From: Corallococcus macrosporus DSM 14697
Lineage (GTDB): Bacteria; Myxococcota; Myxococcia; Myxococcales; Myxococcaceae
NCBI RefSeq assembly: GCF_002305895.1
Contig: NZ_CP022203.1
Span: 6,730,001 to 6,794,000 of the forward strand
Length of the DNA stretch: 64,000 bases
Reading direction: 5' to 3'
Positions 1 to 64,000 of the stretch are shown here, piece after piece; position 1 is the stretch's first letter, and each line of letters starts with the position of its first letter. Below the pieces are notes generated by a model. The model was not told where the DNA came from, made no database searches, and was given only the letters and a program-made list of their open reading frames with translations. A program made the position numbers and the translations under genes.

Positions 1-2750
1 CGGTTCGCCGTGGCCTTGGACTCCTGGATGCGCTGCACGCACAGCGAGCACTTCTCCATGACGCCCCGGCTGCGCACCACGACGTCCGGGTTGAGCACCA
101 TCCGCTCCAGCGGCTCGGCGTGCTCGGAGTCGAACCAGTTGAAGCGACGGACCTTGGTGGGGCAGTTGTTGGCGCAGTAGCGCGTGCCGACGCAGCGGTT
201 GTAGACCTGCTGGTTGAGGCCCTCGCTGGAGTGCACCGTGGCCAGCACCGGGCACACCGTCTCGCACGGCGCGTTCTCACAGTGCTGGCACATCATCGGC
301 TGGTGGACGACCTGGGGGTTGGCCTCGTCACCTTGGTAGTACCGGTCGATGCGCATCCAGTGCATCTCGCGTCGGCGCAGCACCTCGTCGCGGCCCACGC
401 TGGGGATGTTGTTCTCCGCCTGGCACGACACCACGCAGGCCGAGCACCCCGTGCAGGCGCTCAGGTCCACCGCCAGCGCCCAGCGGTGCCCCTTGTACTC
501 GTGGCCCGACCACAGGGAGAGCGAGTGCCCTCCCCCGCCGTGCCCCGCCTGCACCTCGTTGCCCGCGCGCGGGTTGGCCAGGAAGGCGGCCAGCTCCGCC
601 TCGCGCACGTGCGGCCGTCCCTCCAGCCGGTGGTGCGTCTGCGTCAGCGCCAGGGGCTGCTGCTCGCCCGTGGCCCGCACCGTGACGCCGGGCACCACGC
701 GCCGCGCCCGCCCGTCCACCACCGCCGACAGCGGGTAGCCGTTGACGCCGATGCCGTCCGCGACGCGCCCGGCGTGGGTGCGGCCGTAGCCCACCGCCAC
801 CGCGATGACGGAGGGGTGCGTCCCCGCCTGCACCAGCACGGGCACCGACAGCGTCGTGCTCCCCGCGCGAACCTGGACGACGTCGCCGTCCTCGAGGCCC
901 AGCGCCTTCGCGCGCGCCGGGGCGATGCACGCCGGGTTGCCCCAGGTCACCTTGGTGATGGGGTCCGCCACCTCCTGGAGCCACGCGTTGTTCGCCGGCG
1001 CGCCGTCACGCAGCGCCACCGTGGGGTACAGCACCAGCTCCCACTCCGCCGCGTGGCGAGCCACACCGGCCAGCGCCTTCGCCAGCCCCTCCTCGCGGAA
1101 GACGGGCGCCTCCACCGAAGCGGCGCCGAGCGTCACCACGCCACGGCGGAGGGCATCGTCCCAGAAGGCGCTGAAGCCCTGGAGCGCTCCACCGGCCCGA
1201 GGGAAGACCTCCGCCTCCCACCGCGCGCGGAGGAAGTCGTAGTGCGCCTGGGGTGCCCCCACCCACTGGAGCAGTGATTCCACCGCGCCGCGCGTCTCGT
1301 GCAGCGGCGCCACCGCGGGCTGGCGCAGGGACACCACGCCCCGGCGCACCTCGGCGTCGCCCCACGACTCCAGCGCCGTGGCCTCCGGCGCGTGCAGCCC
1401 CACGTGGACGGCCGTCTCGTCCCGCCGGTCGCTGGTGGACAGGGTGAGCGGCACGTCCTTCAGCAGCGCCGCCAGCTCCGCGCCGCGCGGGTCGGTGTAG
1501 ACGGGATTGGTGCCCATGAAGAGCACCGCGCCCACGGCCCCGGCGCGCAGCTCCGTGAGCAGCGTGTCCATGGACAGCGCGTCCGCGTCCAACACCGTGC
1601 CGTCCGCCAGCGACACCGTGTGGCCCTCGTTGCCCAGCAGCGCATTGGCGGTGCTGGCCAGCACCTGCATGGCCACGTCATCGCCCCCCGCCACCACCAG
1701 GGCCTCCCGACGTTGGGCCCACAGCGCGTCCGCGAGCTCCGCCCTGGTCGCCTCCTCCAGCGCGGGCGGCAGCGAGGCCAGCCCGGGCACCTCGCGGCCG
1801 GCCTTCACCGCCAGGCGCCGCACCAGGTCCGCCAGCACCAGCGCCATGTCGGAGGGCGCCACCACGAAGCGGCGGTCCGCGGCGGCGCCGGTGAGCGTCA
1901 TCAACGGCTCCACCTGGTAGTGCCGCGACATCGTCCGGCGCCGGGCCGCGTCGCGCGACTCCGCGTACTGCCGGGTGAAGGCCACGGGCGACACCCACGT
2001 CCCCAGGAAGTCCGCGCCGAAGCTGGCGATGACGGCGGCCTTGTCGAAGCGGTAGTCCGGCACGGCGCGCACGCCATGAGTCACCAGGTAGGCGTCAGCG
2101 ATGGCGGACAGCTCGCCCAGGGGCTCGTCGCGCACCGTGCGCGCGGTGGGGTACGCGGCCAGGAAGCGCTTCATCGCCGCCTCCGCCGTGGGGCCCAGGT
2201 GCCAGGGCAGCACCACGCGGATGCCCTTCCCCGCCTCGGTGGCCTCGCGCAGCGCCTGGGTGACGTCCGCGTCCACCTCGGCCCAGGACACGCGCTTCGT
2301 GGCGCGGGTGGGGTAGCGGGCGCGGCTGGCGTCGTAGAGCGACAGCACGGACGCCTGGCCCACCGCGCACACGCCGCCGCGCGACACGGGATGTTCGTCG
2401 TTGCCCTCCACCTTGATGGGACGGCCGTCGCGCGTCTTCAGCAGCAGGCCGCACTGGGCGCTGCACCCGTTGCAGGTGGACGCGTACCAGAGCGCCAGCC
2501 CCGGCGTGACTTCATCCGGGCGCGCCACGTAGGGGATGATCTGCTGCACCGGCGCGCGCTGGCAGGCCACCATGGCCGCCGCGGCGCTCAGGCCCATCAG
2601 CTTGAAGAAGTCCCGGCGGCTGTTCGCATCCGGCGGCGTGGCGGCGACGCCCACGGGGAGCGGCTCCGTGAACTCGTCCTGGGACAGGGCGCCAACGTCG
2701 CCAGCGCGCTCCACCAGGCTCTGCCAGTACTTGGGAAGTGGGTCGGACAT
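1..2750 (-). CDS. actB: ActB-like molybdopterin/iron-sulfur subunit of alternative complex III (3' end outside window)
   Basis: This encodes the large iron-sulfur subunit of alternative complex III, which oxidises quinol and passes electrons to periplasmic cytochromes. About 916 residues are visible and the C-terminus lies beyond base 1. In order there are a short N-terminal segment, a twin-arginine motif SRRDFFKLMG at residues 44-53 followed by a hydrophobic stretch, a molybdopterin-oxidoreductase-like domain whose first cysteines are C93, C96 and C100, and from about residue 763 a ferredoxin-like part with clusters CTGCSACVVSC, CQHCENAPCETVCP, CVGTRYCANNCP and CSLC. This fused layout is typical of ActB, where the molybdopterin domain is known to lack the cofactor. 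The start was chosen because GAGGAG lies 8 bases upstream and overlaps the stop of the preceding actA gene. It is the last visible gene of a minus-strand operon. Confidence 0.9.
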   Translation of the reverse strand, partial: MSDPLPKYWQSLVERAGDVGALSQDEFTEPLPVGVAATPPDANSRRDFFKLMGLSAAAAMVACQRAPVQQIIPYVARPDEVTPGLALWYASTCNGCSAQCGLLLKTRDGRPIKVEGNDEHPVSRGGVCAVGQASVLSLYDASRARYPTRATKRVSWAEVDADVTQALREATEAGKGIRVVLPWHLGPTAEAAMKRFLAAYPTARTVRDEPLGELSAIADAYLVTHGVRAVPDYRFDKAAVIASFGADFLGTWVSPVAFTRQYAESRDAARRRTMSRHYQVEPLMTLTGAAADRRFVVAPSDMALVLADLVRRLAVKAGREVPGLASLPPALEEATRAELADALWAQRREALVVAGGDDVAMQVLASTANALLGNEGHTVSLADGTVLDADALSMDTLLTELRAGAVGAVLFMGTNPVYTDPRGAELAALLKDVPLTLSTSDRRDETAVHVGLHAPEATALESWGDAEVRRGVVSLRQPAVAPLHETRGAVESLLQWVGAPQAHYDFLRARWEAEVFPRAGGALQGFSAFWDDALRRGVVTLGAASVEAPVFREEGLAKALAGVARHAAEWELVLYPTVALRDGAPANNAWLQEVADPITKVTWGNPACIAPARAKALGLEDGDVVQVRAGSTTLSVPVLVQAGTHPSVIAVAVGYGRTHAGRVADGIGVNGYPLSAVVDGRARRVVPGVTVRATGEQQPLALTQTHHRLEGRPHVREAELAAFLANPRAGNEVQAGHGGGGHSLSLWSGHEYKGHRWALAVDLSACTGCSACVVSCQAENNIPSVGRDEVLRRREMHWMRIDRYYQGDEANPQVVHQPMMCQHCENAPCETVCPVLATVHSSEGLNQQVYNRCVGTRYCANNCPTKVRRFNWFDSEHAEPLERMVLNPDVVVRSRGVMEKCSLCVQRIQESKATAN

Positions 2751-2762
2751 GGATGGGACTCC

Positions 2763-3395
2763 TCAGCGGTGGCAGCTCGAGCAGTCCGTGGGGGGCTGCA
2801 GGATTCGAGGGGCCTTCAGCGGCTCTGGCGCGGGCGCGCCGGACGACAGGGCCAACAGCTCTCCGGCGCGAGGCGCGGAGGGCGGCGGCGCGGACACCTG
2901 CTTCGCCGCCGTGTCGCGGTGGCAGTCCAGGCACCAGCCCATCGTCATGGGCTCCTTCTGCTCCACGCGCACCATCTCCTGCACGGGGCCGTGGCACGTC
3001 TGGCAATCCAGTCCCGCGCCCACGTGGCTGGCGTGGTTGAAGTACGCGTGGTCCGGCAGGCGGTGGATGCGCACCCACGCCAGGGGCTTGTTCTCCGCCA
3101 CCGCCGCCGCGACCTTCTGAATCTCCGGCGAGTCCGTCTTCACCTGCGTGTGGCAGTTCATGCACACGCTGGTGGAGGGCACGCCGGCGTGGCGGCTCTT
3201 CTCCGCGCCCACGTGGCAGTACTGGCAGTCCAGGCCGTACTGCCCGGCGTGGACGGCGTGGGAGAAGGCCACGGGCTGCTCGGGCATGTAGCCCTGCTGG
3301 TTGTTCACCGGGCCGCTGCACCCCGCCAGGGCGAGGGCCATCCAGCCGCCCAGGGTGAGGGCACGACAAGGGATGCGAGTCGAGGCGTCTTTCAT
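2763..3395 (-). CDS. actA: ActA-like pentaheme cytochrome c lipoprotein
   Basis: This 210-residue protein is the multiheme cytochrome of alternative complex III. Five CxxCH heme-binding motifs are visible (CQYCH, CMNCH, CQTCH, CLDCH, CSSCH), the last at the very C-terminus. The N-terminus has a hydrophobic segment ending in LALAGC, a lipobox, so the mature protein is probably a periplasm-facing lipoprotein. Additional histidines (FSHAVH, YFNHASH) are available as distal heme ligands. It lies 12 bases upstream of the ActB gene, whose ribosome-binding site overlaps its stop codon, and 18 bases downstream of the NarI-like gene. The pairing with ActB makes the assignment firm. Confidence 0.9.
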   Translation of the reverse strand: MKDASTRIPCRALTLGGWMALALAGCSGPVNNQQGYMPEQPVAFSHAVHAGQYGLDCQYCHVGAEKSRHAGVPSTSVCMNCHTQVKTDSPEIQKVAAAVAENKPLAWVRIHRLPDHAYFNHASHVGAGLDCQTCHGPVQEMVRVEQKEPMTMGWCLDCHRDTAAKQVSAPPPSAPRAGELLALSSGAPAPEPLKAPRILQPPTDCSSCHR

Positions 3396-3413
3396 GACGG
3401 GTGCGCCGCCGCG

Positions 3414-4022
3414 TCAGCGGGCGGTCTCCTCCCGAGGCGTGACGAGCAGGGGCTCGGCGACAGGCTGTGGCCGCGCGCGGATGAAGGGAGCCAGCGCCAG
3501 CACCACCATTCCGGAGAGGGTGTGGAGCTGGACTATGAAGGGCGCCTGCGCCAGCAGCGTCGCGTCCGGGCTGAAGGCCAGCACCGAGCGCAGGTACGGC
3601 ACCACCACGTGGACGTACCAGGCCGAGCCCCAGCGCACCGCCACCGCCAGGTAGACGCCGGAGAGGGACTGCGCGAGCAGCAGCCCCAGCAGCGCGGCGC
3701 TGCGCCACTGCCCTTCCCGCGCGCGGCGCGCTGTCAAGCCCGCGAGGCCCCAGGCGAGCAGCAACCCTCCAACAAGGCTCACCGCCTCCAGCGTGAAGAG
3801 CCGCCCCGGCGACGCGTTGAAGGCCTGCATCGCCCGAGGCGCCAGCAGCCCCAGCAGGTGGTTGAGGGCCACGATGACGGCGCCGCCCAGCACGACGCGC
3901 CCCGAGAGCGTCCAGGGCGTGGGCTCACCCGCGGGGCGCTGGAACATCCACCTGCGCGCCACGCCCACCCCGGCCGCGCCCGCCGCCACGTAGGGGATGG
4001 CGGAGAAGAGGGCCTCACTCAC
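3414..4022 (-). CDS. NarI-like multi-pass membrane protein (putative heme b subunit)
   Basis: The 202-residue protein has about five hydrophobic segments and resembles the gamma subunit of respiratory nitrate reductase (NarI family), which binds two b hemes and takes electrons from quinol. Candidate ligand histidines lie in the membrane in NHLLGLLAP, WYVHVVVP and QLHTLSGM, the last followed by ALAPFIR, reminiscent of the NarI C-terminal helix. No nitrate reductase NarG/NarH genes are near; the gene sits directly upstream of actA and its start overlaps the stop of the preceding cytochrome gene by four bases (ATGA), so the products are probably made together. I infer an accessory membrane heme subunit of this alternative complex III. 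The family assignment is moderately sure, the role is inference. Confidence 0.65.
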   Translation of the reverse strand: MSEALFSAIPYVAAGAAGVGVARRWMFQRPAGEPTPWTLSGRVVLGGAVIVALNHLLGLLAPRAMQAFNASPGRLFTLEAVSLVGGLLLAWGLAGLTARRAREGQWRSAALLGLLLAQSLSGVYLAVAVRWGSAWYVHVVVPYLRSVLAFSPDATLLAQAPFIVQLHTLSGMVVLALAPFIRARPQPVAEPLLVTPREETAR

Positions 4023-4861
4023 GGCTGACCTCGCTTGGCTTGCGCGCCGAAGGCGACGCCCATGAACCCGAGCACCGCGAGCATCCCGACGACGCCCAGG
4101 TAGAAGAAGTCCCGGTCCGCGCGGGGCTTGCTGCCGTCGCGCGACACGTCCGCGAGGTACGCCTTGAGGGCGTATTGCTCCTCCTCCTCCAGCGGCGCCT
4201 TCGCGTACAGCGCGGCCATCATCGGCGTGTCCAGCTTCGCCAGCGCGGGCCGCATGCCCCGCTCGCCCATGCGCGCGAAGGCGAACGTCAGGTTGGGCCC
4301 CAGCGTGCCGCCGCCCGCCACGCCCAGGCCGCGCACGTCATGGCAGCCGATGCAGGCCGGGCCGCCCTTCGCCAGCGACTCCGTGCCCTCGAAGAGCCGG
4401 CGCCCCCGGGCGACCTCCTCGGGCGCCGCGTCCGTGCCCATCCTCGCCGCGGGCGAGGGCTTGCAGCCGCCCACACCTCGCTTCGTGCAGTCGCGGAAGA
4501 AGGCGTAGAGGGCGCCGCGCTCCTCCGGCGTGAGCTGCTGGTCCGGCATGCGGATGCCGTTGAACTGCTTCAGCAGCGCGGTGGCCACCGGGTCGCCCGC
4601 GTCGATGACGGCGCCCGGGCTGGTGATGAAGCGGGTGACCCACGCCTCGTCGCGCCGCTCCAGCACGCCGTGCAGGTCGGGGCCCACGCGGTCGCCCTCG
4701 CCCAGCGTGTGACAGGTGGCGCAGCGCTGGTGGAAGAGCGCCGCGCCCCGCGTGGCGCCCTGCGCCCCCGCCAGTGGCGCCGCCACCAGGGCCAGGAGCT
4801 GGATGACGGGGACGAACCTTCGCGCGAAGCGCGGCCGTCCTTCCTGGGCGTGTGTCCGCAT
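4019..4861 (-). CDS. Membrane-anchored two-domain cytochrome c
   Basis: This 280-residue protein has an N-terminal signal sequence (cleavage probably after AGA near residue 34), two class I cytochrome c domains with heme motifs CATCH and CIGCH, and a single C-terminal transmembrane helix (YLGVVGMLAVLGFMGVAF). It is therefore probably a periplasmic di-heme electron carrier tethered to the inner membrane. It is the first gene of the actA/actB operon and overlaps the next gene by four bases. A plausible job is to carry electrons from alternative complex III towards a terminal oxidase, analogous to the ActE cytochrome, but ActE normally has one heme, so it is not named. The upstream leader contains a hairpin and a direct repeat. 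Confidence 0.8.
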   Translation of the reverse strand: MRTHAQEGRPRFARRFVPVIQLLALVAAPLAGAQGATRGAALFHQRCATCHTLGEGDRVGPDLHGVLERRDEAWVTRFITSPGAVIDAGDPVATALLKQFNGIRMPDQQLTPEERGALYAFFRDCTKRGVGGCKPSPAARMGTDAAPEEVARGRRLFEGTESLAKGGPACIGCHDVRGLGVAGGGTLGPNLTFAFARMGERGMRPALAKLDTPMMAALYAKAPLEEEEQYALKAYLADVSRDGSKPRADRDFFYLGVVGMLAVLGFMGVAFGAQAKRGQP

Positions 4862-4887
4862 CGCCGCGTGCCCCTCCTCGAAGGGAG

Positions 4888-4906
4888 GCCGGGCTCACTG
4901 CCCGGC
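4888..4906. promoter_or_regulatory. 7-bp perfect inverted repeat in the leader of the cytochrome operon
   Basis: GCCGGGC and GCCCGGC form a perfect 7-bp stem with a 5-base loop about 30 bases upstream of the first gene of the cytochrome c/NarI/ActA/ActB operon. It could fold in the mRNA leader. No T-tract follows on the minus strand, so it is not a typical terminator. The function is unknown. Confidence 0.35.
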
Positions 4907-4989
4907 ACGCTCGACACGAATTGCAATGCGAAGGCCAGAATGACGAACGGCCAACACCCAGGCAGTCATGCGTGGGGGTTGGCCGTGGG

Positions 4990-5032
4990 AGCGCAGCATT
5001 TGCGCCGCGCGCCGTGGTTCAGCGCAGCATTT
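4990..5032. repeat. 12-bp direct repeat upstream of the alternative complex III operon
   Basis: AGCGCAGCATTT occurs at 4990-5001 and again at 5021-5032, identical over 12 bases with a 31-bp period, about three helical turns. It lies in the 183-bp gap between the small membrane protein gene and the start of the cytochrome operon, where the operon's promoter should be. The spacing suits two copies of a regulator bound on the same face of DNA. This is a candidate operator; no regulator is known. Confidence 0.4.
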
Positions 5033-5044
5033 ACCCGGCGGGGC

Positions 5045-5443
5045 TCACATCGCGGTGGTGGTGAACACGCCGCGGCCAATGGCCATGATGCCGCCGATGA
5101 TGAAGACGACGGACACCACCACGCCCACCAGCGGCAGCACGAAGGCCGGCTGCGGCTTGCGACGGTTGATGGACAGCGTCGCCTGCGCCACGCCGGCGGC
5201 GAGCACCATCATCACGATGTGCCCGATGAGCGCCGGGTAGTAGAAGCGCGTCACCAGCACGCCCACGCCCAGCAACACCTGGAGCTGGAGCAGCCCGGAG
5301 TAGGCGGAGCCCAGGATGCGCCCCAGCTTGTCGAAGGGCTTCCGCGTCGCCAGCCCGTAGGCGAAGTACGCGAGGGCCAGGATGCCAGCCAGCAGCACCA
5401 GATAGCGGAGCCCGGAGTGGGCGTAGAAGAGCATTCGGTCCAT
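5045..5443 (-). CDS. Small four-helix membrane protein of unknown function
   Basis: The 132-residue product is almost entirely hydrophobic with about four transmembrane segments. It begins MDRMLFYAHSGLRYLVLL; the HSGLR motif in the first helix and a later GHIVMM histidine resemble small membrane proteins that are sometimes annotated cytochrome b-like, so heme binding is possible but not shown. It is in the same orientation as the downstream alternative complex III operon (183-bp gap) and 41 bases downstream of the cytochrome c peroxidase gene. The context suggests a respiratory role, but I do not recognise a defined family. Confidence 0.6.
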   Translation of the reverse strand: MDRMLFYAHSGLRYLVLLAGILALAYFAYGLATRKPFDKLGRILGSAYSGLLQLQVLLGVGVLVTRFYYPALIGHIVMMVLAAGVAQATLSINRRKPQPAFVLPLVGVVVSVVFIIGGIMAIGRGVFTTTAM

Positions 5444-5484
5444 GGGCCTCGCTGCTTAGCAACGCGCGAGGCGCCGCGCACCTT

Positions 5485-6594
5485 TCAAGACGGGTCCGGC
5501 TTGGGCGTCTTCGCGGTGCTGGGGGGCAGCTCCGGCGGGGCGATGAGCTCGGCGGGGGGCAACTCCCCCGTGAGGCTCTTGAGGAAGGCGACCAGGTCGT
5601 CCACCTCCGCGTCCGTCAGGGTGCGCGCGAGCTGGTGCTTCGCCATCAGCCGCACCATCCGCGGCAGCTCCACCACGCTGCCGTCGTGCAGGTACGGCCC
5701 CGTCTTGTCCACGTTGAGGAGCGTGGGCACGCGGAACTTGCCCCGGTCATCCTCGTTCTTCGTGGCGTCGAAGCGGCCCGCGTCCTTCAGGCCCGGGTAG
5801 TCCTCGATGAGGCCCAGCTTCTGGAAGGACGTGCCGCCCACCGCCGGGCCGTTGTGGCACGTGGTGCAGCCGGTGGTGGCGAAGAGCTGGAGGCCCCGCT
5901 GCTCCTGCTCGGAGAGCGCGTCGTGCTTGCCGCCCACGAAGGCGTCGAAGCGGGACGTCGTGACGAGCTTGCGCTCGAAGGCGGCGATGGCGCGCGCGGC
6001 GTTGGCCATGGTGACGGGCTTCTTCTCCCCCGGGAAGGCCTCGCGGAAGCGCTTCGTGTACTCCGGGATGGAGGTCAGCGTGGCCACCACGCGCTTCTCG
6101 TCCGGCATGGCCATCTCCACCGGGTTGAGGATGGGCCCGGTGGCCTGCGCCTCCAGCGTGTCCGCGCGCCCGTCCCAGAACTGCGCGATGTGCCCCGCCG
6201 CGTTGTACACGGTGGGCGAGTTGCGCGTGCCCTTCAGCCCCTTGTGCCCGTCCGACAGCGCCTTGTTGTCCACGCCGAAGGTCGTCAGGCCGTGGCAGGT
6301 GTTGCAGGACACGTCGTGGTTCTTGGACAGGCGCGGCTCGAAGTAGAGCATGCGGCCCAGCGCCACCTGCGCCTCGGTGTCCTGGGGCGGGGGCGGCGCG
6401 TCCTTGCGCCGGGGCAGCGGCTTGAAGAAGTGCGCGAGCTGCTCGGGCGTCATCGGCTTGGGCGCCGGCAGCTTCTGCGCTTCCGGCGCGGCCACGGGCT
6501 CGGCGACGGGTGGCGGTGTGCGCTCACATCCCGCGAGCGCACTGACGCCCATCGCGGACAGCGAGAGCAGCGAGACCCACCGGTTCTGAATCAT
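5485..6594 (-). CDS. Di-heme cytochrome c peroxidase (CcpA/MauG family) lipoprotein
   Basis: This 369-residue protein belongs to the di-heme cytochrome c peroxidase family, which reduces hydrogen peroxide in the periplasm using electrons from cytochrome c. Two heme motifs are visible, CNTCH near residue 106 and CTTCH in the C-terminal domain ([15 protein letters not shown]). Typical family signatures such as [24 protein letters not shown] and FRVPTLLNV are present. The start MIQNRW was chosen because GGAGGG lies 6 bases upstream; an upstream in-frame extension looks non-coding. The N-terminus ends in SALAGC, a lipobox, so it is probably a lipoprotein. A Pro-rich linker follows, and a Pro/Lys-rich tail ends the protein. 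It is adjacent to respiratory genes and may protect them from peroxide. Confidence 0.9.
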
Positions 6595-6886
6595 GGAAGC
6601 CCTCCATGGCCGCTTCGATAGCGCGGCGCAAGCTACCAGCAAGCGGCCCACGAGGAACGCCGCGTCGTGACATCCCCGCACGGCCGCTTTCCGGACCCAT
6701 CAGCCGCCAGCGTGCCTCCCCGCCCCCCGGGCACTCGGACGAACAGGCCCGGCTGCGGGATTCCCGACAGCGCGCTACCTCCAAGGCACAGGCTACCGGG
6801 CGTGTTCCACCGGACAGGCCCCCCGTCGTTCAGGGGTGGGCTCGCGGGGCATCGCCCGGCATCACCCAGGACCCTTCGGAGGATGG
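6595..6886. other. 292-bp divergent intergenic region
   Basis: The region separates the peroxidase gene (minus) from the ferredoxin-like gene (plus). The only feature supported is the GGAGG ribosome-binding site at 6878-6882 for the ferredoxin-like gene and GGAGGG for the peroxidase. The last 57 bases overlap the extended antisense frame of the YfiM-like gene. No convincing promoter or RNA was recognised. Confidence 0.4.
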
Positions 6887-7642
6887 ATGCGGGACGACAG
6901 CGGCGGTGGACCGGCGGCGGACGTGGAGGTGCTCGTCTGCCGGAAGTGCCTCATGAAGGGCGGCGCCCGGGCCGGAGGGCTGGACCTGCCGCGCTGGCTC
7001 CAGGGCACGCTCACCGAACGCGGCCTGGGTGAGCAGGTCCGCGTGTTGCCCTCGGGCTGCATGAACCAGTGCCCGCGCGGCAAGGTCACCGTGCTCGTCA
7101 GCCGCGCCTCCGGCCGAGGCGGCGCGCTGGTGACGGTGGACCCGCGGCTGCATCGCGAGGAGCTGGTACAGCTCGTCGAACGCCAGGCGCGAGGAGAAGC
7201 CGCCCCGGAAGGCCCCGCCCCAGGCGCCATCGAAGCCGAGCGTGGCGGGGCGACGCGGTAGCTCCGCCCGGGCCACCTCCGGCGCATCCTCGCGGCGGAA
7301 GAGGAGCCGGTCCACCAGGTACGACACCGCGAGCCCGGACGCCGTGCCGAGCCCGTCCCACGCCAGGTCCTTCATCGAGAACGTCGTCCCGCGCCCCTTG
7401 TCGTAGACCTCCTTGGCCACGCCCACGCCCATGGCCAGCCCCGCACCGGTGAGCCAGCGCGCGTGGGGGTTGTCGAAGAGGAGCGCCCCTCCGGTGTACC
7501 CCGCGCCCGCGAGCACGAAACACGCGGCGAAGTGCTTGGGCTTGTCCGGCCCCAGCCACGCGTCCCCGGACGCCGCGCGGCCATGGAGGGGGGCCAGGAG
7601 GACGAGCAGCAGCATGCTGGGCAGCAGGGCGGGCGGGCGCAT
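6830..7642 (-). CDS. YfiM-like (DUF2279-type) exported protein with an extended C-terminus
   Basis: The first 115 or so residues look like the YfiM family: a signal peptide, then DKPKHFAACFVLAGAGY, small helices with KEVYDKGRGTTFSMKDLAWDGLG, and a terminal hydrophobic segment. Members are small periplasmic or membrane-associated proteins of unknown function, about 100 residues long. Here the frame stays open for 270 residues. The segment RPATLGFDGAWGGAF may still be genuine, but from about residue 160 the sequence is rich in His, Ala and Arg and is the exact antisense of the ferredoxin-like gene, which looks non-coding in character. A stop codon may have been lost, or the reading frame shifted near 7160-7190. 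GGGAGG lies upstream of the start. Confidence 0.65.
   Translation of the reverse strand: MRPPALLPSMLLLVLLAPLHGRAASGDAWLGPDKPKHFAACFVLAGAGYTGGALLFDNPHARWLTGAGLAMGVGVAKEVYDKGRGTTFSMKDLAWDGLGTASGLAVSYLVDRLLFRREDAPEVARAELPRRPATLGFDGAWGGAFRGGFSSRLAFDELYQLLAMQPRVHRHQRAASAGGAADEHGDLAARALVHAARGQHADLLTQAAFGERALEPARQVQPSGPGAALHEALPADEHLHVRRRSTAAVVPHPSSEGSWVMPGDAPRAHP
6887..7261 (+). CDS. Thioredoxin-like [2Fe-2S] ferredoxin
   Basis: The 124-residue protein has the spaced cysteine pattern of the thioredoxin-like 2Fe-2S family: VCRKC near the N-terminus and, about 40 residues later, SGCMNQCPRGKVTVLV, which binds one [2Fe-2S] cluster. It is probably a small soluble electron carrier. The start was set at the ATG preceded by GGAGG four bases away. 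The last roughly 25 residues are rich in Gly, Ala, Glu and Pro and overlap the C-terminal part of the YfiM-like gene on the other strand, so the true C-terminus may be a poorly conserved extension. The whole gene lies antisense to the extended frame of that neighbour. Confidence 0.75.
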   Translation: MRDDSGGGPAADVEVLVCRKCLMKGGARAGGLDLPRWLQGTLTERGLGEQVRVLPSGCMNQCPRGKVTVLVSRASGRGGALVTVDPRLHREELVQLVERQARGEAAPEGPAPGAIEAERGGATR

Positions 7643-7761
7643 GTCCCTCCCTGTAGCACCACACGACCCGTCAGGGCGCCCTGTCTCTCCGTGAAGGAGC
7701 GGCTGGCGGGTTCATGCGTTTTGGAGACGGGGCCCCAGTCACGGCCTATGCTGGGGACCTC

Positions 7762-8862
7762 GTGAGTCAACTCGGCCCTACCTTCACCTTCCAGCAACGA
7801 GACACCCGGCACCCCGGGCTCGACGGCGCGCGCGGGCTCGCGGTGATGGCGATGGTCATTGGCCACACGCTGGACGCCGTGTTGTCGCCCACCGTGCGTG
7901 AGGACATCTGGGTCCAGCACTACTGGACCTGCCGGGGCATCACCGCGCCGCTGTTCCTGATGGTCGCCGGGTGGGCGGTGGTCGCGGCGCTGGGCTCGAA
8001 GCCCACGGCGGCCCGGGACACCTACGGCAAGCGGGTGCGGCGCGCGCTGCTGCTCATCTTCCTGGGCTACCTGGTGCACTGGCCCGGGTGGTCCACGGTC
8101 ATCCACATGGGCCTGACCGAGAAGATGCTCACCAAGGTCTTCACCTTCGACGCGCTCCAGTGCATCGGCTTCGCGCTGCTGGCGGGCGCCACCCTGCTGG
8201 CGGTGACGCCGGGCCGCTGGGGCCGCACGGCGATGCTGGCGGTGATGACGGTGGGCCTGCCGCTGGTGAGCGCCGACGTCCGCGCGATGAGTGAGGGCCT
8301 GCCCGGGCCGCTGACCCAGCTCATCGGCAGTGACGGCTTCAGCCGCTTCGCCTTCTTCCCGTGGGCCGCCTACTTCTTCGCGGGGGCGCTGGCCGCGAAC
8401 CTGCTGGGCGCGCTGCGGCCCGGCGTGCCCCAGGGGCTGGCGCTGCTGGTGCTGGGCGGCGGGCTCTTCTGGTTCATGCGCGGGCAGCCCCAGGACTGGG
8501 GCCCCGCCAGCGCGTGGCTGGTGGCCTACCGCATCGGCCAGGGGATGATGGTGCTGGGGTTCATCAACGTGCTGCCGCGGAAGGTCAGCGGGCTGCTGGC
8601 GCCCCTGGGCCGCCTGTCGCTGTGGGTCTACGTGCTGCACCTGCCCGTCGTGTACGGCTGGTCCAGCTACGCGGGCCTGTCCAGCCGCGTGGGCCCCACC
8701 CTGAGCCTGCCGGCCGGCCTGGGCATTGGCCTGGCGCTGCTGCTGGGCTGCGCCCTGGTGGCCCGCCTCGGGACGTGGCTGAGGGACCAGGCCCGGCCGT
8801 GGCGGACGGGCTCCACCACGCTGGAGGCCAGCGTGGGCAGCCTGGGCTCGCGCGGGAGCTGA
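7762..8862 (+). CDS. Multi-pass membrane acyltransferase (HGSNAT/DUF1624 type)
   Basis: The 366-residue protein has about ten hydrophobic segments and the conserved start HPGLDGARGLAVMAMVIGH followed by ITAPLFLMVAGW, characteristic of the heparan-alpha-glucosaminide N-acetyltransferase-like and acyltransferase-3 membrane families, which move acyl groups across the membrane onto sugars. The substrate cannot be told from sequence. The GTG at 7762 with GGGGA upstream is preferred over an ATG 48 bases earlier because homology begins just after it. The C-terminus is a cytoplasmic Arg/Ser-rich tail. It is divergent from the YfiM-like gene; a TATGCT at 7747 might be a -10 element but no matching -35 is convincing. 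Confidence 0.75.
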   Translation: MSQLGPTFTFQQRDTRHPGLDGARGLAVMAMVIGHTLDAVLSPTVREDIWVQHYWTCRGITAPLFLMVAGWAVVAALGSKPTAARDTYGKRVRRALLLIFLGYLVHWPGWSTVIHMGLTEKMLTKVFTFDALQCIGFALLAGATLLAVTPGRWGRTAMLAVMTVGLPLVSADVRAMSEGLPGPLTQLIGSDGFSRFAFFPWAAYFFAGALAANLLGALRPGVPQGLALLVLGGGLFWFMRGQPQDWGPASAWLVAYRIGQGMMVLGFINVLPRKVSGLLAPLGRLSLWVYVLHLPVVYGWSSYAGLSSRVGPTLSLPAGLGIGLALLLGCALVARLGTWLRDQARPWRTGSTTLEASVGSLGSRGS

Positions 8863-8883
8863 GGCGGCTCCGGGCAGTGCGTG

Positions 8884-9462
8884 TCAGCTCCGCCCCGGCT
8901 TCTCCTCGGTGAATTCGGCGTCCACCTCCGCCTGCGGTCCCTGAGGACGGCGGGCCCCGGTGGCGCCGGCATCCGGTTCGAAGACGCCGGTGTGCGGCGT
9001 GCGCGGCACGGGGCCCCCCGGGAAGGGGCCGCCCACCGACGCGTGGAAGCCGCCGCCAAACGCGCCGCCGCCGAAGGTGGTGACGTGCATGGAGCCGTCG
9101 CGAACCTTGCGCTCCAGGGCGCGGCGGACGCGCGCGGAGATGAGGCGCCGCACGGGGGGCAGCAGCAGCAGGAGCCCCACCCCGTCGGTGATGACGCCGG
9201 GGATGACGAGCAGCACGCCGCCAGCGAGCACCAGCACGCCGCTGAGGATGCCCTCCTCGGGCACCTGGCCCCGCGCCATGGACTCGCGCCACTGACGCAG
9301 CACCCGCCTGCCCTCCCGCCGGGAGAGCCAGGCTCCGACCAGGCCAGACAGCAGCACCCAGGCGAGCGTGGGCGTGGGCCCTAGCTGCCGGCCAATGGCC
9401 AGGAGCAGGTAGAGCTCGAGGATGGGCACCACGATGAGGGCGAGGAGGAGGTAGCGGAACAC
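8884..9462 (-). CDS. fxsA: FxsA family membrane protein
   Basis: The 192-residue protein has the FxsA layout: an N-terminal hydrophobic helix with LLLALIVVPILELYLL, a second with WVLLSGLVGAWL, a basic loop REGRRVLRQWRESMARGQVP, and a third with LAGGVLLVIPGVITDGVGLLLLLPPVR. FxsA in E. coli suppresses F-exclusion of phage T7; its normal role is unknown. The C-terminal third is a Gly/Pro-rich extension, with GGGAFGGGF, not seen in the short E. coli protein. It is 47 bases downstream of the next minus-strand gene and probably co-transcribed with it. Confidence 0.85.
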   Translation of the reverse strand: MFRYLLLALIVVPILELYLLLAIGRQLGPTPTLAWVLLSGLVGAWLSRREGRRVLRQWRESMARGQVPEEGILSGVLVLAGGVLLVIPGVITDGVGLLLLLPPVRRLISARVRRALERKVRDGSMHVTTFGGGAFGGGFHASVGGPFPGGPVPRTPHTGVFEPDAGATGARRPQGPQAEVDAEFTEEKPGRS

Positions 9463-9509
9463 GCTCCCAAGGTAACCCTTCGGGAGGAGCCGTGCTGGAG
9501 AACCGGACC

Positions 9510-10040
9510 TCAGGCCCCGCCGAGCTGGCTCACGAGCGAGTCCACCACCAGGTACAGGACCACGAAGATGCCAATGGCGATGAGGACCATGCGCGTGGAG
9601 GGCTGGAAGCCCCGGGCGCCCTGCGTCTCCTGCGCGTAGCTGCTCGCGCCGAGCGCCTCGGGCACGCCCGCCACCTCGCCCGCGTAGCGCGCCGTCCGGG
9701 CGTACTGCTCCATCACCCCGGCGTCGGCCTTGCCGTTCAGCGCCCGGCCAAGCTGCGGGTCCACCAGCCGGGCGCCGGCCTCGGTGGCCAGGGCCGCCGC
9801 CGCCTCAATCACCTCGCGCATCAGGTCCGGGCGGTCCGACAGCGGCACGCGCAGCTCGGTGGCCACCACCTGGCCGCCCTCGCGCAGCTCGCCGATGTCG
9901 ACGTCGCCGCTCTTGAAGGGCCACCTGCGCACACCGTCCGGGCGGACCACCGCACCCCGCTCGGAAAGGAGGGCATCCACCCGCGCCGCCTCGTAAGGCG
10001 TGCCCGGCGTCATCGTCTGGAGGAGCAACTCGTATCTCAC
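9510..10040 (-). CDS. Hypothetical tail-anchored protein
   Basis: The 176-residue product has a soluble, mixed alpha/beta-like part of about 145 residues and one C-terminal membrane helix (MVLIAIGIFVVLYLVV), so it is probably tail-anchored with the soluble domain in the cytoplasm. I do not recognise the family. It is read divergently from the rRNA methyltransferase gene with only 29 bases between the start codons, and is followed by fxsA on the same strand. Confidence 0.6.
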   Translation of the reverse strand: MRYELLLQTMTPGTPYEAARVDALLSERGAVVRPDGVRRWPFKSGDVDIGELREGGQVVATELRVPLSDRPDLMREVIEAAAALATEAGARLVDPQLGRALNGKADAGVMEQYARTARYAGEVAGVPEALGASSYAQETQGARGFQPSTRMVLIAIGIFVVLYLVVDSLVSQLGGA

Positions 10041-10069
10041 GCGGGTTGCGAGTATACGCCGCCAACGCC

Positions 10070-11374
10070 ATGTCCACCTCCTCCAAGCCTCCGTACCCGC
10101 GCCGAAGCGGCAACAAGCCCTCGGGCCCCTCCCAGCAGGGCCGGGGGCGCCCCCACGGCCGCCCCGAGAAGCCCGCGCCGGACCGCACCTCCCCCGAGCT
10201 GGGCCCGGACGGCCTCCCCCAGGTGTCGCTGCTGCGCCGGGGCGTGGAGCGCTGGCAGGGCGGCCACCCGTGGATCTACCGCGCGGACCTCAACGGCGAC
10301 CCGGGCCTCGCCGGCGGCGAGGTGGTGCGCGTGACGGACAGCCGGGGCTGGTTCCTCGGCAAGGCCTTCTATTCGAAGCACTCGAAGATTTCCCTGCGCT
10401 GGCTCACCTTCGACGACGTCGCGGTGGACGCGGACTTCTTCCGCGAGCGGCTGTTGGCCGCGGAGTCGCTGCGCCAGCTCGCGCTCCCGGGAGAGAAGAC
10501 GTACCGCCTGGTGCACGGCGAGGCGGACGGCCTGCCCGGGCTCGTGGTGGACCGCTACGGCGACTTCCTCAGCGCGCAGTTCCTGGTCCCCGCCATGGAG
10601 CAGCGCAAGGCGCTCATCGCCGACCTGCTCGAGGCGCAGTTCAAGCCGCGCGGCATCATCAACCGCTCCGACGTGGGCGTGCGCAACCTGGAGGGCCTCA
10701 CCCCGGAGAAGGGCGTGCTGCGCGGCGAGCGGCCCGGCCCGGTGTCCTTCGACGAGGGCCTGGTGAAGATGCGCGCGGACCTGCTGGAGGGCCAGAAGAC
10801 GGGCGCCTTCCTGGACCAGCGGGAGAACCACGTCATGGCCTCGCAGTACGCCCACGGCGAGGCGCTGGACTGCTTCGCCTACGTCGGCGGCTTCGCGCTC
10901 CAGCTCGCCACGCGGGCCAAACACGTCACGGCGATTGAAATCTCCGACGCGGCGGCGGCGCAGCTCCGGGAGAACGCGGCGTCCAACAAGCTGGCCAACC
11001 TGGACGTGGTGGTGGCCAACGCCTTCGACTTCCTCCGCGACGCGGTGGACGAGGGCAAGCGCTTCGACACCATCGTCCTGGACCCGCCCTCCTTCGCGAA
11101 GAACAAGGACGCCATCCCCGCCGCGGTGCGCGGGTACAAGGAGATCAACCTCCGCGCCATGCAACTGCTCCGGCCCGGCGGCATCCTCATCTCCGCGAGC
11201 TGCACGTACCACGTGGACGAGCAGGCCTTCGAGGACATGCTCGCCTCCGCCGCCGCGGACGCCCGCCGCCGCGTGCAGATCATCGAGCGGCGCGGCGCCG
11301 GCAGGGACCACCCCGTGCTCCTCAACCTGCGCGAGACGCGCTACCTGAAGTGCTTCGTGCTCCGGGTGCTCTAA
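10070..11374 (+). CDS. Class I SAM-dependent rRNA methyltransferase (RlmI-like, PUA domain)
   Basis: The 434-residue protein resembles RlmI, which makes 5-methylcytosine at position 1962 of 23S rRNA. A disordered basic N-terminus of about 50 residues precedes a PUA RNA-binding domain (RRGVERWQGGHPWIYRAD), a linking domain (GEADGLPGLVVDRYG) and a Rossmann methyltransferase domain with SAM-binding DCFAYVGGFALQLA and AIEIS, then the catalytic-region motif LDPPSFAKNK and a later SASCTYHV containing the likely catalytic cysteine. The ATG at 10070 was preferred to an in-frame TTG at 10046. The exact rRNA target is inferred from family resemblance. It may be co-transcribed with the YkgJ-type gene 11 bases downstream. 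Confidence 0.85.
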   Translation: MSTSSKPPYPRRSGNKPSGPSQQGRGRPHGRPEKPAPDRTSPELGPDGLPQVSLLRRGVERWQGGHPWIYRADLNGDPGLAGGEVVRVTDSRGWFLGKAFYSKHSKISLRWLTFDDVAVDADFFRERLLAAESLRQLALPGEKTYRLVHGEADGLPGLVVDRYGDFLSAQFLVPAMEQRKALIADLLEAQFKPRGIINRSDVGVRNLEGLTPEKGVLRGERPGPVSFDEGLVKMRADLLEGQKTGAFLDQRENHVMASQYAHGEALDCFAYVGGFALQLATRAKHVTAIEISDAAAAQLRENAASNKLANLDVVVANAFDFLRDAVDEGKRFDTIVLDPPSFAKNKDAIPAAVRGYKEINLRAMQLLRPGGILISASCTYHVDEQAFEDMLASAAADARRRVQIIERRGAGRDHPVLLNLRETRYLKCFVLRVL

Positions 11375-11385
11375 AGGCCACGCGC

Positions 11386-11874
11386 ATGCGGACGCGGGAC
11401 TGGGACGACGAGGAAGACGACGCGCCCCTGGGCGGCACCCGCGAGCGGGAGCGCGCGCTGAAGGAGGTGCGCGCCGTCTACCGCCAGGCCGACGCGGCCT
11501 ACGCCCCCTACTCCTGCCCGGCCAGCGGCGAGTGCTGCCAGTTGGCCGTCACCCAGCGCCAGCCCTGGCTGTGGCAGCCCGAGTGGGAGCTGCTGTCCCG
11601 CGGCCGCCCCCTGCCCCCGCCCCGCGCGGACGGCGGCTGCCCCTACCTGGACGCCACCGGCCTGCGCTGCTCCGTGTACGCGGACCGGCCCTTCGGCTGC
11701 CGGACCTTCTTCTGCGGGCGCATCCAAGGCCCCGCGCGCCAGCCCGCGGAGGCGGTGGCGTCGCTGCTGGAGCGGCTGGAGCGTGTGTCCCAGCGCGTGG
11801 CCCCCTCGCTGAAGGCCCCTCGCCCCCTGCTGGACTGGCATGCGGAGGCCTGGCAGGACGCCTCGAAAGCCTGA
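11386..11874 (+). CDS. YkgJ-type cysteine-cluster protein
   Basis: The 162-residue protein shows the conserved cysteine pattern of the YkgJ (zinc- or iron-chelating) family: SCPASGECCQ, GGCPYLD, RCSVYADRPFGCRTFFCG. Such proteins probably bind a metal ion or Fe-S cluster; no enzymatic activity is established. The ATG at 11386 lies 11 bases after the stop of the methyltransferase gene with AAAGG upstream, so the two are probably one transcription unit. An upstream in-frame extension overlapping the previous gene was not used. An AT-rich hairpin begins within the last codons. Confidence 0.8.
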   Translation: MRTRDWDDEEDDAPLGGTRERERALKEVRAVYRQADAAYAPYSCPASGECCQLAVTQRQPWLWQPEWELLSRGRPLPPPRADGGCPYLDATGLRCSVYADRPFGCRTFFCGRIQGPARQPAEAVASLLERLERVSQRVAPSLKAPRPLLDWHAEAWQDASKA

Positions 11875-11904
11875 ATTGCGACTTTGCAATTCAAGCCTTT
11901 GCAG
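11866..11904. promoter_or_regulatory. Low-GC hairpin spanning the end of the YkgJ gene
   Basis: GAATTGC (11873-11879) and GCAATTC (11886-11892) form a perfect 7-bp stem with a 6-base loop. With one bulge the pairing extends outward to AAAGCC and GGCTTT-like flanks, giving about 13 paired positions. It is much more AT-rich than its surroundings and starts in the stop codon. It may be a transcription terminator without a T-run, or an operator for the following gene. Confidence 0.45.
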
Positions 11905-11940
11905 GAATTCGCGGCGCTGGTGTATCGCTGAGACACAGAA

Positions 11941-11959
11941 GTGATGAAACACGCATCAC
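11941..11959. promoter_or_regulatory. 6-bp perfect inverted repeat upstream of glycerate kinase
   Basis: GTGATG and CATCAC are separated by 7 bases. This is the second inverted repeat in the 214-bp gap between the YkgJ gene and the chosen start of the glycerate kinase gene. A weak -24/-12-like pair (GG at 11980, GC at 11992) lies shortly downstream but lacks the other consensus bases. Confidence 0.3.
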
Positions 11960-12088
11960 CCCAGGGGTGGGAATGACGTGGGCAGTGGTATGCCAGGAGT
12001 GGGGGCTCTCGCAGGTGAAGGACGCGGTACGAGTCCCTTGGCCTTCTGGAGTTCCCTGGACACCGCAGAAACCGCCAAGCCCTTCACC

Positions 12089-13204
12089 GTGATTTCTCCT
12101 CGCTGGCTCGTCGCACCGCAGGAATTCAAAGGAACGCTTTCCGCCGCGGAGGCGGCCGAGGCCATGGCCCGCGGCATCCGCGAGTCCTCTCCCGAAGTGG
12201 TGCTGGACGTCGCGCCGCTCGCGGACGGTGGCCCGGGGACGGTGGAGGCCCTGCTGACGGGCCTGCGCGGCGAGCGCCGCCAGCAGGTGGTGCGAGGGCC
12301 CCTGGGCGCGCCCGTGGAGGCGCACTGGGCCCTGGTGGAGGACGGGCGCACCGCGGTGGTGGAGATGGCCGCCGCGTCCGGCCTGTCGCTGTTGGCCCCC
12401 GGCGCGCGTGACGCGCTGGCGGCGTCCACCTACGGCGCGGGCGAGCTGATGCGCGCGGCGCTGGACGCGGGCTGTGAGCGGCTCATCGTCGGCCTGGGCG
12501 GCAGCGCCACCACCGACGCGGGCACCGGCGCCCTCAGCGCCCTGGGCTTCCGCTTCCTGGACGCGCGGGGGCAGCCGCTGCCACCGGGCGGCGCGGCGCT
12601 GGCCGGGCTGGCCCGCGTGGACGCGAGCGGACGGCACCCGCGCCTGACGGAGGTGGAGCTGCTGGGCGCCACGGACGTCACCTCGCCCCTGCTGGGGCCG
12701 GACGGGGCCGCGCGGCTCTTCGGCCCGCAGAAGGGCGCGGACGAAGCCGGCGTGGAGGCGCTGGAAGCGGCGCTGGCGCACGCGGCCACGGTGCTGGGCG
12801 ACACGCCCGCGGGCTGGCCCGGCGCGGGGGCGGCGGGCGGCTTCGGCTTTGGCCTGCTGGCGCTCGCGGGGGCGCGGCTGGTGCCGGGCTACGAGCTGGT
12901 GTCGCGCGCGCTGGGCCTGGAGCGCCGCGTGCTGATGGCGGACGTGGTGCTCACCGGCGAGGGGCGCTTCGACCGGCAGACGTCACTGGGCAAGGGCCCG
13001 GGCGGCATCGCGCGGCTGGCCCGCGAGCACGGCACCCCGGTGGTGCTCTTCGCCGGGCAGGTGCGGCGGGACGAGGGCCTGGAGCTGGACCTCTTCCACG
13101 ACGTGGTGGACCTGAGCGCCCACGCCCAGCCGAGCGAAGCAGCCTCGAAGGTGCTGTGCGAGGCCGCCGCGCGTTGGGCCGCCCAGCGCCTCAAGGGGCG
13201 CTGA
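12089..13204 (+). CDS. Glycerate 2-kinase (GlxK/GarK family)
   Basis: This 371-residue protein matches the glycerate kinase type-1 family, which phosphorylates D-glycerate to 2-phosphoglycerate. Visible motifs are APQEFKGTLSA near the N-terminus, LADGGPGTVEAL, GLGGSATTDAGTGAL, GAAGGFGFGLLALAG and LTGEGRFDRQTSLGKGP. The usual APD-FKGS start is slightly altered (APQEFKGT) and the usual DGGEGT is DGGPGT, small departures near the active site. The GTG start at 12089 was chosen because family homology begins immediately afterwards; no clear ribosome-binding site is seen, and ATG codons at 11978 or 11990 remain possible. It is convergent with the propeller-like gene. Confidence 0.85.
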   Translation: MISPRWLVAPQEFKGTLSAAEAAEAMARGIRESSPEVVLDVAPLADGGPGTVEALLTGLRGERRQQVVRGPLGAPVEAHWALVEDGRTAVVEMAAASGLSLLAPGARDALAASTYGAGELMRAALDAGCERLIVGLGGSATTDAGTGALSALGFRFLDARGQPLPPGGAALAGLARVDASGRHPRLTEVELLGATDVTSPLLGPDGAARLFGPQKGADEAGVEALEAALAHAATVLGDTPAGWPGAGAAGGFGFGLLALAGARLVPGYELVSRALGLERRVLMADVVLTGEGRFDRQTSLGKGPGGIARLAREHGTPVVLFAGQVRRDEGLELDLFHDVVDLSAHAQPSEAASKVLCEAAARWAAQRLKGR

Positions 13205-13213
13205 GCCGGGCCG

Positions 13214-14341
13214 TCACTTCCCGTCGGCCTTCGGCGGCGCGGCCCCCAGCTTCCAGTGCACCAGCGCGTCCTTCGTCCCGTCGTACATGACGAGCGAGGG
13301 CACCTCCCCCCCCGTCCACAGCAACGCCGCGCCCTTCTCCGGGACGGCGCCCAGCGCCAGGGGCGCCTTGAAGGCCGCGCCCACCTGCTGCACATAGAGG
13401 TGCGGGTCGCGGCCGGCGCTGTTCAGCACGCGGTAGAAGAGCCAGTCGCCCTCGGGCGACAGCGAGCCCAGCGTCACCGATTCACCCGACGCGTAGCGGG
13501 CCAGCCGCGCCGTCACCGCGGACGCGCCCTCCCACGACACGCGCCAGATGCCCGGGTCCTCGGGCTTCTCCTTCCCCGCCTCGCGCTTCGGCGCCACCTC
13601 GCGCCCCAGCGCGACGAGCGCCACCGGCCGCGCGGGGTGCAGCCGCAGCGACTGCACCGTCAGGCCATCCACCGCCAGCTTGCGCAGCGCGAGCGCCAGC
13701 GGGTGCTCTGGCTGGGGTTTGCCCAGGTCGGGCCCATAGAGCTCCAGCGAGGCCCCGGGCCGCTGCACCGCCACCAGCCCCGCGCCCGCGTCCCACTTCA
13801 CCGCGCCCACCACGGAGCCCAGCTCCAGCGCGCCCTGCTGCACGCGCTTTTCACCGTCCAGCCGCCAGGTGCGCAGCCGGAAGTCGATGCGGTCGTCGGT
13901 GACGTAGTTCGTGGTGTCCTCCAGCTCCACCGCCACCACCTGCGGCGTGTGGGAGACCCAGGCGCCGCGGATGGACACCTCCTCCAGGCGCCCGGCCATG
14001 GACCACGTCTTGGCGAGCTGCCACTTGAGGTCGTACAGCACCAGCCGCCGCGTCTGGAGGTACGCCAGGTGCGTGGGGGACGGCGGCGGCAGGCCGGACA
14101 GCTCCCCCCCGGACACCTGCTCCAGGTACTCGTCATCCACCTCGACGCGGCGCACCTCGGGGCCGGACAGCTCCAGGCGCCAGAGCTTGTCGTTCAGCGT
14201 GAGCACCGCCACCGAGTCCGGCACGGGCGCCGGGAACACGAGCGCCACCTGGTTCCAGGGGAACGGCGACTTGTGACGCACGGGCGCCGCGGGCGCGGGC
14301 AGCGCGGGCGTCAGCAGGAAGGGGTCCTTGTTGGGCTCCAT
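13214..14341 (-). CDS. Hypothetical propeller-like protein downstream of vgrG
   Basis: The 375-residue protein has no signal peptide and no membrane segment. It is built from many short beta-strand-like stretches with recurring patterns such as LVLYDLKW, GLVAVQRPGASLELYGPD and PVALVALGREV, suggesting a WD40/TolB-like beta-propeller, but no exact family is recognised. Its start ATG was set 12 bases after the stop of the LysM-amidohydrolase gene, and it is the third gene of the vgrG transcription unit. Being cytoplasmic and last in a VgrG module, it could be an immunity protein, chaperone or adaptor for the amidohydrolase; that is inference only. Confidence 0.6.
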   Translation of the reverse strand: MEPNKDPFLLTPALPAPAAPVRHKSPFPWNQVALVFPAPVPDSVAVLTLNDKLWRLELSGPEVRRVEVDDEYLEQVSGGELSGLPPPSPTHLAYLQTRRLVLYDLKWQLAKTWSMAGRLEEVSIRGAWVSHTPQVVAVELEDTTNYVTDDRIDFRLRTWRLDGEKRVQQGALELGSVVGAVKWDAGAGLVAVQRPGASLELYGPDLGKPQPEHPLALALRKLAVDGLTVQSLRLHPARPVALVALGREVAPKREAGKEKPEDPGIWRVSWEGASAVTARLARYASGESVTLGSLSPEGDWLFYRVLNSAGRDPHLYVQQVGAAFKAPLALGAVPEKGAALLWTGGEVPSLVMYDGTKDALVHWKLGAAPPKADGK

Positions 14342-14354
14342 GGGCGGGGCGCTC

Positions 14355-16364
14355 CTACTTCGCCTTCGTGGTCGCGGTGAACAGCATGGGGCCGCTGGCC
14401 AGCCCACCCGCCTTGTCAATCTGCTCCAGCGGGTGCTGCAGCCGCATCAGCGTGGTGAAGTTGTCCTCCAGCGCGTCCACCGGCGCGCCCGTCACCTTGA
14501 GCCGCTCCTGGAGCGCCTTGAGGCCCTCCTTCATCTTCGGCGCGACCTCAATCATCCGGTAGAAGCGCATGGGATTGACGATGGCGAACTGGGTGAAGAG
14601 GTTCACCTGCGTCGGCAGCTCCTTCTGGATGAACTCCAGCCCGCGGATGGTGCGGCTGTACCAGGCCGCGTACGCCACGGGCTCGGCGGTAATCATGTAC
14701 CAGTCGGTGCCGAACATGACCTTCTTCAACATCCACGGGCTGGACTTGAGGATCTCCGCCAGCAGCTTCCACTTCTGCTTCTCCATCAGGTCCAGGTAGG
14801 AGATGTCCGTGTAGAAGTTGGGGAACTCGTCGCACAGCTCGACGATGGAGCCAATCCAGCTCTTGTCATACTGGACCTTCTGGGCGTCCTGCTTGACGGA
14901 GAGCCCCTTGCGGAAGTCCCAGAAGGTGCCGTCGCTGGCGAAGTGCGCCAGACACAGGCGCAGGTTCGGGTTGTCGTTGAGCACCGGGCGCCAGGCCTCC
15001 GGGTGCACGTAGTTCTCGTAGAAGTAGCGCATCCGGCCCGGGTTCAGCAGCTTCTCCTTGGCCTCGATGGCGTCCTCCACGCCGTTGCGGGCGCGGCGCA
15101 GCACCAGCGGGATGTGGCTCTTCCAGCTCGCCTCCAGCTCCGCCACGTATTCGCGGGCCTTGGTGATGTTGGTGTCCGCGGCGGCGATGGCCTCCTGGGA
15201 CGGCCAGTACTTCGGGTCCTTGCGGATGGCCTCGTCCGGCTCGTGGTCCAGGTAGAAGCGCCGCTCGTGCGTGTAGAAGCCGGACGGCGTGCAGTGGGTC
15301 ATCACCGGGATGTCCTTCGCCGCGCAGTCGGAGAAGAACCCGCTCAGGACGTCCTTCACCGGCGCGTGGCGCTCCTTCGGCATGTAGCCCTGCGGGCTGT
15401 ACATCTTGAAGCCGATGTAGGGCGCCGCCTGCGAGGCCGTCACCACCTTCTTGAAGGCGGCGGCCTTGTCTCCGTTCTTGATGAAGCGGCGCGGCTCGAA
15501 GTGGTACATCGGCAGCAGCCGGAAGGGGTGCTCCGCCGTCGCCTGCTCGGTGTGCCGGAGCTGCCGGGCCCACGTCTCGTGGAGGTCCACCTCGTCGGAC
15601 TTCGCGACGATCTTCTCGCCGGGGTCGTCGGACTTCGTGCGCCAGCGATAGGTGATGGCGGGCCCGGACTCGCCGTCCTCCTCGCTGTAGATGGGGTCCC
15701 CCTGGTAGCCCGCCAGGTGGCAGTAGTCCATGTCCATGGTGAGGACGATGGACATGCCCAGGTAGGAGGCGCTGGCCTCCGCGTGGCCCTGGGTGGACGC
15801 ATAGGCGCGCAGGGGCGCGGGGATGACGTACTCCTCCACGCCGCCCATCCCGTCCGGGGCGTACCCCGTCCGGTCCTGGGCGAGGCTGTCATTGGAGCGC
15901 ACCGCCTCCTCGCCAATGCGGTGCGTGTCCCGGTGGGACACATCCCCGATGTCGGGCGCGAACGGAATCTTCGCCGCCCAGAAGCCCAGGCGGTTGATCT
16001 TCGTGCGGCTGGTGCCCGTGCCGATGAGGAAGCCCAGGCCCTTGTCCTTCATCATCTGCACGAGCGCGGGCATGGGCGTGCAGTTGCCGCTCATGATGTG
16101 CATGTGCGCGTCGAAGTGGACGGGCGGCAGCGTCAGCGGCGTCCCGGGCGTGGCGATGAGGTTCTGCGGCCCGCCCGCGGACACCTGGTTCTCCGGCAGG
16201 TCCGGGATGATGACCCGGTCATCCGCCTTCACCTCGTTGGCGCCACGCGTGGAGCGCAGGCCCCCGTTGTCCGGATGCTCGTAGATGAGCTTCCATTCCT
16301 TGAACCCATACTTCTGCGCGATTGAGTCGGGGGAGTCCCCGTCCTTGACGACGTACGTTTCCAT
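14355..16364 (-). CDS. LysM-domain amidohydrolase, candidate type VI cargo protein
   Basis: The 669-residue protein begins with a LysM domain (METYVVKDGDSPDSIAQKYG, ending KADDRVIIPD around residue 53), a fold that binds peptidoglycan-type glycans and also occurs in phage-tail and T6SS proteins. The rest resembles the amidohydrolase-2 TIM-barrel: HFDAHMHIMSG supplies the HxH metal site, followed by IGFKMYSPQGY, PVMTHCTPSG, LCLAHFASDG and a terminal FGTDWYM with the conserved aspartate. There is no signal peptide. It lies 48 bases downstream of vgrG, which suggests delivery by, or structural association with, the type VI spike. The substrate is unknown. A metabolic role is possible but does not explain the LysM domain and vgrG linkage. 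Confidence 0.75.
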   Translation of the reverse strand: METYVVKDGDSPDSIAQKYGFKEWKLIYEHPDNGGLRSTRGANEVKADDRVIIPDLPENQVSAGGPQNLIATPGTPLTLPPVHFDAHMHIMSGNCTPMPALVQMMKDKGLGFLIGTGTSRTKINRLGFWAAKIPFAPDIGDVSHRDTHRIGEEAVRSNDSLAQDRTGYAPDGMGGVEEYVIPAPLRAYASTQGHAEASASYLGMSIVLTMDMDYCHLAGYQGDPIYSEEDGESGPAITYRWRTKSDDPGEKIVAKSDEVDLHETWARQLRHTEQATAEHPFRLLPMYHFEPRRFIKNGDKAAAFKKVVTASQAAPYIGFKMYSPQGYMPKERHAPVKDVLSGFFSDCAAKDIPVMTHCTPSGFYTHERRFYLDHEPDEAIRKDPKYWPSQEAIAAADTNITKAREYVAELEASWKSHIPLVLRRARNGVEDAIEAKEKLLNPGRMRYFYENYVHPEAWRPVLNDNPNLRLCLAHFASDGTFWDFRKGLSVKQDAQKVQYDKSWIGSIVELCDEFPNFYTDISYLDLMEKQKWKLLAEILKSSPWMLKKVMFGTDWYMITAEPVAYAAWYSRTIRGLEFIQKELPTQVNLFTQFAIVNPMRFYRMIEVAPKMKEGLKALQERLKVTGAPVDALEDNFTTLMRLQHPLEQIDKAGGLASGPMLFTATTKAK

Positions 16365-16412
16365 CGCTGGCCTATCCGAAATGGCGCGTGTGCCCGCGCG
16401 GGCGGGTACAGC

Positions 16413-18914
16413 TCAGGACCCCTTGTTGATGCGGCCCGACATCTCCGGGAAGACGATGCGGTAGTCGCCGGGCGGCACCTTCTCCACCACGCCCTTCCCG
16501 CTCCCGTCCACTCGGCCCTTCTTGATGCTGCCGTCGGGCATGTGCAGCTCGAAGGGCTGGTCCTTGATGGGCTTGCCGTCCATCCCCTTGAGGTTGAACT
16601 CGACGTTGAGGGGGTCCGGGTCCTTGAGGTGCTCCAGCTCCTTCGCCTCTCGCGAATCGCTCTTGAGCGAACCGGCCGCCTCCATCTTCACCTTGGCGCC
16701 CTTGAACTTCACCTCCTTGCCGTCCACGGTGAGCGTCTTCAGGGTGAAGGTCACCTTGCCGGACTTCTCCATCTTGAGGATGAGGTTGTCTCCGACGATG
16801 AGCGAGAAGGTGTCCGCCTTCAGGTCGAACTTCTTGGCCAGGCCGGCCATGGGCTCGGTGATGTAGAGGCCGGTGGTCTTCCCGATGTCCTCCTCCCAAT
16901 CCTTGCCAATGGTCAGCGTGAGCTGGCCCTTGGTGCGCAAGTCCCAGTCACCGCCGACGTCCACCGTCTTGTCCTTGGCGACCGTCTCCTGGCGGGCGCC
17001 CAGCACGTGCTCGGTGTGGGCGCCGGCCACCTCGAGGCCGCGCGCGCCGCCGGTGGCCTCGTTGTAGGCCAGCGCCACGTTGACGCTGTAGGCGCCGCCA
17101 ATGGTGGTGGCCTTCGCGGCCCCCACGTTCTCCATGGCGCCCTGGAGCACCAGCGCGGTGAGGTTGCCGCCCACCGTCATCGTCTGGTTGCCCTCCACGG
17201 CCTCGTCATGGGACTGCGTCGTCCGGGTGGAGCGGTTGCCCTGCACCAGCAGCGTCTGGTTCTGCTCGACGACGCTCACGTCGTCCGCGCCCACGCGCAG
17301 CTCCTGGTTGCCCTCCACCGTGCGCTCGCGGTCCTTCTTCACCAGCAGGTCCTCGAAGCCCGTCACCTGCTGGTCCTTGTCGTTCTCCGTGAGCAGGTCC
17401 TCGTCCTTCTGCGCGTGGGTGAAGACCTCCTCCTGTCCCGCCGCGTCCTCCACCCGGACCTCGTTGAAGCCGTCACTGCCCAGGCTGGAGGCGCTCTTGC
17501 GCGTGGACTTCGTCTTCTCCCCTGGCAGGCCGTACGGCACCGTGTTGGTGCCGTTGTAGACGGCCCCCGCCACCAGGGGCCGGTCCGGGTCGCCCTCCAG
17601 GAAGCGCACCACCACCTCCTGGCCGATGCGCGGCAGCCACACGTCACCCCAGGCCTGGCCGCCCCACGGCTGGCCCACGCGCACCCAGCAGGAGGCCTTC
17701 TCGTCGCGCTGGCCCTCGCGGTCCCAGTGGAACTGCACCTTGATGCGGCCGTGCTCGTCGGTGTGGATCTCCTCGCCCGCGGGCCCCACCACCGTGGCCG
17801 TCTGCGGCCCGGCGAGCTGCGGCAACGGCGTCAGGCGCCGGGGGCGGAAGGGCACGGCCTTGGGCAGGAGCTGGAACTGGTTGCGGTACAGGCCCTGGAG
17901 CGACTCGCTGCCCGCGCTGACGTCCGGCTGGGAGGCCCAGTGCATCACCTCCGTGACGAGGTATTCGCCCGCGAAGGTGCCGTCCTCCGGGGACAGCACC
18001 TCCAGCAGGTACCCCGGCGTCAGGCGCGGCGCCACGCCCTGGCCCGACAGCGTGCGCCCGCCCATGCTGGCCGCTTCCGTGCGCACGCTGGACGCGGCCT
18101 TGCCCACGCCCGGCGCCACGTACCCGGCGGGGTAGTCGTAGAGCTCCAGCTCCGTGACGCCCTCGGGCGCCTGCGCCTTGCCGGAGATGTCCAGGCCGGG
18201 CTTCTCGAAGTCGAAGTCCTTCAGGTGGACGGCGCCGGGCCGCAGGCGGTGCACCACCTCCAGCGCGGAGAGGTATTCGCCCTCCACCACCGCGTTGCCC
18301 CGGCTCGCGTGCAGCGGGAGCTGCGGGCCCTGGGGCAGCGGCACGTGCGTCGTGGGCTTGTCTCCCAGCACCAGGGTGTGGCCGTCCTCGGCGTGCTCGA
18401 AGAAGTAGAAGATGCCCTCCCACTCCATGAGCCGGCTGAGGAAGGCGAAGTCGCTCTCCCGGTACTGCACGCAGTAGTCGCGGGCGGCGTAGCTGCCGGC
18501 CAGGGACAGCCGCGTCTTCACGCCGGCCTCGTCCAGGACGGCCTTGAGGATGTCCGGCACGGACTTCTGCTGGAAGATGCGGCTGCGGTGTTGCTGGGTG
18601 AGGCGCCACAGCCTGGGCACCACGTGCGCCCGGTAGCGGCGGCGGCCCGCCTTCAGGCCCAGCGACTCCACCTCGCGGACCCAGCCGTGCACGTGGCGAG
18701 GCGCGCCGTCACGAACGGACAGGGTGAGCAGCGCGTCCTGCCCCAGCAGCTCGCTGGGGGTGATGGGCTCGCCGTCCTTGGCGAAGAAGTCCACCCGGAA
18801 GTCGAACAGGTGGCTCAGCGCCTCGGTGCCGGAAATACTGGAGACGCTCAGCGCATGGGCGTCGTGAGAGCCCACCTGCACCGAGAACGCGGGCGCACTG
18901 CTTTGAGCGGCCAT
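16413..18914 (-). CDS. vgrG: Type VI secretion spike protein VgrG with C-terminal extension
   Basis: The 833-residue protein is a VgrG. Residues 1-370 form the gp27-like part (YCVQYRESDFAFLSRLMEWEGIFY is the signature region, ending in YFFEH). Around residues 385-470 is the gp5 OB-fold with DEHGRIKVQFHWDREG and WVRVGQPWGG, followed by the triple-stranded beta-helix with many short NQ/GN repeats. The C-terminus carries an extra segment with DPDPLNVEFNLKGMDG and a small domain resembling transthyretin-like adaptors (GSGKGVVEKVPPGDYRIVFP). Such tails often hold cargo. GAAGGGGGAG lies just upstream of the ATG. It leads a three-gene unit with the LysM-amidohydrolase and the propeller-like protein. 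Confidence 0.92.
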   Translation of the reverse strand: MAAQSSAPAFSVQVGSHDAHALSVSSISGTEALSHLFDFRVDFFAKDGEPITPSELLGQDALLTLSVRDGAPRHVHGWVREVESLGLKAGRRRYRAHVVPRLWRLTQQHRSRIFQQKSVPDILKAVLDEAGVKTRLSLAGSYAARDYCVQYRESDFAFLSRLMEWEGIFYFFEHAEDGHTLVLGDKPTTHVPLPQGPQLPLHASRGNAVVEGEYLSALEVVHRLRPGAVHLKDFDFEKPGLDISGKAQAPEGVTELELYDYPAGYVAPGVGKAASSVRTEAASMGGRTLSGQGVAPRLTPGYLLEVLSPEDGTFAGEYLVTEVMHWASQPDVSAGSESLQGLYRNQFQLLPKAVPFRPRRLTPLPQLAGPQTATVVGPAGEEIHTDEHGRIKVQFHWDREGQRDEKASCWVRVGQPWGGQAWGDVWLPRIGQEVVVRFLEGDPDRPLVAGAVYNGTNTVPYGLPGEKTKSTRKSASSLGSDGFNEVRVEDAAGQEEVFTHAQKDEDLLTENDKDQQVTGFEDLLVKKDRERTVEGNQELRVGADDVSVVEQNQTLLVQGNRSTRTTQSHDEAVEGNQTMTVGGNLTALVLQGAMENVGAAKATTIGGAYSVNVALAYNEATGGARGLEVAGAHTEHVLGARQETVAKDKTVDVGGDWDLRTKGQLTLTIGKDWEEDIGKTTGLYITEPMAGLAKKFDLKADTFSLIVGDNLILKMEKSGKVTFTLKTLTVDGKEVKFKGAKVKMEAAGSLKSDSREAKELEHLKDPDPLNVEFNLKGMDGKPIKDQPFELHMPDGSIKKGRVDGSGKGVVEKVPPGDYRIVFPEMSGRINKGS

Positions 18915-19019
18915 GACTCCCCCTTCACCGACGCTGAGGTTTCCGGCCCTGCCGGGAACGAACGGGAGATGCTACCACACGCTGGGTACGTGGGCGCACC
19001 CGCGCCTTCTGCCAGCCCG

Positions 19020-19991
19020 CTATCCTTCCAGCGGGTCCGTGGTCCGCACCACCCGCATGCCCGCGGCCTGGAAGTCCTGGAGCGCCTCCCGGGCCAGCCG
19101 GGGGAAGTCCAGCGAGGGCGGCAGCGGGTCCAGGGGCGGCGCGGGCACCGGGCTCATGGCGTCCTCCAGGATGTGGATGCGCCCCAGCTTCGACGGGTCC
19201 GTCCGCTCGAGGTGACGCCGCAGGTCCAGCAGCGTGTTCAGCACGCAGTGCGAGCTGGCCTGGCCGAAGACGTAGACGCGGTCGAAGGACATCAGGTGCT
19301 CGAAGAGGCGCGTGTTGAACGCTCCCACCTGCTGCCCCTTCACCTCCGTCACCTCGGGAGACAGCACGGAGTAGTTCTCCGTGAGCGGGTGCTCCCCCTT
19401 GAGCTCGAAGTGCGTGGGGACGTCGCGCGCCAGGGCGTGGAAGAGGCTCGCCTCGAAGACGGACGGCACCAGCGCGTGGCTCAGCCCGCCGAGCATCGCG
19501 TGGAAGGGCCAGACGGTGAGCACGTACCGGCCGCTGGCCTCCAGCTGCTCGCAGTAGGCCAGGCTCTCCTCGTGGGAGCGCGTGGCGCGCCACCGGCCGG
19601 AGCGCACGTCCGCCGCGGTGATGGCCGTGAGCGGCGGCGGCGGCCGCCCTTGCGCGTCCCGCCACCAGGACGGATGGAAGACGTGGTGCGCGCGGTGGGT
19701 GTCCAGGGAGAACACCAGCTCCGTCACCCGGTCCAGGTGCGCGTAGAGCCAGCGCAGCGCGCGCTGCGTGTCCTCCACCGCGCCGGGCACGAAGAGGCTG
19801 GCGCCCGGGGTGCAGAAGGCCACCTGCACGTCGATGCCAAACACGGCGATGCGCGTCGCGTCCTCGCGGGCGGGGCGGATGCGGTGCTCTGCCACGTAGC
19901 GGAGGGCCTCCTCGGCCACCTCCGCGCCACGCTCCAGGTAGAGCTGGCCGGCGCGGGCATCCTCGTGGAAGCGGGGCATGGGCAGGGACAT
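19020..19991 (-). CDS. Nicotinamidase-like cysteine hydrolase (isochorismatase fold)
   Basis: The 323-residue protein has the isochorismatase-type fold. Candidate catalytic residues are the aspartate in FGIDVQVAF, a lysine in FELKGEHPLTENYS, and the cysteine in FGQASSHCVLNTLLDL. Nicotinamidase converts nicotinamide to nicotinate, feeding the product to the enzyme encoded immediately upstream (nicotinate phosphoribosyltransferase, 7-base gap), so the two form an NAD salvage operon. The protein is longer than the roughly 200 residues usual for PncA, with extra sequence at both ends. The start MSLPMPRF was chosen because the upstream in-frame sequence overlaps the neighbouring gene and looks non-coding. 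Confidence 0.8.
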   Translation of the reverse strand: MSLPMPRFHEDARAGQLYLERGAEVAEEALRYVAEHRIRPAREDATRIAVFGIDVQVAFCTPGASLFVPGAVEDTQRALRWLYAHLDRVTELVFSLDTHRAHHVFHPSWWRDAQGRPPPPLTAITAADVRSGRWRATRSHEESLAYCEQLEASGRYVLTVWPFHAMLGGLSHALVPSVFEASLFHALARDVPTHFELKGEHPLTENYSVLSPEVTEVKGQQVGAFNTRLFEHLMSFDRVYVFGQASSHCVLNTLLDLRRHLERTDPSKLGRIHILEDAMSPVPAPPLDPLPPSLDFPRLAREALQDFQAAGMRVVRTTDPLEG

Positions 19992-19998
19992 GTCGGCC

Positions 19999-21444
19999 TC
20001 AGCGCTGCGAGTGGGGGAAGTGGCGGCGGTGCAGCCCGTCCACCAGCGCCTGCGTCGCGGCGGTGTAGGCCACGCGCGCCTCGGCCGCCGTCTCCTGCGC
20101 GCCCACCAGCGACGGGCGCTCCGGCGCGCTCTCCATGAGCGGGAAGTAGCCGTCCGGGACGGGCTCTCCCACCTGGCCGACGAGCCCGATGGGCCCCGAG
20201 CCATGGCGGCGGCGGAAGAGGACCGGCTCGCCGGGGATGCTCTTCTTGCCCTCGGCCAGCTCGTTGCCGAACTTCATCACCGGCGTGTTGCCCGTGCGCG
20301 ACAGCTTGTAGATGGCGGCCACCTTGTCCCGGGTGAGCGGGCAGTCCATGGTCCGCGCGACGATGTGGCCACCGTAGCCGTAGAACTGGGCCGACGGCTC
20401 CCAGCCCACCTGCCGGCGCAGCTCCTCGAACTCGCGCGTGGCCTCCGCGTCCAGGCCGTCCTCCAGGATGTTGACGGGGCGGATGCCCAGGTCCCTCGCC
20501 CGCGTCACCGCGTAGAGGTACTGGAGCTTCTTGTTGCCGGAGTCGAAGCGGATGGAGTCGTGGTTGCCCGGCTCCTCCTGGATGAGCTGGAAGGCCGCGG
20601 GGATGCCGGACGTGAGCGTGTCGAAGGTGTCCAGCAGGTAGCTGGAGCGCTGCGGCCGGCGCTCGCGCATGGCGCGGAACGCGGCTTCATCCGAGCCGTA
20701 GCGCTGGATGTGCTCGTGCCCCATGGTGCCCACGGGAATCATGCCCAGCTTGAACGCCCCCTCCACGTTGGAGGTGCGCGTGACGCCGGCCTCCTTGCAG
20801 CTTCGCAGCGCCAGTTCGTGCTGCTCCAGGCAGGTGGCCGCGCGCAGGCCGACCTCGAAGATGCGGGCCGGGTCCTCCACGAGGTCCACCAGCTCCTTGA
20901 CGGTGGCATGGACGCGCTTCGCGTAGCCCTCCGCGTCCACGGTGATGGGCACCGGCTTCACGCCCACCGCGTCGAGCGTCTCCAGCGCGATGGCCTTCTG
21001 CTCGTCGCACGTCACGGTGGCCAGCGCGCGGGCCAGCGCGTCCCGGTCCGACAGCGCCAGCGTGGCCACCTGGATGCGGAAGTTGAGCTGGAGCAGCAGC
21101 GGCTCCACCCAGGACACCAAGGCGGACGGCCCCGTCAGCGTGAGGATGGGCTCGCGCGGGTAGAAGAGCGCGCCCTTGGGGATGGCGCGGATGCTGAGCT
21201 TCTCACGGCGGAGGATGGCCGCCTTGAAGCCCACGCCCATCTCGTAGTCGTAGCGGCTGAGGTAGTCGTAGTCCTCCGCCTTGGGCTCGGGGATGAGCGA
21301 CTGGACGAAGGCCGCCACGTCCAGGGGCATGACCTGGAGACCACCCCGCCGGTGCGAGTAGTAGAACGTTTCCCGACGAAGCGGCCAGCCCGCCTCCGCC
21401 ATGCTGAACTTGTAGCCATCCGTCGCGAGCAGCGAGGTCGACAT
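19999..21444 (-). CDS. pncB: Nicotinate phosphoribosyltransferase
   Basis: The 481-residue protein catalyses nicotinate plus PRPP to nicotinate mononucleotide in NAD salvage. Family features include an N-terminal LLATDGYKFSMAEAGW, the central GVTRTSNVEGAFKLGMIPVGTMGHEH with the conserved histidine, LLDTFDTLTSG, IRFDSGN and ILEDGLDAE. The length is typical. GGAGG lies about 11 bases upstream of the ATG. It is followed at once by the nicotinamidase-like gene and is divergent from the TonB-like gene with 113 bases between. Confidence 0.92.
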   Translation of the reverse strand: MSTSLLATDGYKFSMAEAGWPLRRETFYYSHRRGGLQVMPLDVAAFVQSLIPEPKAEDYDYLSRYDYEMGVGFKAAILRREKLSIRAIPKGALFYPREPILTLTGPSALVSWVEPLLLQLNFRIQVATLALSDRDALARALATVTCDEQKAIALETLDAVGVKPVPITVDAEGYAKRVHATVKELVDLVEDPARIFEVGLRAATCLEQHELALRSCKEAGVTRTSNVEGAFKLGMIPVGTMGHEHIQRYGSDEAAFRAMRERRPQRSSYLLDTFDTLTSGIPAAFQLIQEEPGNHDSIRFDSGNKKLQYLYAVTRARDLGIRPVNILEDGLDAEATREFEELRRQVGWEPSAQFYGYGGHIVARTMDCPLTRDKVAAIYKLSRTGNTPVMKFGNELAEGKKSIPGEPVLFRRRHGSGPIGLVGQVGEPVPDGYFPLMESAPERPSLVGAQETAAEARVAYTAATQALVDGLHRRHFPHSQR

Positions 21445-21557
21445 CCTGGGGTCCTTCCTCCGATGTCGCGAAGAGTAAACGCGTCGGGCTCACGTTTCCT
21501 ATCCTCCCCACGCGGATTCCCCGGGCATGACGTGAAGGCGGGGTTAAATGGAGGCGC

Positions 21558-23072
21558 ATGTCCCGCGAGCGGCCCACCCGACGCCTGCTGTCAGCGCTCG
21601 TCGCCAGCGCCGGCGTCCATGGGCTCTTGTGGCTGGCCCTGGAGGGTGAGGCGCCTGTTTCGCGCCAGCCGTTACCGGCTTCGTCGCCTGCCGTTGAATG
21701 GGTGGAGGTGGAGGTGGCGGAGGCGCCGCCCTCCGCCGAGGCCGCGGAGCGTGAGCCGCCGAAGCCCGCCCCGGATGAGGTCCGCGCCTCGCCGGAGACT
21801 GTCGCCGGCGAGCACCGACCGCCCCCGCCGGACAACGCGACACGGGCGCCTGGCATCGCCCAGGCTCCACCCGTGACGGCTTCACGTCCCGAAACGCCGG
21901 ACCGAGACATCGCGGGGGCACCGCCCACTGCACCGGCCCCACGTCTTTCGGAGGCATTGCCCTCTGCGCCCCAAAGCGAAACCGCTCCGCCAGAGCCGGC
22001 CGCATCATCGGCCCGTGCGGACTCCGAGCGTGACGCGGACTCGGCCCAAGCGGACGCCCTGCCCTACCGCGACGCAGCGGCCGCCCAGGCCAACGCCGAG
22101 CGCGACACGACGCCAGTTCGAGCGCCCACCCCGCACGCCCTGGCGCCCACCCCGCCCGAACGTCCCGCGCAGACGCCGCGCCCAGACACGGCCCCCGCGG
22201 TCCCCCGCTTCGCGGATGCACCGGTCGCGGGGACACCTCCCTCGGACCTGCCCCGCGCGGATGGCGCGTCCGCCACGGGCGCTCGGCTGTTGCTCGCGGC
22301 CCGGCAAGTCACGGCGCTCTCCGGGACGCGCAGCGGCCCGGCGGCGGTGCTCGACGGCGGCGTGGCGGACCCGCATGCGCCCCCTTCCGCCCAGGGGCTG
22401 GTGGAGGAGCTGGTCTCCGAAAGCGTGGGTCGAGGCCGCGTGGATCGCGGGCTGGTCCACCCGTACTACGGCCAGCTCGGCAAGGCGCTGATGAAGGCGT
22501 GGGACGCCGACCGCGCCGTGAAGGAGCACGGCCTCCAGGGCTACTTCGACATGGGCATGGAGCGCGGCCGGGCGTACTCGCGCATCTGGATGGAGCGCGC
22601 GGCGGACTACGGCGCGTCGGGCTCGTTCGCCGCGAAGAACGGCCCGGGCGAGGACCGGCGCAGGCCCATCAGCACGGCCGGAGACCCCACGCTCAACGCG
22701 CGCCGGGAGCTGCGCCAGCAGATGCGCCAGGAGTTCCGCACCACGCGCCGCGCCCTCATCCGCGTGGTCCAGGACGCGCGGGGCCAGCTCATCGACGTGC
22801 AGCTCCTGGAGCCCAGCCACCAGGCCGAGGTCGACAAGGAGGCCATCAAGGACGTGCGCGCCATGGCGGAGAAGCTCCCCCCGCCGCCGGACGAGGCCGT
22901 GGGGGGCCGCTCGCGCCTCACCAGCGTCTGGGAGTTCGAGCTGCTCATCTCCATCAGCCCGCCCGTCCCCACCTTCAGCTTCGAGTTCGACGAAGCGCTC
23001 GGCTTCATCGACACCCGCCTGCCGCTGGACCGCCGCATCTACAAGCGCGTGCGGCTGGTCGAGGTCCGCTGA
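21558..23072 (+). CDS. TonB-like protein with long Pro/Ala-rich linker
   Basis: The 504-residue protein has one N-terminal membrane anchor (RLLSALVASAGVHGLLWLAL, including the conserved His seen in TonB helices), a disordered linker of about 220 residues very rich in Pro, Ala, Glu and Arg, and a C-terminal TonB-type fold: RVVQDARGQLIDVQLLEPSH followed by DKEAIKDVRAMAEKLPPPP. TonB proteins span the periplasm and energise outer-membrane receptors using ExbB/ExbD, which are not in this window. The C-terminal domain carries an extra 70 residues after the usual end, so this may be a myxobacterial TonB-like protein with a different role. GGAGG lies 6 bases before the ATG. Confidence 0.7.
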   Translation: MSRERPTRRLLSALVASAGVHGLLWLALEGEAPVSRQPLPASSPAVEWVEVEVAEAPPSAEAAEREPPKPAPDEVRASPETVAGEHRPPPPDNATRAPGIAQAPPVTASRPETPDRDIAGAPPTAPAPRLSEALPSAPQSETAPPEPAASSARADSERDADSAQADALPYRDAAAAQANAERDTTPVRAPTPHALAPTPPERPAQTPRPDTAPAVPRFADAPVAGTPPSDLPRADGASATGARLLLAARQVTALSGTRSGPAAVLDGGVADPHAPPSAQGLVEELVSESVGRGRVDRGLVHPYYGQLGKALMKAWDADRAVKEHGLQGYFDMGMERGRAYSRIWMERAADYGASGSFAAKNGPGEDRRRPISTAGDPTLNARRELRQQMRQEFRTTRRALIRVVQDARGQLIDVQLLEPSHQAEVDKEAIKDVRAMAEKLPPPPDEAVGGRSRLTSVWEFELLISISPPVPTFSFEFDEALGFIDTRLPLDRRIYKRVRLVEVR

Positions 23073-23081
23073 GCGCGACCG

Positions 23082-23819
23082 TCAGGACGCGCGGGACTTG
23101 CGCGCGGACTTCGACCTGGCCTTCGCGGGCCTGGCGATCTTCGCCTCCACCGCCGCGCCGCGCTTGCGGGTGGAGCGCGCCTTCGTGGTGACCTGCGGGC
23201 CGTAGATGCGCGCGTAGTCCTTCATGCTGCGCTTGATGACCTCCAGGGCCTCCGGCTGGTCGTAGACCTCGGCGATCTCCACGCTGCGCTTCCCCTCACC
23301 GGGGATCTGCTTGTAGGTGAGGAAGTAGTGCTTGAGGCGGTCGAGCAGCGCGCGCGGGAGCTGCGCGATGTGCTGCAGCTCGCCGTACACCAGGTCCGAC
23401 TCCAGCACCGCGATGATCTTGTCGTCGGCCTCGTCGCCGTCGACCATGCGGAAGCCGCCAATCGGAATCGCGCGGACCAGCAGGTTGCCGCTGGAGATGA
23501 CCTTCTCCGTCAGCACGCAGACGTCGATGGGGTCGCCGTCGCCCTTGATGTCCTTCAGGCCCGTGCGCTCGGCGCAGCGCTTCGCCACCAGGTCGTCGCA
23601 GAAGGTCTGCGGGATGAAGCCGTAGAGCGTGGGGCACTGGCTGCTGAAGCGCTGCGGGCGGTCCAGCTTGAGGATGCCGGACTCCTTGTCCAGCTCGTAC
23701 TTCACCGCGTCCGTGGGGACGATTTCGATGTACGCGGTGACGATTTCAGGGGCGTCCTCACCCGGGGTGATGCCGTGCCAGGGGTGCGCCTGGGATGTGG
23801 TCTGAATGGGCTTCTTCAT
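23082..23819 (-). CDS. ppa: Soluble inorganic pyrophosphatase with a Lys/Arg-rich tail
   Basis: The 245-residue protein is a family I inorganic pyrophosphatase, hydrolysing PPi to phosphate with magnesium. Active-site motifs are visible: KYELDKESGILKLDR, YGFIPQT, the signature GDGDPIDVCVL, and DGDEADDKIIAV. The body ends around residue 208 and is followed by a tail of some 35 residues dominated by Lys, Arg and Ala (KARSTRKRGAAVEAKIARPA), unusual for the family. The start overlaps the stop of plsC by four bases (ATGA), so translation is probably coupled; it is the third gene of the epmA-plsC-ppa operon. Confidence 0.9.
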   Translation of the reverse strand: MKKPIQTTSQAHPWHGITPGEDAPEIVTAYIEIVPTDAVKYELDKESGILKLDRPQRFSSQCPTLYGFIPQTFCDDLVAKRCAERTGLKDIKGDGDPIDVCVLTEKVISSGNLLVRAIPIGGFRMVDGDEADDKIIAVLESDLVYGELQHIAQLPRALLDRLKHYFLTYKQIPGEGKRSVEIAEVYDQPEALEVIKRSMKDYARIYGPQVTTKARSTRKRGAAVEAKIARPAKARSKSARKSRAS

Positions 23820-24556
23820 GGCGTGTCTCCCGAGCGCTTGCAGGCCTCGGCATAGAGTTCCGCGACCGCGTCCTCCAGTTGGCGCGTGAGCGCGTCGCGG
23901 TCCTGCATCGTCAGTCCCTGGGTGGGGATGGGCCTGCCCACCACCAGCGCCACGCGCTGGCCCCACCGCACGGCCCGCCCCCCCTTGGGAAGGATGAGCC
24001 GCGTCCCCGACACGGCCAGGGGCACCACGGGGACGCCCGCCTGGATGGCCAGCGTCGCGGCCCCCTTCTTGAACGGCCGCAGCCGCCCATCCGTGCTGCG
24101 CGTGCCCTCCGCGAAGAAGAGCACGCTCACCCGCTCGCGCAGCGCCGTGACGGCCTCCGACAGGCGGGCCCTGTCTCCACCGCCGCCGGTGCGCTCCACG
24201 GGGATGTTGCCCGCGCGCCGGAGCGCCGGCCCGAAGACGGGGATGCGGAACAGCTCCGCCTTGGCCACGTAGCGCGTGTGCTTGTGGATGTGGGCGAAGT
24301 TCACCAGCGCGTCGTAGTGCGACTGGTGGTTGCTCACGAAGACGACGTGGGTGCCCGCGGGGATGTTCTCCACCCCCACGGCCTCGTGCCGCACGCCCGC
24401 GGCGGCCAGCACCGAGCGCCCCCACAGCGTCAGCAGCCCATCCGCGTCCTGGGGCTCCCGCAGCAGCGACACCGCCGACACCACGGGAGACAGCACGCCG
24501 GTGATGCCCACCGCCGCCGTCCCAGCAAAGGCCGTCTGCAGGAGCTTGCGAATCAA
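23816..24556 (-). CDS. plsC: 1-acyl-sn-glycerol-3-phosphate acyltransferase (PlsC family)
   Basis: The 246-residue membrane-associated protein has the PlsC acyltransferase motifs NHQSHYD (motif I), NIPVERTG and FAEGTRS (motif III), followed by PVVPLAV. It probably transfers an acyl chain to lysophosphatidic acid in phospholipid synthesis. The start codon is a TTG overlapping the stop of epmA in the sequence TTGA; its own stop overlaps the start of ppa (ATGA). These two couplings place it in the middle of a tight operon. The family has several substrates, so the exact acceptor is not certain. Confidence 0.85.
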   Translation of the reverse strand: MIRKLLQTAFAGTAAVGITGVLSPVVSAVSLLREPQDADGLLTLWGRSVLAAAGVRHEAVGVENIPAGTHVVFVSNHQSHYDALVNFAHIHKHTRYVAKAELFRIPVFGPALRRAGNIPVERTGGGGDRARLSEAVTALRERVSVLFFAEGTRSTDGRLRPFKKGAATLAIQAGVPVVPLAVSGTRLILPKGGRAVRWGQRVALVVGRPIPTQGLTMQDRDALTRQLEDAVAELYAEACKRSGDTP

Positions 24557-25557
24557 ACGAACTCGTGGGCGGGGAAGAGGAGGACGTCCGAGATGCGCTG
24601 GACCCCGAGCAGCAGCATCAGGATTCTATCGAGCCCCACGGCGATGCCCGCCGAGGGTGGCATCCGCCCTACCGCGTCGAGGAACCGCTCGTCCAGTGGG
24701 TACACGGCGCGGCCCAGCCGGCGCCTGAGCGCCTGTTCTTCCATCAATCGTGCGCGCTGTTCCACCGGGTCCGTCAGCTCGGAGAACCCGTTCGCCAGCT
24801 CCAGCCCCTTGGCGTACAGCTCCACCCGCTCCGCCACCCGGGCGTCGCCGGGCTTGAGCCGGGCCAGCGCCGCCATGGAGGCCGGGTACTCCACCAGGAA
24901 GGTGGGCCGCTCGTGGCCCAGCCCGGTCTCCACCTTCTGGAGGAAGAGGTGGAAGAAGACGTCGTCGAAGGTCTCCGCGTCCCCGGTGCGCACCCCGGCC
25001 GCCTCCGCCGCCCGCTTCAGCGACGGGCCGTCCGCGTGCAGGTGGAGGTCCACCCCCGTGGCGCGCAGCACCGCGTCGCGGACCGTCAGGCGCTCGTAGG
25101 GGGTGCGGGTGAAGAAGGCCGGGTCCGCGCCGGGCTCCCCCTCCGTCGCGCCGCGCCCCGCCTCCGCCAGCGCGCCCTCCAGGTCATCCATGATGGCGTG
25201 GTAGTCCGCGTGGGGCCGGTAGAACTCCAGCATCGTGAATTCCGGATTGTGGGTCGGGGAGACCTCCCCATTCCGGAACACCTTGCAGAGCTGGAACAAC
25301 GGCCCCGCACCGTCCGCGAGCAGCCGCTTCATGGCGTACTCGGGGCTGGTGTGCAGGTAGAGCGGCCGCGCGGAGCCCACATCCGTCTCCGGGATGAAAC
25401 CGGCCTCGAACGCGTTGATGTGCGGCTCCATCCCCGGCGTGGGGATGAGCAGCGGCGTCTCCACCTCCAGGTAGCCGTGGGCGGAGAAGAAACGGCGCAG
25501 GGCGGAGTAGAGGGCCTGGCGCCCCCGGGCGGCCCGCCATTGAGAAAGATTGGGCAT
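24553..25557 (-). CDS. epmA: Elongation factor P (R)-beta-lysine ligase EpmA (GenX/PoxA)
   Basis: The 334-residue protein resembles the catalytic core of class II lysyl-tRNA synthetase without the anticodon-binding domain, which is the layout of EpmA; this enzyme activates lysine and attaches it to elongation factor P. Class II motifs are visible: LEVETPLLIPTPGMEPH, the motif 2 region FRNGEVSPTHNPEFTMLEFY, and the motif 3 region GIAVGLDRILMLLLG. The length is close to the E. coli enzyme. It starts the epmA-plsC-ppa operon and is divergent from the metallopeptidase gene with only 30 bases between start codons. Confidence 0.9.
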   Translation of the reverse strand: MPNLSQWRAARGRQALYSALRRFFSAHGYLEVETPLLIPTPGMEPHINAFEAGFIPETDVGSARPLYLHTSPEYAMKRLLADGAGPLFQLCKVFRNGEVSPTHNPEFTMLEFYRPHADYHAIMDDLEGALAEAGRGATEGEPGADPAFFTRTPYERLTVRDAVLRATGVDLHLHADGPSLKRAAEAAGVRTGDAETFDDVFFHLFLQKVETGLGHERPTFLVEYPASMAALARLKPGDARVAERVELYAKGLELANGFSELTDPVEQRARLMEEQALRRRLGRAVYPLDERFLDAVGRMPPSAGIAVGLDRILMLLLGVQRISDVLLFPAHEFV

Positions 25558-25587
25558 GGGCAGGGCGCAAGTAACATGGGGAACCAC

Positions 25588-27312
25588 ATGCACCCAAGGA
25601 TTCCACTGCTGCTCGCCTTCGCCTGTTGCCTCGTCGGCTGCCCCAAGGGGCCCCCCGCCGATGCCCGACAGGCCCTTTCCGAGAAGCAGCAGCTCCAGGC
25701 GGACGTCAGCGCCATGTCCACGAAGGCCGAGACGCTCCTCGAGGCCCAGAGCCGGCTGGTGTGGGACTTCTGGACGCAGGGCCGTCACGTGGACGTCGCC
25801 GCCACCTATGCGGGCCAGGAGGCGCTGTTCAGCGTCGAGAACATCCGCAGAATCGACCGGCTGCGCCAGCTCACCGACGACGCCCGCGAGGTGCGCGCCC
25901 TCACCGCGCTGCACTCGCACTTCGCCGGGGAGTACCTGTCCCACGCGCTGGCCGAGTACAACGACGCGGCCGCCAACCTGGAGGCCTCCCTCACCTTCCC
26001 CATGGACGGGAAGGACGTGCGCTACCGGGACCTGGAGCGGCTGCTGGCCAACGAGCGCACGGTGGCGCGGCGCCGGGCGCTGTACGCCGCGGCCACGCCC
26101 GCCATCGAGCGGCTGAACCAGACGCTGCGCCGCCGCGAGGAGCGCGCGGAGGAGCTGGTGCGCGAGCTGGGGTTCGAGTCCTACGAGGCCTTCGGCAGCG
26201 AGCTGCGGCAGGCGGACCTGGGCCGGCTGAGCGTGCTGGCGGAGGAGATTCTGCAGGCCACGCAGGCCCCCTACCGCGTGGTGATGGAGCGGCTGAGCCA
26301 GCGCGAGCTGGGCATGCCCTTCAAGGACATCACCCGCGCGGACATCCCCCGCCTGTTCCGCTCGCGCGAGGTGGAGGACGCCTTCCCCAGGGGCGAGTCC
26401 CTGCTCAAGGCGCACGGGACGCTGGCGGGCATGGGCCTGGACCTGGGGGAGCTGCCCAACGTCACCATCGACGCGCGCGACGTGAAGGCCAAGAGCTCCC
26501 GCCCCCTGGCGCTGGTGGTGCGCGTGCCGTCCGACGTGCGCATCTCCTTCAAGCCGGGCACGGGCGTGCTGCACCAGGCGCGCGTGCTCCATGAGTTCGG
26601 CCACGCGCTGCACGCGGCCTTCACCACGGAGGCGCGCTTCGAGCTGGCGCGCCTGGGCAACCCCACCGTGGGCGAGGCCTTCTCCGCCCTCTTCGAGGAC
26701 CTGGCCGAGGACCCGGTGTGGCTGGAGGAGCACGCGGGCGTCAGCGGCGAGCAGCGCGCCCAGTACCTGGCCGCGTCCAGCGCGCACAAGCTGTACCTCA
26801 TCCGTCACGCCGCGGGCCGGCTGCTGTACCAGTTGGAGCTGCACCGCCGCGTGGAGGCCGACCCGAAGGCGCTGTACCGCGAAATCATGTCGCGCACCGA
26901 CGACATCCCGCTGACGGACGTGGACGCCGAGCGCTACCTCGTGGACCAGGAGGACTTCTTCCAGTCCGCGGACAGCTTCCGCGCCTGGTTCCTGGCGGGG
27001 CAGCTCCAGGCGCAGCTCAAGGCGCGCTTCGGCCCCGCGTGGTGGCGCAACGCCCAGTCGGGCGAGTTCCTCAAGGCGCTGTGGGCCCGGGGCAACGCCC
27101 TGTCCGCCCGCGAGGTGGCCCAGGCCATCGGGGAGAAGGGCATCGAGCCGGACGTGCTGCTGCTGCGGCTGGGCACCACGCTCCAGGTGCCCATGAAGCT
27201 CAACCTGGAGGGCGTGGAGGACGCCATCCTCCCCGCCGCGCCGGGGCTGGAGGACTTCACCCAGCCCCCACCCGCGCCGGGGCTGGAGGAGTTCACCGCG
27301 CCGGCCCCCTAG
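25588..27312 (+). CDS. M3-type zinc metallopeptidase lipoprotein
   Basis: The 574-residue protein has a lipoprotein signal (LLAFACCLVGC) and a thimet-oligopeptidase-like body. The zinc motif HEFGH is at residues 335-339, preceded by HQARVL, with a candidate third ligand glutamate at residue 363 or 370 (GEAFSALFED). The N-terminal half is strongly helical and charged, as in M3 peptidases. It probably cleaves peptides on the outer face of the cell or in the periplasm. The C-terminus repeats PGLEDFT and PGLEEFT. The ATG at 25588 with GGGGA upstream was preferred to one at 25576. Its TAG stop lies in a CTAG that is also the stop of the convergent cotH-like gene. Confidence 0.8.
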   Translation: MHPRIPLLLAFACCLVGCPKGPPADARQALSEKQQLQADVSAMSTKAETLLEAQSRLVWDFWTQGRHVDVAATYAGQEALFSVENIRRIDRLRQLTDDAREVRALTALHSHFAGEYLSHALAEYNDAAANLEASLTFPMDGKDVRYRDLERLLANERTVARRRALYAAATPAIERLNQTLRRREERAEELVRELGFESYEAFGSELRQADLGRLSVLAEEILQATQAPYRVVMERLSQRELGMPFKDITRADIPRLFRSREVEDAFPRGESLLKAHGTLAGMGLDLGELPNVTIDARDVKAKSSRPLALVVRVPSDVRISFKPGTGVLHQARVLHEFGHALHAAFTTEARFELARLGNPTVGEAFSALFEDLAEDPVWLEEHAGVSGEQRAQYLAASSAHKLYLIRHAAGRLLYQLELHRRVEADPKALYREIMSRTDDIPLTDVDAERYLVDQEDFFQSADSFRAWFLAGQLQAQLKARFGPAWWRNAQSGEFLKALWARGNALSAREVAQAIGEKGIEPDVLLLRLGTTLQVPMKLNLEGVEDAILPAAPGLEDFTQPPPAPGLEEFTAPAP

Positions 27313-29225
27313 AAGGGACCGAAGGCCGCTTCCAGGTGCTGGCGCACGTGCGTGGGCCGCTGCGTGGCGAACGCACGCATCGCGTCCACGGCGTAGCGCC
27401 AGGACTCCACGGACGCCGGGTAGCCCCAGCGCTCGATGTGCGCGGGCATCTCCGCGGCCACCAGGTCGGCCAGGGACTCCAGGTGCGCGGTCACGCGCTC
27501 CTCGCGGAAGGTGTTGTCCAGGTGCCACTGGAAGCGCGTCACGAAGCGGTGCTTGAAGTCCGCGTTCGTCAGCAGCCCGCGGAGCAGCAGCACGGACCAC
27601 TCCGGCAGCGACTCGTCCGTCAGCACCCGCGCCAATGAGTCGTAGCCCGGGTCGCCGAGGAAGGCGTTGTCCAAATCATAGAGCAGCCAGCGCCAGCGGC
27701 CGTCCGTCGCCGCGGGCCCCTGGGCCTCCGGCGCCACGTAGCGCCAGAACTTCACGTTGTTCTGGGGCCAGTCACCGTTCGCGAAGAAGAGCTCCGCGAC
27801 CTGGTAGTCGATGAAGTCGTCCACATCCATCATCGCCTCCACCTGGGCCAGGTTCTCCGGGAGGGAGAGGTCGTTGCTCCGGACGAAGTCCAGCAGCGCC
27901 AGGTAGTGCGCCTCGTCTCCCTCCTCGCCGGTGTCGAGCAAGCCCTCCAGCTCCAGGATGGCCACCTTCTTGCGGTCGATGCCGTGGCGCGACGCGAGGT
28001 AGTACTCGTCGTACCGCTCGCGCAGCTCGTGCAGGCCCCAGTACTCACCGTTGAGGTACAGCACGGTGGGACGGCAGGCCTGCAGGTGCAGGGACGTCTC
28101 GCGCAGCAGGCCCTGGAGCGCGCAGTCCCGAATCTTGGAGAAGAGCAGGTCCTGGCCCGACGTGCGGACGATGAGGCGGGTGTACGCGTCCAGCGCCTGG
28201 TCGGGGAACACCGCCGCGCGGAACGTCTTGGGCCCGTAGTCCTCCTTCGCGTACAGGCGCAGGCTCTTGTGCGGCAGCGCCGCGCTGCCCGAGCCGTGGA
28301 TGCGCACGCCCGCGCCCTGCGCGATCACCGGCTGGCCGTCCACCTCGAACCACTCCACGTGGAGGGGCCGCTCCCAGTCCTTGCCGCCCTGGTGGTAGTT
28401 GCCGTTGCCCCATATCCAGTCCGGCCGCGGGTCCTCCGCGTGCGTGCGCCCGGGCACGTAGATGCCGTGCTCGAAGCCGAACAAGTGCTCCGCGTCCACC
28501 GTCAGCGACATCACCGGCAGCGCGCCGTGTGACGCGTCGATGAGGTAGGTCCGGGTGCCGGACGCGCCCACGGGCGTGGCCTCCTGGAACTGCTGGAAGC
28601 GCACCACGGCGGCGCGGCCAGCGGGCGTGCGCGGCGGCAACCACCGCCAATCCACCGGCGTCTCCGGCGGATTCGTGGGGATGAGGGAGAGCGGCGTGGG
28701 CTCGCCCTGGGAGCGCAGCAGGACCAGCGGCGCGGAGTAGACGGGCGAGTCCGCCCTGGGCGTCGAACCGTCCAGCGTGTAACGCGTCGTCGCGGACCCG
28801 GACGAGGGCAGCGTCAGCAGCGACGCGGGCTGGTACAGCGCGTGCGCCGTGTCGAACTCCAGCGGCTGGAGCGCGAGCGACGCGCGGGCCGGCACGCCCG
28901 CGCCGTCATGCCCCACCACTTCAATGGCGCGCGTCCCCACGCCGGGCCGCCAGGGGATGCTCCATTCGTCGCCATGCACCTCCGCCCAGCCAAGCAACAC
29001 GCCGTCCACGTGGACTTCCACGGCCTTGATGTCGCCCTGCCCCTGGATGGTGCCCCGCAGGAAGCCGGCCGCGTTGTCCATGCCGTCAATGGACACGAAC
29101 GGAGCGGACTGCTCCTCCCGAGGCACGTCGATGGGCGAAGCCGGCGGAGCATCCTCACGGCAGGCGGCCAGCGAAACCGTGAGCAGCAACAGCGCCGAGC
29201 GGGACTTGTAACGAAAGGTCCTCAA
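27309..29225 (-). CDS. CotH-kinase family lipoprotein
   Basis: The 638-residue protein has a lipoprotein signal ending in SLAAC (Cys22), a beta-rich N-terminal region of about 250 residues with an Ig-like segment, and a CotH kinase-like domain: HVEWFEVDG, GVRIHGSGSAALPHKSLRL, GLHELRERYDEYYLASRHG and the C-terminal WRWLLYDLDNAFL with a DxD-type aspartate pair. CotH proteins are atypical kinases first found on Bacillus spore coats; many myxobacterial copies exist with unknown substrates. A TTG start is used because GGAG stands 8 bases upstream and the signal peptide follows directly; the upstream frame looks non-coding. It is convergent with the metallopeptidase and shares its stop palindrome. 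Confidence 0.8.
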   Translation of the reverse strand: MRTFRYKSRSALLLLTVSLAACREDAPPASPIDVPREEQSAPFVSIDGMDNAAGFLRGTIQGQGDIKAVEVHVDGVLLGWAEVHGDEWSIPWRPGVGTRAIEVVGHDGAGVPARASLALQPLEFDTAHALYQPASLLTLPSSGSATTRYTLDGSTPRADSPVYSAPLVLLRSQGEPTPLSLIPTNPPETPVDWRWLPPRTPAGRAAVVRFQQFQEATPVGASGTRTYLIDASHGALPVMSLTVDAEHLFGFEHGIYVPGRTHAEDPRPDWIWGNGNYHQGGKDWERPLHVEWFEVDGQPVIAQGAGVRIHGSGSAALPHKSLRLYAKEDYGPKTFRAAVFPDQALDAYTRLIVRTSGQDLLFSKIRDCALQGLLRETSLHLQACRPTVLYLNGEYWGLHELRERYDEYYLASRHGIDRKKVAILELEGLLDTGEEGDEAHYLALLDFVRSNDLSLPENLAQVEAMMDVDDFIDYQVAELFFANGDWPQNNVKFWRYVAPEAQGPAATDGRWRWLLYDLDNAFLGDPGYDSLARVLTDESLPEWSVLLLRGLLTNADFKHRFVTRFQWHLDNTFREERVTAHLESLADLVAAEMPAHIERWGYPASVESWRYAVDAMRAFATQRPTHVRQHLEAAFGPF

Positions 29226-29399
29226 TGACTTGTCTCCCTGAAAGCGCGCGGCCAGACCCCGGCTGGCGCGGGGACGTCCGGCCCGCGGGAGCACCTGCCT
29301 CCCGCGACACGTCCCTCCCGTGCCCATGCATGACGCACGCCCTCAAGACGCCTCGGCGGCACGTCCCGGCACGCACACCCACGGCGAACGCGGCCGGCG

Positions 29400-29428
29400 A
29401 ATGTATCCCAGTGGACATTTGAGGTCCA
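29400..29428 (-). promoter_or_regulatory. Candidate sigma-70 promoter for the cotH-like gene
   Basis: On the minus strand TGGACC (29423-29428) and TACATT (29400-29405) are separated by 17 bases, each matching four of six consensus positions. The element overlaps a small inverted repeat TGGAC/GTCCA. It would give a leader of about 170 bases. The assignment is weak, but it is the best candidate in the 293-bp gap 29226-29518, which otherwise holds only the terminator at its upper end. Confidence 0.3.
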
Positions 29429-29452
29429 TGCACCCCCAGCCCCCGTCGCGGG

Positions 29453-29491
29453 AAAAACAAGGGCCCCCGCCCGGCGTCGGACGGAGGCCCT
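29453..29491 (-). terminator. Intrinsic terminator of the SPFH gene
   Basis: Read on the minus strand just after the SPFH gene stop, AGGGCC and GGCCCT form the base of a GC-rich stem (with further pairing between TCCGTCC and GGGCGGG), followed directly by TTGTTTTT. This is a classical rho-independent terminator. Confidence 0.8.
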
Positions 29492-29518
29492 GGGTGCCGC
29501 GCGGGGCGCGGAAGGGAA

Positions 29519-30580
29519 CTACAGGAGCTTCATCAGCTCCGCGCGCTTCGCGTTGTACTCCTCGTCGGAGAGCACGCCGGCGTCCTTCAGCTCCTTGATT
29601 TCCTTCAGGCGCTGCGCGGGGCTGCGCGTGTCCGCCGGGGGCGCCGCGGGCGCGGGCTCCGGGGGCCGCTGCTGGTACGGCTGCTGCTGGTGCTGCTGGT
29701 TCATGAACTGCTGGGCCATGCCGAAGCCCATGCCCATGCCCATGCCGCCCAGCGCGTTGCCGGCGCCACCGCCGCCGTCACCGCCCTTGGCCATGCCCTC
29801 GGCCGCGCCGAGCATCGCCTGGCCCTGCGCGTACTGCTGGAAGCCACCGGCCAGACGCGAGTACGCCACGTCCTTGCCCAGCTTCTTCAGCGTCGCCTCG
29901 TCCTCCTCCTTGATGGAGACGTGGAAGTTGCCCATCCGCACCACGGTGAGGCCGTAGCCGTCCACGTGGGGCTTGAGCCCGGCGATGACCTCCGTCTCAA
30001 TCTCCTCGGTGTACGCGCCGCTCGTCACGTCGAGCAGCGGCCACCGCTTCTTGACGAGCAGCTCCGCGATGCGGTCGCGCGTCACCTTCAGCACCTGGTT
30101 CTTGAACCAGCCGAGCAGCTCGTCGTTGCCGGTGCGGCCCATGCCCACCAGCCCCACCACGAGGCGCTCCGGGTCCGTCACGCGGATGGAGAAGTCGCCG
30201 TACACCATGGTGCCGATGCCCAGGCCCGTCTCCGGGTCACGCACGTCACCGATGGGGCCGCCGAACTTCACGCCGGCGAACTCCCGGGTGGAGACGAAGA
30301 AGATTTCGGAGATGAAGAGGTTGCCGCCCGTGAACCCTTCGATGAGGCGGGACAGGAACGGGATGTTGTTCGTGTCCAGCGAGTGGCGGCCGGGCCCCAG
30401 CTTGCCCTCCACCTTGCCGTCCTTCACGAAGAGGGCGACCTCGTCCGCATCGACGGTGAGCTGGGTCAGCATCCGGACGTTGTTCTCCGGATACTTGTAG
30501 ATGATGTCGCCCTTCGCCGAGTCCGCCCGGGCGATGAAGTTGCGCTTCGCCTCACCCTTGATGCTGTCGAAGATACCCAT
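29519..30580 (-). CDS. SPFH-domain protein with C-terminal SHOCT motif
   Basis: The 353-residue protein begins MGIFDSIKGEAKRNFIAR and has an SPFH (band-7-like) domain of the YdjI type in residues 30-240, with GKLGPGRHSLDTNNIPFL and GDFSIRVTDPERLV. A low-complexity Gly/Met-rich and Gln/Pro-rich linker follows (GGMGMGMGFG, NQQHQQQPYQQ), and the C-terminal 30 residues (RLKEIKELKDAGVLSDEEYN) form a SHOCT motif, which mediates oligomerisation. Such proteins scaffold membrane microdomains or stress assemblies; the exact function is unknown. It stands alone, with its own terminator downstream. Confidence 0.85.
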   Translation of the reverse strand: MGIFDSIKGEAKRNFIARADSAKGDIIYKYPENNVRMLTQLTVDADEVALFVKDGKVEGKLGPGRHSLDTNNIPFLSRLIEGFTGGNLFISEIFFVSTREFAGVKFGGPIGDVRDPETGLGIGTMVYGDFSIRVTDPERLVVGLVGMGRTGNDELLGWFKNQVLKVTRDRIAELLVKKRWPLLDVTSGAYTEEIETEVIAGLKPHVDGYGLTVVRMGNFHVSIKEEDEATLKKLGKDVAYSRLAGGFQQYAQGQAMLGAAEGMAKGGDGGGGAGNALGGMGMGMGFGMAQQFMNQQHQQQPYQQRPPEPAPAAPPADTRSPAQRLKEIKELKDAGVLSDEEYNAKRAELMKLL

Positions 30581-30708
30581 TGCCAGTCAGCGCCTCCGTG
30601 GCCGCGGTGGCGGCCGGTCAACCCGCGCCGCCGCCTCAACCCCTTTTAAGAGCATGGCATCCGGGACGAAAGCGCGCGCGCTCGCGTACCGTCACCTGCT
30701 CGCAACAT

Positions 30709-30723
30709 GCCAGTTTCACTGGC
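30709..30723. promoter_or_regulatory. Short perfect hairpin between ABC permease and SPFH genes
   Basis: GCCAGT and ACTGGC pair perfectly across a 3-base loop in the 198-bp gap 30581-30778. It lies about 55 bases beyond the stop of the ABC permease gene on the minus strand, so it may help end that operon, though no T-run follows. Confidence 0.3.
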
Positions 30724-30778
30724 GAAAGCCTAGCCGCTCGGCCGGCCGGATGCCCTGGAAAGCGACAGCCGGCGTCCG

Positions 30779-31579
30779 CTAGCCCCAGCGGCTCACCAGC
30801 CGCTCCCGATCCAACAGGCGGATACTGGCCCACAGCAGGAAGGCGTCCAGCACCAGCACCACCGCGCCCTGGAGCAGGTAGTAGCCGAAGCCCGCCTTGA
30901 GGACGCCGGCCACCTGCCCGCCCACCATGCCGACGATGGGCAGCACCACCAGCGCGGAGAGCTGCTGGGCCATGCGCGCCTCGCTCACCCGGGCGGAGAT
31001 GAGCACCGCCACCCCGTTGCCGAAGAAGGCGAACAGCGGCGCGATGACGAACACGCCGAAGGTCCACAGCGCGTTCGGCATCAGCGGCATCTTCACCAGC
31101 GGCCACGCGACGATGTCCACGCCCACGCAGAACAGGACGAAGGCCGTCCACGTAATCGCCACGGACGGCACCAGCGCCGCCAGGCTCTTGCCCGTCACCA
31201 GCTCCGCCGCCGTCACCGGCGAGGACAGGAGCGGCTCCAGCGTGCGCCGCTCCTTCTCCCCCGCCACGCTCTGGGACGCGATGAGGATGGGCACGAACAC
31301 CGGCATCACCAGGAACATGCCGAACCAGTCGGTGAGCGTCTTGTCGATGAGGAAGCGCGCGGCGCTGGCGCCCAGCGGCAGCGCGGGGTCATAGAAGAGC
31401 GCCACGCTGCGCAGGTCCGCGTGGTTGGGCGTGCGCACGTACGTCCACACCACGCCAATGGGCACCAGCACCATGACGGTGGGCAGCACCGCCATGGACA
31501 CCAGCAGGCCCAGGTTCTTTCGCAGGTCCAGGAAGTCCTTCCAGAACACCGCCAGGGCCCGCTTCGGACGAAACGCCAT
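30779..31579 (-). CDS. ABC-2 type transporter permease (NatB-like)
   Basis: The 266-residue membrane protein has about six transmembrane segments and the ABC-2 permease signature GEKERRTLEPLLSSPVTAAELVTGKSLAA, as in NatB-type exporters. It starts three bases after the stop of the ATPase gene and together they form a minimal exporter, probably a homodimeric permease with two ATPases. The substrate is unknown. Confidence 0.85.
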   Translation of the reverse strand: MAFRPKRALAVFWKDFLDLRKNLGLLVSMAVLPTVMVLVPIGVVWTYVRTPNHADLRSVALFYDPALPLGASAARFLIDKTLTDWFGMFLVMPVFVPILIASQSVAGEKERRTLEPLLSSPVTAAELVTGKSLAALVPSVAITWTAFVLFCVGVDIVAWPLVKMPLMPNALWTFGVFVIAPLFAFFGNGVAVLISARVSEARMAQQLSALVVLPIVGMVGGQVAGVLKAGFGYYLLQGAVVLVLDAFLLWASIRLLDRERLVSRWG

Positions 31580-31582
31580 GGG

Positions 31583-32500
31583 CTACCCCCTCCCTTCGCG
31601 CAGCAGCTCCAGGTAGACCTCTTCCAGGGGACGCTGCGTGGGCACCGCGCTGTGCACCCGCGCGCCCGCGCCCACCAGGCAGGCCACCACGTCGGGCGCT
31701 TGCGCGTCCTCCGCCAGCATGACGCGCAGCTTCTGCCCCTCCGCCAGGACGTTGGGCGCGAAGGGGAGCTGGGCCAGCGCGCCGCGGAAGCGCTCCGCCT
31801 CCCCTTCCACGCGCACCTCCAGCGCCTGCCCCGCGTGCCGCAGCTCGCGGACCGGGCCCATGGCCAGCAGGCGGCGCTTCACCACCGCCACGCGCTCGCA
31901 CAGCCGCTCCACCTCCGCCAGGTTGTGCGAGCACAGGACGATGGTGCGCCCCTCCGACGCCAGCTCCGCCACCGCGTCGCGCACGGTGCGCGCGGACTCC
32001 GGGTCCAGGCCGCTGGTGGGCTCGTCCAGGAAGATGACCTTCGGGTCGTGCACCAGCGTCCGGACGATGGCCAGCTTCTGGCGCATGCCCTTGGAGAAGC
32101 CGCCCACCGGCTCCGCTTCACGGCCGCCCAGACCGAAGCGCTCCAGGTAGTGCCGGGCCCGGGGCCAGGCCGCGGACTCATCCAGCTCATGCAGCTTCAT
32201 GAAGAAGCGCAGGTTCTCCCGCGCGGTGAGCCGGTCGTAGAGCCCGGGCTGCTCGGTGAGCAGGCCCACCACCTTGCGCAGCGGCTCGCCGTCCCGGTCC
32301 ACGTGGTGGCCCCACACGGTGGCCTCGCCCTCGGTGGGCCGCAGCAGCCCCGTGAGCATGCGCACCGTGGTCGTCTTCCCCGCGCCGTTGGGCCCCAAGA
32401 GGCCGAACACCTCTCCGGGCCGCACGTGGAAGGACAGCGCCTCCACGGCCACCCGGTCTCCGAAGCGCTTGCCCAACCCCTGGACGTGGATGCCGCTCAA
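31583..32500 (-). CDS. ABC transporter ATP-binding protein (NatA-like)
   Basis: The 305-residue protein has a complete ABC ATPase core: Walker A GPNGAGKTTT, Q-loop region LLTEQPGLYDRLTARENL, signature region GGFSKGMRQKLAI (SKGMR in place of SGGQ), Walker B VIFLDEPTSGLD and switch histidine CSHNL. The C-terminal 80 residues are the extension common to ABC-2 exporter ATPases. It starts at a TTG that overlaps the stop of the glycosyltransferase gene in TTGA, so the three genes form one unit with coupled translation. Confidence 0.88.
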   Translation of the reverse strand: MSGIHVQGLGKRFGDRVAVEALSFHVRPGEVFGLLGPNGAGKTTTVRMLTGLLRPTEGEATVWGHHVDRDGEPLRKVVGLLTEQPGLYDRLTARENLRFFMKLHELDESAAWPRARHYLERFGLGGREAEPVGGFSKGMRQKLAIVRTLVHDPKVIFLDEPTSGLDPESARTVRDAVAELASEGRTIVLCSHNLAEVERLCERVAVVKRRLLAMGPVRELRHAGQALEVRVEGEAERFRGALAQLPFAPNVLAEGQKLRVMLAEDAQAPDVVACLVGAGARVHSAVPTQRPLEEVYLELLREGRG

Positions 32501-34800
32501 TCGATGGTCACCAGGACGAACTTGTTGTTGATGTCGCGGTCCACCGGCGTGACGACCTTGCCCGAGCCCACCGCGGTGCGCAGCAGGTTGAGCCGGTTGT
32601 GCTCCACCAGCGCCCATTCCCGGCCGGGGCGCTGGGCCAGGGCGCGCAGGCGCGCGTTGGCGTCCGACGCGCGGTACTGCTCCACCGTGTTCTGCGAGTA
32701 GAGCGTCTCGCCGCGCCAGTTCATCATGTACGCGATGATGGGCTCGCCCGGCTGGCGCTGCGCGTAGTACCGCCAGAAGAGGTCGCGCTGCGTCCAGTGG
32801 TGGGACAGGTCCACCCAGTGGCTCCAGTTGAACCAGAGCGCCATGCCCGCGGCCAGCACCCAGAAGGTGCCGAACAGCATCGCCCGCGCGCGCATCAGCG
32901 CCGCCACCACTGCCATGCCGCCGGCCACCGCGAAGGTGAAGCCCAGCGTCTTCTTGATGTTGACGGGCTCCGACAGCGCCTTGAGCAGCGAGTCCTCCAC
33001 CGCCGGCTGGCGGAAGCCCCGCACCGCGAACGCGATGCCCACCACCGCCAGCACGCCGGCCAGCGACTGGAGCGACGCGCGCCCCTCCGCGCCCGGCCGC
33101 AGGGACTCCCATGCCAGGTAGCCGGCCACCGCCAGCACCGCCACGCCCACCAGCGCCTTGGCGGACACCTGCGACTGGGCGCTCACCGCGCCCAGGGTGG
33201 CCACGCCGCCCAGCAGCAACAGCAGCGCCACGGCGCGCGCGCTCGGCGTCGTCCGGGCCCGCCCCCTGGCGGAGAAGGCGTCGAAGGACAGGTAGACGCC
33301 GACGGCCAGCAGCACCAGCGTCACCAGATCTCCCGTCCACAGCGGGCGCGAGGTGAAGAAGGCGATGGGCTTCGTCACCAGGTCCTGCGGGTAGGGCCGG
33401 TCATAGTTGTAGACGAACAGGTCGGTGAAGATCTTCGGGTTCTCCGCGATGTTCTTCCCCACCAGGATGAAGAGCATCAGCCCGAAGATGAGGCTCACCG
33501 CGTGCGTGGAGATGCCCTCCTCCCAGAGCTTGTCGATGAACAGCGCCAGGAGGACGGCCACGCCCGGCAGCACCGGGAAGACGTAGTGGTGGAACTTGGT
33601 GGCGCTGGACGACAGCAGCCAGAAGGAGAAGGCCACCCACAGCACCGCGATGATGGCCAGGTGGTCCGCCGCCTTCTCCGAGCGCAGCTTCAGCCGCGCC
33701 ACCACCGCGAAGGCGCCGGGCAGCAGCGCCACCCAGGGGAAGATGGCGAAGCCGCCCTGCTCGATGAAGTAGATGAACGTGCCGCCCGGCGTGGTGGTGT
33801 GCACGCCCGCCGTGAGGCGGTTGAGGTGGTCGTGGACGAAGAAGCGGTACCAGAAGAGCTTGCCCTCGTCGTCCACCGAGCCGAACAGCGACAGCGTCAG
33901 GTACCAGGGGCCCGCCACCGCGAAGAAGACGAGGACGCCCGTGCCCAGGTGCATCTTGTACATCTGCCCCCACAGCACCGGCATGGGCTGACGGCCCTCG
34001 CGCACGTCCTTGCGGAAGCGGGACTGCGTGAGCCACTTCAGGTGCGCGTCCAGGCTGGCGCTGTCCCACGGGATGACGGACAGGGCCGCGTAGAGCACCA
34101 GGATGACGGCGGGCAGGCCCACGCCCAGGATGCCCTTGGCCAGGGAGGACAGGCCGGCGAAGAAGTAGAAGCCGTACCACCAGGCGGCGCGGTGCCTGGT
34201 CGTCGGGTCGAGCTGGCCGATGAGCGCGCACGACATGGCGCAGATGAACGTCGTGACGAAGGGCGTGTCCGTCACCGTCTGGCGCGTGAGCAGGAAGTAC
34301 AGCGGCATGGTGGCCAGCACGAAGCCGGTGGCCAGGCCCGCGCGCCGGGACACCACGCGCGCCACCGCGAGCGACAACAGCGCCACCGCGGTGATGCTCA
34401 GGAGCGCGAAGGGCATCCGCATGCCCCACTCCGTGTAGAGGCCCAGCCTGCCGACGGGGTTCACCGCGCCCACGGCGTTCATCCCCAGCGCCTGCATCCA
34501 CATGGTGAGCGGCGGCTTGGAGAAGAACCACGAGCCTTCCCAGAAGGGATACACGTAGTCCTGGCGGACAATCATCATCCGCGCGACTTCACCGTAGTGC
34601 GTCTCCCAGCAGTCCCAGAGCCCCACCGCGCCCAGGTAGGGAAGGAAGAGCAGGGCCGCGAAGCCCGCCGTGGCCGTCACGACGCGCAGGCTGAGGGACA
34701 GCTCCAGCCACCGCTTCGCCCACTTCGCCTGGAAGAAGTCCTTGCCGAGGATGGCCTCGCTGAAGGTCTGCTCCCGCTGCTGTTCGACTTCGCTCTCCAC
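32497..34800 (-). CDS. GT39-like membrane glycosyltransferase (ArnT/PMT family)
   Basis: The 767-residue protein has 12 or more transmembrane segments. The first extracytoplasmic loop carries WDCWETHYGEVARMMI and GSWFFSKPPLTMWMQ, matching the ArnT/PMT family in which an acidic residue in the first loop is essential for transfer from a polyprenyl-linked sugar. TRQTVTDTPFV and AKGILGVGLPAVI are also family-like. The acceptor could be lipid A, a protein or a polysaccharide. The C-terminal 100 residues are soluble. It leads the operon with the ABC exporter, suggesting the exported substrate is related to a glycan or lipid. Confidence 0.8.
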   Translation of the reverse strand: MESEVEQQREQTFSEAILGKDFFQAKWAKRWLELSLSLRVVTATAGFAALLFLPYLGAVGLWDCWETHYGEVARMMIVRQDYVYPFWEGSWFFSKPPLTMWMQALGMNAVGAVNPVGRLGLYTEWGMRMPFALLSITAVALLSLAVARVVSRRAGLATGFVLATMPLYFLLTRQTVTDTPFVTTFICAMSCALIGQLDPTTRHRAAWWYGFYFFAGLSSLAKGILGVGLPAVILVLYAALSVIPWDSASLDAHLKWLTQSRFRKDVREGRQPMPVLWGQMYKMHLGTGVLVFFAVAGPWYLTLSLFGSVDDEGKLFWYRFFVHDHLNRLTAGVHTTTPGGTFIYFIEQGGFAIFPWVALLPGAFAVVARLKLRSEKAADHLAIIAVLWVAFSFWLLSSSATKFHHYVFPVLPGVAVLLALFIDKLWEEGISTHAVSLIFGLMLFILVGKNIAENPKIFTDLFVYNYDRPYPQDLVTKPIAFFTSRPLWTGDLVTLVLLAVGVYLSFDAFSARGRARTTPSARAVALLLLLGGVATLGAVSAQSQVSAKALVGVAVLAVAGYLAWESLRPGAEGRASLQSLAGVLAVVGIAFAVRGFRQPAVEDSLLKALSEPVNIKKTLGFTFAVAGGMAVVAALMRARAMLFGTFWVLAAGMALWFNWSHWVDLSHHWTQRDLFWRYYAQRQPGEPIIAYMMNWRGETLYSQNTVEQYRASDANARLRALAQRPGREWALVEHNRLNLLRTAVGSGKVVTPVDRDINNKFVLVTID

Positions 34801-35253
34801 GGACTGAAGCTCCTTGAGTCATTCCGGGCGGTGGGCGGCCCACCCTCGGCAGGACGCGGCGTTATATCCCCGTGGCCCCCTCCGGTCGACCACCGCCCGT
34901 GGCCTGTGACGTGCGCCTGACTCGGCCCCCTCGGTCAGGGGGCTGTCCGCGACAAAGACGCCAACCCCGCGAAAGCACGGCGCCCCGGCAGGGCACGCGG
35001 CTTCAAACGCCCGGGCCAGTCGCTGCTTCCCGAGGCCGACGGGAGGCGGCCGCCGGGGAGACCTCATGCTCGCCCCAGCGGTGGTCTACGCCCTCCTGCT
35101 CGCGCGGCCAGGGAGCGAGGCGCCCGTTCACCGGGACGCGGGGCTCGGGCGCGCGCCCCCGGCGCCGTCGAGGACCGGCCCGCGGTACTGTCAGCCCGCT
35201 GAAGGGGCCTCGTCACCAGGGGCCCCGGCCTGTCGCCGTGGAAAGGAGGGCAT
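34801..35253. other. 453-bp divergent intergenic region
   Basis: The gap lies between the glycosyltransferase operon (minus) and the RNA ligase gene (plus). It contains the promoter at 34861-34889 and a perfect 6-bp hairpin GCCCCC/GGGGGC at 34925-34943 (loop of 7). Near the ligase start, GGAGGG at 35245-35250 is a good ribosome-binding site. Short open frames here are not supported by codon pattern. Confidence 0.5.
34861..34889 (-). promoter_or_regulatory. Candidate sigma-70 promoter for the glycosyltransferase-ABC operon
   Basis: On the minus strand TCGACC (34884-34889) and TATAAC (34861-34866) are 17 bases apart. The -10 matches five of six consensus positions and the -35 four of six. The predicted transcript would start near 34854, leaving a leader of about 54 bases before the ATG at 34800. 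This is one of the better housekeeping-type promoters in this GC-rich window. Confidence 0.55.
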
Positions 35254-36252
35254 ATGGAGCGGAAGCTTGTTTCGATTCAGCGCATCGACCACCTGGAGCC
35301 CGTGTCCGGAGCGGACACCCTCCTGAAGGCGCGCGTCATGGGCTGGGACGTCGTCGTGAAGAAGGGCGAGTTCGCCGTCGGCGACGCCTGTGTCTTCTTC
35401 GAAATCGACAGCCTCCTGCCAGAGGGCCGGCCCTGGGCCGAGTTCCTCCGGCCCCGGGGCTTCCGGGTGAAGACGGCGCGGCTCCGGGGCGTGCTGTCCC
35501 AGGGGCTGGCCCTGCCCACCTCCATCCTTCCCAGCACGGTGCCCGCCGTCGGGACGGACGTGCGCGACGCTCTCGGGGTCGTGAAGTTCGAGCCGGCGCT
35601 GCCGGACACGCGCGAGGTCGCCGGGCCGTTTCCGGGGCAGGTGCCGAAGACGGACGAAGTCCGGGTGCAGTCGGCGCTCGGCGTCCTCGATGAGCTTCGC
35701 GGCCACGACTTCTTCGTGACGACGAAGCTCGACGGGACGTCCGGGACGTTCTTCCGCACGCTCGACGGCGAGCTGGTGGCCTGCTCGCGAAACTGGGCCC
35801 TGAAGCGAGGGCCGAACCCGGTCTGGCGGATGGCGGAGAAGTACGCGCTCGACACCGTGCTCCCGCCGGGCTTCGCGGTGCAGGGCGAGCTGTGCGGGCC
35901 CGGCATCCAGAAGAACCGCCTGGGCCTGGACGCGCTGGAGCTGTTCATCTTCAGCGTGCATGACACGCGGACCGGCGTGTTCCTCGGGCACGAGGACTTC
36001 ATCGCGTTCTGCGCGGAGCACGGCCTGCGCACCGTGCCGGTGGAGCACGTCGTCACCGGCGAGGCGGCGCGCGCGTTCGACCACGGCCTGGAGCACTACC
36101 TGAAGCTGGCGCAGGGCCACTACCCGGGCACGAAGCAGCGGAAGGAAGGCATCGTGGTGAGGCCGCTCGTCGAACGGCTCTCCCCCACGCTCGGCGGCAG
36201 GCTGTCGTTCAAGGTCATCAACAACGACTTCCTGCTCAAGGACGAGGACTGA
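35254..36252 (+). CDS. ATP-dependent RNA ligase of the DraRnl (DRB0094, Rnl5-like) family
   Basis: The 332-residue protein resembles the Deinococcus radiodurans RNA ligase. It begins with an OB-fold-like domain (ERKLVSIQRIDHLEPVSGAD, GWDVVVKKGEF, VFFEIDSLLP), followed by a nucleotidyltransferase domain: motif I TTKLDGTSG with candidate AMP-accepting Lys158, GELVACSRNWALKR, motif IIIa-like LELFIFSVHD, motif IV KEGIVVRP and motif V SFKVINNDFLLK. DraRnl seals 3'-OH/5'-phosphate nicks with RNA at the 3' side and is linked to RNA repair. The length and domain order match the family. A strong GGAGGG precedes the ATG. No partner kinase/phosphatase is adjacent; the gene is bounded by a hairpin on its 3' side. 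Confidence 0.88.
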   Translation: MERKLVSIQRIDHLEPVSGADTLLKARVMGWDVVVKKGEFAVGDACVFFEIDSLLPEGRPWAEFLRPRGFRVKTARLRGVLSQGLALPTSILPSTVPAVGTDVRDALGVVKFEPALPDTREVAGPFPGQVPKTDEVRVQSALGVLDELRGHDFFVTTKLDGTSGTFFRTLDGELVACSRNWALKRGPNPVWRMAEKYALDTVLPPGFAVQGELCGPGIQKNRLGLDALELFIFSVHDTRTGVFLGHEDFIAFCAEHGLRTVPVEHVVTGEAARAFDHGLEHYLKLAQGHYPGTKQRKEGIVVRPLVERLSPTLGGRLSFKVINNDFLLKDED

Positions 36253-36258
36253 GTGAAG

Positions 36259-36301
36259 CCCGGCGCCCGGGTGCTCCCCCCAAGGAGCGCCCGGGGCCGG
36301 G
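36259..36301. terminator. Long hairpin between convergent genes (bidirectional terminator candidate)
   Basis: CCCGGCGCCCGGGTGCTCC and GGAGCGCCCGGGGCCGGG pair over about 18 positions with one bulge and one wobble around a CCCCAA loop. It fills the 55-bp gap between the convergent RNA ligase gene and the orphan gene 36308-36850. There is no T-run, but the stem is very stable. Confidence 0.6.
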
Positions 36302-36307
36302 AAAGGC

Positions 36308-36850
36308 TCACTGCGACGAAGACGGCGTGAAGAGGCTGTTCACCGTATTCACCACGGCCCCCGCCTGAGAGAGGCCGGGAACGGGCAGCGCGGACACGAC
36401 CGCGCTCGCCGAGTCGATGACCGCGTGCGTCTTCTGCGACGGCGTCGACGACGGGTTGGTGAACACGTCCCGCGTGTTGGACAGCGACGACACCGCGCCG
36501 ATGACGTTCAGCCCCGGCACGAACTTGCCCAGCGTCTTCCCCACCACCGTGGGCGGCAGGGCCGTGGGCACGTTGCCGCGCGACATCTGGCCGATGGCCC
36601 GGGCGCCCGTCTCGAAGGTGTCCGCCACGTTGATGGCGTTGTTCAGCGTGCCCGACGTGCCGCCAATCGTGCTCACCACCTGCTGCGGCGTCCGGACCTG
36701 CTCCGAGGACCCGCTCTTGCTGCCACCCACGCTCTTCGCGACGTTCGCCTCGAGCGACACCGCGTTCATGGTCCGGTCCGCGACCTCCGCCACAACGGGG
36801 CCCGGCTTGAACGAAGAAACGGTCGACTTGACTCCAGGAATCTGCGGCAT
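36308..36850 (-). CDS. Orphan Ser/Thr/Val-rich protein
   Basis: The 180-residue product is rich in Ser, Thr, Val, Gly and Pro, and has no Cys or Trp. It has no signal peptide or clear membrane helix, though the C-terminal half (VPGLNVIGAVSSLS, AVIDSASAVVSALPVPG) is mildly hydrophobic. I do not recognise a family. GGGGGGGG lies upstream of the ATG. The composition and lower GC content compared with neighbours suggest a lineage-specific or exported protein. It is flanked by a terminator hairpin downstream and paired CCTACATT repeats upstream. Confidence 0.65.
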   Translation of the reverse strand: MPQIPGVKSTVSSFKPGPVVAEVADRTMNAVSLEANVAKSVGGSKSGSSEQVRTPQQVVSTIGGTSGTLNNAINVADTFETGARAIGQMSRGNVPTALPPTVVGKTLGKFVPGLNVIGAVSSLSNTRDVFTNPSSTPSQKTHAVIDSASAVVSALPVPGLSQAGAVVNTVNSLFTPSSSQ

Positions 36851-36879
36851 GGTGTTCCCCCCCCTGCGTGTGACTGCAA

Positions 36880-36927
36880 CCTACATTGGGGTTATCTGCG
36901 ATGATTCTCCGGAGTTTCGCCTACATT
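36880..36927. repeat. Two CCTACATT direct repeats upstream of the orphan gene
   Basis: CCTACATT occurs at 36880-36887 and 36920-36927, 40 bp apart (about four helical turns), 30 and 70 bases upstream of the orphan gene start in an unusually AT-rich stretch for this window. It could be a pair of activator or repressor sites on the minus-strand promoter. Confidence 0.35.
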
Positions 36928-36941
36928 TTCCGACGTGAATT

Positions 36942-38552
36942 TCACCGCCGTGGGGACGCCTCCAGCACCGTCCGGAGCGCCAGCTCGGCCGCGCGCAGCC
37001 GGGCATCCTGAGGGTCCACCCGGCGCGCCTCCACCAGACGCTCCAGGGCCCGCGCGACGTCGCCGCGCGACAGCTCGCAGCGCACGCCGGCCTCCAGCGC
37101 GCCGGTGTTCCACGGCCCGTACACGCGCGCCTCCGCGGCCGCGTGACAGCCTTCCTCCACGCGTGAGGCCTCCAGGAGCGCCCGGGCCAGCTCCACGCGC
37201 GTCTGCACATGGGCCGGTGCCAGCCGCACGGATTCGCTCAGCGGCGCCACCGCCTCCTTGGGAAGGCCCAGGCGCCGGAGCACCGCCCCCAGCGAGCGCA
37301 GCGGCCCCGGAGCGCCCGGCACCAACAGCGCGCGGGCTCGCGCCTCCCGCAGGACGGAGGGCTCGTCGAACCGCAGCTCCGCCACCATCCGGTCCACCAC
37401 GCCGCGATAGGCGGGGTACGCCGCGGGCCAGGTGAACACCAGCCGGTACACCCACTCCCCGCGCGGCACGAAGAGCGCCGTGAGCTGGGTGGCGCCTCCC
37501 ACTCCCTCCAGCTCCGCGGAGAGCCGCTGCGCGCCGCGGCCGCCCACGCGTGCCGCGACCGGGCCCGTCACCTTCAGCGGACGGCCCTCCGGGCCTGGGG
37601 CGCCGAGCACCAGCACCTCCTCCAGGAACTGCCGCGCCTGCACCGAACCGTCCCCCGGCTCGCCCGCCTCGATGGCTTCGGCCGAGAAGGTCGCCCGGCC
37701 ACGCCCCGGCAGCCCGTTGGAGAAGGCGCGCCGGCCCTGTCCGTCCACCTCGCCTCGCCAGTCCCGAGGCAGGCTCACGGAGATGCCGAAGCCATCATCC
37801 CGCTCCGTGCGCCAGACGGAGCGCTCCGCCACCACGGCGCCGGCCAGCGCCACCGCCGCCACCACCATGGCCACCGGGCGCAACCAGCCGGGGTCCGGGC
37901 GCCAGCGCGGCTCCAGGAAGACGCCCGCCAGCAAGCCGGCGAGCAGGCCGGCCAGGTGCCCCGCGTTGTCCACGCCCACCGACGTCCACCCCATCCAGAG
38001 GAAGACGAGCACCGTGGGCACCGCGGCCTCTCCGGACATCCACCGCGCCGGCAGCTTCGCCCGGTGACGCCGCCCCAGGACGAGCAACGCCCCCACGCAG
38101 CCATACACAATCCCGGAGGCCCCCACGCTCACCGCGCCGGAGCTGCCCAGCGAGCCCGCCATGGTGGCCAGGCCCGCCGCCACCAGCAGGGCCGCGTAGT
38201 CCCGGCGCCGGCACAGCCGCTCCAGCCCGGTCCCCGCCGCCAGCAGCACCAGGACATTGAGGCCCAGGTGGAGGAAGTCCCGGTGCAGGAGGTTGGCGGT
38301 GACGAGCCGCCACACCTGCCCCACGTCCACCACCAGGGGCCCCGCCTTCGCGCCCCACCGCAGCAGGGTGTCCAGGCCCACGGGCCCGGCCGCCCGCGCC
38401 GCGCCGTGGATGCCCACCAGCACGGTGGCCAGGATCAAGGTGAGCCAGGGTCCCCCGCCGGGTCGCGCTTCACCGGCCGATTGACCGATGGACAACAGCC
38501 TCGCCTGCCCCTCTTCCTCGGGAGAAAGTCCTGTCTTTTGAGGGGGATACAT
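36942..38552 (-). CDS. Rhomboid intramembrane serine protease with soluble C-terminal extension
   Basis: The 536-residue protein has a rhomboid core in residues 35-230: HxxxN motif HLGLN (His95, Asn99), catalytic Ser146 in VGASGIVYG, and the partner His199 in DNAGHLAGLL, forming the Ser-His dyad for cleavage within the membrane. A seventh helix (VAMVVAAVALAGAVV) leads to a C-terminal soluble region of about 290 residues whose last part has TPR-like helical repeats (LPKEAVAPLSESVRLAP, EARRVDPQDARLRAAEL). The fusion may recruit substrates. The start ATG was set at 38552; a much longer open frame upstream is antisense to the FHA gene and not coding. It is divergent from the FHA gene with 51 bases between. 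Confidence 0.85.
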   Translation of the reverse strand: MYPPQKTGLSPEEEGQARLLSIGQSAGEARPGGGPWLTLILATVLVGIHGAARAAGPVGLDTLLRWGAKAGPLVVDVGQVWRLVTANLLHRDFLHLGLNVLVLLAAGTGLERLCRRRDYAALLVAAGLATMAGSLGSSGAVSVGASGIVYGCVGALLVLGRRHRAKLPARWMSGEAAVPTVLVFLWMGWTSVGVDNAGHLAGLLAGLLAGVFLEPRWRPDPGWLRPVAMVVAAVALAGAVVAERSVWRTERDDGFGISVSLPRDWRGEVDGQGRRAFSNGLPGRGRATFSAEAIEAGEPGDGSVQARQFLEEVLVLGAPGPEGRPLKVTGPVAARVGGRGAQRLSAELEGVGGATQLTALFVPRGEWVYRLVFTWPAAYPAYRGVVDRMVAELRFDEPSVLREARARALLVPGAPGPLRSLGAVLRRLGLPKEAVAPLSESVRLAPAHVQTRVELARALLEASRVEEGCHAAAEARVYGPWNTGALEAGVRCELSRGDVARALERLVEARRVDPQDARLRAAELALRTVLEASPRR

Positions 38553-38555
38553 GGC

Positions 38556-38585
38556 TTGTACAGGGAAAGGCCGTTCTGCTATGAC
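38556..38585 (+). promoter_or_regulatory. Candidate sigma-70 promoter for the FHA gene
   Basis: TTGTAC (38556-38561) and TATGAC (38580-38585) are 18 bases apart, each matching four or five of six consensus positions. Transcription would begin near 38592, only about 12 bases before the GTG start, so the mRNA would be nearly leaderless. The same 51 bases must also serve the divergent rhomboid gene. Confidence 0.45.
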
Positions 38586-38603
38586 TGTACGCGGATCGGA
38601 CCC

Positions 38604-40325
38604 GTGCTGAAGCTCATCATCGAAGACGACGAGGGGCGCAAGACAGTTGTTCCCTTCGTGCGTGACGAGATCACCATTGGCCGTCAGGAGGGAAACACCA
38701 TCCGCCTGACGGAACGGAATGTGTCTCGCCGTCACGCACGATTGGTGCGACTCAATGGCCACGTCGTAGTGGAGGACCTGGGGAGCTATAACGGCACCCG
38801 GATCAACGGCGAGCGAATCGCGGGTCAGTCGCCCCTGAAAGAGGGCGACCTGGTCCAGATTGGCGACTACGACCTCGCGCTCCAAGCCGAGGGCGCGGCC
38901 AACGCCGCCGCAGGCCCCATCACCACCAAGGTGCCCGCCCGCCGGCCGGAGCCCGAACCGGAGGACGACTCCGACGAGGACGCCGACGACGAGCGCGACC
39001 ACACGCCGCCCTCCCAGAGCGCCGCGGACGCCCGCCGGCACTCCACCTCCATCATCCGGTTGGATCAGGTGGAGGCGGAGCGGCCGCGCAAGGTGGTGGA
39101 CGTGCCCGCCGAGGACGCCCCCCGCCTGCTCGTGCTGTCCCCGGACGAGCTCAAGGGCCAGGAGTTCGCGTGCATCCGCACCGAGCTGCGGATCGGCCGC
39201 ACCGACGACAACGACATCACGTTGGATCATCGGTCGCTGTCGCGCACCCACGCCAAGCTGGTCCGTGAGGACAGCGGCGAGTGGCGCGTCATCGACATGC
39301 AGTCCGCCAACGGGATGACGATCAACGGTGAGAACTACGCGCAGGCCACGCTCAGCACCGGCGACATCGTCGAGCTGGGCCACGTGAAGCTGCGCTTCGT
39401 CAACGCGGGTGACGCGGCCGACGACGTGGCGGACGGTGGTGGCTCGCGCTCCAAGCTGGGACTGGTGGCGGGCCTGGCGGCCCTGCTGCTGGGCGGTGGC
39501 GGCGCGGCCGCCTACTACATGAACCAGCAGGGCACCCAGCCGGCGGCGCCCCCCGTCGTCGCCCAGGTGCCCACGCCGGTTCCGGATGACGCGCCTCCGG
39601 CGGCCGTCGGAGCGCAGGCGCCGGCGAACAACCCCCAGGTCGCGGCGACGCCGCCGCCCCAGGCGCCCGAGACACCTCCGCCGCCGAAGGGCCCCTCCAT
39701 GGAGGAGCAGCGCGCGGTCGCCGACAAGGCGATTGCCGCGCGGGACTTCGACGCGGCCGTGGAAGCGCTGGAGGGCATCCAGGACGCCAACGGCAAGCGC
39801 CCCCGCGACGTGGAGACCCGGCTCGACGAGGCCCGGGCCGAGCAGCTCATGAAGCGGCGGCTCGACGACGTGCGCAAGGCGCTGGGCGACGGCAAGCTGC
39901 CGGAGGCCGAGGAGGCCCTCCGGGAGAGCGCCGCCACCAAGGCCTTCGCCAGGGAGTACGCGGCGCTCAAGGTCCAGGTCGCCGAGGCCCAGAAGAAGGC
40001 CGCGCCGCCCGCGGCGGTTCCCACCTCCGGCACGGAGAAGGCGCCGCCGCCCACGCAGTCCGCGGCGGCCAAGGCCCAGGCGGAGGGCTTCGAGCACATC
40101 AAGGGCCTGCGGTACCGGCAGGCCATCGAGCAACTGAACAAGTGCCTCGACCTGGAACCCAACCGCGCCGAGTGCCACCTCTACCTGGGGTCCGCCTACG
40201 CGAACGACAATCAGCCCGAAAAGGGCGCGGTTCACTACAAGCGATTCCTGGAACTGGCGCCCAATCACGCGTACTACGAACGCGTGAAGGGTTTGGTTGA
40301 GAGTTACGAGAATCCCAAGAAGTAG
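38604..40325 (+). CDS. Double FHA-domain membrane protein with TPR C-terminus
   Basis: The 573-residue protein has two FHA domains, which bind phosphothreonine peptides: residues 1-97 (ITIGRQEGN, SRRHARL, SYNGTRING) and about 172-270 (LRIGRTDDND, SRTHAKL, SANGMTING). An acidic linker lies between them. A transmembrane helix (LGLVAGLAALLLGGGGAAAYY) near residues 285-306 is followed by a Pro/Ala-rich stretch and helical repeats ending in a TPR (AIEQLNKCLDLEPNRAECHLYLGSAY). It probably links Ser/Thr-kinase signalling in the cytoplasm to proteins outside the membrane. The GTG start at 38604 begins at the first strand of the FHA fold; a long upstream open frame is antisense to the rhomboid gene. 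Confidence 0.85.
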   Translation: MLKLIIEDDEGRKTVVPFVRDEITIGRQEGNTIRLTERNVSRRHARLVRLNGHVVVEDLGSYNGTRINGERIAGQSPLKEGDLVQIGDYDLALQAEGAANAAAGPITTKVPARRPEPEPEDDSDEDADDERDHTPPSQSAADARRHSTSIIRLDQVEAERPRKVVDVPAEDAPRLLVLSPDELKGQEFACIRTELRIGRTDDNDITLDHRSLSRTHAKLVREDSGEWRVIDMQSANGMTINGENYAQATLSTGDIVELGHVKLRFVNAGDAADDVADGGGSRSKLGLVAGLAALLLGGGGAAAYYMNQQGTQPAAPPVVAQVPTPVPDDAPPAAVGAQAPANNPQVAATPPPQAPETPPPPKGPSMEEQRAVADKAIAARDFDAAVEALEGIQDANGKRPRDVETRLDEARAEQLMKRRLDDVRKALGDGKLPEAEEALRESAATKAFAREYAALKVQVAEAQKKAAPPAAVPTSGTEKAPPPTQSAAAKAQAEGFEHIKGLRYRQAIEQLNKCLDLEPNRAECHLYLGSAYANDNQPEKGAVHYKRFLELAPNHAYYERVKGLVESYENPKK

Positions 40326-40340
40326 TGGTCTGCTGGAGTT

Positions 40341-40360
40341 GCCCCCGCCCCCCCGGGGGC
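40341..40360. promoter_or_regulatory. GC-rich hairpin between FHA gene and response regulator
   Basis: GCCCCC and GGGGGC can pair around a C-rich loop in the 75-bp gap. There is no T-run. It may be an attenuator or weak terminator between the two genes, or simply base composition. Confidence 0.3.
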
Positions 40361-40400
40361 GCTCCGGCTACACGACACTGAACTGCAGCGAGGAGACGCT

Positions 40401-40994
40401 GTGCAGATTCGCATCCTGGTAGTTGATGATGAGCAGGACAACTGCGACTACCTCAAGCTGGTCCTGACCCGTGAAGGCTACGAGGTGGTGACCACGACGG
40501 ACCCCACCCAGACGGTGGAAATCCTCCGGGGCTCCGACTTCCACCTCGTCATCCTCGACATGATGATGCCGCAGATGTCGGGCACCGAGGTGCTGGAGCA
40601 GATTCGCAAGTACGACACGGACGTGGCCGTCATCGTCGCCACCGCCTACCCCACGGTGGACACGGCGGTCGCCTCGCTCAAGGCCCAGGCCTCCGACTAC
40701 GTCAAGAAGCCCATGGAGCCGGAGCAGTTCATCACCGCGGTCCGCAACGCCCTCCAGAAGAAGGGCCTGTCGCAGGACCCGGAGGCGGACCTGCACCGCG
40801 CCATTGGCCGCACCATCCGTGACGCGCGCAAGACGCAGGAGCTCACGCTCAAGCAGCTGGCGCGGCGCACGGGCCTGTCGGTGTCGCTGCTGTCGCAGAT
40901 TGAGCGCGCGGAGTCCTCCGCATCCATCTCCTCGCTGTACAAGATTGCCTCGGCGCTGCAGCTCCGCATGGGCGAGCTCTTCGGCGACACCTGA
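40401..40994 (+). CDS. Response regulator with receiver and XRE-type HTH domains
   Basis: The 197-residue protein has an N-terminal receiver domain with the acidic pocket DDE (residues 9-11), phosphoacceptor Asp53 in LVILDMMMP, the conserved Thr in VATAYP and Lys in VKKPM, followed by a C-terminal Cro/C1-type helix-turn-helix (LKQLARRTGLSVSLLSQIERAESSAS). REC-XRE proteins are less common than OmpR or NtrC types and are typical of delta-proteobacteria. No histidine kinase is adjacent. The GTG start has AGGAG six bases upstream. It may be co-transcribed with the FHA gene. Confidence 0.88.
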   Translation: MQIRILVVDDEQDNCDYLKLVLTREGYEVVTTTDPTQTVEILRGSDFHLVILDMMMPQMSGTEVLEQIRKYDTDVAVIVATAYPTVDTAVASLKAQASDYVKKPMEPEQFITAVRNALQKKGLSQDPEADLHRAIGRTIRDARKTQELTLKQLARRTGLSVSLLSQIERAESSASISSLYKIASALQLRMGELFGDT

Positions 40995-41009
40995 GGTCGC
41001 CGTGGCAGC

Positions 41010-41050
41010 GCCCCGCCGGCCGCCCTGACTAGCGGCCGGAGAAGCGGGGC
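41010..41050. terminator. Hairpin between convergent response regulator and enoyl-CoA hydratase genes
   Basis: CCGGCCGC (41016-41023) and GCGGCCGG (41032-41039) pair perfectly across an 8-base loop, with outer GCCCCGC and GCGGGGC able to extend the stem. It spans the short gap and the last codons of the hydratase gene. It is a plausible two-way terminator. Confidence 0.45.
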
Positions 41051-41811
41051 GGGCGTTTTTCGAGGAAGGCCGCCCGCCCCTCCTTCGCGTCCTCGCTCCC
41101 GAAGGCCGCCGCGCGCAAGTCGCGCAGCCGCGCCCGGTCCGCCTCCTCCAGCGGGGCCCGAGCCAGCCGCCCGAAGGACTCCTTCATCCCCGACACCGCC
41201 AGCGGCGCATGGCCGGCCAGGGTGGCGCACAGCGCCAGCGCCCGGGCCTCCGCGTCCACCAGGCAGTCATCCAGCAGCCCCCACTCCAGGGCCTCCCGGG
41301 CGCTCAGCTTCCGCGCCGCGAGGAAGAGCTGCTTGGCGCGCGCCACGCCCACCAGCCGCGCCGCCCGGGCCAGCCCTTCGGGCGAGTAGACGATGCCCAG
41401 GCGCGCGGGGGGCATGAGGAAGACGGCGTTGGGCGTACCGACGCGGAAGTCGCACGAGGCGGCCAAATCAAAGCCCGCGCCCACCGCCGCGCCCTCCACC
41501 AGCGCCACGCTGGGCGCGGGGTGGGACTCCAGCTTCAGCAGGCACTCCACCAGCAAGTCGTCCGGCAGGCGCCCGTCCGCGCCCGGGGGCCCCAGGTGCG
41601 TCAAGTCGTAGCCGGAGCAGAAGGCCCCGCCCGCGCCGCGCACCAGCAAGGCGCGCACCTGCGGGGCGGGCGCCAGCGCCGCGTCCAGCCGCGCCAGCAG
41701 CCCGTCATCGAGCGCGTTGCGGCGGGCCGGGTTGGACAGCGTCAGCACCCGGACCCCATCGTCGCGGTCCTCGACGTTCAGCGATGCCCCAGCCGAGGCG
41801 ACGGGCTCCAC
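41029..41811 (-). CDS. Enoyl-CoA hydratase/isomerase family protein
   Basis: The 260-residue protein has the crotonase fold: LSNPARRNALDDGLLARL, oxyanion-hole region GAFCSGYDL, and VEGAAVGAGFDLAASCDFRV with GIVYSPEGLARAARLVG and LSAREALEWGLLDD. In canonical hydratases the second acidic residue aligns with PPARLG-type sequence; here MPPARLGIVYSPEG keeps one Glu. It probably acts in fatty-acid or branched-chain amino-acid degradation. It lies four bases after the biotinyl-domain gene, linking it to the carboxylase genes; a methylglutaconyl-CoA hydratase role would fit but is not shown. Confidence 0.8.
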   Translation of the reverse strand: MEPVASAGASLNVEDRDDGVRVLTLSNPARRNALDDGLLARLDAALAPAPQVRALLVRGAGGAFCSGYDLTHLGPPGADGRLPDDLLVECLLKLESHPAPSVALVEGAAVGAGFDLAASCDFRVGTPNAVFLMPPARLGIVYSPEGLARAARLVGVARAKQLFLAARKLSAREALEWGLLDDCLVDAEARALALCATLAGHAPLAVSGMKESFGRLARAPLEEADRARLRDLRAAAFGSEDAKEGRAAFLEKRPPRFSGR

Positions 41812-41815
41812 GGTG

Positions 41816-42028
41816 CTAGCCGAGCACCACGAGGACGTCGCCCTCGTTGACCGACTGGGCCTCCTTCACACGGATTTCCTTCACCGTGCCGCCCTCCTCT
41901 GCTTCCACCGGCATCTCCATCTTCATGGACTCGAGGATGACGAGCGTGTCGCCCGCGTTGATCTGCTGGCCCACCTGAACCTCAATCTTCCACACCGTGC
42001 CGGTGATGTGCGCCGCTACGTCCGCCAT
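41816..42028 (-). CDS. Stand-alone biotinyl (BCCP) domain protein
   Basis: The 70-residue protein is a minimal biotin-carrier domain. The biotinylation motif ESMKMEM is centred on the acceptor lysine, with the preceding GTVWKIEVQVGQQINAGD and following GTVKEIRVKEAQSVNEGD forming the two symmetric halves of the barrel. It carries carboxybiotin from the biotin carboxylase encoded 44 bases upstream to a carboxyltransferase that is not in this window. Confidence 0.9.
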   Translation of the reverse strand: MADVAAHITGTVWKIEVQVGQQINAGDTLVILESMKMEMPVEAEEGGTVKEIRVKEAQSVNEGDVLVVLG

Positions 42029-42072
42029 GAATCCGTCCTCCTCAGGGGTGGGTGGGGCTGGAGCGGGCCCCG

Positions 42073-43425
42073 CTACGCCGGCTTGGCGTGGTGCTCCAGG
42101 AAGTGCGTGTCCAGCTCGCCGGCCTGGAAGGCCGCATCCTGCACGATGCGCAGGTGGAGCGGGATGTTCGTCTTGATGCCTTCGATGCGGAAGGACTGGA
42201 GCGCCGCCACGGAGCGCTCAATCGCCTGGGCCCGCGTCTCACCGGTGATGATGAGCTTGGCGATCATCGGGTCGTAGTTGGGCGTGACGGTGTTGCCCTC
42301 GCCGTAGCCCGCGTCCAGCCGGACGCCCTCGCCCGTGGGCGGCTGGAACACCTTCAGCGGCCCGGGGGACGGGAAGAACTTCACCGGGTCCTCGGCGTAG
42401 ATGCGGAACTCCAGCGCCGCGCCCCGCCGCTTCACGTCCTCCTGCTTCACCGTGAGGCGCTCGCCCGCGGCGATGCGGAGCTGCCAGCCGATGAGGTCCA
42501 GCCCCGTGGTGAGCTCCGTCACCGGGTGCTCCACCTGGAGGCGGGCGTTCATCTCGATGAAGTAGACCTCGCCGTCCGAGTACAGGAACTCCACCGTGCC
42601 GGCGTTGGCGTAGCCGAAGGCCTTGGCCGCGGCGATGGCGGCGCTGAACAGCTTCTGCGCCAGCTCCGCGTTGCGGCCCTCCGCGAACAGCATGGAGGGC
42701 GCCTCCTCCACCACCTTCTGGTGCCGGCGCTGGATGGAGCACTCGCGCTCCAGGCCGTGGATGAGGTGGCCGTGGTGGTCGCCCAGAATCTGGACCTCGA
42801 TGTGACGCGGCGCCGGGAAGTAGCGCTCCACGTACACGCCTTCCTTGCCGAAGGCCGCCTTCGCCCGGTCCGTGCACTGGCGGTAGGCCTTCTCCAGCTC
42901 GGCGGGGTTGTTCGCCACCGCCATGCCAATGCCGCCGCCGCCGCTGGCCGCCTTGATGAGCACCGGGAAGCCGATGCGCTCGGCCGCCGCCTGCGCGCTG
43001 GCCACGTCGGGCACCACGCCGTCACTGCCGGGCACCACGGGGACGCCCGCGGCGGCCACCAGCTTGCGCGCCTGGCTCTTGTCCTTCATCCGCGCCATGG
43101 CCTCGGGCGGCGGCCCCACGAAGATGAGCCTCGCGTCCTTGCAGGCCTGGGCGAACTCGCCGTTCTCCGACAGGAAGCCGTAGCCGGGGTGCACCGCCTG
43201 CGCCCCCGTCTGCTTCGCGGCCTCCAGGATGGCGGCGGTGTTGAGGTAGCTGTCCTTGGCCGGCGCGGGGCCGATGCGGACCGCCTCGTCGGCCTCCTTC
43301 ACGAAGGGCAGCTCGGCGTCCGCGTCCGAATACACGGCGACCGTCTTCAGCCCCATCCCCCGGGCCACCACGCCGATGCGGCGGGCAATCTCTCCCCGGT
43401 TGGCAATGAGCAGCTTCTGGAACAT
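42073..43425 (-). CDS. accC: Biotin carboxylase subunit (acetyl/acyl-CoA carboxylase)
   Basis: The 450-residue protein is a biotin carboxylase, the ATP-grasp enzyme that carboxylates biotin using bicarbonate. It begins FQKLLIANRGEIARRI; later motifs are IKAASGGGGIGMAV, ECSIQRRHQKV and FIEMNARLQVEHPVTE. The length equals that of E. coli AccC. The ATG at 43425 was chosen over one upstream because family homology starts there. Together with the biotinyl-domain protein and the enoyl-CoA hydratase it forms an operon, probably for an acyl-CoA carboxylase. An AccA/AccD or PccB-type carboxyltransferase must lie elsewhere. Confidence 0.88.
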   Translation of the reverse strand: MFQKLLIANRGEIARRIGVVARGMGLKTVAVYSDADAELPFVKEADEAVRIGPAPAKDSYLNTAAILEAAKQTGAQAVHPGYGFLSENGEFAQACKDARLIFVGPPPEAMARMKDKSQARKLVAAAGVPVVPGSDGVVPDVASAQAAAERIGFPVLIKAASGGGGIGMAVANNPAELEKAYRQCTDRAKAAFGKEGVYVERYFPAPRHIEVQILGDHHGHLIHGLERECSIQRRHQKVVEEAPSMLFAEGRNAELAQKLFSAAIAAAKAFGYANAGTVEFLYSDGEVYFIEMNARLQVEHPVTELTTGLDLIGWQLRIAAGERLTVKQEDVKRRGAALEFRIYAEDPVKFFPSPGPLKVFQPPTGEGVRLDAGYGEGNTVTPNYDPMIAKLIITGETRAQAIERSVAALQSFRIEGIKTNIPLHLRIVQDAAFQAGELDTHFLEHHAKPA

Positions 43426-43571
43426 GGCGAAACCCCTGGGGTGCGGGTGCGAAAGGGCGGCGAACCTAACCCTCGCTCCCTCCCAAGACAAGGGTGCGGA
43501 CAGACGTGCAACAGGTCCCTACAGTCCAGTAAATTTGCGGGTCTACGAGACGCTGACGTACCTTGCTGCCC

Positions 43572-43952
43572 GTGACGCCCCCCTCTTCCTCAAGCCCTGG
43601 TGGCGTGGTCAATCTGCACCACGCGCGGCGCGCCAAGCGCCTGGACCTCTACCGTGGCCGGCACGCGGACCGCGTGCGCTTCGTGCGCACCACGTTGGAG
43701 ACGCTGACGCAGAGCGGCACCCTCTTCACCGAGGAGGGCACGCGCCGCGGCCTCTCCCTGCTGAAGGCGCTCCAGCTCCTGCAGCGGGCCCACGCGCGCC
43801 TGGAGGAAGTGTCCGGTGACGGCGTGCTGCCCGCGGCCCGGCTCCCGGAGCGCGTGGACGCGCTCTATACGGAAGTCGACGGCCTCTTCGTTCGCGCGGA
43901 CACGCTGTCCGGCCGCGACGAAGCCCGCGTGGCCCAGCTTCCCGCCCGCTGA
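43572..43952 (+). CDS. Small basic hypothetical protein
   Basis: The 126-residue product is basic (RRAKRLDLYRGRHADRVR) and helical, with no signal peptide or membrane segment. I do not recognise a family. Two candidate starts exist, TTG at 43563 and GTG at 43572. It is convergent with ftsZ (22 bases between the stops) and divergent from accC. The codon pattern looks genuine, but the role is unknown. Confidence 0.55.
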   Translation: MTPPSSSSPGGVVNLHHARRAKRLDLYRGRHADRVRFVRTTLETLTQSGTLFTEEGTRRGLSLLKALQLLQRAHARLEEVSGDGVLPAARLPERVDALYTEVDGLFVRADTLSGRDEARVAQLPAR

Positions 43953-43974
43953 AGCCCCGCTGCTCCCCCGCCCC

Positions 43975-45192
43975 TTACGGCAGCTCCGTCTGGCCCTGCC
44001 GGCGCAGGAAGGTGGGGATGTCGAACTGGTCCTCGTCCAGCGGCAGCGGCGCGTCCTTCACCACCGCGGTGCGGGCGCTCACGGACTTGCTGCTCTCCAC
44101 GGTGAGGGGCCGCGAGCCGTTGCCCTTCGCGGGCACCAGGCTGGCCACCTCCTCGCGCGCGTTGGCGAGCACGGACGGGGCCGGGCGGGACAGCGGCACC
44201 TGCACCGCCGGCACCACCGTGCGGACCTTGGGCGCGTCGCGGTGCACGAAGCCCGTGGCGATGATGGTGATCTTCACCTCGTCCGAGATGTTCTCGTCGA
44301 TGAGCGAACCGAAGATGATCTCCGCCTCGCTGTCGGCGGCGTCGTGCACCAACGTCAGGGCCTCGTTGACCTCCTGCAGGGTCATGTCGCGGCCACCGGT
44401 GATGTTGATGAGCAGGCCCGTGGCGCCGTCGATGGAGACGTCCTCCAGCAGCGGGCTGGCGATGGCCTGCTGCATGGCAATCAGGGCGCGCTTGTCGCCG
44501 GACGAGTTGCCCGTGCCCATGAGCGCGATGCCCTTGTCGCTCATGATGGTCTTCACGTCCGCGAAGTCCACGTTGATGTAGCCGTGGTACTGGATGAGGT
44601 CGCTGATGCCCTGCACGGCGTTCAGCAGGACCTCGTCCGCGCGCTTGAAGGTCTCCAGCAGCGGCATCGGCTCGTTGGAGAGCGACAGCAGGCGCTGGTT
44701 CGGGATGGTGATGAGCGTGTCCACCGCGGCCTTGAGCTCCACGATGCCCTGCTCGGCCTGCTTGCGGCGCTTGTTGCCCTCGAACAGGAAGGGCTTGGTG
44801 ACGACGCCCACCGTGAGGCAACCCAGGCTCTTGGCGATGTCCGCGATGATGGGCGCGGCGCCCGTGCCGGTGCCGCCGCCCATGCCGGCGGTGACGAACA
44901 CCATGTCGGCGCCCTCGAGCACCGCGGCAATCTGATCCCTCGACTCCAGGGCGGCCTCGCGGCCCATCTCCGGGTTGGCGCCCGCGCCCAGGCCCTTCGT
45001 CAGCGTCTGGCCGAGCTGAAGCCGGGTGGGCGCCTTGCTCGCGGCGAGCGCCTGGACATCGGTGTTGGCGGCGATGAAGTCCACCCGGTCCAGCTTGGAC
45101 AGAATCATCGTATTGACGGCGTTGCAGCCGGCCCCACCCGCCCCGACGACCCGAATCTTGGCGGCCTGCTTGTTCTGATCGAACTGGTCCAT
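43975..45192 (-). CDS. ftsZ: Cell division protein FtsZ
   Basis: The 405-residue protein is the bacterial tubulin homologue that forms the division ring. The GTP-binding motifs are clear: [24 protein letters not shown], the tubulin signature [12 protein letters not shown], the T7 synergy-loop region [15 protein letters not shown] and the later [23 protein letters not shown] disordered linker leads to the conserved C-terminal peptide [13 protein letters not shown], which binds FtsA. The ATG with AGAGGA upstream was chosen. Unlike the usual ftsA-ftsZ adjacency, an 8-kb surface-protein gene and a terminator separate the two here, so ftsZ must have its own promoter in 45193-45435. Confidence 0.97.
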
Positions 45193-45282
45193 GGTGGTCC
45201 TCTCGCCCGGAGTTGCGCGATGCAGCGCGCGTGCTCCCAACCTCCTCAATCATCAGCAAGTCCCGCGCTTTGGCAAGTATTC

Positions 45283-45300
45283 CGCTACGAGCATGTAGCG
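45283..45300. promoter_or_regulatory. Inverted repeat in the ftsZ upstream region
   Basis: CGCTAC and GTAGCG are perfect reverse complements separated by six bases. The position, about 90-108 bases upstream of the ftsZ start, suits a regulator site controlling division-protein levels or an mRNA leader structure. The element is modest in length. Confidence 0.35.
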
Positions 45301-45435
45301 GGATGCTGCGCGTCCGAGTCCTGACGCGCACTTACGCCAACGCGGGGACGTGCAGGCGTGCGGCGCGGTGGGTGAACTTCGCCCCTTGACTCGCGAAACG
45401 CGGCACTGCGTAGCGGGTCGGAACCAGCATGCCCG

Positions 45436-45480
45436 AAAAAGCGAGGGGTGGCCCCGAAATCTCTTTCGGAGCCACCCTTT
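45436..45480 (-). terminator. Strong intrinsic terminator downstream of the giant surface-protein gene
   Basis: On the minus strand, AGGGTGGCTCCGAAA pairs with TTTCGGGGCCACCCCT (one mismatch) around a GAGA loop, then CGCTTTTT follows. This is a long, stable rho-independent terminator. It lies between the giant gene and ftsZ, showing that ftsZ is not expressed mainly by readthrough. Confidence 0.9.
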
Positions 45481-45525
45481 CTCAAACCACCCGGTGTGTT
45501 TCACCGGCTATCCAGCGCCTGAGCG

Positions 45526-48500
45526 TCAGCGCGCCGGGCGCTCCACTTCCACCTTCCCCACGCGGAGGATGGAGAAGCCCACGCGGCGGTTGTTCTCGCG
45601 GCCCTTCGCCGTCTTGTTGGTGTCCACCGGCTTCGTCTCGCCGTAGCCCACCGCCTCCATGCGGCCCTCGGCGATGCCCGCCTTCACCAGGAAGTCGCGC
45701 ACGTTGTTGGCGCGGCGCTGCGACAGGTCCAGGTTCTTCGCGTCGTTGCCCTGGCTGTCCGTGTGGCCCTCGATGCGGACCAACTCCACCTGCGGGTTGG
45801 CGCGCAGCACCGCGGCCACCTGCTTCAGCAGCGGGAACGAGCGGGCCAGGATGACGTCCTTCCCGGTGGCGAAGTAGACCTTCTCCAGGATGACGATGCG
45901 CTCGCCGTCCACGAGCACCTTCACCGTGCCCTTGTCGGGGCAGCCGTCCTCGTCCTTGACGCCGTTGATGGTCTCCGGCTCGTTCGGGCACGTGTCCTCG
46001 GCATCGGGGATGCCGTCCCGGTCATTGTCCGGGTCGGGGCAGCCGTCCTCGTCCTGGAAGCCGTCCTTGTCCTCCGGCGCGTCGGGGCAGCGATCCTCCG
46101 GGTCCATGAGGCCGTCGCCGTCCGTGTCCACCGGCGGCGGGGGCGGCGCCACGTCCGGGCAGCCATCCGTGTCCTCGAAGCCGTTGACCGTCTCCGGCTC
46201 GTTCAGGCACGCGTCCGCCGTGTCGGGGATGCCGTCCGCGTCGTTGTCCGGGTCGGGGCAGCCGTCCGTGTCCTGGAAGCCGTCCTTGTCCTCGGGCTCC
46301 GTCGGGCACGCGTCGTCGATGTCCACGAGGCCGTCGCCGTCCGTGTCCACCGGCGCCGCCGGCTTCTGCTCGCGCGACGGCTCCGGGCTGTAGCTGAAGC
46401 CCGCGAGCAGCCGGAAGCCCGGCGTGCCGTAGCCACGGGTGAGCCCCGGCCCACCGCCCACGTGCGCGGAGAAGCCGCCCAGCGCGCGGTACTTCAGCGC
46501 CGCCAGCAGCTCCAGCGGGCGCTCCTCGGTGTCCTGCTGCTCCAGGTTGACCGCGCCCACCACCGTGGCCGCGAGCGCCAGCGGCACCTCGCGCACGGTG
46601 AAGGGCAGCTCCGCGCCCACGCCGTAGGACACGGCGTTGCCCACGTTCAGGTTCCGAAGCTGCTGCTGCTTCCGGAAGTCCACACCCACGTTGGCGGCCA
46701 GGCGGAACCGCTCGCCGTACTCGGCCACCAGGCGCGGCTGCACGCCCACGCCCGAGCTCCCCAGGAAGTCGGAGCCACCGCCCGTGGGCAGCACCACCGG
46801 CACCGTCAGCGCCAGACCGAAGGCGCCCTCCTCCAGGAGGCGGGCCTTGGGCACCAGGCGCAGGTCACCGATGCCCCCCGAGCCCACGCCCTGGTTGAAG
46901 GACGGGTCCACCATGGGCGCTGCCTGGGAGCGCTGAATCGTCACCGGCAGCAACACCCCGAGCTCGAAGCGGTCGAAGAGGCCCACCGAGCCCATCAGGT
47001 CAATGCCCACCTGGCTGCGGACCAGCGCCGTGATGTAGCGGTCCGTCCGCGGGTCCAGGAAGTTGAGCGGCTTGTCCCCGTAGTTGACGGACACGCCCAC
47101 GTTCCAACCCAGGTGGGAATGCACCTGGGCGCTCTGGACGCCCAGGATGTCCTTGGAGCTGGGGCCCGGCTTGTACTGCTGCACGTCGATGGACTGCGAC
47201 GCGGACAGCGTGGGCACCTGCGCCACCGCCGGCCGCGCCACCAGGGCGAACGTCAGCGCAAACAACGCGGCGGCGGCCACCCGTGCCCCACCGCCCTGCC
47301 CCGCCGAGCGGCGGAAGCGGCCCAGCAGCGGCAGCCCGAGCAGCAGCAGCGCCAGCGGAGCGAAGGTGCCCGCGCCGCTCGTGCTGCACCCACGGCCGGA
47401 GATGACGAAGTCGTCATTGCCGTCCAGCGGGTTGGTGCCCCCGGTGACTTCCTCGCCGTCATTCACGCCGCCATTGTCCGTGTCGGCGTCGTTCGGGTCC
47501 GTCTCACCGTTGTCGAAGGAGCCGTTGTGGTTGGCGTCCTCCGCGCCGTCACGCAGGCCGTCGCCGTCCGTGTCCGGGTCGAGCGGGTGGGTGGGGTTGG
47601 AGCCGCGCACCTCCACGCCGTCCGGCAGGCCGTCGTCATCCGTGTCCGGGTTGTTCGGGTCCGTCTCCGTGTCGTCGACGCGGCCGTCGTGGTTGGCGTC
47701 CTCTTCGCCGTCGCTCAGACCGTCACCGTCCGTGTCCGGGTTCCTCGGGTCGGTGGTGGTGCTCGGGTCCTCGTCCGGGCGGAAGTTGGGCGAGCCGCGG
47801 TCCGTGTCCGCCGGGGCGCTCTCCAGCGTCACGCCCATCTCCGTGCCGTCCAGGATGCCGTCGTTGTCGCTGTCCGGGTCCAGCGCGTCGATGAGGCCGT
47901 CACCATCCGTGTCGATGAGGCCGTCGATGCCGTCCGGCACGCCGTCGTCGTCGCTGTCCGCGTCGTTGGGGTCCAGGCCCTGCGCGGTTTCCGTCGCATC
48001 GTCGATGCCGTCGCCGTCCGAGTCGACGTCATCGGCGGCCACCAGCGGATCCGTCTCGCCCGGGTCCACCCGGCCGTTGCGGTTGGCGTCCTCGATGCCG
48101 TCACGCACGCTGCCGCCGTCCGTGTCCGGGTTGAGCGGGTCCGTCACCGTCGTCGGGTCGGCGTCCGCCACGAAGACCGTCATGTCCGTACCAGTGCCCT
48201 GGGGCTCGGTGAGGCCACGCTCCAGGCCGTCCGGCAGGCCGTCGCCGTCCGTGTCGGCGTTGTTCGGGTCCGTCTCATCCGCGTCGACGATGCCGTCGTG
48301 GTTGGCGTCCTCGTTGCCGTCCAGGAGGCCGTCGTCGTCCGAGTCGTCATCGAGCGGATCCGTCCCCCCGACGTTCACCTCGAGGCCGTCCGGCAGGCCG
48401 TCGCCGTCCGTGTCGGGGTTGTTCGGGTCCGTGCCCAGCGCAATCTCCTCGGCGTCCGACAGGCCGTCGTCGTCCGAGTCGACCGCCACCGACCAGGCGT

Positions 48501-51500
48501 AGGTGGCCGGCGTGTCATCCACGTTGCCCGCCGCATCCACCGCGCGGACGCTCAGCGAGTGGTCCCCCTCCGCCAGGCCCGTGAACGTCACTGGGTCCGT
48601 GCACGCCACGTAGGCCGCGCCATCCAGGCTGCACTCGTACGTCACCGGGGACTCGTCCGAGTCGAAGTCGAACGTCGCGGTGCCCGGCGCGTCCGACAGC
48701 GGCGGGCCGGAGATGATGAGCGTGTCCGGCGCCGTCGTATCCACCGTCCAGGTGTAGCTGGCCGGCGTCGGGTCCACGTTGCCGTCTTCGTCCACCGCGC
48801 GCACCGCCAGGGTGTGCTCGCCGTCGTCCAGGCCCGTGAACGTCACTGGGTCCGTGCACGCCACGTAGGCCGCGCCGTCCAGGCTGCACTCGTACGTCAC
48901 CGGGGACTCGTCCGAGTCGAAGTCGAACGTCGCCGAGTCGCTGTTGGACAGCGCGGGCGGCGTCGAGACGAAGCTCGTCTCCGGCGGCTGCGCGTCCACG
49001 ATGAACGTGTGCGTCACCGGGGTGCTGGTGTTGCCCGCCTCGTCCGTCGCCGTGACGATCACCGTGTGGGGGCCGTCCGCCAGCGTGTCGCTCACGGGGA
49101 GCGACCAGTTGCCGGCACCGTCGGCCTCCACCGTGCCCACCGTGACGCCATCCACCACCACCGTCACCGTGCTGCCCGGCTCCGACGTCCCGGAGTACGT
49201 CACCACCGGCACGTTGAGCACCGCGTTGTTCGCGGGCGTGGTGATGACCACCACCGGCGGCGTCGCATCCACCGTCCAGGTGTGCTCTGCGGGCGTCGCG
49301 TCGACGTTGCCCGCCGCGTCCACCGCGCGCACCAGGAGCGTGTGGTCGCCGTCCGGCAGCGGGCCGAACTGCGCCTGGGCCGGGCACGCCGTGAAGGGCG
49401 CGCCGTTCAGCGAGCACTCGTACGTCACCGGCGACTCGTTGGATGAGAAGACGAAGTCGGCGGTGGCCACGGTCGTCTGCGCCGGCGGGCCGCTGTCAAT
49501 GGCGGTATCCGGCGCCGTCGTATCCACCGTGAAGGTGGAGCTCGTCGGAGCGCTGGTGTTGCCCGCCTCATCCGTGGCCGTGACGGTCACCGTGTACGGG
49601 CCATCCGGCAGCGTCACCGGCGGCGTGAAGGTCCAGTCGCCGCTGGCATCGACCGGGATGGGGCCGTAGGACGTCCCATCGAGCACCAGCGTGACGGACT
49701 CGGCGCCGTCCGCGGTGCCGGTGATCGTGACGACCCCGTCATCCAGCACCGCGCCGTCCGCGGGCGTGGTGATGAGCGGCGCCACCGGCGGCGTCAGGTC
49801 CACCGTCCAGGTGTGCTCGGCGGGCGTAGGGTCCACGTTGCCCGCCGCGTCCACCGCGCGGACGAAGAGCATGTGGTCGCCTTCCGCGAAGCCCTCGAAC
49901 GTCACCGTCTCCGCGCACGGCACGTAGTCCACGCCGTCCAGGCTGCACTCGTAGGTGGAGCCCGGCTCGGAGGCCGCGAACTCGAACGAGGCCGACGTCG
50001 ACGAGGTCGGCGTCGGCGGGCCGCTCACGACGAGCGTGTCGGGCGCCACCGTGTCCACCGTCCACGCGTACTGCGCGGGCGTCGGGTCCACGTTGCCCGC
50101 CGTGTCCACCGCGCGCACCAGGAGCAGGTGGTCCCCATCCGACAGGCCCGTGAACGTCGCAGGGTCCGTGCAGGCCACGTAGAGGCCGCCATCCAGGCTG
50201 CACTCGTAGGCCACGCCGCCATCCGAGCTCAGGTCGAAGGCGGCGGTGGTGTCTCGCGTCAGCAGCGCCGGACCGGACTCGATGAACGTGTCAGGCGCCG
50301 TCAGGTCGACGATGAAGGTGCTCGTCACCGGCCCCGCGGAGTTGCCCGCCGGGTCGACGCTGGTGATGCTCACCGTGTGCGGGCCCTCGTCGAGCGGCTC
50401 CGGCACATCGAAGGTCCAGTTGCCGTCCTCATCGACAGCGATGGGGCCATGCGTGGCGCCGCCCACTTCCAGGTAGATGCTGCTGCCCGGCTCGCCGGTG
50501 CCCGTCAGCGTCGGCGTCGTGGTGGCGACCTCCTCCTGGTCCGCGGGCGAGTCGATGGTCGGCAGCGTCGGGGGCGTGAGGTCCACCGTCCAGGCGTACG
50601 TCGCGGGCGTCGGGTCCACGTTGCCCACCGCGTCCACGGCGCGCACCGCCAGCGTCTGCTCGCCCTCGGGCAGCGCCGTGAACGGCTGCGGATCCGTGCA
50701 GGCCGTGAAGGGCGCACCGTTCAGCGAGCACTCGTACGTCACCGGGCTCTCGTTCGAGCTGAAGTCGAACGTGGCCGTGGTGGCGTTCGTCACCGCCGGC
50801 GGGCCGCTGACGATGGTGGTCTCCGGCGCGGTGGCATCCACCGTCCACGTGCGAACCGCGGGCGTCGGGTCCACGTTGCCCGCCGCATCCACCGCGTACA
50901 CCGCCAGGGTGTGCTCGCCGTCACCCAGCCCCGTGTACGGCTGCGGGTCCGTGCAGGGCACGAACGGCCCACCGTCCAGCGAGCACTCGTACGTCACCGG
51001 GCTCTCGTCCGAGGCAAAGTCGAAGGTCGCGCCGCGGGACGTCGTCGTTCCCGAAGGACCGCTGACAATCGTCGTGTCCGGCGGCGTCGTGTCCACCGTC
51101 CACGAATACGTCGCGGGCGTCGGGTCCATATTGCCCACCGCATCCACCGCGCGGACGCTCAGCGTGTGGCTGCCCTGGCTCAACGCCGTGAACCCCTGCG
51201 GGTCCGTGCAGGCCACGAACGGCGCACCATCCAGCGAGCACTCGTACGTCACCGGGGACTCGTTCGAGCTGAAGTCGAACGTCGCGGTGGTGGCGTTCGT
51301 CACCGCCGGCGGGCCGCTCACGATGGTGGTGTCCGGGGCGGTGGCATCCACCGTCCACGCGTACGTCGCGGGCGACGGGTCCGCATTGCCCGCCGCGTCC
51401 ACCGCGCGCACCGCCAGCGTGTGGTCGCCGTCCGGCAAGGCGGGGAACGTCTGCGGATCCGTGCAGGCCGTGAAGGGCGCACCGTCCAGCGAGCACTGGT

Positions 51501-53550
51501 ACGTGACCGGGCTCTCGTTGGAGCTGAAGTCGAAGGTCGCGCTCGCGGACGTCGACGTCGCCGGAGGGCCACTGACAATCGTCGTATCCGGCGGCGTCGT
51601 GTCCACCGTCCACGAATACGTCGCGGGCGTCGGGTCGATGTTGCCGGCCGCGTCCACCGCGCGCACCTCGAAGGTGTGGGTGCCCTCACTCAGCCCCGTG
51701 TAGGTCCGAGGCGCCGTACAGGCCACGAACGGGCCGCCGTCCAGCGAGCACTGGTACGCCACCGGGCTCTCGTTGGAGGTGAAGTCGAAGGTCGCGCTGC
51801 TGGAGCCCGTCACCGACGGCGGGGCCGCGACGATGGTCGTGTCCGGCGGCGTGGTGTCCGAGGTCACGATGAAGGTGTTGGTGTTGCTCACTCCGGACGA
51901 CACGCCCTGGAGCAGGGCGTAGGCATTGACCGTGTGCGCTCCGACGGGCAGGTCCACGGTCGGCGTGTAGGTGAAGTTGCCCGCGGCGTCCGCCGGGACA
52001 CGGGCCAGCTCGACGCCATCCACGAAGATGACCACCGTGGAGTTCGCCGGAGCCGTGCCGGAGATGGCCGGACGGAAGCCCGTGATGGAGCCGTTGGCCG
52101 GCGTCACGACCGTGGGGGCCGGCAGGCTCGTCGGGAAGGCCCCCGGCAGGAGGGTGACGACGCCCGGGGCGCCAGGGGCGGCGCCATACGTGAGCCCGTC
52201 CGGCGCGTCGGCCGTCGGCTGCGTGCCCGCGGCACCGCCCGTGACGACCGGGGTGCAGCTCACCGTGGCACCCTGAAGCAGCACATGGCCACCACCACCG
52301 CCGCCGCCCGTTCCGTGCTGGTCGTACGTCGTGCTGCCACCCGCGCCACCCCGGGCCGTCAGCGCATTGGCCGAGCACGGCAGCGCTCCGACGACACGCA
52401 GATAGACAGTACCGCCAGCGCCAGCGCCGCCCGCGGCGTCATTGGCAAGGAGGACGGCGTCGCCTCCCGCGAGTCCGTCCGCCGACACACGCCCCGCACC
52501 AGAGAGCGAAGCCGCGCGGATGAACACCACACCACCGCCCGCGCTCCCTCCGCCCGCCGCGTCGTCGTTTCCGTGGCCCGCGCCGCCGCCGCCGCCGAAC
52601 ACCGCGTGGGACACCGCATCGAAGGTCAGCGAGGCGCCACCGAGTCCGCCCTCCGGACGGGACGGCGTGCCCTCTTCTCCCACCCACGTCCGTCCACCGA
52701 TGCCGCCCGCGCCCGCGTTGCTGCCGCCGCCGCCACCCGAGTTGTGACAGACGCCACCACCGCCGGCGTTGGCGACGTTGCCTCGGCCCGTCGTCCCAAC
52801 AGCAATCGGGAAGGCCCCGTTACCAAAGCGGCCAGGCACGAGGCCTTCCCCCTTCTCCGTTCCGCCCGGAAAGACCTGGTCCATCCCGGAGCAGCCGTCT
52901 CCGTCACCGTTCCAGGGAAAGCCACCGCGGAACCCGCGGCCATCCGCGTGGATGCCGCCCACGTTGTTCACCGGCCCCTGGGACAGGAAGGCCACCACAC
53001 CGCCCGTCGCTCCATCCCAGGGACGCGCCACGATGCTGCCCCCGGCGTTCACCGTCACGCTGGCGTACTCGGGCACCCGAATCACCTGCGTCACGTTGGC
53101 CGCGAAGGCCGCCGTGAGCGGCGCCGTGAGGTTGAGCCGCGTCGCCGTCAGCGTCTGGACCCGCGCGAACTCCCAGCGGCCCACCGCGCCCCCCGCCAGG
53201 TCGATGGGCGCCTGGCTCCCAGAGGCGGGCGCTGTCAGGCCCGTGGCCTGGTACACCATCACCAGGTCGTTCACCGAGAAGCCCGCGGTCGAGTCCACAT
53301 CCACGAAGTCCTGCCCCGCCGGCACCGCCGCCGCCACGCGCGCGTAGGTGTTGATGACCGAGTTGGCGACGTTGATGGTCCCCACGCCGTCGGTCCCGTT
53401 CCCCAGGCCGAAGGTGTCCGCCGCGGCCTTCGCCACAGGCCCCAGCAGCGCCGCGCACAGCAGCACCAGGGGTGCGATGGACAAGCCAAGGCGCCCAGGG
53501 AGAGCCCGGTTGAACAGGGGGACGCAAGAGGTCTTTCGAGTCATAGACAT
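45526..53550 (-). CDS. Giant fusion: Ig-like/calcium-repeat MYXO-CTERM adhesin joined to an OmpA-family barrel protein
   Basis: The 2674-residue product has a signal peptide (residues 1-43), a Gly-rich passenger-like region (about 180-478), ten Cys-pair Ig-like repeats of about 80 residues (each with YECSLDG and a second Cys seven residues on) mixed with four other Ig-like repeats (about 479-1686), and many DxDxDG calcium-type repeats (about 1687-2048). Then comes a MYXO-CTERM-like tail: GRGCSTSGAG with Cys2055, a hydrophobic helix and RFRR. It does not end there: a second signal-like helix (VAAAALFALTFALVARPAVAQ), a beta-barrel (about 2111-2395), TSP3 repeats and an OmpA domain (IEGHTDSQGNDAKNLDLSQRR) follow in frame. 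An internal GTG at 47280 could start the OmpA part separately. It resembles an adhesin-OmpA pair, possibly in gliding or cell-cell contact. The first ATG was chosen although no clear ribosome-binding site is seen. Confidence 0.85.
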   Translation of the reverse strand: MSMTRKTSCVPLFNRALPGRLGLSIAPLVLLCAALLGPVAKAAADTFGLGNGTDGVGTINVANSVINTYARVAAAVPAGQDFVDVDSTAGFSVNDLVMVYQATGLTAPASGSQAPIDLAGGAVGRWEFARVQTLTATRLNLTAPLTAAFAANVTQVIRVPEYASVTVNAGGSIVARPWDGATGGVVAFLSQGPVNNVGGIHADGRGFRGGFPWNGDGDGCSGMDQVFPGGTEKGEGLVPGRFGNGAFPIAVGTTGRGNVANAGGGGVCHNSGGGGGSNAGAGGIGGRTWVGEEGTPSRPEGGLGGASLTFDAVSHAVFGGGGGAGHGNDDAAGGGSAGGGVVFIRAASLSGAGRVSADGLAGGDAVLLANDAAGGAGAGGTVYLRVVGALPCSANALTARGGAGGSTTYDQHGTGGGGGGGHVLLQGATVSCTPVVTGGAAGTQPTADAPDGLTYGAAPGAPGVVTLLPGAFPTSLPAPTVVTPANGSITGFRPAISGTAPANSTVVIFVDGVELARVPADAAGNFTYTPTVDLPVGAHTVNAYALLQGVSSGVSNTNTFIVTSDTTPPDTTIVAAPPSVTGSSSATFDFTSNESPVAYQCSLDGGPFVACTAPRTYTGLSEGTHTFEVRAVDAAGNIDPTPATYSWTVDTTPPDTTIVSGPPATSTSASATFDFSSNESPVTYQCSLDGAPFTACTDPQTFPALPDGDHTLAVRAVDAAGNADPSPATYAWTVDATAPDTTIVSGPPAVTNATTATFDFSSNESPVTYECSLDGAPFVACTDPQGFTALSQGSHTLSVRAVDAVGNMDPTPATYSWTVDTTPPDTTIVSGPSGTTTSRGATFDFASDESPVTYECSLDGGPFVPCTDPQPYTGLGDGEHTLAVYAVDAAGNVDPTPAVRTWTVDATAPETTIVSGPPAVTNATTATFDFSSNESPVTYECSLNGAPFTACTDPQPFTALPEGEQTLAVRAVDAVGNVDPTPATYAWTVDLTPPTLPTIDSPADQEEVATTTPTLTGTGEPGSSIYLEVGGATHGPIAVDEDGNWTFDVPEPLDEGPHTVSITSVDPAGNSAGPVTSTFIVDLTAPDTFIESGPALLTRDTTAAFDLSSDGGVAYECSLDGGLYVACTDPATFTGLSDGDHLLLVRAVDTAGNVDPTPAQYAWTVDTVAPDTLVVSGPPTPTSSTSASFEFAASEPGSTYECSLDGVDYVPCAETVTFEGFAEGDHMLFVRAVDAAGNVDPTPAEHTWTVDLTPPVAPLITTPADGAVLDDGVVTITGTADGAESVTLVLDGTSYGPIPVDASGDWTFTPPVTLPDGPYTVTVTATDEAGNTSAPTSSTFTVDTTAPDTAIDSGPPAQTTVATADFVFSSNESPVTYECSLNGAPFTACPAQAQFGPLPDGDHTLLVRAVDAAGNVDATPAEHTWTVDATPPVVVITTPANNAVLNVPVVTYSGTSEPGSTVTVVVDGVTVGTVEADGAGNWSLPVSDTLADGPHTVIVTATDEAGNTSTPVTHTFIVDAQPPETSFVSTPPALSNSDSATFDFDSDESPVTYECSLDGAAYVACTDPVTFTGLDDGEHTLAVRAVDEDGNVDPTPASYTWTVDTTAPDTLIISGPPLSDAPGTATFDFDSDESPVTYECSLDGAAYVACTDPVTFTGLAEGDHSLSVRAVDAAGNVDDTPATYAWSVAVDSDDDGLSDAEEIALGTDPNNPDTDGDGLPDGLEVNVGGTDPLDDDSDDDGLLDGNEDANHDGIVDADETDPNNADTDGDGLPDGLERGLTEPQGTGTDMTVFVADADPTTVTDPLNPDTDGGSVRDGIEDANRNGRVDPGETDPLVAADDVDSDGDGIDDATETAQGLDPNDADSDDDGVPDGIDGLIDTDGDGLIDALDPDSDNDGILDGTEMGVTLESAPADTDRGSPNFRPDEDPSTTTDPRNPDTDGDGLSDGEEDANHDGRVDDTETDPNNPDTDDDGLPDGVEVRGSNPTHPLDPDTDGDGLRDGAEDANHNGSFDNGETDPNDADTDNGGVNDGEEVTGGTNPLDGNDDFVISGRGCSTSGAGTFAPLALLLLGLPLLGRFRRSAGQGGGARVAAAALFALTFALVARPAVAQVPTLSASQSIDVQQYKPGPSSKDILGVQSAQVHSHLGWNVGVSVNYGDKPLNFLDPRTDRYITALVRSQVGIDLMGSVGLFDRFELGVLLPVTIQRSQAAPMVDPSFNQGVGSGGIGDLRLVPKARLLEEGAFGLALTVPVVLPTGGGSDFLGSSGVGVQPRLVAEYGERFRLAANVGVDFRKQQQLRNLNVGNAVSYGVGAELPFTVREVPLALAATVVGAVNLEQQDTEERPLELLAALKYRALGGFSAHVGGGPGLTRGYGTPGFRLLAGFSYSPEPSREQKPAAPVDTDGDGLVDIDDACPTEPEDKDGFQDTDGCPDPDNDADGIPDTADACLNEPETVNGFEDTDGCPDVAPPPPPVDTDGDGLMDPEDRCPDAPEDKDGFQDEDGCPDPDNDRDGIPDAEDTCPNEPETINGVKDEDGCPDKGTVKVLVDGERIVILEKVYFATGKDVILARSFPLLKQVAAVLRANPQVELVRIEGHTDSQGNDAKNLDLSQRRANNVRDFLVKAGIAEGRMEAVGYGETKPVDTNKTAKGRENNRRVGFSILRVGKVEVERPAR
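47305..47397 (-). other. Internal MYXO-CTERM-like sorting motif
   Basis: Within the giant gene, translated residues around 2052-2082 read GRGCSTSGAG, then a hydrophobic run (FAPLALLLLGLPLLG) and RFRRS. This is the known tripartite layout of MYXO-CTERM signals (invariant Cys, membrane helix, Arg cluster), which are normally at the extreme C-terminus of surface proteins. Here about 590 residues follow. Confidence 0.7.
48470..52130 (-). repeat. Tandem coding repeats for Ig-like domains in the giant gene
   Basis: About fourteen Ig-like modules are encoded in tandem. Copies are very similar at DNA level: 48573-48678 and 48828-48933 match at 105 of 106 bases with a 255-bp period, and the blocks near 50730-50820 and 51240-51330 are also close. 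Such recent duplications imply copy-number change by recombination. Confidence 0.85.
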
Positions 53551-53593
53551 GGGGTCGTTGGGGGGTGTGGGCCCAGCGGCAAATGCCGCACAT

Positions 53594-53609
53594 AGCAATC
53601 CGGGAGCCA
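53594..53609 (-). promoter_or_regulatory. Sigma-54 (-24/-12) promoter of the giant gene
   Basis: On the minus strand TGGCTCCCGGATTGCT matches the sigma-54 consensus: the GG and GC dinucleotides are 10 bases apart, TGGC and TTGCT are exact, with only the fifth and seventh positions of the -24 element off. Transcription would start near 53582, about 30 bases before the ATG at 53550. Sigma-54 promoters need an enhancer-binding protein, and a candidate site stands about 145 bp upstream. Confidence 0.65.
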
Positions 53610-53750
53610 GCCCGTGTCCAATCTACGACCCTCCGTATTCCGAGGATTTCAGCGGCCTGTTCCAGGGGTAGTCGCGGCCCCATCTGAACCACGGATACAG
53701 ATTCCGGAAACCGGACCGGCGCACGCGCGCGCGAGGGCAACCCAGCAGGT

Positions 53751-53789
53751 CGGCTGACGCGTCAAACCCGGACGCTGACGCGTCAGCCG
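53751..53789. promoter_or_regulatory. Nested palindromes, candidate enhancer-binding site upstream of the giant gene
   Basis: CGGCTGACGCGTCA (53751-53764) and TGACGCGTCAGCCG (53776-53789) are perfect 14-bp reverse complements with an 11-bp spacer. Each arm itself contains the 10-bp palindrome TGACGCGTCA, so the two palindromes are 21 bp centre to centre, two helical turns. It lies 140-180 bp upstream of the sigma-54-type promoter, the usual place for an activator's upstream sequence. Confidence 0.6.
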
Positions 53790-53819
53790 GGACGCAGGCT
53801 GTGGCTGGACGCACCAACG

Positions 53820-53850
53820 AAAAAGGGCCCCCCTTTCGGAGAGCCCTTCG
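53820..53850 (-). terminator. Intrinsic terminator of ftsA
   Basis: Read on the minus strand about 30 bases after the ftsA stop, GAAGGGCTCTCC pairs with GGGGGGCCCTTT-type sequence (core AAGGGC/GCCCTT), followed directly by TTTTTC. It ends the mur-fts transcript before the giant gene. Confidence 0.75.
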
Positions 53851-53879
53851 GTGACACGGTGGGCGCTCGGCCCGGCGCG

Positions 53880-55112
53880 TCAGAAGATTTCCTCGAGCCA
53901 CTCGCGCATGCGGCCCTTCACCTTCTTGTACACGTTCTCCTCGCGGATGCGGAACATGCGCCGGTCCAGGTGGCGGGCGCCGTAGACGACCAAGCCCACG
54001 CCGGTGGCGTACATGGGGCTCTTCACCACATCCACCAGACCGCCAATGCCGCGCGGCATGCCGCGGCGGACGGGCAGGCCCAGCACTTCCTCCGCCAGCT
54101 CCGGCATGCCGGCCAGCAGCGTGGAGCCACCCGTAATCACCACGCCCGAGGCCAGCAGGTCCTCGTAGCCGCACTTCTGGATTTCGCGGTGCACGAGCTG
54201 GAAGATCTCCTCCACGCGCGGCTCCAGGATTTCGCAGAGAATCTGCCGCCCGAGCACGCGGGGCTGACGGCCCCCGACGCTGGGCACTTCAATGGTGTCG
54301 TCCTTGTTGATGAGCGACGACAGCGCGCAGCCGTACTTCTGCTTGATGCGCTCGGCCTCGTGCGCGGGGGTGCGCAGGCCAATGGCGATGTCGCTGGTGA
54401 GGTTGTTGCCGCCCAGCGCAATCACCGCCGTGTGGACGATGGAGCCGCCGGAGAAGATGGCGATGTCCGTGGTGCCGCCGCCGATGTCGACGAGGCACAC
54501 GCCCAGCTCCTTCTCGTCCTCACCCAGCACCGCCTCCGCGCTGGCCAGCGGCTGGAGCACGATGTCGGAGACATTGAGCCCGGTGCGGTTGGCGCACTTG
54601 ACGATGTTCTGCGCGCTGGACACCGCGCCGGTGACGATGTGGACCTTGGCCTCCAGGCGGACACCGGCCATGCCCAGGGGCTCCTTGATGCCGCCCTGGT
54701 CGTCGATGATGAACTCCTGCGGGAGGACGTGAATCACCTCCCGGTCCAGCGGAATCGCCACGGCCTTGGCCGCGTCAATGACGCGGGCGATGTCCGCCTC
54801 GCGGACCTCCTTGTCCTTGACGGCGACGATGCCCTGGGAATTGAAGCCCTTGATGTGGCCCCCGGCGATGCCCGTGTAGACGTGGGAGATCTCCGCCCCC
54901 GCCATGAGCTCCGCTTCCTCCACCGCGCGGCGGATGGAAGAGACGGTCGCCTCGATGTTCACCACCACGCCCTTGCGCAGACCCTTCGACGGATGCGTAC
55001 CGATGCCGATGATGTCGATGCCGCTGTCGGTCAGCTCTCCGACGATGGCGCAGATCTTCGTCGTGCCGATGTCGAGGCCGACGATGATCTCCCCCGACTT
55101 CTGCTTCGCCAT
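53880..55112 (-). CDS. ftsA: Cell division protein FtsA
   Basis: The 410-residue protein is the actin-like membrane tether of FtsZ. Actin-family nucleotide motifs are visible: VGLDIGTTKICAIVGE (phosphate 1), GVCLVDIGGGTTDIAIF (phosphate 2) and SGVVITGGSTLLAGM (adenosine). The 1C-domain region with AGGHIKGFNSQGI is present, and the C-terminus ends in a basic amphipathic helix (VYKKVKGRMREWLEEIF), the membrane-binding element. GGGAGGG stands before the ATG. It is 46 bases after ftsQ. It is not adjacent to ftsZ, unlike the usual order. Confidence 0.96.
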   Translation of the reverse strand: MAKQKSGEIIVGLDIGTTKICAIVGELTDSGIDIIGIGTHPSKGLRKGVVVNIEATVSSIRRAVEEAELMAGAEISHVYTGIAGGHIKGFNSQGIVAVKDKEVREADIARVIDAAKAVAIPLDREVIHVLPQEFIIDDQGGIKEPLGMAGVRLEAKVHIVTGAVSSAQNIVKCANRTGLNVSDIVLQPLASAEAVLGEDEKELGVCLVDIGGGTTDIAIFSGGSIVHTAVIALGGNNLTSDIAIGLRTPAHEAERIKQKYGCALSSLINKDDTIEVPSVGGRQPRVLGRQILCEILEPRVEEIFQLVHREIQKCGYEDLLASGVVITGGSTLLAGMPELAEEVLGLPVRRGMPRGIGGLVDVVKSPMYATGVGLVVYGARHLDRRMFRIREENVYKKVKGRMREWLEEIF

Positions 55113-55158
55113 GACAACCCTCCCAGGCCCCCCACTCTCGTGAAAGGGGCGCGTCCTC

Positions 55159-56013
55159 TTACCGCATCGAAGCCCCGCTCCTCTCGGACGCGGGGCTCGA
55201 AATCTTCACCGCCACCCAGCCGGGCCGGGCACGGTTATCCAGGTGAATGATCTCCGCTGCAAGCCCCCTCGCGCCCAGTTCGCGCCGGACACGGGCCAGA
55301 CGTTGCAGCTTGACCTCCGAATCTCCTTCACCCAGGCGCACTTCCTGCCCGGACACCGTCACCAGCGCCAGGCTCTGCGCCTCCAGGCGGACCTCCGAAA
55401 GCTGTTCGGCCTGGTCCGGTGACAGCCGCGCGTACGCGCTCGCCACCGCCAGCGCCGAACGGAGGCGCTCCCGCGCCGCCGCCGGGTCCGCCACGTAACC
55501 TTCCCGGTCCAGGCCCGTCACCAGGGGCAAATCGAGTCCGTCCCCGGGCGTCACCCGCTTGAAGGGCTCGCCCTCCTCGTCCAGGACGTACAGCTCCCCC
55601 AGCACCGCCATGGCCACCGGCGTGTGCTCCGTCACCTCCACCGACACGCGGTTGGGGAAGCGGCGCGTCACCTCCACCGTGCGCAGCCAGGGGTGCTGGT
55701 CCATGGCGCGCTCCAGCGCGTCCACGTCCAGCGTCCACAGGTTCTGCCCCTTCGTCAGCGCCGCCAGCCGCAGCAGCTCCACCCGGGAGGCGCGCTGGAG
55801 GCCAGAGAAGGACACCGCCTCCAGCTCGAAGCGCGGCGACGTCAGCGCCCACTCCCGCAGCGCCACCCCACCCCACATCAGCAACCCGGTGCCCAGGGTC
55901 AGCCCCAGCACCTTCAGCACGCCCGGCCCGTGCGAGCGCACCGCGCCCCGGACCGCCTCTTTCTGCTGGGCGGCGTCCTGACGGCGGCGGTTCTTGGATT
56001 TACCGAAGGCCAT
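55159..56013 (-). CDS. ftsQ: Cell division protein FtsQ
   Basis: The 284-residue protein has a basic cytoplasmic tail (AFGKSKNRRRQDAAQQKEAVR), one transmembrane helix (LKVLGLTLGTGLLMWGGVAL), a POTRA domain (RFELEAVSFSGLQRASRVELLRLA, ending VEVTRRFPNRVSVEVTEHTPVAM) and a beta domain. FtsQ links early and late division proteins in the periplasm. The ATG at 56013 was preferred to a GTG at 56058 because the basic tail begins there; neither has a good ribosome-binding site. A gap of 154 bases with two hairpins precedes it, the longest break within the cluster apart from the giant gene. Confidence 0.92.
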   Translation of the reverse strand: MAFGKSKNRRRQDAAQQKEAVRGAVRSHGPGVLKVLGLTLGTGLLMWGGVALREWALTSPRFELEAVSFSGLQRASRVELLRLAALTKGQNLWTLDVDALERAMDQHPWLRTVEVTRRFPNRVSVEVTEHTPVAMAVLGELYVLDEEGEPFKRVTPGDGLDLPLVTGLDREGYVADPAAARERLRSALAVASAYARLSPDQAEQLSEVRLEAQSLALVTVSGQEVRLGEGDSEVKLQRLARVRRELGARGLAAEIIHLDNRARPGWVAVKISSPASERSGASMR

Positions 56014-56069
56014 GGGGAGAAAAGGGTTGACGCATGCTGTGCGCGGTTGGGGAGCCACGCCAGTTTTTG

Positions 56070-56091
56070 GCTACAGCCACGTCGCTGTAGC
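56070..56091. promoter_or_regulatory. 8-bp perfect hairpin in the ddl-ftsQ gap
   Basis: GCTACAGC and GCTGTAGC pair perfectly with a 6-base loop. Read on the minus strand it is followed by CAAAAAC, so it is not an intrinsic terminator in the direction of the operon. It sits 57 bases upstream of the ftsQ start and may be a protein-binding site or leader structure. Confidence 0.4.
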
Positions 56092-56153
56092 GCAAGCCGA
56101 CACACAGGGGCTTCGGAAATTTTCGAGGGAGCCCGACGCCGAGTTGCGCCGGA

Positions 56154-56163
56154 CCGATATCGG
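56154..56163. promoter_or_regulatory. CCGATATCGG palindrome at the end of ddl
   Basis: A perfect 10-bp palindrome lies just past the ddl stop in an AT-richer patch. With the hairpin at 56070 it suggests a regulated internal promoter for ftsQ-ftsA. Confidence 0.3.
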
Positions 56164-56167
56164 ACGC

Positions 56168-57124
56168 TCAGGCCTTGAGACACGCGCCCAGCAGCAGGCG
56201 CTCGCACAGGGCGGGAAAGTCGATTCCACGCCCGGCGGCAATCTTGGGCAAGAGGCTCGTGGCCGTCATGCCCGGCAGCGTGTTGGTCTCCAGCAGGAAC
56301 ACTTCGCCTCCGTCGGTGACGATGACGTCCGACCGGGAGCCCCCGCTACAACCCAGGGCCTGGTGCGCGGCCAGACACACCTCGTTCACCCGCGCATACT
56401 GATCCGGAGGCAGGGGCGCGGGGAAGAGATACTGCGTGCCCGTGCCCGCTTTGTACTTCGCGTCGTAGTCGTAGAACTCGCGCGCGGCGCGGACCTCGAT
56501 GACGCCCAAGGCCTCATCGTCCAGCACGCCACCCTGCACTTCGCGTCCCTTGACGAACTGCTCCACCAGCAGGGTGCCCGCGTACTTCGCCGCGTCCTGG
56601 ACGGCGGCCTCGTAGGCGTCCCGCGTCTTGCAGATGTGCACGCCCACGCTGCTGCCTTCGCGGCTGGGCTTCACCACCACTGGAAACGGGAAGGACAGGC
56701 TGTCCGCCGCCGCCAGCGCCGACGCGGCGTCCCGGAACGAGCGGTACGCGGGCGTGGGGATGCCATGGGCCACGAAGACCTGCTTGGCGTACACCTTGTC
56801 CATGCCCAGCGCGGAGGCCAGCACCCCGCTGCCGGTGTACGGGATGAAGAGCGACTCCAGCAGCCCCTGGAGGCAGCCGTCCTCGCCGTAGCGCCCGTGG
56901 ACGGCCAGCCACGCCACGTCCACCTTCTCCGCCGCCAGGCGCGCGGGCAAGTCCCGGCCCACGTCGATGTCCACCACGTCGTAGCCCAGCCCGCGCAGCG
57001 CCCCGGACACGGCCTCACCGGTGCGCAGCGACACGTCGCGCTCCGCGGACAGCCCGCCCAACAGCACGCCAACACGCTTCTGCTTGAGCTCGTCCTTCGT
57101 GAAGGCACCGCGGTTCGGAGTCAC
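56168..57124 (-). CDS. ddl: D-alanine--D-alanine ligase
   Basis: The 318-residue ATP-grasp enzyme makes D-Ala-D-Ala for peptidoglycan. Motifs: LLGGLSAERDVSLRTG, HGRYGEDGCLQGLLE, PYTGSGVLASALGMDK, VKPSREGSSVGV, LLVEQFVKGREVQG and LLETNTLPGMT. It starts at a GTG overlapping the stop of murB (GTGA), so translation is coupled. In the last third, CSGGSRSDVIV keeps the usual Arg-Asp pair. Confidence 0.95.
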   Translation of the reverse strand: MTPNRGAFTKDELKQKRVGVLLGGLSAERDVSLRTGEAVSGALRGLGYDVVDIDVGRDLPARLAAEKVDVAWLAVHGRYGEDGCLQGLLESLFIPYTGSGVLASALGMDKVYAKQVFVAHGIPTPAYRSFRDAASALAAADSLSFPFPVVVKPSREGSSVGVHICKTRDAYEAAVQDAAKYAGTLLVEQFVKGREVQGGVLDDEALGVIEVRAAREFYDYDAKYKAGTGTQYLFPAPLPPDQYARVNEVCLAAHQALGCSGGSRSDVIVTDGGEVFLLETNTLPGMTATSLLPKIAAGRGIDFPALCERLLLGACLKA

Positions 57125-58053
57125 AGGAAGTCTCCCAGGCGCTTGACTTCGGGTTTCATGTCGACGCCGGACGTCTCGAGCACCCGCACTTGCATGAAGG
57201 TGATGAGTCCCAGCACGTCGCGGGCGGTGGCGCCGCCCAGGTTCACAATCCAGTTGGCGTGCAGGGTGGACACCTGCGCGCGCCCCAGCGAGTACCCTTT
57301 CAGGCCCGCCAGTTCAATGAGCCGCCCGGCATGGTCGCCCGGCGGGTTGGTGAAGACGCTGCCGAAGTTGGGCTGACTGAGCGGCTGAGTCCGCTTCCGG
57401 TAACCCAGGTCCGCGTCCATCACGGCCTTGGAGGCCACCACGTCCCCCTTGCGCAGCGCGAAACGCACTCGGGTGACGACGCCGCCCGGCGGCAGCTCGG
57501 CGTGACGGTAGGCGTGGGGCACCTGCGCCTTCGTCAGCCACCCCACCCCGTCCGCCGTGGCCACCTCCACCGCGTCGATGACGCGGAAGGCCTCGCCATT
57601 CTTCGTGCCGGCGTTCATCGCCACCGCGCCGCCCAGCGTGCCGGGGATGCCGGCCAGGAACTCCGCGCCCACCAGCGCGTTCGCCCGCATCACGTTGACG
57701 AGCCGGACGATGGCCGCCCCCGCGCCCAGGGTGAGGCGCCCCTCCTCGGGGCCCACGTCGGCCACCTCCGGGAAGAGGTCTCCGGGCAGCTTCAGCGTCA
57801 GGCCGGGCACCCCGCCGTCCCCCACCAGCGTGTTGGCGCCGCCGCCCAGAATCGACACGGGGACGCCCTCCTCGCGCGCCAGCTTCAGCAGCGCCACCAG
57901 CGCGTCCGGCGAGCGCGGGCGCACCAGCGCCTCGGCCGCGCCGCCCGCCCGGACGCTGGTGAGGGGAGCCAACGGCGCACCCGCCTTCACCTCGCAGCCC
58001 TCCAGCGACTCCACGCGCGCCGCCAGCGCCGTCTTCACGCCCGCTTCCACCAT
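57121..58053 (-). CDS. murB: UDP-N-acetylenolpyruvoylglucosamine reductase
   Basis: The 310-residue FAD-dependent enzyme makes UDP-MurNAc, the second committed step of peptidoglycan synthesis. FAD-binding motifs are VSILGGGANTLV and EFLAGIPGTLGGAVAMNAGT. The PNFGSVFTNPPGDHAGRLIE segment with the catalytic Ser indicates the shorter type II MurB. Its stop overlaps ddl. It lies five bases after murC. Confidence 0.95.
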   Translation of the reverse strand: MVEAGVKTALAARVESLEGCEVKAGAPLAPLTSVRAGGAAEALVRPRSPDALVALLKLAREEGVPVSILGGGANTLVGDGGVPGLTLKLPGDLFPEVADVGPEEGRLTLGAGAAIVRLVNVMRANALVGAEFLAGIPGTLGGAVAMNAGTKNGEAFRVIDAVEVATADGVGWLTKAQVPHAYRHAELPPGGVVTRVRFALRKGDVVASKAVMDADLGYRKRTQPLSQPNFGSVFTNPPGDHAGRLIELAGLKGYSLGRAQVSTLHANWIVNLGGATARDVLGLITFMQVRVLETSGVDMKPEVKRLGDFL

Positions 58054-58058
58054 GGGCT

Positions 58059-59477
58059 CTAGTCCTTCGACAGGGGGGTGGTGCGCAGCAGCTCGAGCAG
58101 GTCCGCCCCCACGTGGGTGATGTCCCCCGCGCCCAGCGTCAGCACCAGGTCGCCCTCGCGCAGCCGCGGCAGCAGCGCCGCCGGCAGCGCCGTGCGCTTC
58201 TCCACGAAGGTGACGTCGCGGTGGCCGTGGGCGCGGATGGCGTCCGCCAGCGCGTCGCCCGTGGCGCCCTCGATGCGCTCCTCGCCCGCCGCGTAGACGC
58301 TGGTGACGAAGAGCACGTCCGAGTCGTTGAAGGAGGTGGTGAACTCCTTCAGCAGGTCATGCGTGCGCGTGTAGCGGTGAGGCTGGAAGGCCACCACCAC
58401 CCGCCGCCCGAAGGCCCGGCGCGCGCCGGCCAGCGTGGCCAGCACCTCCGTGGGGTGGTGCGCGTAGTCGTCCACCACGGTGATGCCCTGCGCCTCGCCG
58501 CGCACGGTGAAGCGCCGCTGCACGCCGCCGAACTCGGCCAGCGACTCGCGCACCGTCTCCAGCGGGATGTCCATCTCCTCCGCCACGGCGATGACGGCCA
58601 GCGCGTTGAAGGCGTTGTGCGCGCCCACCATCCGCACGCGGAACTCGCCCAGCGCCTCCTCCCGGCGGTACGCCTGGAAGCGCGTGGTGAAGCCGTCCAG
58701 CTGGATGTTCTCCAGCCGGTAGTCCGCCATGTGCGAGCTGCCGTAGGTGACGAAGCGCTTCTCCATGCGCGGCAGCAGCGCCTGGACGTTGGGGTTGTCC
58801 AGGCACAGCACGTTGAGGCCGTAGAAGGGCACCCGGTTGCAGAACTCCACGAAGGCGGACTGGAGCGTCTCCAGGTCGCCGTAGTGGTCCATGTGCTCCG
58901 GGTCGATGTTGGTGACGATGGCGATGGACGGGTGCAGGTGCAGGAAGCTGCCGTCGCTCTCGTCCGCCTCCACCACCATCAGCTCGCTCTTGCCCAGCTT
59001 GGCGTTGGAGTCGAGCACGTTCACCTTGCCGCCCACCACCGCCGTGGGGTCCAGCCCCGCCGCGCTCAGCACGGTGGCCACCATGGACGTCGTCGTCGTC
59101 TTCCCGTGGCTGCCGGCCACCGCCACGGCGTACTTCAGGCGCATCAGCTCCGCGAGCATCTCCGCCCGGGGGATGACGGGAATCTTCCGCTGCCGGGCGG
59201 CGACCACCTCCGGGTTGTCCTTGCGCACCGCGGAGGAAATCACGACCACGTCCGCCTGGACCAGGTTCTGCGCGCGGTGGCCCTCGAAGAACGTCGCGCC
59301 CATGCGCGCCAGGCGCCGGGTGATGTCGCTCTCCCGCAGGTCGGAGCCGGACACCCGGTAGCCGAGGTTGAGCAGCACCTCGGCGATGCCGCTCATGCCG
59401 ATTCCGCCGAGCCCCACGAAGTGGACCTGCGCCGCGTGGCGCGTCTTGAAGAGACTGGGGGGCTTGTTGCGCGTCAC
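58059..59477 (-). CDS. murC: UDP-N-acetylmuramate--L-alanine ligase
   Basis: The 472-residue Mur ligase adds L-alanine to UDP-MurNAc. It begins with the UDP-binding [16 protein letters not shown], then the ATP-binding [42 protein letters not shown]-like motif ([15 protein letters not shown]) and [10 protein letters not shown] with [10 protein letters not shown]. The GTG start overlaps the murG stop (GTGA). Confidence 0.95.
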
Positions 59478-60625
59478 GAATGGCTCCTCGGGGCCTTCTT
59501 CTCGGCTTCGACAGGGGTGCGCTCGCGGCCGTTGGGGCCCCACGTCTGGACCATCAGGTCCACGCACACGTCCGCCAGCTCCTTGGCGGCCTCGGGACGG
59601 CCCAGAAGGCCCGCCTTCTTCTCCATCCCCTTGAGGCGCTCGGGGTGGCTCTTCAGCTCGCGAATCGTCTGCGCCAGCTTCTCCCCGGTGAGCTCCGACT
59701 CGCGGAACATCAGCGCCGCGCCCGCCTCCACCAGCGCCCGCGCGTTGACGGCCTGGTGGTCATCCGTGGCGTGGGGGAAGGGAATCAGGATGCTGGCCTT
59801 CTTGCAGACGGTCAGCTCCGCGAGCGTCGTCGCGCCGGCCCGGCAGACGACCAGGTCCGCGCGGGCATAGGCGCTGGACATGTCGTCGATGAACTCCACC
59901 ACCTCCGCCTGGAAGCCCTTGTCCTCGTAGCCCTTGCGGACCGCGTCCAGGTCGTTCTTCCCCGTCTGGTGGACGAAGTGCAGGCTGTCCCGCAGGTCCC
60001 CCAGCGAGTCCAGCGCCTCCGTCATCCGCTGGTTGAGGCCCCGCGCGCCCAGGCTGCCGCCGAAGACGAGCACGGAGAAGCGCTCGTGCGCCACGTGGCT
60101 GCGCAGGTAGTTGTCCATCAGCTTGCGGCGGATGGGGTTGCCGATGAGCTGGACCTTCTTCTCCGGGAAGAAGGCGCGCGCCTCCTCGAAGGCGATGAAC
60201 ACCACGCGGACGATTCTGCCCAGCACCTTGTTGGTGAAGCCGGGCAGCGCGTTCTGCTCCTGGATGGCGGTGGGGATGCCCATCAGCCACGCGGCCAGCA
60301 CCACCGGCCCGCTGGCGTAGCCGCCCACGCCCACCACCACGTCCGGCTTCTGCCGGGCGAGGATGCGAAAGGATTCAACGAAGGCCAGCGGCAGCGCGAG
60401 GAGCGCCTTGAGCAGGGACACGAAGCCCTTGCCCTTGAGGCCCTGCACCTTCACCAGCTCCAGCGGGTAGCCCTCCTTCGGCACCACGCGCGACTCGATG
60501 CCGCGCTCGGTGCCCACGAAGACGACCTCGTTGCGGTGATGCCGTGTCACCACCTCTTCCGCCAGGGCGATGCCCGGAAAGAGGTGTCCGCCCGTGCCCC
60601 CACCCGCGATGAGCACCTTCATCAT
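59474..60625 (-). CDS. murG: UDP-GlcNAc:lipid I N-acetylglucosaminyltransferase
   Basis: The 383-residue GT28 enzyme adds GlcNAc to lipid I to form lipid II at the inner membrane. Motifs: [19 protein letters not shown] near the N-terminus, [43 protein letters not shown], and the sugar-binding [31 protein letters not shown]. The ATG at 60625 overlaps the ftsW stop (ATGA); a second ATG follows immediately. The C-terminus has a Glu/Lys/Arg-rich tail beyond the usual end. Confidence 0.95.
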
Positions 60626-61791
60626 GCCGCCACCTCCCGCATGTCGGTTCCCACCCGGCTGGGCCGCGCCGCCCCCTGGGTGTTCGCGCTCAACGACAAC
60701 AACACTCCCGCCGCGCCCATCAGCACCACCAGCGATGAACCTCCATACGACACGAAGGGCAGCGTCAGCCCCTTCGTCGGCAGCAGCCCCATGGCCACGC
60801 ACATGTTGACGGCGGCCTGGAACGCGATGATGGAGCTGATGCCCAGCCCCAGGTACGTGCCGAACGTCTCCCCGGCCGCCAGGCTGGCCCGGACGCCGCG
60901 CCACAGCACGACGCCGTAGAGCACCACCAGGATGCCCACGCCAATCAGGCCCGTCTCCTCGGCGATGATGGAGAAGATGAAGTCGGTGTGGGCCTCCGGC
61001 AGGAAGAAGAGCTTCTGCCGCCCGTCGCCCAGCCCCAGGCCGGACACGCCACCAGAGCCGATGGACATCAGCGACTCGGCCACCTGGTAGCCCACGTCAT
61101 GCCGGTGCGCCCACGGGTCCATGAAGGCCAGGATGCGCTTCATGCGGTACGGGCTGGACGCGATGGCCACGTAGGCCAGGGGCAACGCCAGCAGCACCAT
61201 GCCGACCAGGTAGCTCAGCTTCGCGCCGGCCGCGAACAGCAGCACGAAGAGCATGAACACCAGCAGCACGCTGCTGCCGAAGTCCGGCTGCATCATGCAA
61301 AGCAACACCAGGATGCCGCACAGCGCGAGGTGCGGCACGAAGCCCACGGAGAACTTCGCCACCTTCTCCCGCTTCTTCGCCAGCGAGTAGGACAGGTAGA
61401 CGACCCAGGCGAACTTCGCCACCTCCGCCGGCTGCAGGCCGAAGCCCGGCAGGCGAATCCACCGCCGCGCGCCGCCCGCCGTGCTGCCGATGCCGGGGAT
61501 GTTCACCAGCACCAGCAGGACGATGGCCGCCAGCAGCAGCGGGTAGGCCCAGCGCGCCAGCCGGCGCCAGCCCACCTTCATGGCCACGGCCATGGCGCCC
61601 AGCCCCAGGCCCGCGGCCACGAGCTGCCGCTTGAGGAAATAGAGGCTGTCGCCCTGCTTGTCCTGCGCCAGCACCGCGCTGGCCGAGTACACCATCACCA
61701 GCCCGAAGCTCACGAGCCCCAGCACCGCGCAGAGCAGCACCGGGTCGAAGCGCACGAGGGCGGCCGCCGGGGAAGGAGGAGAAGTCTTCAT
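60622..61791 (-). CDS. ftsW: Lipid II polymerase FtsW (SEDS family)
   Basis: The 389-residue protein has about ten transmembrane segments and the SEDS signatures: VMVYSASAV, RRQL-type FLKRQLVAAGLGL, RRWIRLPGFGLQPAEVAKFA, MQPDFGSS and SIGSGGVSGLGLGDGRQKLFFLPEAHTDFIFSII, ending LPFVSYGGSSLV. It polymerises lipid II at the division site with a class b PBP. The start ATG was chosen over an upstream open frame overlapping murD; GGAAGGAGGAG lies just before it. Confidence 0.95.
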   Translation of the reverse strand: MKTSPPSPAAALVRFDPVLLCAVLGLVSFGLVMVYSASAVLAQDKQGDSLYFLKRQLVAAGLGLGAMAVAMKVGWRRLARWAYPLLLAAIVLLVLVNIPGIGSTAGGARRWIRLPGFGLQPAEVAKFAWVVYLSYSLAKKREKVAKFSVGFVPHLALCGILVLLCMMQPDFGSSVLLVFMLFVLLFAAGAKLSYLVGMVLLALPLAYVAIASSPYRMKRILAFMDPWAHRHDVGYQVAESLMSIGSGGVSGLGLGDGRQKLFFLPEAHTDFIFSIIAEETGLIGVGILVVLYGVVLWRGVRASLAAGETFGTYLGLGISSIIAFQAAVNMCVAMGLLPTKGLTLPFVSYGGSSLVVLMGAAGVLLSLSANTQGAARPSRVGTDMREVAA

Positions 61792-61795
61792 GCCC

Positions 61796-63163
61796 TCACA
61801 GCGCCTCCACCAGGCGCTTGAACGTCTCGCCCCGGTCCTCGAAGTTCTTGAACTGGTCGAAGGAGGCGCACGCGGGCGACAGCAGCACCGTGTCTCCGCG
61901 CTCCGCCACCTCCCGGGCCCGCGCCACCGCCTGGGCCAGGGTGCCGCACGCGTGGACCCGCGCCGCGCCGGCATAGGCCCGGGCCAGGGTGTCCGCGTCG
62001 TCGCCCATGGTGAGCACGCCCTTCACCTTCCCCCGCCCCGCCTCCACCATGGGCGCATACGGCGCGCCCTTGCCCTTGCCGCCGGCAATCAGCCACACGC
62101 CGCTGGAGAAGGCGCGCAGCGCCACCAGCACCGAGTCCACGTTGGTGGCCTTCGAGTCGTTCACCCACTCCACCCCGTCCAGCACCCGCACGCTCTCCAG
62201 CCGGTGCGGCAGGCCCGGGTAGCCGTCCAGCCCCGCCTGCACCGCGCCGGAGGCCACGCCGCCCAGGCGCGCCAGCAGCGCCGCGGCCATGGCGTTCTGC
62301 GCGTTGTGGGCGCCGCGCAGCGCGCGGTTCGTCAGCGTGTAGTGCTCGCCCAGGAACTCGAGCCGGAAGCCGCCCGGCTCCGCCACCGCCAGGCCCGCCA
62401 GCGCCGGGGCGTCCGCCACCGGCTCGCCCGTGAGGCTGAAGCCGTACACCGGCGCCTTCGCGGCGCGCGCCAGGCCCAGCACGTCCGCGTCATCCGCGTT
62501 CACCACCGCGAAGTCGCCGGCCTGCTGGTTCAGGAAGATGCGCGCCTTCGCCTCACCATACGCCGCGTGGCTGGGGTAGCGGTCGATGTGGTCCGGGGTC
62601 AGGTTGAGGATGGCCGCGCCGCGAGGCCGCAGCGCGCGGATGCCCTCCAACTGGTAGCTGGACAGCTCCACCACCAGCGCGTCCCACGCCTCCGGGGACA
62701 TGGCGGCCTCGCTGAAGGGCCGGCCCAGGTTTCCGCCCACGAAGGTGCGCTTGTCGCCCGCGGCGAAGAGCGCGCCCGTGAGCGCCGTGGTGGTGCTCTT
62801 GCCGTTGGTGCCGGTGATGCCGAACAGCGGCACGCCGGCCAGCATGCGGCCCGCCAGCTCCACCTCGCCCCACACCGCCACGCCCGCCGCGCGCGCGGCC
62901 TGGATTTCCGGCAGCGCCAGCGGCACCCCCGGGCTCACCACCACCAAATCGCGCGACGCGAGCAGCCCCGGCGGCGTGGGCCCGGACACCAGCGCGGCGC
63001 CCAGCGACTTCACCTCGTGGGCCACGGCGCCCAGCGCGTCCTCGCTCCGCCCGTCCAGCGCCGTGACGTCCGCGCCCTGCTGACGCAGGAGGCGCAGCGC
63101 GGCCACGCCGCTCTTCGCGAGCCCGAACACCAGCACCTTCTGGCCGGACAGCGCCAACGTCAT
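61796..63163 (-). CDS. murD: UDP-N-acetylmuramoylalanine--D-glutamate ligase
   Basis: The 455-residue Mur ligase adds D-glutamate. It begins VLVFGLAKSGVAALRLL, has the ATP-binding GITGTNGKSTTTAL, the ELSSYQLEG and LNLTPDHIDRYPS motifs, GAHNAQNAMAA, and GLPHRLESV with VNDSKATN and LIAGGKGKGA. The stop is four bases before the ftsW start. Confidence 0.95.
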   Translation of the reverse strand: MTLALSGQKVLVFGLAKSGVAALRLLRQQGADVTALDGRSEDALGAVAHEVKSLGAALVSGPTPPGLLASRDLVVVSPGVPLALPEIQAARAAGVAVWGEVELAGRMLAGVPLFGITGTNGKSTTTALTGALFAAGDKRTFVGGNLGRPFSEAAMSPEAWDALVVELSSYQLEGIRALRPRGAAILNLTPDHIDRYPSHAAYGEAKARIFLNQQAGDFAVVNADDADVLGLARAAKAPVYGFSLTGEPVADAPALAGLAVAEPGGFRLEFLGEHYTLTNRALRGAHNAQNAMAAALLARLGGVASGAVQAGLDGYPGLPHRLESVRVLDGVEWVNDSKATNVDSVLVALRAFSSGVWLIAGGKGKGAPYAPMVEAGRGKVKGVLTMGDDADTLARAYAGAARVHACGTLAQAVARAREVAERGDTVLLSPACASFDQFKNFEDRGETFKRLVEAL

Positions 63164-63182
63164 GGCCGTGCCACCTCCGGGT

Positions 63183-64000
63183 TCAGCGCAGCTTCAGGGA
63201 CAGGAGCGCCACGCCACCACAGAGGATGGAGACGATCCAGAAACGGACGATGATCTTCGGCTCGGCCATCCCTTTGAGCTCGAAGTGATGGTGCACCGGC
63301 GCCATCTTGAAGACGCGCTTGCCCGTCATCTTGAAGGAGGTGACCTGAATCATCACGCTCAGGATTTCGGCGAAGAAGATGCCGTGGATGATGGCGGACA
63401 CCACCTCGTTCTTGGACAGCATCGCCAGGCCGCCCAGCGCGCCGCCCAGGGCCAGCGAGCCGATGTCGCCCATGAAGACGGAGGCCGGGTAGGTGTTGAA
63501 CCACAGGAAGGAGATTCCCGCGCCGACGATGGCCGCGCAGAACACCGCCAGCTCCGCGCCGCCCGGCACCTGGAGCACGCCCAGGTACTGGTACAGCGGC
63601 GTGGCCACCAGCCTGGACACGCCGTCCACCGTCTCCGAGTCCGCGATGCTCAGCGTGGTGCCCGCCACGTAGCAGAGCACCGCGAAGGTGATGGCGGACA
63701 CGATGGTGGGGACGATGGCCAGGCCGTCCAGGCCGTCCGTGAGGTTCACCGCGTTGGACGTGCCCACGACGACAATCCATGCGAAGACGACGTAGAACCA
63801 GCCCAGGTCCGGGTTGAACCAGCGCGTGGGGATGAAGGGCAGCGTCAGCCGGGTGTTGATGAGCAGCGTGGGCCCGAAGGAGCCGTCCGGCAGCGTCCAC
63901 GTCGTCAGCAGGCCGAACACGGCGACCAGGAAGAAGCAGGTCTGCAGCACCATCTTCTTGCGCCCGGCCAGGCCCTTGGAGTTGCGCTTGGACAGCTTGA
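63183..64000 (-). CDS. mraY: Phospho-N-acetylmuramoyl-pentapeptide transferase (5' end outside window)
   Basis: About 272 C-terminal residues are visible; the start lies beyond base 64000. The multi-pass membrane enzyme transfers phospho-MurNAc-pentapeptide to undecaprenyl phosphate, giving lipid I. The visible motifs are NAVNLTDGLDGLA (catalytic Asp), FLWFNTYPASVFMGDIGSLALGG, and KMAPVHHHFELKG near the C-terminus, all diagnostic of MraY. It opens the dcw order in this window, 19 bases upstream of murD. Confidence 0.96.
   Translation of the reverse strand, partial: KLSKRNSKGLAGRKKMVLQTCFFLVAVFGLLTTWTLPDGSFGPTLLINTRLTLPFIPTRWFNPDLGWFYVVFAWIVVVGTSNAVNLTDGLDGLAIVPTIVSAITFAVLCYVAGTTLSIADSETVDGVSRLVATPLYQYLGVLQVPGGAELAVFCAAIVGAGISFLWFNTYPASVFMGDIGSLALGGALGGLAMLSKNEVVSAIIHGIFFAEILSVMIQVTSFKMTGKRVFKMAPVHHHFELKGMAEPKIIVRFWIVSILCGGVALLSLKLR

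Follow-up and report, generated by a model that had tools for sequence, protein, structure and literature searches.

A conserved internal MYXO-CTERM signal joins an adhesin to a TraB-like OmpA protein in a putative myxobacterial polyprotein

The nearest described counterpart of the gene treated here is MXAN_5598 of Myxococcus xanthus, a large adhesin with an internal MYXO-CTERM followed by a barrel and an OmpA domain, which is encoded beside ftsA/ftsZ and has been likened to TraA/TraB (Guo, Haft, and Wall 2025, PMC11980579). According to the same paper, internal MYXO-CTERM motifs are rare, the N-terminal part of MXAN_5598 is proposed to be processed and anchored, MYXO-CTERM proteins use type II secretion, and the MYXO-CTERM of TraA is cleaved by MrtX. 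MXAN_5598 is the direct ortholog of the Corallococcus macrosporus gene, and the core case is already published. Since it was reported there with the same architecture and the same interpretation, the claim of an earlier, sequence-only reading of this DNA that such a system is undescribed does not hold. The portion of that paper drawn on here describes neither a second signal peptide, nor release of the C-terminal half, nor conservation across the family. New in the present analysis are the breadth of the fused design, the second signal peptide, the evidence against an internal translation start, and the split and solo relatives.

Two more distant cases can be set beside it. Going by the title of a 2017 paper by Abdul Halim that PMC11980579 cites, a Haloferax ArtA substrate reportedly carries a tripartite sorting signal away from its C terminus. 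This is likewise a "C-terminal" sorting signal inside a protein, but the enzyme is an archaeosortase, the host is an archaeon, and the proteins are not homologous. FbcH of Bradyrhizobium is the precursor of cytochrome b and cytochrome c1, a bacterial polyprotein in which signal peptidase acts on an internal signal peptide; it differs in belonging to a respiratory complex, in being cut once, and in having no sorting tag. A literature search on bacterial polyproteins with internal signal peptides such as FbcH found nothing useful.

The window, meaning the whole stretch analyzed, comprises 64,000 nucleotides of the C. macrosporus genome. Sequence and translation show a single open frame of 2674 codons on the minus strand at 45526-53550, within a cell-division cluster that contains ftsQ, murB, murC, murG, and ftsW in addition to ftsA and ftsZ. 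The sequence-only reading had described one 2674-residue frame with an internal MYXO-CTERM-like motif, a second signal-like helix, a barrel, TSP3 repeats, and an OmpA domain, all of which the sequence and the profile matches bear out. The features are as follows, with arrows marking predicted cut sites.

53880..55112, minus strand: ftsA, directly upstream of the fused gene (TIGR01174, 488 bits)
45526..53550, minus strand: whole fused gene, 2674 aa, ortholog of M. xanthus MXAN_5598 (sequence; ftsA/ftsZ position; PMC11980579)
53425..53550, minus strand: N-terminal Sec signal peptide, residues 1-42, AKA↓A (sequence inspection)
52225..53463, minus strand: AgmC_N domain, residues 30-442 (NF047640)
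48481..51843, minus strand: bacterial Ig-like/OmpL47-type repeats, residues ~570-1690 (PF19077 in 11 stretches, NF047446, NF033510)
47416..48480, minus strand: first TSP3 calcium-repeat stalk, residues ~1691-2045 (PF18884)
47308..47397, minus strand: internal MYXO-CTERM signal, residues 2052-2081, with Cys2055 at 47386-47388 (TIGR03901; motif conservation; dN/dS)
47221..47307, minus strand: Arg-containing linker and second signal peptide, residues 2082-2110, cut A-V-A↓Q (A/S/V/T-x-A↓Q in fused rows; N-terminal in split and solo relatives)
46390..47106, minus strand: outer-membrane beta-barrel, ~12 strands, residues ~2149-2387 (AlphaFold2 model; FapF 5o65 alignment)
45931..46350, minus strand: second TSP3-type acidic repeat linker, residues ~2401-2540 (sequence inspection)
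45586..45876, minus strand: OmpA C-terminal domain (peptidoglycan binding), residues 2559-2655 (PF00691, 79.4 bits)
43975..45249, minus strand: ftsZ, directly downstream of the fused gene (PF00091, PF12327)

The AgmC_N model (NF047640) scores 399 bits on the fused protein, above its cut-off of 275, and has 5 matches in the C. macrosporus genome, so the name AgmC does not identify an agmC gene. Identity of the protein with AgmC was rejected on this multi-copy distribution, and we found no paper on AgmC. AgmC_N, though an "equivalog domain", is above cut-off in many paralogs per genome, and to judge from these sequences AgmC is probably used too widely as a product name.

The junction between the 2 halves reads G2052-R-G-C2055-STSGAG, a hydrophobic helix, R2078-F-R-R2081, a linker of ~10 residues, and a second hydrophobic stretch that runs to A2108-V-A2110↓Q2111. 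The first part has the layout of a MYXO-CTERM signal, with a signature motif around an invariant Cys (GRGCSTSGAG), a hydrophobic helix, and an Arg-rich RFRR. Such a signal is expected at the C terminus, whereas here 592 residues continue past residue 2082, and the signal is internal in 74 loci. Its TIGR03901 score of 15.3 bits is below the curated cut-off of 20, but the truly terminal signal of the nearest paralog in the same genome, at a split locus, scores 15.4, so the low value is not due to the internal location. A gene for the myxosortase MrtX is present in the same genome (L126:1465-2184, minus strand; NF040593, 455 bits against a cut-off of 180). Codon alignments in 4 lineages give a dN/dS of 0.05-0.18 for the 39 codons around the Cys, which are under strong purifying selection, as against 0.38-0.87 for the linker and signal peptide and 0.16-0.44 for the barrel. 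This contrast is what a recognized motif would give if the signal peptide after it needed hydrophobicity only.

Orthologs were sought in 96 genomes within the scope of the family Myxococcaceae and were found in 45, of which 27 belong to the same genus and 2 and 16 to two other genera. The sequence-only reading had allowed that homologs might always be split by a stop after RFRR; all 45 are fused, as open frames of 1654-3517 residues with no internal stop, and total length changes with repeat number. In each of the 30 junctions checked, the Cys motif is followed by a helix, an Arg tail, a second helix, and A-x-A-Q, always in this order. Because the frame is kept open in 45 of 45 genomes and the junction is the same in 30 of 30, the internal signal is not a product of chance. 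The order ftsA-fusion-ftsZ recurs in named loci of Myxococcus, Corallococcus, Pyxidicoccus, and Citreicoccus, so that several genera have retained an adhesin gene between these two division genes.

One record titled Comamonas sp. KCTC 72670 (L046, BNCN01000001.1) carries the present Myxococcus locus, with ftsA 100% and the barrel 92% identical. On these identities, the record probably bears a wrong label or includes contaminating DNA.

The fused design extends beyond the orthologs. Relatives were found via the barrel, and 60 further loci were taken with a preference for long open frames, so the counts of fused loci are not a census. Within the family, 74 distinct fused loci were read, comprising the 30 orthologs, a second fused locus of the C. 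macrosporus genome, and further loci; another 3 (L175, L176, and L177) come from two further families of the same order. All of these loci have the Cys motif and an x-A↓Q site at the second helix. The Cys motif is present in 96 of 96 fused rows (duplicates included), rows having been classed as fused by a Cys-plus-helix rule, and the only locus with a long upstream open frame but no Cys motif (L107) shows no adhesin in that frame. The second helix likewise closes with A/S/V/T-x-A↓Q in all 96 rows (duplicates included), with A at -3 in 91. In L175 and L177, both from genomes of another family, the adhesin half consists of Cys-rich repeats that recall TraA and is followed by an internal MYXO-CTERM and a barrel half; judged by these repeats, they are possible TraA-TraB-like fusions.

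With a probability of about 0.75, we infer that the locus encodes a polyprotein from which myxosortase and signal peptidase I would release a surface adhesin bearing a lipid and a partner that sits in the outer membrane and binds the wall, both cleavages, the lipidation, the secretion route, and any later contact of the halves being predictions. Of the 2 possibilities raised by the sequence-only reading, a polyprotein or a stop lost between neighboring genes, it is the former that is supported. The N-terminal signal peptide would direct the chain into the Sec pathway, transfer would stop at the MYXO-CTERM helix with its Arg tail inside, and the second helix would restart it. The 2 helices would then form an inner-membrane hairpin with a short Arg-rich cytoplasmic loop and both flanking domains periplasmic. 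A cut by MrtX at Cys2055 after lipidation would free the adhesin, with its AgmC_N domain, Ig-like repeats, and TSP3 stalk, to reach the cell surface by type II secretion, and myxosortase would have to accept a signal whose Arg tail runs into another helix. A cut by signal peptidase I after Ala2110 would free the TraB-like barrel-OmpA half, which BAM would insert in the outer membrane and which would bind peptidoglycan, while a small hairpin would be left behind by the 2 cuts. As both products would come from one message, adhesin and partner would be made in equal amounts, in what would be, in the term of the sequence-only reading, a self-paired surface system.

The chain might instead stay whole, with the 2 helices serving as an ordinary membrane hairpin that tethers adhesin and OmpA domain in one uncut protein. 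MXAN_5598 was detected by mass spectrometry in M. xanthus vesicles and is entered in the material cited from that study as one "OmpA domain protein" (PMC4158809), and this single entry counts in favor of an uncut protein. Plain membrane helices, however, need neither the Cys motif nor A/S/V/T-x-A↓Q, and a hairpin left in the inner membrane would hold both the barrel and the surface adhesin back from the outer membrane. A paralog at 5.21 Mb in the same genome, moreover, exists as 2 genes. Its adhesin gene ends in ...GHGCSTSGAGTLAPLALWLLALPMLRRLRRSAPAA and a stop, and ~60 bases after the stop begins a separate frame, with a signal peptide that terminates in TASAQ directly ahead of the barrel; the stop thus falls exactly between the 2 proposed signals. 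In Corallococcus this same locus is fused in some species and reduced to the OmpA half in others, and solo OmpA halves start with the second-helix segment as their N-terminal signal peptide. Split and solo forms together indicate that each half can exist alone and that the second helix then serves as an N-terminal signal peptide. An uncut protein would need another reason for 2 invariant cut motifs and a two-gene paralog, and we consider it unlikely.

In the Corallococcus-like genomes of L071-L078, the OmpA half occurs without an adhesin, and several of these loci retain degenerate traces of a MYXO-CTERM tail immediately ahead of the signal peptide, which looks as though a deletion had removed the adhesin part.

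The frame might also represent 2 in-frame genes without a stop between them, the OmpA half being made by reinitiation at an internal start such as the GTG at 47280 to which the sequence-only reading pointed. That codon exists (V2091) and is kept in close Myxococcus orthologs, but it reads GTC or GTA or is missing in other orthologs. Furthermore, 23 of the 74 fused loci have no ATG, GTG, or TTG from the start of the Arg cluster to 14 codons before the cut site. The distance from the Cys to the second cut site varies from 38 to 58 residues, and at least 34 changes in spacer length are required on a tree of 93 barrels (its root unsure because the branches are long), every one of them in frame. 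If the frame were irrelevant, each such change would keep it about 1 time in 3, and independent genes would not require all spacer indels to be in frame. An internal start is therefore quite unlikely.

The predicted structure of the C-terminal half bears on its function. An AlphaFold2 model of residues 2111-2674 built from 63 sequences has a mean pLDDT of 77 and a pTM of 0.51, with high confidence in the barrel and lower confidence in the repeats. The barrel model aligns with FapF (5o65) at Z 22.3 and an rmsd of 3.2 over 228 residues, with a COG4313 channel at Z 21.3, and with autotransporter barrels at Z 17-19, while the model of the C-terminal domain aligns with OmpA/Pal domains. The modeled fold supports an outer-membrane barrel with a wall-binding domain and does not imply transport. 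FapF and the COG4313 outer-membrane channels share the same 12-strand barrel fold (Z 21-22), but at 14-17% identity to the barrel here the likeness is one of fold only and carries no implication for function.

The alignments with FapF (Z 22), which transports polypeptides, and with autotransporter barrels nevertheless speak for a reading in which the barrel would export or display its own adhesin, in an autotransporter-like or FapF-like manner, so that the fusion would serve secretion and not co-production alone. A common 12-strand fold proves no function, type II secretion is on record for MYXO-CTERM proteins in the cited part of PMC11980579, and solo OmpA halves exist without an adhesin. Export of the adhesin by its own barrel is thus very unlikely.

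An assembly error or a recent, pseudogene-like fusion has next to no probability: the split paralog proves that a stop can exist, but the lost stop that the sequence-only reading allowed for as such an error is contradicted by 45 fused orthologs of 45, which rule out a frame error or misassembly, by many paralogous fused clades and fused loci in many genera, by in-frame spacer indels, by purifying selection, and by a complete one-contig genome.

The polyprotein reading leaves the relationship with TraAB to be placed. The comparison with TraA and TraB made in the sequence-only reading was apt in that the C-terminal half matches the TraB model (NF033763) and has the layout of a barrel and then an OmpA domain adjoining a MYXO-CTERM adhesin. 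The score of 302 bits is, however, below the cut-off of 700, so this half is TraB-like, and its identification as TraB was rejected. Both systems encode a MYXO-CTERM surface protein together with a barrel-OmpA partner, the TraA and TraB ORFs overlapping. TraAB differs in occupying a separate locus in the C. macrosporus genome (L041, with TraA at L041:1704-3923), and the Cys-rich repeats of TraA have no place in the present adhesin, which carries AgmC_N together with Ig-like and TSP3 repeats instead.

The genome has 17 OmpA-domain genes, 6 of them fused to or beside a MYXO-CTERM-type adhesin. The motif scan for MYXO-CTERM neighbors of OmpA genes missed TraA, L128, and L139, which were added by eye. 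Fused genes are found here and at 7.465 Mb, the adhesin gene precedes the OmpA gene in 2 loci, at 5.21 and 8.19 Mb, the latter being TraAB, and the order is reversed at 6.21 and 5.91 Mb. The second fusion (L040:4173-9860, ~7.465 Mb) has an unrelated adhesin, whose repeats look kelch-like/HYR-like by eye. It also has an internal Cys motif, an RRRSR tail, an ANALA↓Q signal peptide site, a barrel, and an OmpA domain of its own.

On balance, we favor the view that these loci represent a wide class of bacterial surface polyproteins, in which pairs of a myxobacterial adhesin and an outer-membrane wall anchor would be made as one chain and in equal amounts. This chain would receive 2 cuts in the inner membrane, with myxosortase acting on an internal lipidation Cys and signal peptidase I on an internal signal peptide. 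Several such loci would occur per genome, and they could revert to split or solo genes. If so, the internal MYXO-CTERM would be a conserved design and not a rarity, the pieces of one polyprotein would reach different places in the envelope, and the fused locus would offer a direct test bed for the action of myxosortase on internal sites. It would also suggest that TraAB belongs to a larger set of adhesin/OmpA pairs.

Two minor observations concern other genes. L139:3175-10869 and L128:7278-13510 are reversed pairs, an OmpA gene followed by a large adhesin with a MYXO-CTERM-like end, and the L139 adhesin is the best AgmC_N match in the genome. Within the window, a 1108-residue minus-strand frame at 36942-40268, which carries a Rhomboid domain (PF01694), overlaps a plus-strand FHA-domain frame at 37209-40325.
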